Source: a bacterium
GTDB lineage: Bacteria > Latescibacterota > UBA2968
Reading direction: 5' to 3'
NCBI GenBank assembly: GCA_027296045.1
Contig: JAPUJS010000354.1
Location: 1-36,716, forward strand
Length of the DNA stretch: 36,716 bases
Positions 1 to 36,716 of the stretch are shown here, piece by piece (the stretch's first letter is position 1; each line of letters begins with the position of its first letter). The position numbers and the translations under genes are program-made. Under the pieces are notes generated by a model. That model worked only from the letters and a program-made list of their open reading frames with translations, had not been told where the DNA came from and ran no database searches.

Positions 1-114
1 AGCCAAAAAGACTAAGGATGTGAACTGGCTACACCTTCAGTCCAAAACCCTCTCCTGTAACAACCCGAAAAATCTTCCACCGGTAGCAAAACGGTAGCAG
101 TGGGGTATTTGAAC

Positions 115-157
115 AAAAAAGCGGGTCACGCCACATTGACGTAACCCGTTGTTTTTA
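115..157 (-). terminator. Rho-independent terminator downstream of tRNA-Leu
   Basis: On the minus strand ACGGGTTACG...CGTGACCCGC imperfect stem followed by a T-run (A-run at 115-120 on the plus strand). Confidence 0.7.
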
Positions 158-158
158 T

Positions 159-246
159 TGGTGCCGAAGAAGGGACTCGAACCCATACGGAGCAACGCTC
201 CACTACGCCCTCAACGTAGCGTGTCTACCAATTCCACCACTTCGGC
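159..246 (-). tRNA. tRNA-Leu (anticodon GAG)
   Basis: Reverse complement GCCGAAGTGGTGGAATTGGTAGACACGCTACGTTGAGGGCGTAGTGGAGCGTTGCTCCGTATGGGTTCGAGTCCCTTCTTCGGCACCA: acceptor stem, long variable arm, GGTTCGAGTCC T-arm, anticodon loop TTGAGGG and encoded CCA. Confidence 0.97.
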
Positions 247-255
247 AACAAGCGA

Positions 256-633
256 TTAATTTCCGCCCGTAGCGCCCCTATCTGTCGGGGCAACCTGGAT
301 AGGCAACTGCAAGGGTTGTGGGCCGGCCTGGGATTGGACCGGCACACCCCGCATCGCCTTCTCGGCGGCCGTCTGCGGAAGGCCTTCTTCGCTCCCTCTG
401 CCCGTATACCACAGCCCAATACAGGTGAGTGCAAACACAATGCCTATATAGGTGGTCACCCTGGCCAGAAAGGCATTGGCACCACCGCCGCCAAACATGG
501 CCCCACCACCGCCGCCCATTCCCCCAAAAGCACCCCCGGAAAGCCCGCCGCCTTTGCTCGACTGCAATAAAATGGAGACAACCAGGACAATACAGATAAT
601 CACATGAATAATCAACAAAATCGTTTCCATCAC
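256..633 (-). CDS. secG: Preprotein translocase subunit SecG
   Basis: N-terminal TM, LLQSSKGGGLSGGAFGG(G-rich) motif, second TM; sits between tpiA and tRNA-Leu. Confidence 0.93.
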   Translation of the reverse strand: MMETILLIIHVIICIVLVVSILLQSSKGGGLSGGAFGGMGGGGGAMFGGGGANAFLARVTTYIGIVFALTCIGLWYTGRGSEEGLPQTAAEKAMRGVPVQSQAGPQPLQLPIQVAPTDRGATGGN

Positions 634-645
634 ACACTCCAGAAC

Positions 646-1401
646 TTACAAAGCCGCCCGTACAATGGCGGCAAAAGAATCGGCTTTAAGAGATGCTCCG
701 CCAATCAGCCCGCCGTCTATATTGGCTTGACCAAACAACTCGTCGGCATTATCGGGCTTTACCGATCCGCCGTATTGAATGCGGACCGCCTGGCCAATCT
801 CATCGGAATACAACTGCCCCAACACCTCCCGAATAAACGCATGCACGGCTTCGGTCTGTTCGGGCGTTGCCGTCTCGCCTGTGCCAATGGCCCACACAGG
901 TTCGTAAGCCAGCACCACCTTGGAGGCATCGTCGCCTGAAATTCCGTCGAAGCCCCCGGTCACCTGGGTCCGAACCACGTCTTCGGTCACACCCGATTGA
1001 CGCTGCTCCAGGGTCTCGCCCACACACACAATGGGCGCCAGCCCTGCCGGGAGTGCAGCCTTCAATCGACGGTTCACTGTCTCGTCGGTCTCCCCAAAAT
1101 GCTGGCGCCGTTCAGAATGCCCTAATATAACGTAATCACAACCACATGTCAACAACATGCCCGCTGCAACCTCGCCCGTAAATGCCCCTTCCGATTCCCA
1201 ATGCATGGTCTGAGCGCCCAGTCCCACAGACGAGCCTTCCACCACACCTGCCACCCGTTCCAGAGCCGTAAAAGGCGGGCAGATGACCACGTCGACCGCC
1301 TCCACTCCGCCCACTGCTTCCACCACCCCCCGGGCGAGGGCTTCTGCCGCTTCCGAATCCTGATTCATCTTCCAATTCCCTGCAACAATCGGTTTTCTCA
1401 T
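646..1401 (-). CDS. tpiA: Triosephosphate isomerase
   Basis: RKPIVAGNWKMN, LGHSERRQHF, AYEPVWAIGTG, QYGGSVKPDN motifs. Confidence 0.98.
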   Translation of the reverse strand: MRKPIVAGNWKMNQDSEAAEALARGVVEAVGGVEAVDVVICPPFTALERVAGVVEGSSVGLGAQTMHWESEGAFTGEVAAGMLLTCGCDYVILGHSERRQHFGETDETVNRRLKAALPAGLAPIVCVGETLEQRQSGVTEDVVRTQVTGGFDGISGDDASKVVLAYEPVWAIGTGETATPEQTEAVHAFIREVLGQLYSDEIGQAVRIQYGGSVKPDNADELFGQANIDGGLIGGASLKADSFAAIVRAAL

Positions 1402-2615
1402 AACGCCTCCTTCGCATCCGCCTCTTTCTCGGCCAGAGCGGACACCCCGGGCAGCGTTTTGCCTTCCAGAAACTCCAGGGAAGCCCCACCACCAGTCGAT
1501 ACATGGCTCAGTTTGTCTGCAAATCCAAAATCCGCTACCGCAGCGGCTGTCTCTCCCCCCCCCACAATGGTGGTTGCCCCTTGTTCTGTGGCCTGCACAA
1601 GGGCTTCTCCAACCGCCCGAGTGCCTTTGGAAAACGAATCCATCTCACACACGCCCAGCGGCCCATTCCAAACAATTGTCTTGCCCTTCAAAACCACCTC
1701 TGAAAACTGTCGGGCCGTCTCCGGGCCAATATCAAAACCTTCCATATGGACAGGGATCTGTCCCCGACCAACCGTTTGGATCGGCACCCCCTCGGCCATC
1801 TGGGATGCCACAACTGTATCGACCGGCAGCAACAGGTCCACATCTTCCTCTTCCGCCTGTTTGAGCAATGCTTCGGCAACCTCAATCCGGTCGACCTCCA
1901 GAATCGAATTTCCAATCTCCAGCCCCAGAGCCTTAAAAAAGGTAAACGCCATTCCCCCACCAATCAGCAGCGTATCCACCTTTGGAAAAAGATTTCCGAT
2001 CACATCAATCTTACCCGAAATTTTGGCACCGCCTATAATGGCCACAAACGGCCGGGCCGGATCGGCAAGCGCCCCACCCAGATAATCCAGTTCTTTTTGC
2101 ATCAAAAACCCCGACGCACAATCCACCATATAATGTGTCACGCCTTCGGTCGATGCATGGGCCCGGTGTGCCGTACCAAAAGCATCGTTCACATACATCT
2201 CCCCCAATTCCGCCAACTGCCGGGAAAAACCGGGGGCATTTTCCTCCTCGTCGGGATGGAAACGCAGATTTTCCAGCAATACCACCGCCCCCTCCGGCAT
2301 CCGTTTGAGCCCATCCATCACCTCATCGCCCACACAATCCGGTGCCAGGATCACCTCTCTGCCGAGCAACCCCGCAAGGGCTTCGGCAACCGGCTGGAGC
2401 GACAAATTGGGCACAACGGTCCCACCCGGCCGGCCCAGGTGTGACATCAGCACCGGGTGCCCCCCCTCATCCAGAATGTGTCGAATCGTCGGCAAAGAAG
2501 CCTGAAGCCGGGTATCATCGGCAACCTGCCCACTTTCAAGCGGCACATTAAAATCCACCCGCACCAGCACCCGCTTGCCCGAAAGATCCAGATCGGTGAT
2601 CGACAACTTGCTCAA
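1398..2615 (-). CDS. pgk: Phosphoglycerate kinase (probable TTG start)
   Basis: KRVLVRVDFNVPL, VLLENLRFHPDEE, IIGGAKISGKI, GGGETAAAV motifs. TTG at 2615 (MSKLSITDLDL...) is preceded by GGGAGA with 8-nt spacing; the longer ORF to 2750 runs into gap. Confidence 0.95.
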   Translation of the reverse strand: MSKLSITDLDLSGKRVLVRVDFNVPLESGQVADDTRLQASLPTIRHILDEGGHPVLMSHLGRPGGTVVPNLSLQPVAEALAGLLGREVILAPDCVGDEVMDGLKRMPEGAVVLLENLRFHPDEEENAPGFSRQLAELGEMYVNDAFGTAHRAHASTEGVTHYMVDCASGFLMQKELDYLGGALADPARPFVAIIGGAKISGKIDVIGNLFPKVDTLLIGGGMAFTFFKALGLEIGNSILEVDRIEVAEALLKQAEEEDVDLLLPVDTVVASQMAEGVPIQTVGRGQIPVHMEGFDIGPETARQFSEVVLKGKTIVWNGPLGVCEMDSFSKGTRAVGEALVQATEQGATTIVGGGETAAAVADFGFADKLSHVSTGGGASLEFLEGKTLPGVSALAEKEADAKEAL

Positions 2616-2695
2616 AGCAAGATCTCCCAAAACAGTTCCGGGTTCCGAACCGCCCTTTTCCGAGGGCAGAGCAAACCCGGAACCCGGAACCCAAT

Positions 2696-3724
2696 TTACA
2701 TCTTCGACAGCTTCTGAATCAAATCCACACACCGGTTGGAATAGCCCCACTCGTTGTCATACCAACCACACACCTTGACCATGGTGGATTCCATCACATC
2801 GGTCAATGGGGCGTCAAAAATGCACGAATGGGCATTGCCGATAATATCTGCCAACACCAGCGGATCTTCCGAATATTCCAGAATGCCTTTCAACCGACCG
2901 CCGGCAGCACGTTTAAAGGCCGCGTTCACCTTTTCGGGTGTCACATCCTTTTTCAAAATTGCTACAAAATCCGTAAAGGACCCATTGGGCGTCGGAACGC
3001 GCAAAGCCATCCCGTTCAGTTTGCCGTTCAATTCCGGAAGCACCTTGCCCACCGCACTGGCCGCACCCGTTGTGGTCGGAATAATCGATAAGGCCGCAGA
3101 TCGGGCCCGTCGCAGGTCTCTGTGGGGCGCATCGATCAAGCGCTGTTCGCCCGTATAGGAATGAATCGTCGTCATCAATCCCCGTTCCACACCAAAGGCC
3201 TCGTGCAAAACACTTACCATCGGGGCCAGACAATTGGTTGTACACGACGCATTTGAAATCACCCGATCGCTGGCCTTTAGGATATCATCGTTGATCCCCA
3301 TCACCACCGTGGGCACCTCTCCTGTAGCGGGTGCAGAAATAATGACCCTTTTTGCACCCGACCGGCCCAGGTGGGCGCTTGCGGCTTCTCGGTCCGTAAA
3401 AAAGCCCGACGACTCGACCACCACATCCACTCCCAACAATCGCCAGGGCAGATTGGCCGGATTGGTATCCGACAATACCGCAATCTTTTTGCGCCCCACC
3501 ACCAGAGCATCCACCTTTTTTTTGCCCACCTTCACCGCCCCTTCCTGAACCCCCACGCGACCGGGATAGGCTCCGTGGGTGGAATCGTATTTTACCAAAT
3601 GGGCAAGCGAGTGGGCATCGGTCAAATCATTCACCGCCACCACATTCACACCCCGGTCCAGGGCCGCCCGAAAAACCAACCGCCCAATACGTCCAAAACC
3701 ATTAATACCAACTTTTATTGCCAT
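2696..3724 (-). CDS. gap: Glyceraldehyde-3-phosphate dehydrogenase
   Basis: [74 protein letters not shown]. Confidence 0.98.
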
Positions 3725-3830
3725 TTCAATCCTCCGCTAAGATGTCCGCGACCCAACGCCCCATTCCCGAAAAACCATCTCCTCGCGTCACCCCCAGGTT
3801 CCCCTTGTAGGGCGCACGAAGAGACCGCTC

Positions 3831-4874
3831 CTAACCAAAAAAGACCTTTGCAATATCGTATAATCCCATATCCACGGTGCGCAACTTGGCCACCGCATCC
3901 TCAATATCGACCGAAACAATTTCTGTGCCCTTGAGTGCAACCATCCTCCCGAACTCGCCGTTGTGAACCATATCGATCGCGCCAATGCCAAACCGCGTGC
4001 CCAACACCCGGTCAAACGCCGTGGGGCTGCCCCCACGCTGAATATGTCCCAAAACCGTCGCCCGGCTTTCATAACCCGTACGCTTTTCAATCTCCGCGCT
4101 CAGCAAGTTCCCAATCCCGCCCAACCGTACGTGGCCAAAAGCATCTTTTTCTTGGGATTGCAACACCATCCCATCGGCAAGCTTCGCCCCTTCGGCCACC
4201 ACGACAATACTGAATGTCTTGCCCCTGTTGTGGCGTTTTTTGATAATCTCACAGACCTCGTTCAAAACAAAAGGTTTTTCCGGGATCAAAACCACATCGG
4301 CACCGCCCGCGATGCCTGCCTCCACGGCAATCCAACCCGCATGGCGGCCCATGACTTCTACCACCATGACCCGGTTGTGAGACTCGGCAGTGGTGTGCAA
4401 GCGGTCGATCGCTTCCATCACAATATTGATTGCCGTGTCAAACCCAAACGTCTGGTCTGTGCCATTCAGATCATTGTCAATGGTTTTGGGCACGCCCACC
4501 ATCTGAGCCCCCATGCGACACAACTTGCTGGCCACACCAATAGTATCATCTCCACCAATGGCAATCAATGCATCCAGGCCCATTGCCTTCATATGATCCA
4601 GCACAATCTGGCCTCCGTTTTCATCCTGAAACGGGTTGGTCCGGGAAGTCCCCAAAATGGTCCCGCCTCGCGGCAAGATCCCGGACACGGCATCCAAACT
4701 CAAAGGACGGGCCAGTTGCTCCATCATACCGCGCCACCCCTCTTCCACACCCACAATCTCATACCCATAGGTAAGAATCCCCTTCCGGGTCACCGCCCGA
4801 ATCACGGCATTCAGCCCCGGACAGTCTCCCCCTCCCGTTAAGACTCCGACACGTTCGACAGACATTTCTGACAC
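3831..4874 (-). CDS. pfkA: 6-phosphofructokinase, PPi-type active-site signature
   Basis: GVLTGGGDCPGLNAVIR, GGDDTIGVA, PKTIDNDLNGTDQTFGFDTA, LGHIQRGGSPTAFDR. Confidence 0.95.
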   Translation of the reverse strand: MSEMSVERVGVLTGGGDCPGLNAVIRAVTRKGILTYGYEIVGVEEGWRGMMEQLARPLSLDAVSGILPRGGTILGTSRTNPFQDENGGQIVLDHMKAMGLDALIAIGGDDTIGVASKLCRMGAQMVGVPKTIDNDLNGTDQTFGFDTAINIVMEAIDRLHTTAESHNRVMVVEVMGRHAGWIAVEAGIAGGADVVLIPEKPFVLNEVCEIIKKRHNRGKTFSIVVVAEGAKLADGMVLQSQEKDAFGHVRLGGIGNLLSAEIEKRTGYESRATVLGHIQRGGSPTAFDRVLGTRFGIGAIDMVHNGEFGRMVALKGTEIVSVDIEDAVAKLRTVDMGLYDIAKVFFG

Positions 4875-4991
4875 CCCTCTCTAAAATCAAAGAGACAGAT
4901 TTTCTGATATGCTCAGAAATCGGCCTGCATCCGGCTGTCAGAGCCCCTCCCGGCCCAACAGCCGTAAGCGTTCAAATCCAAAGCCTTTAAA

Positions 4992-5018
4992 TTTATAAGA
5001 TGACCCCCAGAGTGTCAA
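4992..5018 (-). promoter_or_regulatory. Candidate sigma-70 promoter of the glycolytic gene cluster
   Basis: On the minus strand TTGACA (5018-5013), then a TATAAA/TAAATT-type -10 region around 4997-4990, upstream of pfkA. With TATAAA the spacer is 15 nt, slightly short. Confidence 0.45.
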
Positions 5019-5061
5019 GAAAATGTTGCACAACCAATAAAAAAATCAACAGGTTGAAATC

Positions 5062-5811
5062 TTATGTGGCCTTCCCTTTCTCCCGATCCTGAACCGGGCT
5101 TGCCACGGCTGCCACCAAAACCTGCTCACACCCTTCGGCCTTCAAAGCCCGTGCACATGCATTCACCGTTGCACCAGTCGTCATCACATCGTCCACCAGT
5201 AAAATGCGTCGGTGTTCGACGGGCCGACAGACTCGAAATGCCCCCTCCACATTGGCCCTGCGCCCCCCGGCATCCAGGGCTGTCTGTGTCTCAGTTGCCC
5301 GGACCCGTTCCAGGATCCGTTCGTCAACCACCCCATCGACCACCTCTGCCAGGGCGCGAGCCAGAACGGCGCTTTGATTATACCCCCGCTCACGCCTCCG
5401 ACTCCCGTGAAGCGGAACCGGCACAATGAGGGTCTCCGGTTCCCACCCCTGCCTATCCTGAATATACCTCCCGAGTTGATGGCCCAGGATGCGCCCGGAA
5501 AGGGTCTTGCCCTGATATTTCAACTGATGAACCAGTTGTCTTACCTTATCATTAAAATCATACAAAATAAAGAGTTGATCATAATCCCAGGTCCTGCCCC
5601 GACAGGGCACACAAGGGTCTGCTGCCGGACCTCCGCAATGGATACACCGAACCCCTTGCATCGGTTTCAGATCGATCATACAGGTCGGACAGATGTGCTG
5701 CGCCACTCCTGATAGAGGAGTTTGACAGAGCAAACAGTGCGGGGGATAAAGCAAATCCAGCACAGCCTGCCAGAGCAAGGAAAAAGCCTGTCTCATCGAC
5801 GATTCTCCCAA
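5062..5811 (-). CDS. comF: ComF family protein (phosphoribosyltransferase-like)
   Basis: Cys-rich zinc ribbon (PPHCLLCQTPL...CPTC...CIHCGGP), KYQGKTLSGRILG, VPVPLHGSRRRERGYNQSAVLA, ILLVDDVMTTGATVNACARALKAEG PRPP loop. Confidence 0.93.
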   Translation of the reverse strand: MGESSMRQAFSLLWQAVLDLLYPPHCLLCQTPLSGVAQHICPTCMIDLKPMQGVRCIHCGGPAADPCVPCRGRTWDYDQLFILYDFNDKVRQLVHQLKYQGKTLSGRILGHQLGRYIQDRQGWEPETLIVPVPLHGSRRRERGYNQSAVLARALAEVVDGVVDERILERVRATETQTALDAGGRRANVEGAFRVCRPVEHRRILLVDDVMTTGATVNACARALKAEGCEQVLVAAVASPVQDREKGKAT

Positions 5812-5812
5812 A

Positions 5813-5828
5813 CGTGATCTGGATCACG
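5813..5828. promoter_or_regulatory. CRP/FNR-family-like operator
   Basis: CGTGATCTGGATCACG perfect inverted repeat, closely matching the E. coli CRP consensus TGTGATCTAGATCACA, in the divergent comF/response-regulator intergenic region. Confidence 0.6.
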
Positions 5829-5891
5829 AACACAAGCCTCTAAATGAACCATGTTCATAATATATAGTGTGCCAAAGCCCCAGAGGAAACC

Positions 5892-6254
5892 ATGTCCAAA
5901 CACATCCTGGTCATCGACGACGAAGCCGAATTCCGCAATGCCGTGAAAGAGATCCTGTCTCTCGACGGCTATCAGGTGGACATTCCCCACTACCTGGCCT
6001 CGGCCGTAGCTTCTGCTTTGCAGGGCATTCACGATCTCATTATTTTAGACCTGAGAATGCCCGGCCTGGACGGGCTTGAAATTGCCCGCCTGTTTCGAGA
6101 CCAGGGCCTGAAAACGCCCATCCTGGTCATTTCCGGCTATCTCTCCGATACGGTCCCCGCCCAATTACATCAAATCGGTATCCAGCATACCCTGCCCAAA
6201 CCCTCCGGGATTCCACAGCTTTTCGATGCCGTCAAAAAAGCCCTCGCTGCATAG
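5892..6254 (+). CDS. Stand-alone response regulator (REC domain only)
   Basis: HILVIDDEAEFRNAVKEIL, LIILDLRMPGLDGLEIARL, PILVISGY, LPKPSGIPQLFDAV. Confidence 0.93.
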   Translation: MSKHILVIDDEAEFRNAVKEILSLDGYQVDIPHYLASAVASALQGIHDLIILDLRMPGLDGLEIARLFRDQGLKTPILVISGYLSDTVPAQLHQIGIQHTLPKPSGIPQLFDAVKKALAA

Positions 6255-6402
6255 ACTTTCCCTTCAAAATTGATTATCTTACATACCCGTCGGCAGCCGG
6301 CGACCGCCTCTCGATTCGCCCCTCCTGGATGGAGAGAGATCGCCGATTGCCGCACAGGTTTTCGATGTGTCCATTCACCCACGCACCCTGGAATCCGAAA
6401 CG

Positions 6403-8367
6403 ATGATGAACAATGTCCGTGCGATTATCTTCGACCTCGACGGCACCCTATTCGACCTCAACCCCCTGGTTCGCAACGCCCGGCAGAGAGTCGCCTACTT
6501 TCTCCACCAAAATGAGCTCTTCGCCTCCCGGGCCTATGCGTTGCGACGGCTCAACAGCCTGGAACGACGCCATGGCCCGTATTATTCCTCCTCCCCCTAT
6601 TATTTCGCCTTCTACGATATCGCCAAGGCCCTCTTTAAAGACAAACCCGAACGCATCCGTCAACTAACCCGAAAAACAGATCCCGATGCCGATCCAATCG
6701 AAGCCTTTGTCGGCGTGCTCGAACAGATCTACAATGCCGAAGATGTAGAAGACATCGCGCCCTACCCCGATGCCGTGCAGACCCTGGCCGAGCTTCGAGA
6801 AGCAGGCTACCTCCTCTTTCTGGTCACCCTGGGCAGGTCTTCTCGTCAGAAGAACAAAATCAACCGACTGGGCATTGGTCCCTATTTCCATCGCATCATC
6901 AACGAAGGCCCGCCTTCTCACGACTACTGGTTTGGAGAGATCTTACAGGACCAAAAATTAAGTCCGGATCAAGTCGTCGTCATCGGTGACCGCACCCAGG
7001 ACGAAATTCGGGCGGGCAACCGATTGGGCTTGCACACCGTGTGGATGCACCGGGGCCGATTTTCGGACACCGAACCCGGCGAAGGCGATCGACCAGACCA
7101 CCAGATCCAATTCCTTGCGCAGCTGCCCACCCTGCTTCACCTGGCCAAACGGGGCAAAAATACGGCCCAACTTAAAATAACCGTCATCGGTGGAGGCACC
7201 GGACTGCCCACCGTTTTGCGGGGTATGCGAACCTACACGGAAGCTCCCACAGCCATCGTCGCCGTTACCGACACCGGCGCATCCTCGGGGCGCATCCGCT
7301 GGAATCTGGGCGTTCCACCGCCCGGCGATATCCGCAATGTGCTCACTGCCCTGGCCGACCCCGACCGCATTTCTCCGGGCCTCTTCCGGGTCTTTCAGCA
7401 CCGGTTTCCCAACAGCGAAGCCGAATCGGGCATTTTCAAAAACGACCACATCGGCAATTTTCTTGTAGCCGCTCTCACCCAGCAATTGGGCGACTTTAAC
7501 AAAGCCATCCAAACCGCATGCAGCATGCTACATATCCGGGGCACCATCCTGCCAGCCAGCCAGGACAATGTGGACATTTGCGCCGAGTTGGAAAACGGGG
7601 AACACCGCTACACAGAATGGATGGTCCGCAAACCCGGCAAACCCCCGCTCAAACGCGCCTACTTGGTCCCCAACGAAGCCATCTTGAAAGAACTCGACCG
7701 AAAAGGCGGCGGACTGAAAAGGATTATTGATCCGGAAACCGGCCAGGTCGAAGTCCAGGCCCGCCGCAAAAAACCAGTGGATCTTCCCCAAAACCAGGCC
7801 AAGGCGCCTCCCGAAGCACTCCAGGCCATCGCCGAGGCCGACATCGTGGTCCTGGGTCCTGGCAGTCTGTTCACCAGTGTCATTACCGATCTCCTCGTGC
7901 CCGACATCCAGAAGGCCCTGCTGGACCGCACCCATGGCCTGACCCTTTATGTGTGCAACATTGTCACCCAGCCAGGCCAGGCCGACGGCTTTAAGGCCTC
8001 CGATCACCTCCGGGCAATCCGCCGCCACTTCCCGCAAAACAAACGGACCAGCGTGGTCGATCATATGCTGGTCCAGGATCCTCGAATCTTTCAAACCCCC
8101 AAAAGCCGTCCCTGGCACCCCCTTCTCAAACAGTATGAAAAAGACGGCAAAGAACTGGTCGAATGTGACAGCGATACCCTCGACGCCCTCGTGCCCTGGA
8201 CCCTGGCCGACCTGGTGGAAGAATTTCAACCCGATATCATGGACCGGGGCGTCGGCGATTTTATCAGCCACGACTCCCACAAAGTGGCCGACGCCATTTG
8301 CCGAATCTATTGCGGACTCAAAGTTCCCGACTACTGGGGCCTCCAGGAGGACACCGATGCCCGTTAA
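6403..8367 (+). CDS. Fusion protein: N-terminal HAD-superfamily hydrolase plus C-terminal YvcK/CofD-like gluconeogenesis factor
   Basis: HAD motifs IIFDLDGTLFD, LVTLGRS, VVIGDRTQDEIRAGNRLG. YvcK motifs KITVIGGGTGLPTVLRGMR, DTGASSGRIRWNLGVPPPGDIRNVLTALAD, NVDICAELENG, VLGPGSLFTSVITDLLVP. Confidence 0.93.
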   Translation: MMNNVRAIIFDLDGTLFDLNPLVRNARQRVAYFLHQNELFASRAYALRRLNSLERRHGPYYSSSPYYFAFYDIAKALFKDKPERIRQLTRKTDPDADPIEAFVGVLEQIYNAEDVEDIAPYPDAVQTLAELREAGYLLFLVTLGRSSRQKNKINRLGIGPYFHRIINEGPPSHDYWFGEILQDQKLSPDQVVVIGDRTQDEIRAGNRLGLHTVWMHRGRFSDTEPGEGDRPDHQIQFLAQLPTLLHLAKRGKNTAQLKITVIGGGTGLPTVLRGMRTYTEAPTAIVAVTDTGASSGRIRWNLGVPPPGDIRNVLTALADPDRISPGLFRVFQHRFPNSEAESGIFKNDHIGNFLVAALTQQLGDFNKAIQTACSMLHIRGTILPASQDNVDICAELENGEHRYTEWMVRKPGKPPLKRAYLVPNEAILKELDRKGGGLKRIIDPETGQVEVQARRKKPVDLPQNQAKAPPEALQAIAEADIVVLGPGSLFTSVITDLLVPDIQKALLDRTHGLTLYVCNIVTQPGQADGFKASDHLRAIRRHFPQNKRTSVVDHMLVQDPRIFQTPKSRPWHPLLKQYEKDGKELVECDSDTLDALVPWTLADLVEEFQPDIMDRGVGDFISHDSHKVADAICRIYCGLKVPDYWGLQEDTDAR

Positions 8368-9040
8368 AGGCATCCTCTTCGATCTGGACGATACCCTTTT
8401 CGACTGTACCGGCCAGCTTACCGGCCCTGCCCGTTTACGGGCCTCAACCATCTTTCAAAATGCACATTCCCATCTCAACCTGGACGACCTGTCCCAAGAC
8501 CAGGCCCGCCTGGCAGACACCCTCGGTTCCGGCGGGGCAATCGAAAAAATCGGCCGTGCCCACTGCCTTCCCAACGCCCTCGTTCAACAGGCCCTGGAAG
8601 CCTACAACCGCAACGAAGTAGAAGCCATCACGCCCTTCCCGGACGTCCCCGAAACCCTCACCAAACTAAGCGACCAGGGACTTGCCCTGGCCCTGGTGAC
8701 CACCGGACAGCCCGACCGCCAGCGCAGAAAAGTCCACCTGCTCCATCTAGACAGCTATTTTAGCGAACAACAGGGCACACTCATCCTCCACGATGAGCAC
8801 CAAAACCCCCTCAAAGACGACGCGCTTCGCCAGGCCGCTCAAAATCTGGACCTGCCGTTCCAACACCTGCTTGCTGTCGGCGACAAACTGGATGCCGAAA
8901 TCGCCGCCGCAAACCGCCTGGGGCTAACCACCGTCCGGATCCGCCACGGCCGACAAAAAGACCGTTCCCCCCAAACGCAGGAAGAACGCCCGGACCACGA
9001 AATCGACCGGATTTCGGACCTTCTCACACTGCTCATTTAG
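8357..9040 (+). CDS. HAD-superfamily hydrolase, paralogue of the HAD module in the upstream fusion
   Basis: MPVKGILFDLDDTLFD, LVTTGQPDRQRRKVHLLHLDSYF, AVGDKLDAEIAAANRLGLTTVRIRHGR...RPDHEID. The start overlaps the end of the fusion CDS and has an upstream AGGAGG. Confidence 0.9.
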   Translation: MPVKGILFDLDDTLFDCTGQLTGPARLRASTIFQNAHSHLNLDDLSQDQARLADTLGSGGAIEKIGRAHCLPNALVQQALEAYNRNEVEAITPFPDVPETLTKLSDQGLALALVTTGQPDRQRRKVHLLHLDSYFSEQQGTLILHDEHQNPLKDDALRQAAQNLDLPFQHLLAVGDKLDAEIAAANRLGLTTVRIRHGRQKDRSPQTQEERPDHEIDRISDLLTLLI

Positions 9041-9049
9041 CGATAGCAG

Positions 9050-9151
9050 CTAATTTTCCTTCCCCTCTTCCTTTTTCTGCTTTCTAATAAAATAAAAACC
9101 GATACCAATCACGACCAAGGTTGTCACAGTCATGGAGACAATCAAGTCCAT
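9050..9151 (-). CDS. 33-aa single-TM small protein
   Basis: MDLIVSMTVTTLVVIGIGFYFIRKQKKEEGKEN*; AAAGGAGG upstream. Below the length cut-off of the supplied ORF track. Confidence 0.6.
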   Translation of the reverse strand: MDLIVSMTVTTLVVIGIGFYFIRKQKKEEGKEN

Positions 9152-9363
9152 CGCCTGAACCTCCTTTGGGAAGGATTCAACCTTCGCATTCTGAGACCGA
9201 CATAGATGCACAACATCCCATCGATCAATCCAATCATTGCAAGAACAGGATAGGGCACAGGGAGGCGGGTTTGGAGAAGCGGACCGAAATATCCCGTCAG
9301 AATCATACCTACTCCTAAATTAATAAATGCTTGTCCAAGATCATAAACCTGATTTTGATTCAT
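9142..9363 (-). CDS. 73-aa small membrane protein
   Basis: MNQNQVYDLGQAFINLGVGMILTGYFGPLLQTRLPVPYPVLAMIGLIDGMLCIYVGLRMRRLN, two hydrophobic segments; overlaps neighbours at both ends. Confidence 0.65.
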   Translation of the reverse strand: MNQNQVYDLGQAFINLGVGMILTGYFGPLLQTRLPVPYPVLAMIGLIDGMLCIYVGLRMRRLNPSQRRFRRWT

Positions 9364-10175
9364 CTGTCTTTTCCTATCAGTCGGACCTCGTCCCCCCGCT
9401 GAACTCCCATTTCCTCCGCCGCACTCCCTCCATTGACCGATATTTCCAACGTGCCCTGACTCCCATACAGCAACAACGGTTCCCCCTGTACCACATCCCC
9501 ATAGGTCCGGTGAATTCGATGAAATATCTGTCCGCCAATTTCAACCACCCGACCTTCCACAGCAGCCTCCACCTGTTCTTCAGACAAATTGCTGATCCCA
9601 TTTCCAAACCGGTCCACATGAACAATCCGGCCGGTCAGCCGGTCTGCTTCCTCTCGAACCGCCCATACATCGAGCATCACCGGATCGGTCACAAACGGAC
9701 CAAAAGCCTCTATTTCGACTCCCTGGCATAAATACCCAGCAGCCGGGGCAAACACATCCCGACCATGAAATGTGGCACTCACATCTTTTCGCATCCACTC
9801 CGGGTTTTCCAAACTGACCATCCGGCAATCGGCCTCGGCCTGAAAAACAGGTGTAAACACCCCGTTATCCGGCCCCACAAACCGATAGCGGGCCGTTTCC
9901 ACCACCAATCCCCGCCGTTTCCTGCCCACACCCGGATCCACCACAACAACATGAATCGTCCCGTCCGGAAAGTGCGGATAGGCAGTATGAAAAATATAGG
10001 CCCCGGCTTCCACGTCCTGTGGAGGAATCTCGTGCGTGATATCCACCACGGTAACCGACCCCGCAATCTCCAAAACCACCCCTTTCATCGCCCCCACATA
10101 ACCATCTTGAACGCCAAAATCGGTTGTCAAAGTCACAATACCGGGCCGATCGGCTGCTGTACTATTTTGTGACAA
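9360..10175 (-). CDS. SAM hydroxide adenosyltransferase (SAM-dependent halogenase/DUF62 family)
   Basis: IVTLTTDFGVQDGYVGAMKGV, DITHEIPPQDVEAGAYIF, VVVDPGVGRKRRGLVVET, GPDNGVF, DRFGNGISNL. TTG start with upstream GGGAGG. Confidence 0.93.
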   Translation of the reverse strand: MSQNSTAADRPGIVTLTTDFGVQDGYVGAMKGVVLEIAGSVTVVDITHEIPPQDVEAGAYIFHTAYPHFPDGTIHVVVVDPGVGRKRRGLVVETARYRFVGPDNGVFTPVFQAEADCRMVSLENPEWMRKDVSATFHGRDVFAPAAGYLCQGVEIEAFGPFVTDPVMLDVWAVREEADRLTGRIVHVDRFGNGISNLSEEQVEAAVEGRVVEIGGQIFHRIHRTYGDVVQGEPLLLYGSQGTLEISVNGGSAAEEMGVQRGDEVRLIGKDR

Positions 10176-10211
10176 AATAGAATACCTCCCTATAACATTT
10201 TGTAATAAAAT
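10162..10211. promoter_or_regulatory. Tandem palindromic operator-like sites
   Basis: CTATTTTGTGACAAAATAG (10162-10180) perfect inverted repeat and ATTTTGTAATAAAAT (10197-10211), centres 33 nt apart. Confidence 0.5.
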
Positions 10212-10303
10212 CGATCTTAAATCCGTAGTTCTCTATTTTTTCTGCAAACGAAATTTAATTTAAAAACAATAATTTATACTTCATTATAACAAGACTCACA
10301 TTC

Positions 10304-10318
10304 TGGCACACCCTTTGC
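10304..10318 (+). promoter_or_regulatory. Sigma-54 (-24/-12) promoter
   Basis: TGGCAC-ACCCT-TTGC matches the TGGCAC-N5-TTGC RpoN core exactly, about 185 nt upstream of a response-regulator start. Confidence 0.75.
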
Positions 10319-10360
10319 GGTTAAGTAGATCAAATAGAACTGCCAAGCGTAGCTGACACT

Positions 10361-10495
10361 CCTGGAGATCGGAATCGGAGGGCACTGTCCGGCCAGATCC
10401 GGCAGTATCGGGGGAGAGCAATCACTGCTGGATCTGAATCGGCCTCCCTCCGATTCTCCTGGGAATCAGACGCTCCATAACTCCTTAGTCAGGAG
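10361..10495 (+). ncRNA. Candidate structured 5' leader (cis-regulatory RNA)
   Basis: Nested inverted repeats GAATCGGAGGG...CCCTCCGATTC and CAGATCCGGCAGT...ACTGCTGGATCTG, then CTCCT-TAGTC-AGGAG, which pairs the predicted SD of the downstream GTG start. Confidence 0.5.
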
Positions 10496-10504
10496 CAAGG
10501 AACT

Positions 10505-10879
10505 GTGGCAAATATACTGATTATCGACGACGAGCCAGACATCTGTGAAATCCTTCAAACCTTTTTGGAGGAGAACGGTTATACAGTCCAGATCGCCACC
10601 TCATCGGAAAGCGTTCTGGAAGACGTCAAACAAGCTCCCCCGGATCTGATTTTGCTCGACGTGGTCATGCCCGGCAAAAGCGGCTTTGACCTCCTCCCCC
10701 ACCTCAAAACCATCGCACCCAATACCTTCATCGTGGTCATCACCGGTGTAAACGACTACCGAATTGCCGACCTGTTCTACGAAAGCGGCATCAACGGCTT
10801 TCTCACCAAACCCATCCGATTGGACAACCTGCGGCTCACCATCAACCGATTGCTCGCCCCACCTGTTACACCCGCGTAA
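10505..10879 (+). CDS. Stand-alone response regulator (REC domain only, GTG start)
   Basis: ANILIIDDEPDICEILQTFLEENGY, LILLDVVMPGKSGFDLLP, FIVVITG, LTKPIRLDNLRLTI. Confidence 0.93.
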   Translation: MANILIIDDEPDICEILQTFLEENGYTVQIATSSESVLEDVKQAPPDLILLDVVMPGKSGFDLLPHLKTIAPNTFIVVITGVNDYRIADLFYESGINGFLTKPIRLDNLRLTINRLLAPPVTPA

Positions 10880-10892
10880 AAAAACCTGCCCA

Positions 10893-10919
10893 GCCGCAGC
10901 ACTCCCTGCGGCTTTTTTT
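10893..10919 (+). terminator. Rho-independent terminator after the response regulator
   Basis: GCCGCAG-CACTCC-CTGCGGC followed by TTTTTTT. Confidence 0.88.
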
Positions 10920-10924
10920 CGACT

Positions 10925-11614
10925 TCAAAAAACCCCCGCTTCCTTCATACTCAAAAATCGTTCCGATCCCACCACAATGTGATCCAACACCTCAATCCCC
11001 ATAATCTCGCCTGCCTGCACCATCCGCCTGGTCAGTTCAATATCCTCCTGGCTGGGCGTGACATCCCCCGAAGGGTGGTTGTGCGCCAAAATAACACTGG
11101 CCGCCGAAGAGCCAACAGCAGGGGCAAACACTTCCCGGGGATGGACTAAGCTAGCATTAAGAGATCCAACCGACACATCTTCCCTGCAAATGACCTGATT
11201 CCGTGCGTTCAAAAAGAACGCCACAAAATGTTCCTTGCGCCGGTCCTTAATGTCCGTCAACAGTCCCACCACATCCGAAGGCCGTGAAATCGAAGGGGCG
11301 ATTCCCATTCCCTGATTCAACCCTCTTTTGGCCAATTCAAATCCGGCAATCAGTCCTGCCGCCTTCGCCCGACCAATGCCCTTGATCTGGATCAACGCAG
11401 CAAGATCCATCTGCATCAAACCCTCCGGCGTGTGCTTCCGCAAAATCGCCTTGGTCACCTCCAACACGTTTCGCCCTTCGTAGCCTGTTCGCAACAAAAT
11501 AGCCAGCAACTCCTCATCCTTCAATGCTTCTGGTCCCAGCCGTTCTAATTTTTCCCGCGGCATATCCACATCTGCGACACCAGCAATACCTCTGCCTCGA
11601 ACCCCAACTTCCAT
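10925..11614 (-). CDS. radC: RadC family protein (JAB/MPN domain)
   Basis: MPREKLERLGPEALKDEELLAILLRTG, IKGIGRAKAAGL, HPREVFAPA, LAHNHPSGDVTPSQEDIELTRRM, VLDHIVVG. Confidence 0.95.
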   Translation of the reverse strand: MEVGVRGRGIAGVADVDMPREKLERLGPEALKDEELLAILLRTGYEGRNVLEVTKAILRKHTPEGLMQMDLAALIQIKGIGRAKAAGLIAGFELAKRGLNQGMGIAPSISRPSDVVGLLTDIKDRRKEHFVAFFLNARNQVICREDVSVGSLNASLVHPREVFAPAVGSSAASVILAHNHPSGDVTPSQEDIELTRRMVQAGEIMGIEVLDHIVVGSERFLSMKEAGVF

Positions 11615-11789
11615 CTCGACCTCCTTTGGTTTACCTGAACCTCACAGGCAAATGGTGTTCCTACATTACAAACCAAAGGAAGATCCTGTTTTTTTGCATG
11701 TTATCATCCGGTTTGCCAATCGCTGTATCACAAAAATGGAAAGATTCTTTCAATTGTTCGAATCGGAACAGCACACCGCGACCACATCC

Positions 11790-12479
11790 TCAGGGCAGCG
11801 AGACATGCAAATGGTCAGCGGTGCCCACGTGCCGAAGGGTCTGAAACCCCGCCCATCTCAAAAAAAATTCCAACAGCCAATTTCGTACTTCGTTCCGACC
11901 TGAAGTCCTCAAATCGATCGCGTGAACATACCCGTCCGGCTGGGTATAATGCAACGAACGGTGGAGAGATGGCAGCCCCATTGCCTGATACGCTTCCGGT
12001 GTCCGGGACACATCGGTCACCACCAAACTACGGTCCACCAACAACACCATCCCGACCCCCACGCGCAAAAACGGGTGCAACATCTGAAATTCCTGTCGCA
12101 CCGTTTCGGTTTTTGCATGCCCCCCGGAGAAAGACAACAATATATAGCCCCAGAATCCCAGCAAGAGCAGACCGGCCACCATCGCCTTCCCCTTCAGAAT
12201 AGACTTGGACATTCCCCCCCGCCCCAATATCTTTCTGGAAATTGCCTGCACGTAAACAAACAGCAAAATAAACGGCAGAAAACTCCCGCAATACAAAGCC
12301 GTCCAGGCGTGATATCCATATGTCTGTATCAAAAAAGCAGCCCCTCTTAACAACAACACGAAGGGGAGCAAAGCCAGAAATACAATCCCCGTACAATAAA
12401 GTACCGTATATAAAAAGCGGCGCATTTCCACACTCCAGTCAAAAGCGTTCTTCCATTTGACCAGGGCAACAAGATTCAC
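11790..12479 (-). CDS. Membrane protein with C-terminal domain resembling a DD-peptidase-fold (M15-like) zinc peptidase
   Basis: Three hydrophobic segments in the N-terminal half. C-terminal SLHYTQPDGYVHAIDLRT ... HVGTADHLHVSLP resembles the SxH...AxD...HxH metal ligand pattern. Confidence 0.5.
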   Translation of the reverse strand: MNLVALVKWKNAFDWSVEMRRFLYTVLYCTGIVFLALLPFVLLLRGAAFLIQTYGYHAWTALYCGSFLPFILLFVYVQAISRKILGRGGMSKSILKGKAMVAGLLLLGFWGYILLSFSGGHAKTETVRQEFQMLHPFLRVGVGMVLLVDRSLVVTDVSRTPEAYQAMGLPSLHRSLHYTQPDGYVHAIDLRTSGRNEVRNWLLEFFLRWAGFQTLRHVGTADHLHVSLP

Positions 12480-12502
12480 AAAAAATCAAGTCAGGAGGCC
12501 CT

Positions 12503-13246
12503 ATGTCTAACGCAAGTGCTTGTATCCGTAACTGGCGAGACCCCGACGCCTACGTCGGCCACGATTCTGCCGTTGTATTCCCCATTTTGTCTGCCCGATC
12601 GGAAAACTCCGATGATCCTTACGCCTGCCTGGAAAATTTCCAGTCCCTCACCTGGCATGCTGTTCAGGGCGGCCAAAAGTCCGACTTCCACCATCACCAG
12701 GGCAGAGAACAATACTACTATATCCTCTCCGGCACCGGCGAAGTACTCATCAACGACCAGCGCTACCCGGTGCGGGAGGGCACAGCTGCCTATTTCCCTC
12801 CCGAAATCGATCACCAGCTCTTTTCAGATTCTGAAAACGACTTTCTCGAACACCTGGTGATCACCAGCGCCGTGGATCGAAAAGACAGCCAGCCCTGTGT
12901 GGTCAACTGGCGAGAATCTCTGCCCCAGGATGAGGGCCATGGCGACTGCATCCGGTGGCGACTCCTGTCGGCAATCGATGGGAAAAATCAGATCGATCAG
13001 GCCTGCCTGCTTCGCACCCACTTTCTGGGCAGACAGGCTCTGGTCAAAGGCAAGTCTTCCAACATGCACAAACACGACCAGATGGAGCAACTCTACTATA
13101 TTCTCAAAGGCCATGCCACGATGCTCATCAACGATGAACCCCACCGACTGGTCGAAGGTGATGTGGCCTATCTTCCCAGAGGGACTTTTCATAAAATCAT
13201 TAACGAGGACTACGACGGCTGGCTTTCGTATTTGGTAATCAGTTGA
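12503..13246 (+). CDS. Bicupin domain protein
   Basis: Two cupin cores: HHHQGREQYYYILSGTGEVLINDQRYPVREGTAAYFPPEIDHQ and MHKHDQMEQLYYILKGHATMLINDEPHRLVEGDVAYLPRGTFHKI. Confidence 0.88.
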   Translation: MSNASACIRNWRDPDAYVGHDSAVVFPILSARSENSDDPYACLENFQSLTWHAVQGGQKSDFHHHQGREQYYYILSGTGEVLINDQRYPVREGTAAYFPPEIDHQLFSDSENDFLEHLVITSAVDRKDSQPCVVNWRESLPQDEGHGDCIRWRLLSAIDGKNQIDQACLLRTHFLGRQALVKGKSSNMHKHDQMEQLYYILKGHATMLINDEPHRLVEGDVAYLPRGTFHKIINEDYDGWLSYLVIS

Positions 13247-13311
13247 AATATATGCGATTTCAGAATAAACTACCACCCGCGGAAGAAACCCAATAGGTAA
13301 GGAGACCGCCG

Positions 13312-13716
13312 ATGCCGCTGAACAACCCCATTCTCGATGCCACCCTTAACAACATCAACCTCAAGGAAGTCAAAAAAGAAATGGGACCTCCCAATTGGGT
13401 TCGTGCCATTGTCGACCTCGACCACGTACGGGGCACCATCATCTGCCAGGAATCTGGCAAAATCAACGACAACCATTGCCACAGCTATGACGAATGGTGG
13501 ATCATCCTCGAAGGCGAAATCGACTGGATCATCGAAGGCCGTGAAGACAGCCCCGTCCACGCCAAAGCCGGCGACTTCGTCTTCGTCCCTGCCCTCACCT
13601 ACCACCACATCTTCCCCAAAGGCGGCAAACCGTCCATCCGCCTCGGCATCTCTTTTCCCGGACAGGGCCATTTGCACGAAAGACCCGAAAGAAAGCTCAA
13701 AATCTCGGCAGAATAA
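13312..13716 (+). CDS. Single-domain cupin protein
   Basis: NDNHCHSYDEWWIILEGEIDWIIEGREDSPVHAKAGDFVFVPALTYHHI cupin core. Confidence 0.85.
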   Translation: MPLNNPILDATLNNINLKEVKKEMGPPNWVRAIVDLDHVRGTIICQESGKINDNHCHSYDEWWIILEGEIDWIIEGREDSPVHAKAGDFVFVPALTYHHIFPKGGKPSIRLGISFPGQGHLHERPERKLKISAE

Positions 13717-13751
13717 TTGCGCCACAATGCGAACCATAAACGATGAAAAAG

Positions 13752-13782
13752 GCCGGTGCCTGAAGAAGACACTGGCTTTTTT
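13752..13782 (+). terminator. Rho-independent terminator after the cupin genes
   Basis: GCCGGTG-CCTGAAGAAGA-CACTGGC followed by TTTTTT. Confidence 0.75.
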
Positions 13783-13855
13783 CATCTTCAACACTTGCGC
13801 CGACCGAATTGGGTCGGTTCACATACCATTTGGAAAACAATCTATGGGATGGAAC

Positions 13856-13885
13856 AAAAAAAAGCCATAGGCAAAGCCTATGGCT
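13856..13885 (-). terminator. Rho-independent terminator reading on the minus strand
   Basis: AGCCATAGGC-TTT-GCCTATGGCT (10-bp perfect stem) followed by 8 T on the minus strand. Confidence 0.85.
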
Positions 13886-14014
13886 GTGAGACTTCTGAAA
13901 ACTTGCTTTTACAGAAAACGTCCGAGAAAGTCCACGCATTCATGCGTGGGATGAATCGGATTTCGTAATCGGAACACGGCGTGTTTCCGACTCGAAACCA
14001 TTATGTTTTAGGGG

Positions 14015-14043
14015 TTGTTTCCTGAACGCATGTTCAGTATATT
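14015..14043 (+). promoter_or_regulatory. Candidate tnpB promoter with embedded GAACN4GTTC (SOS-box-like) site
   Basis: TTGTTT - 17 nt (CCTGAACGCATGTTCAG) - TATATT. Confidence 0.45.
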
Positions 14044-14050
14044 ATGACAT

Positions 14051-15205
14051 ATGCCACGATTTGTCCGAAAACTCAAAGTTGCGAAGACCGACCCACTCGA
14101 CCAACTTGCTCTGGCCTCGGGAGATCTGTATTCCCGCGTCGTGGTCTATTTCTGGCGCACCGTCAGAAAGAAGGGGATCTGGTTGTCTCCGAATGCCCTG
14201 ATGAAAATCTTCAAGTCTGACGATTTGCATTCTCAATCTGCTCAGGCGACCATCCAGACCTTCTGTGCTTCTCTCAAGTCGTGGCGTGTTCGCAGGAAGG
14301 TTGATCCAGAGGCAAAGCCACCGAGACGGGGCAGACGCTTTTTTAAAGTCATCTGGAAAGGCCAGGCGATCCAGTTGCGTGATGGGCAACTCATCCTTCC
14401 CAACGGCAGGGGCAATGAGCCCTATACCCTCAAGTGGCGATTCGACAAACCCAAGCAGGTCGAGATGGGTTGGAATGGCCAAAGCTACGAGCTTCGTGCT
14501 ACATACGTCACCGATGAGAGTGCCACGCAGATCTCTGGCGATGGGATAGCAGCCGTAGACCTGGGCGAGATCCACCCTGCCACCACCTTTGACAGCACAG
14601 AATCGGTGATCTATAATGGTCGTTTGCTCAGATCCAAGAAACAGTATCAGAACAAGCTCAAGGCCAGACTTGCCAGCAGAATAGACACCAAGAAGAAAGG
14701 GTCGCGGCGTTGGCGAAGGCTTGTTAAGGCAAAGAAAAGGCATCTTGCCAGTATCCAGAACCAGATACGAGATATTGAGCACAAACAATCTCGGGCACTG
14801 GTCTCCACCCTGCTCAATGCACGGGTGCAGACGCTCGTGATCGGGGATGTGCGCGATATTCGTCAAGGGTTGGATTATGGCAAACGTGCCAATCAGAAGC
14901 TCCACCAGTGGTGTCATGGTAGATTCAGGCACCTGATCACCTACAAGTGGGAAATGCTTGGCGGTGAAGTTGCGCTTCAGGACGAAGCCTACACCTCCTC
15001 TACCTGTCCCAGGTGTGAGGATCGCCATAAACCCAAAGGCCGGACATTCAAATGTCGCTGTGGTTTCTCTGCTCATCGTGACTGTGTTGGTGCAATCAAC
15101 ATCCTGCAAAAGTATCAGGGCTGCGGCCCTGTAGTCGGGGATATGGCACCCCCCTCGCGAGGTGTGAGATATCACCCACACCTCGTGTGTCGCTCGGAGG
15201 CTTGA
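14051..15205 (+). CDS. tnpB: TnpB family RNA-guided nuclease / IS605 OrfB
   Basis: RuvC-like GIAAVDLGEIHPA, LVIGDVRDIRQG, zinc ribbon SSTCPRCEDRHKPKGRTFKCRCGFSAHRDCVGAINIL. Confidence 0.93.
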   Translation: MPRFVRKLKVAKTDPLDQLALASGDLYSRVVVYFWRTVRKKGIWLSPNALMKIFKSDDLHSQSAQATIQTFCASLKSWRVRRKVDPEAKPPRRGRRFFKVIWKGQAIQLRDGQLILPNGRGNEPYTLKWRFDKPKQVEMGWNGQSYELRATYVTDESATQISGDGIAAVDLGEIHPATTFDSTESVIYNGRLLRSKKQYQNKLKARLASRIDTKKKGSRRWRRLVKAKKRHLASIQNQIRDIEHKQSRALVSTLLNARVQTLVIGDVRDIRQGLDYGKRANQKLHQWCHGRFRHLITYKWEMLGGEVALQDEAYTSSTCPRCEDRHKPKGRTFKCRCGFSAHRDCVGAINILQKYQGCGPVVGDMAPPSRGVRYHPHLVCRSEA

Positions 15206-15248
15206 AACGCCTCCGAGAATCCCACGGATTTATCCGTGGGAGTGTCAA
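15199..15248 (+). ncRNA. Candidate omega-RNA 3' scaffold at the element right end
   Basis: Two consecutive hairpins GGAGGC-TTGAAAC-GCCTCC and CCCACGGAT-TT-ATCCGTGGG ending at the RE cleavage site; position matches the reRNA scaffold of known TnpB systems. Confidence 0.5.
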
Positions 15249-15250
15249 GT

Positions 15251-16720
15251 TTACTGAATCTCCGGAATCCCTTCTTTGGGCACCACAATCGTAAACGTCG
15301 TCCCTTTCTCTTTCGAAGACTCCGCCCAGATCCGCCCGCCGTGGGCTTCTACAAACAGCCGGGCAATCGTAGTTCCCAGCCCGGTACCCTTTTTGTCGCG
15401 CTTGGTGGTATTGAACTTCTCAAAAATGGTCGCGACCCGGTCCTCCGGAATCGGATCTCCCCAGTTGTGCACGCTCAACTCAACCTCTTCTCCCAAATCC
15501 CGAACTCGAACGGTAATCTCCCCCGGATCGTGTTCCAGGGCGTTCTTCACCAGATTCGCAATCGCCCGCTGGAGTTTTTGCAAATCGTGCGGCATCACAA
15601 TCTCAGGCGTTTCGCCTGCCCCGTCGTGGGGGAAAAATCGAATCCGCCCCCCCACATCGCCGCCCTCCTCTTCCGAGCCTGCCCCCAAAGCCGCATCCTG
15701 GATGGAATCGTGAACGGTCTGATAAAAATTGGTCCGAAATGGATTCAACAGGATCTTGCCCTGCTCATACTGGGAGACTTCCCGGGTCAGATCCAGCAAA
15801 TTTTCAAGCCGTTTTCCCCCTTGCCAGATCATGTTCATATACTTCAAAATGGTTTCATCCTGCTTGACCGCATCGTAGTCTTCCATCAAGATCTGGGAAA
15901 AAGCCAGAATAGGCGTCAGTGGACTCCGGAGTTCGTGCAGGATAAAAGAGTCCCACTCATCCCGCAATTCTCCCATTCGTTGCTCCAAGGCCTTGCGTTC
16001 GGAAATATCAATGGCAGACTCGATATAGAGCCGATCTTCTCCCCGGGGAACAATTCGACAATAGATCTCTACCGGCACCCGATCGCCGCCCTTGGTCAAC
16101 AGAACGGTTTCCCGGCCACTTAATTCATGCCCCCCGGCGGCCTCAATCTCTTTGTAGATTGTATCCCACAATTCTCCATGGATCCGATCAAAATCAGCCC
16201 CCATCAGTTCGCCGGGGGAATAACCAGTCAATTCACAGACCTGCCGATTCACCTGATAAATCTGCCCCGAATCCGGATCGCCAATGACCACCGCCTCCGA
16301 AATACTTTCAAACAAATTTCGATATTCCTGCTCCAGCACTTTAATCTCACGCAAGTCCCGCAACCGCATCAAAAAGTGATCCTGGCCTTCGTCTAAAATG
16401 GGCCGAAGATCCATCATCATGGGAACTTCACGGTCTTTCACATCCAAAATCGCCACCTCGGCCTCGGGCAAAGGTGTGCCGTCTTTTACTCCTGTCATTA
16501 TCACCCAAAATGTCGATCGATAGGTTTCTGACAAAACGGCATCAAAAGGCTGTCCCAACACATCGGACCGGGCACGGCCAAGCACCTCCTCGAACCGGGA
16601 ATTGGCCATTTGGATCTGTCCTTCGCCGTCGATCATCATCATGATATCGGGAGCGGAATCGAACAGGTACTGATAAAAATGTTCGGATTGTTGAAAAGAG
16701 AGGGAATCCTGCTTTCCCAA
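15251..16720 (-). CDS. PAS-domain sensor histidine kinase
   Basis: Two PAS-like domains (YLFDSAPDIMMMIDGEGQIQMANSRFEEVLGR; NLFESISEAVVIGDPDSGQIYQVNRQVCELTGYSPGEL), H-box FILHELRSPLTPILAFSQIL, ATPase NLVKNALEHDPG and GTGLGTTIARLFVEAHGGRIWAES. Confidence 0.93.
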   Translation of the reverse strand: MGKQDSLSFQQSEHFYQYLFDSAPDIMMMIDGEGQIQMANSRFEEVLGRARSDVLGQPFDAVLSETYRSTFWVIMTGVKDGTPLPEAEVAILDVKDREVPMMMDLRPILDEGQDHFLMRLRDLREIKVLEQEYRNLFESISEAVVIGDPDSGQIYQVNRQVCELTGYSPGELMGADFDRIHGELWDTIYKEIEAAGGHELSGRETVLLTKGGDRVPVEIYCRIVPRGEDRLYIESAIDISERKALEQRMGELRDEWDSFILHELRSPLTPILAFSQILMEDYDAVKQDETILKYMNMIWQGGKRLENLLDLTREVSQYEQGKILLNPFRTNFYQTVHDSIQDAALGAGSEEEGGDVGGRIRFFPHDGAGETPEIVMPHDLQKLQRAIANLVKNALEHDPGEITVRVRDLGEEVELSVHNWGDPIPEDRVATIFEKFNTTKRDKKGTGLGTTIARLFVEAHGGRIWAESSKEKGTTFTIVVPKEGIPEIQ

Positions 16721-16743
16721 AACAAACTCCTGGCACCCAGTCT

Positions 16744-17562
16744 CTAAAGGTAATTACGCTCCAACTCCGTACTCAAATAGGCAAACGCTTCTTGGGGCGA
16801 GTCCATAAACTGGAACAGTTCCAAATCTTCCTTATGGATCATGCCCCACCGGGCCATACCGGCAAAATTCAACACATCATTCCAATATTCTGACCCGTAA
16901 ATAACCATCGGAACCTTTTTTTTTGACATCTTACGAGTCTGAATCAGCGTTAATACTTCCATCAATTCGTCAAGCGTGCCAAATCCACCGGGGAAAATCA
17001 CCACGGCCTTGGCCAGATACACAAACCAGAATTTTCGCATAAAAAAGTAGTGAAATTCGAAATTCAGTTCGCGCGAAATATACGGATTGGGGGATTGCTC
17101 AAATGGAAGGCTGATATTGAGACCAACAGACTTCCCTCCCGCCTCAGACGCCCCCCGATTGGCCGCCTCCATAATGCCCGGTCCCCCACCCGAACAGACC
17201 ATAAACCGCCGTTTTCCCTTCAAACCCATCGACCACGCGGTCATCAAACGGGCCAGTTCGACCGTGTCTTCGTAATACCGCGCCAGCTTAACCCCGGATT
17301 CGGCCAGAGCGAGTTCCTGGTCGAAAGACGCCTTCCCAACATCCACCTTTTCCTGGACTTCCCGAAGGCGTTTTGCGGCCGCTTCGGCCGATTGAATCCG
17401 GGCAGACCCAAAAAACACCACCGTATCCCGCACCCCTTGCTGACGAAACCGACGCAAAGGCTCCAGATATTCCGCCAGAATCCGAATGGTCCGGGCATCT
17501 GAACTGTTTAAAAACTGGAGATTGTTATACGCCTTATCGGGGGCTTTGCGGGGATAGGACAT
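16744..17562 (-). CDS. LOG family / TIGR00730-type Rossmann-fold protein
   Basis: VVFFGSARIQS, VCSGGGPGIMEAANRGASEAGG, VIFPGGFGTLDELMEVLTLIQT. Confidence 0.9.
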   Translation of the reverse strand: MSYPRKAPDKAYNNLQFLNSSDARTIRILAEYLEPLRRFRQQGVRDTVVFFGSARIQSAEAAAKRLREVQEKVDVGKASFDQELALAESGVKLARYYEDTVELARLMTAWSMGLKGKRRFMVCSGGGPGIMEAANRGASEAGGKSVGLNISLPFEQSPNPYISRELNFEFHYFFMRKFWFVYLAKAVVIFPGGFGTLDELMEVLTLIQTRKMSKKKVPMVIYGSEYWNDVLNFAGMARWGMIHKEDLELFQFMDSPQEAFAYLSTELERNYL

Positions 17563-17683
17563 GAAGCTATGGTTCGATTCTGGAGAAGACCCAAAAATAG
17601 GAGGCCAAGTTTATTTCGGAAAATAGCCTGAATACCTCGACCTGTCAACCCATTTCTCAGTTCCAGAGAGCCCCGAAAAAGCC

Positions 17684-17712
17684 TTGCTTTTCCGCCAAAA
17701 GCATCCTACAAT
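17684..17712 (+). promoter_or_regulatory. Sigma-70-like promoter for the plus-strand operon
   Basis: TTGCTT - 17 nt - TACAAT. Confidence 0.6.
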
Positions 17713-17753
17713 GATAGCAATTCCAACCAACAAAAGGAGGAACCAAACTGCCA

Positions 17754-17921
17754 ATGCTATCTGCTTATGCCACCCTCTGGACCTATCCCTGGGACCTCCA
17801 CGACGAAGGTCCCGAATCTGTACTTTCCCGCTTGAAGAAAAACGTTGGTCTGCAAGCCATCCGTCTCGCTTCGGCATACCACACCTTTGATGGGTCCAAC
17901 AAGCCCTCGAGCGCCTCGTAA
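17754..17921 (+). pseudogene. Truncated 55-aa ORF, apparently an N-terminal remnant of a TIM-barrel-like protein
   Basis: MLSAYATLWTYPWDLHDEGPESVLSRLKKNVGLQAIRLASAYHTFDGSNKPSSAS*; AAAAGGAGG upstream (an in-frame CTG at 17748 is an alternative start). Not in the ORF track. Confidence 0.45.
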
Positions 17922-17922
17922 C

Positions 17923-19020
17923 ATGACCGATGTTTTGCTCGCCGTTCTCCTGGTTCTGGGCCTCCTCTATCTCTCCCTTATTTTTGCATTTGTCTTTGGT
18001 ATCTACCGGGTCCGTTGTGGTTCCGCCTCAAACACACCAGCCGTAACCGTCGTTGTCCCGGCACACAACGAAGCCGACCAGCTGCCCGCCTGTCTGGCAT
18101 CTCTGGCGGCCCAAACCTATCCCCCCGATCACACCGAAATCATTGTTGTCAACGATCGTTCCACCGATCAAACGCTTCAAGTCGCCCAGAGCTGGTCCGA
18201 TCAGTTGCCGGGGTTTCAGATCCTGTCGGTCGAGCAGCCCCTCCATGCCTGTCCCAAAAAAAACGCCCTTGCCCACGGCATTCGGGCAGGCACCGGAACC
18301 CTGATCCTGGTTACCGATGCCGATTGTCGCCCGCCCCCAGACTGGATATCCGCCACAGTCCGGTGCTTCGAACCCGAAGTAGGCATGGTCCTTGGCTTTG
18401 CGCCCCTTACCTGGGACGGGGGTTTTCTAAACGGTTTGCTTGCCCTGCAAAGCCTGGTTGTCAACGCCCTTGCCGCAGGCAGTGCCGGCGTGGGCTTCCC
18501 CCTGACCTGCTCGGGACGCAACCTGGCCTACCGGAGAACGGCTTTTGAAGAAGTAGGTGGGTTCAACGCCATCGGCCATATCCTGGGCGGAGACGATGTT
18601 CTTTTGATGCGTGAGATGGCCCATCAAACGGCCTGGCGCATCCGGTTCAATCCCGACAAAAGCGCGGCTGTGCCCTCCAATCCCCATGCCGACCGGCAGT
18701 TCCAGCGTCAGGTGCGCTATCAATCCAAGGCAATCCACGACACCACTCCGGTCTTGATTCTGGCTTTTGCTATATATATATTCCATCTACTGCTTGGCTT
18801 TGGACCCTTTTTCTTTGGGGCCAACCCATCGCTCTGGTTTGCGTGGGGTTCTATCTGGACAGCCAAGATGTTGGCCGATGGCCTCTTGTTGGGCTACACA
18901 GCCCTCCGACTTGAAAGCCCGGCGGCCCTGTGCTGGTTTCCGATCCTGGAATGCCTGCTCATCCCGTATGTTGTCGTCTTCTGTGCCCTGGGCGTTCTAA
19001 AACCTTCGAGGTGGCGCTAA
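17923..19020 (+). CDS. Membrane-associated family 2 glycosyltransferase
   Basis: TM at N-terminus, VTVVVPAHNEADQLPACLASLAAQTYPPDHTEIIVVNDRSTDQT, LVTDADCRPPPDWI, GGDDVLLM, C-terminal TMs. Confidence 0.92.
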   Translation: MTDVLLAVLLVLGLLYLSLIFAFVFGIYRVRCGSASNTPAVTVVVPAHNEADQLPACLASLAAQTYPPDHTEIIVVNDRSTDQTLQVAQSWSDQLPGFQILSVEQPLHACPKKNALAHGIRAGTGTLILVTDADCRPPPDWISATVRCFEPEVGMVLGFAPLTWDGGFLNGLLALQSLVVNALAAGSAGVGFPLTCSGRNLAYRRTAFEEVGGFNAIGHILGGDDVLLMREMAHQTAWRIRFNPDKSAAVPSNPHADRQFQRQVRYQSKAIHDTTPVLILAFAIYIFHLLLGFGPFFFGANPSLWFAWGSIWTAKMLADGLLLGYTALRLESPAALCWFPILECLLIPYVVVFCALGVLKPSRWR

Positions 19021-20076
19021 ATGATCTCACTCAAGCTTCTTCCCGACATCCTCATCCGGTATCGACACACCCTGACGGCCCGGCGGGTCTGGAATGTGGC
19101 CAAAGTCGGCACATCCTTCGCCCTTTCCCGTCTCTTCAAACGGGATATCCGGATGGGAAAACCCTTCATCTTGATGGTAGAACCCACCAATTTGTGCAAT
19201 CTCAAATGCCCGTTGTGCCCCTCCGGAAACGGCGGTTTGACCCGCCCCCGGGGTACGATGGCCTTCGATACATTCCAAAAGGTCTTTGAAGAACAGGCCG
19301 AAGACATCTTCCTGCTCATGCTCTGGAATCAGGGCGAACCCTTTATCAATACCCGCCTGACCGACATGGTTCGCCTTGCAACAGCCCGAAATGTACCCAC
19401 CATCACCAGCACCAACGTGCACTATATCAAAACCCGGGAAGATGCCGAAGATATTGTCGACTCGGGCCTTTCAGAACTCATTGTCTCGCTCGACGGCGTC
19501 ACTCCCGAGTCCTATGTGCAATACCGGGTTGGCGGAAACTTCGACCGGGTCCTGGACGGCATTCGTTTGCTGGTCGCGGCCAAAAAAACCCTCCAATCCA
19601 GCAGCCCGGTCATCCACCTGCAGTTTATCATTTTCAAGCACAACGAATCCGAAATCGACAAAGCCCGCCAACTCGCTCGGGACCTGGGGGTGGACCGGAT
19701 TTCGCTCAAAACCGCCCAGGTCTACACCGAAGAAGAAGCAACCACCTTTTTGCCCGAAAAACAGGAATACAGCCGATATCGCTACGACACAGACGCCCTG
19801 ACCATGAATGGCAAAATCACCAACTCCTGCCGACACCTCTGGTACAGCACCGTCGTCAACTGGGACGGCGCCGTATCCCCGTGCTGCTTCGATAAAGATG
19901 TCCACTACGGCCTGGGCAATACCCTCGATGAAACCTTTGATCAGGTCTGGTCCGGACCTGCCTACACCGATTTTCGCAACGCCATCCTCACCGACCGGGC
20001 TTCGGTGCCGATTTGCAACAACTGCTCGGAAGGTCTGAAAGGAATGTTCTACGATATTGAAATCGTAAAACCTTAA
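19021..20076 (+). CDS. Radical SAM/SPASM domain protein
   Basis: EPTNLCNLKCPLCPSG (CxxxCxxC) and SPASM NSCRHLWYSTVVNWDGAVSPCCFDKD...ICNNCSEG. Confidence 0.93.
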   Translation: MISLKLLPDILIRYRHTLTARRVWNVAKVGTSFALSRLFKRDIRMGKPFILMVEPTNLCNLKCPLCPSGNGGLTRPRGTMAFDTFQKVFEEQAEDIFLLMLWNQGEPFINTRLTDMVRLATARNVPTITSTNVHYIKTREDAEDIVDSGLSELIVSLDGVTPESYVQYRVGGNFDRVLDGIRLLVAAKKTLQSSSPVIHLQFIIFKHNESEIDKARQLARDLGVDRISLKTAQVYTEEEATTFLPEKQEYSRYRYDTDALTMNGKITNSCRHLWYSTVVNWDGAVSPCCFDKDVHYGLGNTLDETFDQVWSGPAYTDFRNAILTDRASVPICNNCSEGLKGMFYDIEIVKP

Positions 20077-20079
20077 CCG

Positions 20080-21285
20080 ATGATCGACGCCATATCCATC
20101 ACCCTTCTCGTCGCGACGGGCCTCTACATCGCCATTGCCGTGGCCTTTACCCTGGGCCTGTTTCGATCCCCTGTGCGGACGGCCAGACAGGAAAACCCGC
20201 CCCCCTTTGTCTCGGTCGTCATTGCCGCACGGAACGAAGCGGATCAGATCGGTCCCTGCCTGGAAGGGCTCATTCGACAGACCTATCCTTCCGACCGATT
20301 TGAAGTCCTGGTGGTCAACGATGGATCCCAGGACCAGACCGCCCAAATTGTCTCTGACTATACAGGTCCCGAGTCTAATATTTACGGTCTCGATGTTGGA
20401 AGCGCTTTCCCTGACCTGGCGGCCAAAAAACGCCCCATGTCGGTTGGCATCGAGGCCGCCCGGGGAGACATCATTCTCACTACCGATGCCGATTGCCGCC
20501 CGCTCCCCACCTGGATTTCCGGGATGGTTGCCTGCTTCCAACCCGACGTCGGCGCCGTCATCGGATTTTCTCAGCTCAAGTTACCCGGCAGTCCCCTCAC
20601 CTTTTTCGAGCGCCTCCAGGCCCTGGATTTTCTTGCCCTGATGTCGGCAGCAGCAGGCGCAGCAAACCTGGGCGTCCCCCTGGCCGCATCGGGCCAAAAT
20701 CTGGCCTACCGCAAGACCCTGTTTGAACGCGTGGGCGGTTTTCGAGAAATCGGCCACCGCCCCTCGGGCGACGATGTCTTATTGCTTCAACTGATGCGCA
20801 AAGCCAAATCGGGGCGCATTGTCTTTGCAACCCACCCCGAAACCTTTATCAGCACCTGGCGATCCGAATCCCCCACCGGCTTCTGGCAACAACGCAAGCG
20901 ATGGGCCTCCAACGCACCGGTTCAGTTTCGCCTCAACCCTCCGTTTTTCGCCTATATCGCCTCTATTTTCTTGATCAACCTCCTGGCACCTGTGGGTCTC
21001 CTGACCGGATGGACCTGGTTTGGTGGCAATTTAGCGCTTTGCTGCTGGATCGGGAAAGCCCTTGCCGACACCCTCGTCATCTGTCGGGCAGCACGTCGAT
21101 TTGGCCGCACTGACCTGCTCTTTCTCCTCCCGGTTTGGGAATGTCTTCAAGTGCCCTATACCATTCTCATTGGCCTGGCCGGCAGCCTGGGAAGGTTTAC
21201 CTGGAAAGGCAGACAACACGCCGCACGGATTCGCCGATTTCAACATACCCACCGTGAAAGAGAACAACCCGATGCCGCAATGTGA
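20080..21285 (+). CDS. Membrane-associated family 2 glycosyltransferase, paralogue of 17923..19020
   Basis: VSVVIAARNEADQIGPCLEGLIRQTYPSDRFEVLVVNDGSQDQT, LTTDADCRPLPTWI, SGDDVLLL, QQRKRWASN. Confidence 0.92.
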   Translation: MIDAISITLLVATGLYIAIAVAFTLGLFRSPVRTARQENPPPFVSVVIAARNEADQIGPCLEGLIRQTYPSDRFEVLVVNDGSQDQTAQIVSDYTGPESNIYGLDVGSAFPDLAAKKRPMSVGIEAARGDIILTTDADCRPLPTWISGMVACFQPDVGAVIGFSQLKLPGSPLTFFERLQALDFLALMSAAAGAANLGVPLAASGQNLAYRKTLFERVGGFREIGHRPSGDDVLLLQLMRKAKSGRIVFATHPETFISTWRSESPTGFWQQRKRWASNAPVQFRLNPPFFAYIASIFLINLLAPVGLLTGWTWFGGNLALCCWIGKALADTLVICRAARRFGRTDLLFLLPVWECLQVPYTILIGLAGSLGRFTWKGRQHAARIRRFQHTHREREQPDAAM

Positions 21286-22234
21286 ATATGTTGGTCCCAG
21301 CGGAAACCAGTGCCCCGAATCCGTCGCCGAAGCCGATACCTACTGCTTCTGGCACGATCGAGATGCCGACAAAAATGGCCCGGAAGTCAAGCAACAGCTG
21401 GAAGACAAAGTCAAAAACCAGATCAGCCTGGAAGGCTATGAACTCTCCCATGCAAACCTCGAAGACGCCTGGCTGATTGAGGCAGATCTTTCCTATGCCA
21501 ACCTGTCTCGGGCAAACCTCAAAGACGGCCACCTGTTTGGAATCAACCTGAACGGCGCCCAGCTCTTCCGAACCAACCTGGAACACGCCAATTTAAAAGA
21601 AGCCAACCTGGAAGATGCCGACCTCCTGGGCGCTACCCTGGACGATACAGACCTGGAACGCAGTAGCTGGGGAGATAATCATGTTCTCCGCAACCACAAA
21701 GAAGCGCTCACCCTTCAGAAACACGGCGACGCAGAAGGCGCGTTTGCCAAATACCAGGAATCGGAAGACATCTACCGAAAAATTCGACGCCGCTACGAAG
21801 CCGTGGGCCTCAACGATATTGCCGGTCATTTCTTCTACGGCGAAATGTATTCCCGCCGGATGCAAATGCCCCGATTTTCGTCCGCCCGATTCTTCTCCAG
21901 GCTCTTCGACCTGCTCTGCGGCTATGGGGAAGTACCTTCTCGCATCATCGCTTCATCACTCCTCTACATCCTCTTCAGCGCCCTGATCTATTGTTTTCTG
22001 GGCATCCAGAACGGCGATCAGGTCTATGCCTTTCACCCGAATGCATCCCTGATGGAAGACATCAAGATCTTCGGCTACGCCCTCTACTTCAGCGTCGTTA
22101 CCTTCACCACCCTCGGTTACGGAGACATCTCGCCCATCGGCTTTTCCCGACCTTTTGCCGCTCTGGAAGCCTTCAACGGCATTATTCTCAATACCCTGTT
22201 CATGCTCACCCTCATCCGAAAGATGACCCGATAA
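21272..22234 (+). CDS. Pentapeptide-repeat protein fused to a two-TM K+ channel pore domain, with N-terminal Cys/His zinc-binding-like motif
   Basis: CEYVGPSGNQCPESVAEADTYCFWHD; A(N/D)LxxAN repeats (ANLSRANLKDGHLFGINLNGAQLFRTNLEHANLKEANLEDADLLGATL); selectivity filter TFTTLGYGDISPIG between TMs. Confidence 0.88.
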   Translation: MPQCEYVGPSGNQCPESVAEADTYCFWHDRDADKNGPEVKQQLEDKVKNQISLEGYELSHANLEDAWLIEADLSYANLSRANLKDGHLFGINLNGAQLFRTNLEHANLKEANLEDADLLGATLDDTDLERSSWGDNHVLRNHKEALTLQKHGDAEGAFAKYQESEDIYRKIRRRYEAVGLNDIAGHFFYGEMYSRRMQMPRFSSARFFSRLFDLLCGYGEVPSRIIASSLLYILFSALIYCFLGIQNGDQVYAFHPNASLMEDIKIFGYALYFSVVTFTTLGYGDISPIGFSRPFAALEAFNGIILNTLFMLTLIRKMTR

Positions 22235-23409
22235 TGTCCAGATTGATTCGATCCATATGCCCGTTCCTCTGTATACTGCTCCTCTCTGTCACGCTCCATG
22301 CCCGGCCCCGCGCCAGAGAACTCGGCATCCAGATTGGTTTCTTCCCCCCTGGCCCCAACAACGCCATTACCGATGTGGAAGGCGTTCTGGTCGGCCACGT
22401 CACCCTCAATTGGGGAAGTGGCAAGCTCGTAGTCGGACAGGGTCCGGTGCGCACGGGCGTCACAGCGATACGGCCACATGGAGACGACATCTTCGACAAC
22501 CTGGTCTTCGCCGCTGCTGTAGCCCTCAATGGCAATGGTGCAATGACCAATATGGAATGGATCAACGAAAGAGGTCTGCTTGAAGTGCCTATTATCCTCA
22601 CCAACACCCTCAGCGTCGGCACGGCATACGATGGTGTGGTTGCCTACATGCTCAAAAAAGATCTCCGCCGGGTTCCCCTTCCCGTGGTGGCCGAATGCTG
22701 GGATGGCGAACTCAATGATATCGCTGGCCGACATGTCAAGGAAGAACACGTCATCCAGGCCATCGAGAAAGCCCGGGGAGGACCTGTGCCTGAGGGATCT
22801 GTAGGTGCAGGTACGGGCATGCGAATGGCCGGATTCAAAGCCGGCATTGGCACCGCTTCCCGCATACTTCCTGAAGCCAATGGGGGGTACACGGTTGGCG
22901 TTCTGGTGAACGCCAACATTGGGCCGCGATACCAGTTGATATTCGATGGCGTCTCCGTCCTCCAGGAATTGCAAAGCCCGTCCCCTCCCAGTTCCAGTAC
23001 CCGAGATGGCTCCATTATTGTGGTAATCGCAACCGACGCGCCGCTCATTCCCATCCAGCTTCGCAGACTTTGCAAGCGAGCTGCCATGGGAATATCCCGG
23101 GTCGGGGCTGTTTCACATGCCGGTAGTGGAGACTTCGCCATCGCCTTCTCCACCGCTCAGCGTATCTCAACCAGTAGTCAACTTGCTCCTTCAGCACAAG
23201 GTCGAAGAAAGGGCGTAGACACTGTAGAAACCGTGAGGGATGGCTACATAACCCCGCTCTTCCGGGCCGTCATAGAAGCCACTGAAGAAGCGGTCATCAA
23301 TTCTCTTTGTGTCGCCGACACCATAGTAGGCAGAGACGATCGGGTCAAACCGGGTATTCCGCACGATCGACTGGTTGAGATCCTGAAACGACACGGCCGC
23401 ATCAAATAA
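22234..23409 (+). CDS. P1/S58 family peptidase (DmpA-like) with signal peptide
   Basis: Signal peptide SRLIRSICPFLCILLLSVTLHA; NAITDVEGVLVGHVTL, GVTAIRPHGDDIFDNLVFAAAVALNGNGAMT, GAGTGMRMAGFKAGIGTASR, AVSHAGSGDFAIAFSTA. Confidence 0.92.
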   Translation: MSRLIRSICPFLCILLLSVTLHARPRARELGIQIGFFPPGPNNAITDVEGVLVGHVTLNWGSGKLVVGQGPVRTGVTAIRPHGDDIFDNLVFAAAVALNGNGAMTNMEWINERGLLEVPIILTNTLSVGTAYDGVVAYMLKKDLRRVPLPVVAECWDGELNDIAGRHVKEEHVIQAIEKARGGPVPEGSVGAGTGMRMAGFKAGIGTASRILPEANGGYTVGVLVNANIGPRYQLIFDGVSVLQELQSPSPPSSSTRDGSIIVVIATDAPLIPIQLRRLCKRAAMGISRVGAVSHAGSGDFAIAFSTAQRISTSSQLAPSAQGRRKGVDTVETVRDGYITPLFRAVIEATEEAVINSLCVADTIVGRDDRVKPGIPHDRLVEILKRHGRIK

Positions 23410-23447
23410 ACAGCGGTAGGTGGCAACGCAACTTTCGGAGTTCTCCT

Positions 23448-24905
23448 ATGACCACCATCACAGTCGGCCTTCTCATATATGTCCTGTTAACCCTTTTGGT
23501 TGGCCTTTATGCCGGGAAAAAGGTTCAAAACTCCGCAGATTTTCTGGTTGCCGGCCGCCGGCTCGGCATCTGGCTGACCACCGGCACCCTGGCCGCCACC
23601 TGGTTTGGCACCGGCACGGTTCTGGGCGCGCCAGGGGCAGCCTATTCGCGCGGGCTTCTCGGCGTGATCGCCGACCCCTTTGGCGCTGCACTCTGTCTCT
23701 TTCTGGCCGGATTGTTCTACGTCCGGGTGCTGCGCCGCATGGGGCTGACTACCATTGCCAGCTTTTTTGAAATTCGATTCGGCCCCCGGGCGGGTCTCAT
23801 CGCTGCACTCTGCACCATTCCTGCCTATGTGGGCTGGGTCGCCTCTTTGATGATCGGATTCGGCAAAATCATCCAGGAACTGACCGGTCTGGACCCCGTT
23901 ATTGGCACCTGTGCTGGTGCTGCCATTGTCCTGATTTACACCACCGCCGGCGGCATGTGGGCCGTCACCCTCACCGACTTTATCCAGGTTTCCGTGCTCT
24001 CCCTCGGCCTGATCGTGATGGCCCCCATCATCTTGCACGAAATGGGTGGTTGGGCCGCCATCCGGGCCCAGATTCCTGACGACCGCTTTTACCTCTATCC
24101 TCGAAACGCCTCTGCAGCCGTCTGGATCAACTACATCCGGAACTGGCTGGTCATCGGCCTGGGCAATCTGGCCGGCCAGGATCTCATCCAGCGCAGTTTG
24201 TCCAGCAAAAACGAATCCGTCGCCCAGAACAGCGCCTACCTCGCCGGCCTCCTTTACCTTTTGATCGGACTCCTGGCCGTCGGCCTGGGCATTGCAGGCA
24301 CCCAGGTCTTTCCTGGCCTGGAGGATCCAGAACAGATCATGATGAAACTTGCAAGAACCTACCTGCCGCCCCTCGGCCTCGCCATCTTTATGGGTGCCCT
24401 GGTTTCTGCCCTCATGAGCAGTGCCGACAGCGCCCTTCTGGCCCCGGCCAGTGTCATTGGCTGGGACCTGGTCCGCTTCTTCCGGCCACAAACAACCGAA
24501 CGAGAAACCCTGCGAATTTGCCGTTGGACGATTCCGGTTTTGGGATTGATTGCCCTGTTCCTTGCCCTGACACACACTTCGGTCTATACCTTAATGATCG
24601 ATTCCTGGTCGATTCTCCTGGCCACGTTATTTGTGCCGCTTACAGGTGGTATCTGGTGGTCCAAATCCAATATTCATGGGGCTTTATGGAGCATGATAAG
24701 TGGGTTGGTCAGCTGGGTCATCTTTCTCGAAATCTTGCCCGACCTGCCAGCAGACCTCTTGGCCGTTCCCGTATCTGCACTCTTTTTAATTGTCATCAGC
24801 CTGGCCACCGGACATTCCAGCCCGCCCCGGGCACTCAAAGACGCTTCAGGACACCCCATATCCTTTTCGGATCGACTTGGCATTCTGGGGCTTAAACGTA
24901 CTTAG
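23448..24905 (+). CDS. Sodium:solute symporter (SSS) family transporter
   Basis: SADFLVAGRRLGIWLTTGTLAATWFGTGTVLGAPGAAYSRGLLG, multi-TM, MGALVSALMSSADSALLAPASVIGWDL. Confidence 0.92.
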   Translation: MTTITVGLLIYVLLTLLVGLYAGKKVQNSADFLVAGRRLGIWLTTGTLAATWFGTGTVLGAPGAAYSRGLLGVIADPFGAALCLFLAGLFYVRVLRRMGLTTIASFFEIRFGPRAGLIAALCTIPAYVGWVASLMIGFGKIIQELTGLDPVIGTCAGAAIVLIYTTAGGMWAVTLTDFIQVSVLSLGLIVMAPIILHEMGGWAAIRAQIPDDRFYLYPRNASAAVWINYIRNWLVIGLGNLAGQDLIQRSLSSKNESVAQNSAYLAGLLYLLIGLLAVGLGIAGTQVFPGLEDPEQIMMKLARTYLPPLGLAIFMGALVSALMSSADSALLAPASVIGWDLVRFFRPQTTERETLRICRWTIPVLGLIALFLALTHTSVYTLMIDSWSILLATLFVPLTGGIWWSKSNIHGALWSMISGLVSWVIFLEILPDLPADLLAVPVSALFLIVISLATGHSSPPRALKDASGHPISFSDRLGILGLKRT

Positions 24906-24974
24906 AATTTGACCGCAAAAAATGTTTGTGTATGATATTAAATGTCTTTATATTTAATAATATGGTAAACAGTT

Positions 24975-24997
24975 TTTCAGAAATTGGATTTCTGAAA
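24975..24997. repeat. 23-bp perfect palindrome (possible terminator or operator) in AT-rich spacer
   Basis: TTTCAGAAAT-TGG-ATTTCTGAAA. Confidence 0.7.
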
Positions 24998-25106
24998 TTT
25001 ATAAATTTATAATTTACAATAGATTACGAAATTTACGATCTATTTTGTAAGTTATTGTAGATATGAGATTTACAAAAATGCTCCATCTTCTCCTTTTGGA
25101 GTCCCT

Positions 25107-25421
25107 ATGACCTGGGTATTTGTCATCCTCACCTTGGTAGGAATCGGAATCACGGTTCGCATTGTCGTTGAACACCTGAACGAGTCCAGAGACCTGAAAG
25201 CCGGCCTCCAGCGCATTCAAAATGGCGTTCTGGATGCGCAACGTAAATTGGAAGAAACCAAGCTCTCCAAAGAACAGGCAGCCCAGCGGGTCGAAGAGAT
25301 GGACCAGGCCCTCAAGCAACTCCAGGCCACTGCCAACGAACTTTTCAACAAAATATCCCAGCATCGGGAAACCCAGGCCAGCCGTGGCAAATACAGGGTG
25401 TCTCCGGAAGGCGCATCCTAA
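25107..25421 (+). CDS. Membrane-anchored coiled-coil protein
   Basis: N-terminal TM (TWVFVILTLVGIGITVRIVV) then a charged heptad-like helix. Confidence 0.7.
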   Translation: MTWVFVILTLVGIGITVRIVVEHLNESRDLKAGLQRIQNGVLDAQRKLEETKLSKEQAAQRVEEMDQALKQLQATANELFNKISQHRETQASRGKYRVSPEGAS

Positions 25422-25477
25422 CAACCCTTATGTAATCCAGTTGATGGCCCGCCCGAACAGGGCTGGGAATCGGAACC

Positions 25478-27349
25478 ATGGCAGACTCAAAAGATAGACT
25501 CCAGCAGGCAATCCAACAACAACAGGCCAAACCAAAGCCCACCGCTCCACCTGCGCCCAAACCCAAAGCTCCGTCCAGACCTGCACCTCCCCCCAGGCCT
25601 TCCGCAGCAGCCAGTGCCGCCCCGGCCAAAAAGGCCAAAAAGGCTAAAAAGAAAGCCCTTTTCAAAAAGAAAAAACCCAAAAAGAAAAAAGGACCGGGCA
25701 CCGGCAGCATCTTTAAAAAATACATGTCGGAGATGGCCACCCACTTTGTGGATGAATTCAAAGACGCCACGGCCGAAATCAAACCCAGTGCCCTGATCGC
25801 TCAGGTTTCCGATGGTTTCCAGAGCCTCAAAAAAGGACTCAGCCGGGAAAACAAGGACGAAGACGAGCAGACAGAAGCCTATCAAACGCCTGAAGACAGT
25901 CCCGCCAGGACCGATTCCAAACCATTGGACCGCGACCGCGACTTTTCTCCCCAAGCAAAAACCGCCCAACCTGCCACTCCACCTGCTCCAATGACGTCGC
26001 CGGCAAAAGTGCAAAGGGCCCCTAAGAAAAAACCAAAAGCAGAAGCAGAAGCAGAAGCAGAACCGAGTGCAGAGTCAGCGGATGCAGAATCTTTTCCGGA
26101 GTTAGAACAGGCAGCACAAGATTTGGAAGCACCCGTTCAGGCCGAACCATCCGCCCCACCTGCTCCAATGATCTCGCCAACAAAAATTCGAAGGGCCCCT
26201 AAGAAAAAACCAAGAACAGAACCAGCCCTGGAGCCAAGTGCAGAGTCTGAAGAACCAAGAACGGAAGACCCCCTGGAAGAACTTACTGCTGAGCCCCTCG
26301 CAGACGGTTCGGCACAACAAACAGAATTGGGAGACCTTGCACCCGACCCACTCCAAGAGCCACCCGCTCCAATGACGTCGCCAGCCGAGGATACCGTAGA
26401 AACAGAAGCACAGCCTGAAATGGACGGATCGGTTCCGGCCGAGCCGGTGGCGTCTGGAACAGCAAAGACACAAAAAAAGAAAAAACCCGGGCCAAGAAGG
26501 CAGGTTCCGGTTACAAAAACAGAACAGGCCATCCGAAACTTCCAGGCACTTCAAATCATTCTGAACAACCCCATCTGGAGCCCCGTTGTTCTGGAAATCA
26601 AGACCAGACCCAGCACGCTGTATGCACCCAGAAAGCGGTTTGATACAAATTTTGCAAACACCGAGTTCCGAGAAGGCCTGAAGGCCGCCAGCCTCCTGGC
26701 CACCACCTTTTCTTTTGATCCGGAAAAAATCGAGTTTGTAGAAAAAACCATCCATGTCATCAAAAACCTTCCTCTGGATCCGAAAGAAAAAATCAAATCC
26801 TATACCGAGAATATCGCTTCTACCATTGGAGAAGAACAGACCAAAAAGATCATAACCTTGTTCCACACCAAACAGGTCAAACACCTGCTCTATTCCGTGG
26901 GGACGCGCCTGGGAACGTTCGTGCCCACCATCGAATGCCTCATCCGGACCTACCTTGGGTTGTGCAAGAAGGCACCCCTGACCTCTGGAGAAAGGTTGAA
27001 AATTCAGGACGGAATCCTGATGAAATACCGAAAGGCAAACTACTCCGACGACCTGGCGAAAAAAGCGCAACTCCTGTCCCTGAATTATTTCACGGACTAT
27101 CTGACCGAATTCGGCCTGAAGCTCTATAAAGACCGATTGGCTCAGGTGCCTGGAGGTCATCAGGACAATGTCAAATCCCAGAAACGCCGCCACGAAACCC
27201 TCAAAACCTTCTGCTGCGCCACGATCGAAGAATGGAGCACCAAAGTCGCACTTTCCTCCAACGCCATCAACAACGTCAAAAGTCATTTCATGGAAATGGC
27301 AGACCAGCACTTCGAAAATATCCTTGGAAAGGCCTCTGAAACGGCCTGA
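25478..27349 (+). CDS. Hypothetical protein: Lys/Ala/Pro-rich low-complexity N-terminal half with internal repeats, globular C-terminal domain
   Basis: Histone-H1-like Lys tracts (KKAKKAKKKALFKKKKPKKKKG), three PPAPM(T/I)SP repeats, then a non-repetitive helical domain of about 280 aa. Confidence 0.85.
   Translation: MADSKDRLQQAIQQQQAKPKPTAPPAPKPKAPSRPAPPPRPSAAASAAPAKKAKKAKKKALFKKKKPKKKKGPGTGSIFKKYMSEMATHFVDEFKDATAEIKPSALIAQVSDGFQSLKKGLSRENKDEDEQTEAYQTPEDSPARTDSKPLDRDRDFSPQAKTAQPATPPAPMTSPAKVQRAPKKKPKAEAEAEAEPSAESADAESFPELEQAAQDLEAPVQAEPSAPPAPMISPTKIRRAPKKKPRTEPALEPSAESEEPRTEDPLEELTAEPLADGSAQQTELGDLAPDPLQEPPAPMTSPAEDTVETEAQPEMDGSVPAEPVASGTAKTQKKKKPGPRRQVPVTKTEQAIRNFQALQIILNNPIWSPVVLEIKTRPSTLYAPRKRFDTNFANTEFREGLKAASLLATTFSFDPEKIEFVEKTIHVIKNLPLDPKEKIKSYTENIASTIGEEQTKKIITLFHTKQVKHLLYSVGTRLGTFVPTIECLIRTYLGLCKKAPLTSGERLKIQDGILMKYRKANYSDDLAKKAQLLSLNYFTDYLTEFGLKLYKDRLAQVPGGHQDNVKSQKRRHETLKTFCCATIEEWSTKVALSSNAINNVKSHFMEMADQHFENILGKASETA
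25979..26395 (+). repeat. Intragenic repeats encoding PPAPM(T/I)SP(A/T)K(V/I)xRAPKKKP(K/R)(A/T)E
   Basis: Units start at 25979, 26156 and 26360 (third partial); also GAAGCA hexamer tandem near 26040-26060. Confidence 0.8.
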
Positions 27350-27375
27350 ATCTTGCCGGATCTTCCCTCCTAAAA

Positions 27376-28773
27376 ATGCCCCACATCCTGGTCATTGACG
27401 ATGAACCCAACCTCCGGGAAACCCTTGTAGAGGCCTTCACCATTCAGGGATACGAAGTTTCGACCGCAGCAGACGGCCAGGAAGGCCTGGATCAAACACG
27501 GAACCTACGCCCCGACCTCCTCCTACTCGATTTAAACATGCCTCGCCTCAATGGGTTTCAAGTCCTGGAAACTCTAAAGGCAGATCCAGATCTCCAATCC
27601 ATCCCCGTCATCATTCTCACTGCCCAAACCCAGCAAGACCAGGTCGTGCAGGGTCTGGAACTGGGTGCCAATGACTACATCGGAAAACCCTTTAGCATGC
27701 AGGAGATATTTGCGCGAGTAGGCGTGCAACTTCGCATCCAGGAGTTGGAACAGCAAATTCGCGAATCGGAAGCCTATCATCGGGCCCTCTTCGAACGTTC
27801 ATCCGACCCCGAAATGGTCATCAGCCGATCCGGCGATATCCTCCAGATTAACCATGCGGCTGTCAGTTTGCTGGACACCCCTCCCAACCAGATCCTTCAC
27901 CACAACATCCAGGATCTGATTCATCCAGACGACACAAAAGTCTTCACCGTTGCCTTTTCGGGGGCATTCGACGGCAGCGAAATTCCCATTTTTGAATGCC
28001 ACTTAAACCTCCCAGACGGCAAGATACTCCCGGTAGATACCGACCTGTATTCGGTCGATATCCACGGAGAACGTCACCTCCTGCTCCACATTCGGGATAT
28101 CCGCAGGCGAAAATCCGCCGAAGCCCAATCTACCATGATCTTTGAGCACATCGGCGATGGGGTATTTATTACCGACAACACAGGCCTCATTTTGCTGGCC
28201 AGTCGCAGTACCACCCAATTGACCGGCTTTCCCGAAGACGAAATCGTCGGCCAGGATATTGCCCGATTTCACTGCCAGGACAGCGCCTCGGAATGGGCCG
28301 ATTATCTGGCATCCAGCACTACAGACCCCAAAGTGTACGAGGGCCATTTTCGGCAAAATAACGGCAATGAACTCCCGGTGGAGTGGACCCTGGCCGACTT
28401 CCAGGTCGGCAGTGAATCCTTCTTGATTGGAGTGGTTCGAGACTTAAGCGACCGACGGAATGCCGAAGAAAAGCACATCGAATCCGAACGGCTGCAAACC
28501 CTGATCGAAATTGCCGGGGGGGCTGCCCATGAGATCAACCAGCCTCTCACGGCAATTCTGGGCTATGCCGAAATGTGTGAAAGCCTTTTAGACGACACGC
28601 ACGCCGCCCACGCATATCAAAAACACATTATTGACGCGACCGCACGCATCAGCAAAATCTTGAAGCGCATGCAAGAAATTCGGGAATACCGAACCCGACC
28701 CTATGCCAGTGGACACAACATCGTCGATTTCTCAACCCAAAATGAAAGTGAGGCCGACGATTTAGAACCGTGA
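27376..28773 (+). CDS. REC-PAS-PAS-HisKA protein lacking a HATPase domain
   Basis: HILVIDDEPNLRETLVEAF, LLLLDLNMPRLNGFQVLE, two PAS-like regions, H-box EIAGGAAHEINQPLTAILGYAEM, then a stop after about 70 aa. Confidence 0.9.
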   Translation: MPHILVIDDEPNLRETLVEAFTIQGYEVSTAADGQEGLDQTRNLRPDLLLLDLNMPRLNGFQVLETLKADPDLQSIPVIILTAQTQQDQVVQGLELGANDYIGKPFSMQEIFARVGVQLRIQELEQQIRESEAYHRALFERSSDPEMVISRSGDILQINHAAVSLLDTPPNQILHHNIQDLIHPDDTKVFTVAFSGAFDGSEIPIFECHLNLPDGKILPVDTDLYSVDIHGERHLLLHIRDIRRRKSAEAQSTMIFEHIGDGVFITDNTGLILLASRSTTQLTGFPEDEIVGQDIARFHCQDSASEWADYLASSTTDPKVYEGHFRQNNGNELPVEWTLADFQVGSESFLIGVVRDLSDRRNAEEKHIESERLQTLIEIAGGAAHEINQPLTAILGYAEMCESLLDDTHAAHAYQKHIIDATARISKILKRMQEIREYRTRPYASGHNIVDFSTQNESEADDLEP

Positions 28774-28808
28774 CCTCGCTTGTGAAACTACTGCGTTCCA
28801 AAACCTGC

Positions 28809-29573
28809 TTATGCCCGAGACCCCACCCGATTGATCTTGTTGGCCGCCGCGCCTGCACCAAACCCATTGTCGATATTCACCACCGTCACGCCCGAAGCGC
28901 AGCTATTCAGCATGCCCAGCAGGGCTGCCAACCCGCCAAAACTTGCCCCATATCCGACACTGGTCGGAACCGCCACCACAGGGACATCGACCAATCCTCC
29001 AACCACGCTGGGCAACGCCCCTTCCATCCCGGCAACCACTACAATCACACTGGCCGCCATAATCTTTTCGTGACTGGCCAACAACCGGTGAATGCCCGCC
29101 ACCCCCACATCGTACAAACGCTCTACCGAATTTCCCATCACCTCCGCCGTCACCACTGCCTCCTCTGCAACCGGCAAATCGGATGTTCCGGCAGCCACAA
29201 CCAGAATCGTTCCGGCCGTCTGAACTTCCACGGGCTTTTCTCCCGGCACCACTATTGTCCTTGCCATCACATTGCACACAGCTCCTTCCAAGCGAGCCTT
29301 CAAAGCCTGCCGCATCGCATCGTCTGCCCGCGTGGCCAACAGCGTCGCGCCGGAAGCAACAATCCGCTCCCCAATCTCCACCACCTGATCCACCGTCTTT
29401 CCAGCACAAAACACGACCTCCGGAAAGCCCTGGCGTAGGACCCGATGGTGATCGATCCGTGCAAACCCCAGGTCCTCAAACGGAAACGTGGCCAGCCGTT
29501 CCATCGCCTCTCCAACATCCACGTCGCCTGCTTGCACCAATTCCAAAATCTGCCGAATCCGTTCCGGGGTCAC
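28809..29573 (-). CDS. larB: Nickel pincer cofactor biosynthesis protein LarB (PurE-like)
   Basis: ARIDHHRVLRQGFPEVVFCAGKT, AAGTSDLPVAEEAVVTAEVMGN, YDVGVAGIHRLL, VVVAGMEGALPSVVGGLVDVPVVAVPTSVGYGASFGGLAALLGMLNSCASGVTVVNIDNGFGA. Confidence 0.95.
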   Translation of the reverse strand: MTPERIRQILELVQAGDVDVGEAMERLATFPFEDLGFARIDHHRVLRQGFPEVVFCAGKTVDQVVEIGERIVASGATLLATRADDAMRQALKARLEGAVCNVMARTIVVPGEKPVEVQTAGTILVVAAGTSDLPVAEEAVVTAEVMGNSVERLYDVGVAGIHRLLASHEKIMAASVIVVVAGMEGALPSVVGGLVDVPVVAVPTSVGYGASFGGLAALLGMLNSCASGVTVVNIDNGFGAGAAANKINRVGSRA

Positions 29574-30559
29574 GCCGCCTCCTCTTCCATATTCCGATCG
29601 ACCTCCAACAGGCCGTATAAAATCATCTCCACTCCTTCCGGATCTGCTTCGGTCATCAACAAACGACGAATTTCTGCCGCGCCCCGAAGGCCTTTTACAT
29701 AAGCCGCCAGATGCCGCCTCATTTCCAAAACGCCGGAAGGCATCCCTTTTGTCTCAACGGAAAACCGCAAATGCCGGACAGCCATCTCAATTCGGTCTCG
29801 AACGGTAGGTTCGGGCAACAATTCACCCGTGGCCACATACGTCTCCGTCCGCTCAAAAATCCACGGATTTCCAATAGCCCATCGTCCCACCATCACCAGG
29901 TCACACCCGGTGGTTTGCATCATATCCTGCGCAGCCTCCGGACCGCGCACATCCCCATTGCCAATCACCGGAATCGAGACCGCCTCCTTCACCCGACCAA
30001 TCACGTCCCAGTCAGCCTTACCTGCAAACTTGGCTTCCCGGGTTCGGCCATGCACTGCAACTGCAGCCGCCCCGGCCTGTTCGGCGATTCGGGCAATATC
30101 GACTGCACTGTTGGCCTGGTCCCAACCACTCCGAATCTTCAGCGTTACCGGAATCTCCACTGCCGCCACCATCGCCTCAATCATCTTTCCCAACCGCTCC
30201 GGATCGTTCAACAGGGCCGCCCCCGCCTGCCGATTGACAATCTTTTTCACCGGACACCCACAGTTAATATCAATTAAATCCGGCTCCCGCTCTGCCGCCA
30301 CCCGGGCACCCTCGGCCATCACATCCGGCTCGGAGCCAAACACCTGTACCGAAATCGGATGCTCGTCGGGTTCAAAATCCAGATACCGACTGCTCCGCTC
30401 ACTCCCATCGGCTAACCCGCGGGCACTCACCATTTCCGTCACTGCAAGACTGGCCCCCCGCTCTCGGCACAACAGCCGGAACGACCGATCGGTCACCCCG
30501 GCCAGGGGTGCCAACACCGTCCGCCCTGGAATCTCCACCTGCCCGATCTTAACGCTCAT
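29570..30559 (-). CDS. dusB: tRNA-dihydrouridine synthase
   Basis: LAPLAGVTDRSFRLLCRERGA, DINCGCPVKKIVNRQAGAALL, VTLKIRSGWD, VHGRTREAKFAGKADWDVI, GNGDV. Confidence 0.95.
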   Translation of the reverse strand: MSVKIGQVEIPGRTVLAPLAGVTDRSFRLLCRERGASLAVTEMVSARGLADGSERSSRYLDFEPDEHPISVQVFGSEPDVMAEGARVAAEREPDLIDINCGCPVKKIVNRQAGAALLNDPERLGKMIEAMVAAVEIPVTLKIRSGWDQANSAVDIARIAEQAGAAAVAVHGRTREAKFAGKADWDVIGRVKEAVSIPVIGNGDVRGPEAAQDMMQTTGCDLVMVGRWAIGNPWIFERTETYVATGELLPEPTVRDRIEMAVRHLRFSVETKGMPSGVLEMRRHLAAYVKGLRGAAEIRRLLMTEADPEGVEMILYGLLEVDRNMEEEAA

Positions 30560-30908
30560 TTTTCAACTCCTGGTACAAAATCCATTCGCCCTTCCGATTT
30601 TTCTGGGGTGCCCGGTCATAATACAATTCAAACACCTGCTCTGCCTGTGTTCGCACCCGAAAATATGACTTCCCCACTCCCCAGGAACCCCGTTTTGCCG
30701 CCACCTCCGCATGCTGGGCCTGCATATTTTTCGCCATCCGTCCCTTCCGCTCATAGTCCTGCCATTCGCTTAACAACTCCACCACCTCATAGGTCTCCCC
30801 TGCCCAGACAAATCCATCTGGACATCCGGGTTTTTTCTCAAACTCCGGCGGCTCGTCAAACCGAACCTCAATGGGCTCGCTGATAAAATGCAGGGGTGTT
30901 GGTTGCAT
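30549..30908 (-). CDS. DUF6504-like protein
   Basis: ISEPIEVRFDEPPEF...PDGFVWAGETYEVVELLSEWQDYERKGRMAKNMQ...YFRVRTQAEQVFELYYDRAP. Confidence 0.7.
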   Translation of the reverse strand: MQPTPLHFISEPIEVRFDEPPEFEKKPGCPDGFVWAGETYEVVELLSEWQDYERKGRMAKNMQAQHAEVAAKRGSWGVGKSYFRVRTQAEQVFELYYDRAPQKNRKGEWILYQELKNER

Positions 30909-30921
30909 GGTTTGCCTGGAC

Positions 30922-31755
30922 CTAAATCAACGCCCGAACCTTTTCCGCCCCCACCCTGGCCACTTCAAACGGATCTTGCTCCCACAAATCCTGGCGAAAC
31001 AATTCCAGAGACACCGGCCCCGAAAATCCCTGCTGGGCCAACAGTTCCAGCATCCCTTTCAAATTCAAAATCCCGTCTCCCGGATAGACCCGGTCTCCAT
31101 CCACCAGTTCCTCTCTTGGCTTATCCGTTTGAGGAGCATCGTCAATGTGAAAGATCGACACCTGCTCGCCCGGTACCTTGAGAATATCTTCGTCCTTCCC
31201 CCCTCCTCGAAAAATATGATACGCATCCATCACCACAGTCGTCTCGGCCCGATTTGCCCGGTTCACGATCTCCATCAACACATCCACATTGTTGACATGC
31301 CCCACAAACCCCAGAAACTCCAGGGAGGGCAAACACCCGATCTCCTTGCCCAAATCGATTAATTCAGAAAATCGATCCCCCGCCCGGTTCAGATCGATTT
31401 GCCCGGGACCCGGACCGGCAATAATCCGAGACGCTCCCACAGCCGCACCCTGTTCCATCCGACGACGCACTTCACCCAGCACGTCACCGCGATAGGCCCC
31501 TTCTTCTGCATCCATCCAGTCTTTCAAGTGCACCAGATCGGGCACCTGCAATCCATAATCGTCCAGTGCCCTGCGGACTTCCGACAAACTCCTGCCCGAT
31601 TCTTCAAACGACGTCAAATCGTCATTCCACAACTCAACAGCCTCATATCCCGCCTCGCCTGCGGCCTTAATCTTGTCCATCAAAGAAGCGCTTCGAATGG
31701 TACTGGTATTAAAACAGAGCGTAAACCTCGTCAGATTCCTCTCCAGAGATTTCAA
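30922..31755 (-). CDS. Sugar phosphate isomerase/epimerase (xylose isomerase-like TIM barrel)
   Basis: FNTSTIRSASLMDKIKAAGEAGYEAVELWNDDL, RIIAGPG, LEFLGFVGHVNN, VMDAYHIFRGGGKDED, HIDDAP, GDGILNLKGMLELLAQQGFSGPVSLELF. Confidence 0.9.
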   Translation of the reverse strand: MKSLERNLTRFTLCFNTSTIRSASLMDKIKAAGEAGYEAVELWNDDLTSFEESGRSLSEVRRALDDYGLQVPDLVHLKDWMDAEEGAYRGDVLGEVRRRMEQGAAVGASRIIAGPGPGQIDLNRAGDRFSELIDLGKEIGCLPSLEFLGFVGHVNNVDVLMEIVNRANRAETTVVMDAYHIFRGGGKDEDILKVPGEQVSIFHIDDAPQTDKPREELVDGDRVYPGDGILNLKGMLELLAQQGFSGPVSLELFRQDLWEQDPFEVARVGAEKVRALI

Positions 31756-31866
31756 GATAGGCTTCCAAAATCACATATCGATTGGACCGGGCACATAACC
31801 TGGCTAAAATCTAACGATTCAACAAGATAAGATCAATACAAACCTGTGGCAACGATCCGGTACATC

Positions 31867-31900
31867 AAAAAAAGCGTTCGAACCTGCAAAGTCCGAACGC
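31867..31900 (-). terminator. Rho-independent terminator on minus strand
   Basis: GCGTTCG...CGAACGC stem followed by 7 T on the minus strand. Confidence 0.7.
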
Positions 31901-31924
31901 CTCACATGATTCAAAAGCGTGTCT

Positions 31925-32053
31925 TTAATTCGGATGAATCCAAATCTTCTTCCACATCCGCATCGTGTTCAACTGTCGTTTGGCCTGGGCATACCGATTC
32001 AGAATCTCAATCACCTTGAGTCTCAGCGCTAGTTTATGCAAATCGACCGACAT
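31925..32053 (-). CDS. 42-aa basic small protein
   Basis: MSVDLHKLALRLKVIEILNRYAQAKRQLNTMRMWKKIWIHPN; GCAGGAGGTCCG-ATG ribosome binding site; terminator downstream. Confidence 0.5.
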   Translation of the reverse strand: MSVDLHKLALRLKVIEILNRYAQAKRQLNTMRMWKKIWIHPN

Positions 32054-32212
32054 CGGACCTCCTGCAAAAACGGGTGAACCAGCCTTTCCAACCATAATAC
32101 GCAGGTGCTTGCCAAAAGTCAAGCCAACGAACAGAAATTTCTTTACACCATGAAAAGTGCCGCCTATATTGCACAACGCACTTAGAATCCAAAACTTAAA
32201 AAAGGAGCTACG

Positions 32213-32974
32213 ATGGCGGAAGACCTCCTGAAAACCCGACTCAAAAATGGCGAGGTGGTGATAGGGCCCTTTGTCAACCTCGCTTCAGGTGCCCTGATCG
32301 AAATCGCCGCCTATGCCGGTTTTGATTTTGTCATCCTGGATACCGAACACGGCCCACTCGACATCGGGACGGCCGAAGACCTCTGTCGGGTTGCCCACGG
32401 TGTGGGGATTTCCCCTATTGTGAGGGTCCGCGAAAACGATCCCCCACAAATTCTCCGGGCACTCGACATTGGCGCCCATGGCGTCCAGGTCCCCCAGATT
32501 TGCAATCAGGCCGATGGCGAAGCCGTTGTCAATGCCGCCAAATATACCCCCCTGGGCATGCGGGGCGTTTCCCCCTATACACGTGCAGCCCGATACTTTG
32601 TCGATGGCGCGAAAATCTTTGAACGATTGAATGAAGAATCCATGACGATTGTCCACGTAGAAGGCGTGGAAGGCCTCGAAAACCTGGACGGGATCATCTC
32701 AGTCGAAGGTCTGGACGTCATCTTCCTGGGGCCCTACGACCTGTCTCAGTCCCTCGGCATCCCAGGCCAGGTCAGCGACCCCCGGGTGGTCGATCGCATG
32801 AAAGAAGCCGCAGAAAAAATCAACAGTGCAGGGTTGACTGTGGGCACATTTGCCGACAGCCCCGAAACCGCAAAGCGCTGGATAGATGCGGGGGTACGCT
32901 ATATCTCCCTTTCCGTAGATACGGGCATCTATCTCCAGGGCTGCAGACAAATACTTCAGGGGGTTCGAGGCTGA
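32213..32974 (+). CDS. HpcH/HpaI-type class II aldolase
   Basis: DFVILDTEHGPLDIGTAEDLCRVA, VRVRENDPPQILRALDIGAHGVQVPQI, GMRGVSPYTRAARY, DVIFLGPYDLSQSLGIPGQ. Confidence 0.94.
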   Translation: MAEDLLKTRLKNGEVVIGPFVNLASGALIEIAAYAGFDFVILDTEHGPLDIGTAEDLCRVAHGVGISPIVRVRENDPPQILRALDIGAHGVQVPQICNQADGEAVVNAAKYTPLGMRGVSPYTRAARYFVDGAKIFERLNEESMTIVHVEGVEGLENLDGIISVEGLDVIFLGPYDLSQSLGIPGQVSDPRVVDRMKEAAEKINSAGLTVGTFADSPETAKRWIDAGVRYISLSVDTGIYLQGCRQILQGVRG

Positions 32975-32998
32975 TTCAACCCGCTGTATTGTGCGATC

Positions 32999-33027
32999 GA
33001 GTCTCCACCGATCCGTGGGAGTGTCAA
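32999..33027 (+). mobile_element. Relic or solo right end related to the TnpB element
   Basis: ATCCGTGGGAGTGTCAA (33011-33027) identical to 15232-15248; upstream GAGTCTCCACCG resembles GAGAATCCCACGG of the intact element. Confidence 0.65.
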
Positions 33028-34022
33028 TCTTTCCAGACCTTCTGAAAAAGCCGGAGCCAGTTTCCGCCGAGGATTTTGGCTGTGTCCGTTTCGTTGTAGC
33101 CACGTTTGAGCAATTCCAGTGCGACGTTGGAAAATTTGTCGGGGGTTTCCATTCCCCGGGGATGGATCAGGGGGTCGGGATAGGTCATAGGACGGGCTTT
33201 GTATTTGGTTCCCTGCTGGGAGAATATCCAGTCGAAAAATGCCTTGGGTTGATCCTGGGTGTAGTCGGTTCCGATTGCCACGTGGTCTATTCCCACCCTT
33301 TCGACCAGATCTTCGATGGCGTCTACGTATTCCTCCAGCGTGGACTCAAATGTGCTGGGAAAGAAGGCGGGAAAGGCATTGGCACCGACGACGCCCCCTT
33401 TTTCAGTGAGGCGTTTGAGGGCTTCGTCGGTTTTGTTGCGCACGTGATCGACAAAATCGCGGGCATTTGCATGGGTAAAGGCTACGGGCTGTTCCGAGGC
33501 TTCAATGGTTTCCAGGGTGGTGCGGTCGCCAACGTGGGAGAGGTCGATGAGGATGCCCAGGCGGTTCATTTCCCGAATCACATCCAGACCAAAGTTGCTG
33601 AGGCCGTCATCGGTGCGTTCGTAGCAGCCGTTGCCCAGTAGGTTGCGCTCGTTGTAGGTGATCTGCACTATACGCACGCCCAGGGTGTGGAAGAGTTCGA
33701 GGCGGTCCAGGTCGTTTTCGATAGGCGAGGCGTTCTGCCATCCCAGGATAATGCCCACCCTGCCGTCTTTTTTGGCCTGCAGGATGTCCTGGGCGGTCCT
33801 GACCTGGACCAGGGTGTCTTCATATTCCCTGAACCGGCGCAGCCAGGCAGCGATGTTGTCCATGGCCTCCGCGTAGTTTTCCCATATGGCGCTGGTGGCA
33901 TTGATGGCGGTTATCCCGCCCGCGTGCAGGCTCTGATATACGGCGGGGCTCTCCCAATTGCTCACGTTCAGGCCGTCGATCACAATGGCCTCATTGTAGG
34001 GTTGTATTTCGGTGCTCGCCAT
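33024..34022 (-). CDS. Membrane dipeptidase (peptidase M19) family protein, noncanonical N-terminal metal motif
   Basis: IIDLSHVGDRTTLETIEASEQPVAFTHANAR, GVVGANAFPAF, VGIDHVAIGTDYT, KILGGNWLRLFQKVW. Confidence 0.9.
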   Translation of the reverse strand: MASTEIQPYNEAIVIDGLNVSNWESPAVYQSLHAGGITAINATSAIWENYAEAMDNIAAWLRRFREYEDTLVQVRTAQDILQAKKDGRVGIILGWQNASPIENDLDRLELFHTLGVRIVQITYNERNLLGNGCYERTDDGLSNFGLDVIREMNRLGILIDLSHVGDRTTLETIEASEQPVAFTHANARDFVDHVRNKTDEALKRLTEKGGVVGANAFPAFFPSTFESTLEEYVDAIEDLVERVGIDHVAIGTDYTQDQPKAFFDWIFSQQGTKYKARPMTYPDPLIHPRGMETPDKFSNVALELLKRGYNETDTAKILGGNWLRLFQKVWKD

Positions 34023-34049
34023 TTCCTGTCCTTCGGTGTAAAGATAAAT

Positions 34050-35816
34050 TCACCAGCCCAACATGACCGACTCCCGCCTGGGGTCGGCACCGCCCTGGTA
34101 GACGCCGGAATCCATGTCAACGAGGATTGGCACAAAACCGTTGGTGATGCCCCAGGGCCCGGTCACTTCGACGTCGTGGCCCCGATCTCTCAGACCGTTG
34201 GCCGCCTCCGAGGAGATGCGCCCTTCCAGGACCAGGCGATTGGGCGCAATCCGATGCGGCCAGGGCGACTGGGGGAAGCTGTAGCTGCAGAACCGGGGGG
34301 CTGCGACGGCTTCCTGGACGTTTAGGCCGAAGTCTACAATATTGCTAAAGACCTGTAGGCTGCTTTGCGTCTGGCTGTCCCCGCCGGGCGTTCCCAGGGT
34401 CATGAAGGGGCGGCCGTTTTTTAGCACAATGAATGTGCAGGGCGTTGTACGGGGGCGCTTTCGGGGCGCAAGGGCGTTGGGGTTTTGGGGGTCGAGCCAG
34501 AAATAGCAGCCCCGACAGTTGATCAGGATGCCCGTGTCGCCCAGGACCATGCCCTGGGACAGGCCGGAGAAGGTGCTGGGTGTAACAGATACCATGTTTC
34601 CCTGTGCGTCCACGGCAGATAGGTGCGTGGTGCCGTCCGGATCTCCGACCGTTTCCGAAGTCACGTGCCCGGCGGGCTGATCCTCAACCGTGGCCCGCAT
34701 CCTGCAAGGGTCCCCCGGGGGGTAAGTCGCCTGCGCTTTTTCAGGGTCCAGGATGCTGTGGCGCAGGCCGGCGTATTGGGGGGACAGCAGACCTTCTACG
34801 GGCACGTCGACAAAGGCCGGGTCTCCGGCGTAGCGCTCTCGATCGGCCAGGGCCAGCTTCAGCGCTTCCACCTGCAAATGAATGGCCCGGGGGCTGTTGT
34901 GGCCGAGCGCAGCCAGGTCGCAGGCCTCCAGGATGTTTAGCGCCTCCAGTAAGGCGATGCCCTGAGTCCAGGTGCGGTTGGTGTAGATTTCGTAGCCCCG
35001 ATAGGTGGTCGATATCGGGTCTTCCAGGGGCGATTCGTATTCGGCAAAATCCTCGAATGTATACAGCCCGCCGAGGGCCTGCAGGGCATCGACCATCCGG
35101 CGGGCCACATCCCCTTTGTAAAAGACATCGCGGGCCTCCGAAATCGCAGTCGCCCTCGATTTGCCTTTCTGGAGGGCGTTCTCCTCGGCCCGAATCATCA
35201 GCGATAGCGTGCGCGCCAGGTCCGGCTGTTTGAAGCGCGTTCCCGGCTCCGGGGCTTTTCCATCGGGTAAAAATACCCTGGCCGAGGCCGGGTATTTTTT
35301 CAGGTTGGCCACCCGTTCCGGGGTCGCCAGGGTTCGACAGAAGAGCTGATAGGCGGGAAAACCATCGGCTGCCAGGGCGTAAGCGTCTCTGGCCACCTGC
35401 GAAAAGCCCATGGTTCCAAATTCGGAAAGCATGGTGAGCAACGCCGATAGGACGCCGGGAACGGTGGTGCTGAGGACGCCGGGAGGGATTTCTCCCCACC
35501 TGTTTCTGTAGAGATCGATGGTTGCCCCCTGCGGCGCCCAGCCCTGCCCGACGACCGAATGCACTTTGCCTTTGGCAGCGTCGTAGAACAGCATCGCCAC
35601 TTCACCGCCCAGCGTGTAATGCGCTGTGGGTTCCAGCACGCCGGCAGAGAGAGCGGATGCAACCGCAGCGTCTACCGCATTGCCGCCCTGCCCGAGGATA
35701 CGCATGCCCGATTGTGCCGTAAGCTGGGTTCCGCCGCCGACCATGCCGTGCGTGCCCCAGACAATGGGGCGATGGGAGAATGTCCCGTGACTTCCTTCGG
35801 GATAGGTTTGGTTCAT
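34050..35816 (-). CDS. Gamma-glutamyltransferase family protein
   Basis: GMVGGGTQLTAQSGMRILGQGGNAVDAAVASALSAGVLEPTAHYTLGGEVAMLFYDA; catalytic DGTTHLSAVDAQGNMVSVTPS; LGTPGGDSQTQ. Start MNQTYPEG preferred (GAGGAAAACACC-ATG); the ORF extends to 35837. Confidence 0.94.
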   Translation of the reverse strand: MNQTYPEGSHGTFSHRPIVWGTHGMVGGGTQLTAQSGMRILGQGGNAVDAAVASALSAGVLEPTAHYTLGGEVAMLFYDAAKGKVHSVVGQGWAPQGATIDLYRNRWGEIPPGVLSTTVPGVLSALLTMLSEFGTMGFSQVARDAYALAADGFPAYQLFCRTLATPERVANLKKYPASARVFLPDGKAPEPGTRFKQPDLARTLSLMIRAEENALQKGKSRATAISEARDVFYKGDVARRMVDALQALGGLYTFEDFAEYESPLEDPISTTYRGYEIYTNRTWTQGIALLEALNILEACDLAALGHNSPRAIHLQVEALKLALADRERYAGDPAFVDVPVEGLLSPQYAGLRHSILDPEKAQATYPPGDPCRMRATVEDQPAGHVTSETVGDPDGTTHLSAVDAQGNMVSVTPSTFSGLSQGMVLGDTGILINCRGCYFWLDPQNPNALAPRKRPRTTPCTFIVLKNGRPFMTLGTPGGDSQTQSSLQVFSNIVDFGLNVQEAVAAPRFCSYSFPQSPWPHRIAPNRLVLEGRISSEAANGLRDRGHDVEVTGPWGITNGFVPILVDMDSGVYQGGADPRRESVMLGW

Positions 35817-36069
35817 GGTGTTTTCCTCATCGATCATTATTCGCCGTATTCAGACAAGATAATACCCCTGAAATACAAGTCAAGAAGTGCTGTACCGGTC
35901 ATCCCATCCTCTCAGGCGTTTGAGAGCATACGGAACGCCGGTGCCGATTTTAGCTGAAGAATTGCTTTTTTTCTCAGGATCTCGGGCTTGTTTGACGCAA
36001 GTTAAACGTTGTTTTTTCCCGGAAGACAGCGCGTCCTGTGCTGCCCGATCACAACAACGGAGGTGTAAG

Positions 36070-36716
36070 ATGGATCTCGGTCTTAACGGAAAGGTAGCGC
36101 TGGTGACCGGTGCCAATCGGGGAATCGGTCTGGCCACGGCGCTGGGGCTGGCACGGGAAGGGTGCGATGTGGGCATCTGCGCCCGGACTCAGGTGAGCCT
36201 CTCCGCGGCGGCGGAACAGATCGGGGGGCTGGGGGTGCGCGTGGCTGCTGTTCTGGCCGACGTGCTGGAGCCGGAGGATGCGAGCCGGTTCGTGGAGGAA
36301 GCGGCAACCCGATTGGGAGGAATCGATATTCTGATCAATAACGTGGGGGCGAATGTGGGCGAACGGCGGTTGATGGATTCATCGGAGGGGGACTGGGAAC
36401 AGACGTTTCACTACAACGTGTTCCCGGGGGTGCGGCTCACGCGTCGGGTGGTGCCCCATATGCAGAAACGGGGTGGGGGAAACGTGGTCTTTCTTTCTTC
36501 CATCTCCGGCTGGATTCCACAGTTGAGCGGGTCTGCGCAGTACGGGGCGTCGAAGGCGGCACAGATCTTTATGGCCGAACCGCTGGCGCTGGAACTGGTT
36601 CACGACCGTATTCGGGTGAATGTGGTGTCCCCGGGGTCCATTCTGTTTGAAGGCGGAAGCTGGGACGCCTACCGCCAGCGGGACCCGGAGAAGTTTGCCG
36701 CGTACGAGGAAAACGG
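36070..36716 (+). CDS. Short-chain dehydrogenase/reductase, truncated by window end
   Basis: MDLGLNGKVALVTGANRGIGLATALGLAREG, NNVGAN, SSISGW...YGASKAA; AACGGAGG upstream; open to the window edge. Confidence 0.93.
   Translation, partial: MDLGLNGKVALVTGANRGIGLATALGLAREGCDVGICARTQVSLSAAAEQIGGLGVRVAAVLADVLEPEDASRFVEEAATRLGGIDILINNVGANVGERRLMDSSEGDWEQTFHYNVFPGVRLTRRVVPHMQKRGGGNVVFLSSISGWIPQLSGSAQYGASKAAQIFMAEPLALELVHDRIRVNVVSPGSILFEGGSWDAYRQRDPEKFAAYEEN

Follow-up and report, generated by a model that had tools for sequence, protein, structure and literature searches.

A putative sigma-54-controlled gene for a stand-alone receiver with a long, lineage-specific hairpin leader in a member of the Latescibacterota

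In the stretch of DNA analyzed here (36,716 nucleotides, hereafter the window), a gene for a stand-alone response regulator receiver lies behind a long 5′ leader, and we lean towards reading it as a gene controlled by sigma-54 whose hairpin leader is fast-evolving, static and lineage-specific. The promoter and a short motif next to it are conserved, the locus is syntenic, and the leader hairpin is present in structure prediction and absent elsewhere. The features on which this reading is built are the following.

10304 to 10318, plus strand: sigma-54 -24/-12 promoter element TGGCAC-N5-TTGC (letters TGGCACACCCTTTGC), a perfect match
10339 to 10353, plus strand: conserved promoter-proximal element ACTGCCAAGCGTAGC, at about +10 to +24
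10359 to 10371, plus strand: left imperfect direct repeat CTCCTGGAGATCG, immediately adjacent to the hairpin core
10372 to 10456, plus strand: nested hairpin core, with an outer stem (10372-10382/10446-10456) and an inner stem (10394-10406/10424-10436)
10452 to 10467, plus strand: alternative hairpin GATTCTCCTGGGAATC, proposed in a preliminary description of the locus, with a predicted occupancy of about zero
10456 to 10468, plus strand: right imperfect direct repeat CTCCTGGGAATCA, 10/13 identical to the left repeat
10481 to 10495, plus strand: hairpin CTCCT-TAGTC-AGGAG of 5 bp (arms 10481-10485/10491-10495), holding the Shine-Dalgarno (SD) sequence
10505 to 10879, plus strand: stand-alone response regulator receiver of 124 aa with a GTG start (PF00072, 9e-28)
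10892 to 10913, plus strand: intrinsic terminator-like site, an 8-bp stem followed by T6, closing the putative transcription unit

As far as the sequence can tell, positions 10304-10913 form one transcription unit. The -24 GG and -12 GC elements stand at the correct spacing, the genome encodes rpoN (PF04552, 2.8e-59), the pattern TGGCACN5TTGCW has 19 matches in this genome against 3 for the reversed control, and the promoter is retained at the orthologous loci of two relatives, G002 and G020, all of which support the sigma-54 promoter that the preliminary description had placed upstream of the leader. In its perfect match, its conservation and the presence of rpoN, it resembles other sigma-54-dependent (-24/-12) promoters, from which it differs in the conserved element that lies beyond its transcription start site (TSS). 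If the promoter is active, transcription would start near 10330, as predicted from the position of the sigma-54 element, leaving a leader of about 175 nt before the GTG start; at other sigma-54 promoters with a nearby downstream gene, leaders counted from near the TSS span roughly 48-114 nt. The PF00072 domain covers residues 4-113 of the 124 and is not followed by an output domain, so the protein has the stand-alone, CheY-like architecture; the nearest NCBIfam models, those of NtrX/NtrC receivers, score far under the cut-off. A gene for a SAM hydroxide adenosyltransferase (9360-10175, minus strand) is divergent from the receiver gene, and radC (10925-11614, minus strand) comes after it.

The window derives from a MAG-like assembly (89% complete, 653 contigs), the only genome of its genus among those compared. 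The receiver has its best orthologues in G002, of the same family, and G020, of the same order, and in both the gene occupies the syntenic position. The shared order is HAD hydrolase, SAM hydroxide adenosyltransferase and response regulator, followed by radC in the window and in G020. The receiver proteins of the window and G002 share only about 34% identity. The SAM hydroxide adenosyltransferase gene and radC are close neighbors in 15 other relatives, with no response regulator match between them, which indicates that the receiver gene has been lost or gained repeatedly. A protein scan of the species genomes returned general receivers only, with identities reaching about 41% across most of the length, and none of them has the promoter and motif upstream. 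In the receiver gene of G020 (L114:1490-1830), codon 3 is an in-frame TGA, a TAA and a probable frameshift are also present, and the contig has ambiguous bases; the gene may be a pseudogene or the product of poor MAG sequence.

Conservation extends from the promoter into the transcribed region. The motif CTGCCAAGCG, at about +11 to +20, is common to all three orthologous loci, and the ACTGCCAAGCGTAGC region is identical at 15 of 15 positions between the window and G002. The search pattern GGCACNNNNTTTGCN{15,35}GCCAAGCG, combining the sigma-54 element with CTGCCAAGCG, matched once in G000, the genome of the window, and once in both G002 and G020, each time at the orthologous locus, and in no other of the 46 relatives searched (reversed control, 0). 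A looser pattern, run over 64 phylum genomes, yielded two additional matches (G041 and G046), in which GCCAAGCG is the only shared part. An exact copy of the motif in G019 runs antisense within a predicted reading frame of 455 aa and adjoins no sigma-54 element, and other near matches are mostly at or under the level of the reversed-pattern control. Tentatively, ACTGCCAAGCGTAGC could be an undescribed control element of the stand-alone receiver, for which the variable leader would serve as expression platform; the element would then be either a downstream regulator-binding site of the sigma-54 promoter or a 5′-end RNA element able to form CUGC-CAAGC-GUAG. A leader peptide reading through the motif was also considered and rejected: by eye, its frame stays open in both the window and G002, yet in the window it lacks an ATG, GTG or TTG start, and in G020 a stop comes early.

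Besides the promoter, the preliminary description had reported a leader of about 175 nt with an outer, an inner and an SD stem, and each of these stems is indeed present. The outer arms pair at 11/11 positions, and the inner arms form 12 Watson-Crick pairs and one G-U pair (10401/10429) around a 17-nt loop. All folding reported here is prediction on MAG sequence: the full leader reaches -69.2 kcal/mol (z -2.98, matched by 1 of 300 shuffles), the 85-nt core alone -45.0 kcal/mol (z -4.47, 0 of 300 shuffles), and 10320-10540 has a z of -2.95 (0 of 200 shuffles). Pairs of 11-bp arms within 70 nt are in themselves not unusual over 36 kb (5 entries in the window, three of them overlapping, versus a shuffle mean of 0.8 and a maximum of 6); the non-random part of the leader is the 11-bp stem and the 13-bp stem nested together. 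That the predicted core fold goes far beyond its shuffles points to selection or to a structure of recent origin. When the window was scanned in fixed frames of 90 nt, the frame boundaries split the hairpin and the leader ranked unremarkably for that reason; stronger folds are present elsewhere in the window.

Several other features of the window were recorded along the way. A gene for a TnpB family RNA-guided endonuclease (14051-15205, NF040570) has strong hairpins on both sides, at 13931-13960 and 15151-15250. Between a small cupin-like gene and this TnpB element sits a strong inverted repeat of terminator-like appearance (13742-13786), the 20-nt arms of which are 85% complementary around a 5-nt loop. 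The 3′ flank of the TnpB gene, with a z of about -7.7, folds more strongly than any other part of the window, strong flanking folds being expected for IS605-type ends and guide RNA. At 6367-8367, a 666-aa frame appears by eye to join a HAD-type hydrolase to a YvcK/CofD-like protein and is followed by another HAD hydrolase, and a tRNA gene is located at the edge of the window (162-246, minus strand).

The hairpin occurs in one genome only among those searched. Comparison of the leader DNA with its own genome, 98 relatives, plasmids and phages revealed no second copy, and a covariance model (R1), made of one sequence given twice and testing for copies, not covariation, matched the window alone over 63 phylum genomes. 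The G020 locus (L114), absent from that 63-genome set, was searched separately and the hairpin was not found there. Rfam, at gathering and permissive thresholds, returned only a chance snoZ6 match (13.9 bits, gathering score 35), and literature searches turned up no description of such a leader. The leaders of the window, G002 and G020 measure 175, 155 and about 61 nt, with z of -2.98, -2.06 and +0.88, respectively; that of G020 is thus about 114 nt shorter than that of the window, and unstructured. No convincing alignment of the three exists 3′ of the motif. The G002 leader (L113:1350-1500) has a nested hairpin unlike that of the window, formed by GGCCTG...CAGGCC and an inner stem AAATC/GATTT; no strong second copy of it was found in the G002 genome. 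Since this leader, too, is long and shows moderate structure, a 'structured leader' as such may be loosely conserved.

The proposed sequestration of the SD holds in part. The SD does lie inside a predicted hairpin (-5.4 kcal/mol alone; paired at about 0.9 at 37 °C in the model), but opening it would cost 2.9 kcal/mol, which is mid-range among the starts of the window. The opening cost is 0.5-5.0 kcal/mol for 21 of 22 other window starts, and 4.4 and 4.0 kcal/mol in G002 and G020, as a rough yardstick with starts taken by hand from the table of open reading frames, several of them uncurated and one (entry 33024) assigned to the wrong strand. Masking of the SD is thus predicted, yet it is energetically ordinary. 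The modeled probability that the SD is unpaired is 0.23 at 20 °C, 0.09 at 37 °C, 0.08 at 42 °C and 0.16 at 60 °C, so that no release by heat is predicted between 20 and 60 °C, in disagreement with the suggested RNA thermosensor. The mutually exclusive folds fare no better, as the letters of GATTCTCCTGGGAATC are present but the predicted occupancy of the alternative hairpin is about zero from 10 to 70 °C. Both predictions count against a thermosensor and a two-state switch.

Since the promoter and motif are kept and the hairpin is not, and since the cost of opening the SD is ordinary and no switch is predicted, we take the conserved control to be transcriptional. The sigma-54 promoter, acting with an enhancer-binding protein, would drive a monocistronic stand-alone receiver gene, and the conserved 10-15 nt element just 3′ of the TSS would be a contact site for a protein or an RNA. 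The rest of the leader would be a real, lineage-specific long hairpin that is free to evolve. Any effect of this hairpin is one that we infer; its role, if it has one, would most likely be static and not that of a switch responding to ligand or temperature; it might shield the 5′ portion of the mRNA or, jointly with the weak SD hairpin, slightly dampen translation. On the other hand, as the comparison covers only two other orthologous leaders, a function restricted to the genus is possible. With the structured 5′ leaders of bacterial regulator genes that carry SD hairpins it shares its length, a small SD hairpin and a strong upstream hairpin, whereas it differs from them in not being conserved between genera and in the weak, energetically ordinary character of the SD hairpin.

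Alternatively, the leader could be a lineage-specific cis-regulatory RNA, the fold of which occludes the SD and the start codon and is relieved or strengthened by a trans factor such as CsrA, an sRNA or a protein. The predicted pairing of the SD is in line with this, as is that of TGCCA (10341-10345) with TGGCA over the start codon (about 0.74-0.92 in the window); CsrA is encoded in all three genomes, and AGGAG and AAGGAA at the ribosome site bear GGA. We nevertheless consider this explanation rather unlikely, as the pairing between the promoter-proximal motif and the start codon falls to 0.003 in the G002 model, and was therefore discarded as a shared feature, while the SD is ordinary in its opening cost and the hairpin lacks conservation. 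The GGA motifs near the start are not retained in the leaders of G002 and G020, and control by CsrA was rejected on the ground that their arrangement is not conserved, although the csrA gene is present.

The 85-nt palindrome might also be a decayed miniature inverted-repeat insertion in the leader, with no regulatory role; its arms would then be terminal inverted repeats, and the repeats around it an imperfect target duplication. Its 11-bp inverted arms are abutted by the two 13-nt imperfect direct repeats, an arrangement reminiscent of miniature inverted-repeat elements, and the orthologous leaders lack the palindrome, that of G020 being about 114 nt shorter. However, the palindrome has no second copy in the genome, relatives, plasmids and phages searched; the direct repeats are quasi-palindromic, extend the stem and may belong to the hairpin itself; and no empty site could be demonstrated, because the flanks do not align. 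An insertion of this type thus appears doubtful.

A riboswitch or RNA thermosensor with mutually exclusive folds, which the length, position, SD hairpin and alternative-hairpin letters of the leader call to mind, is highly improbable, given that the orthologous leaders share neither sequence nor structure, one of them being short and unstructured, and given the lack of a further copy or Rfam match and the modeled behavior of the alternative fold and the SD. The leader has in common with RNA thermometers (ROSE-like, fourU; PMC3669281, PMC10586365) an SD sequestered in a hairpin, but not the release of the SD upon heating, and its SD pairs with CTCCT and not with the four U of the fourU type. 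With riboswitches it shares the position in the 5′ leader, but neither a conserved aptamer nor an occupied alternative fold.

Overall, the locus indicates that a leader which looks convincingly like a switch can be confined to a single lineage, with the selected part lying elsewhere. Under the sigma-54 reading that we favor, the part under selection would be the promoter together with the conserved element inside the transcribed region, which is more interesting than the hairpin. Should this element be the site of a regulator or a point of RNA contact, it would extend the picture of sigma-54 promoter control in a small, testable way.
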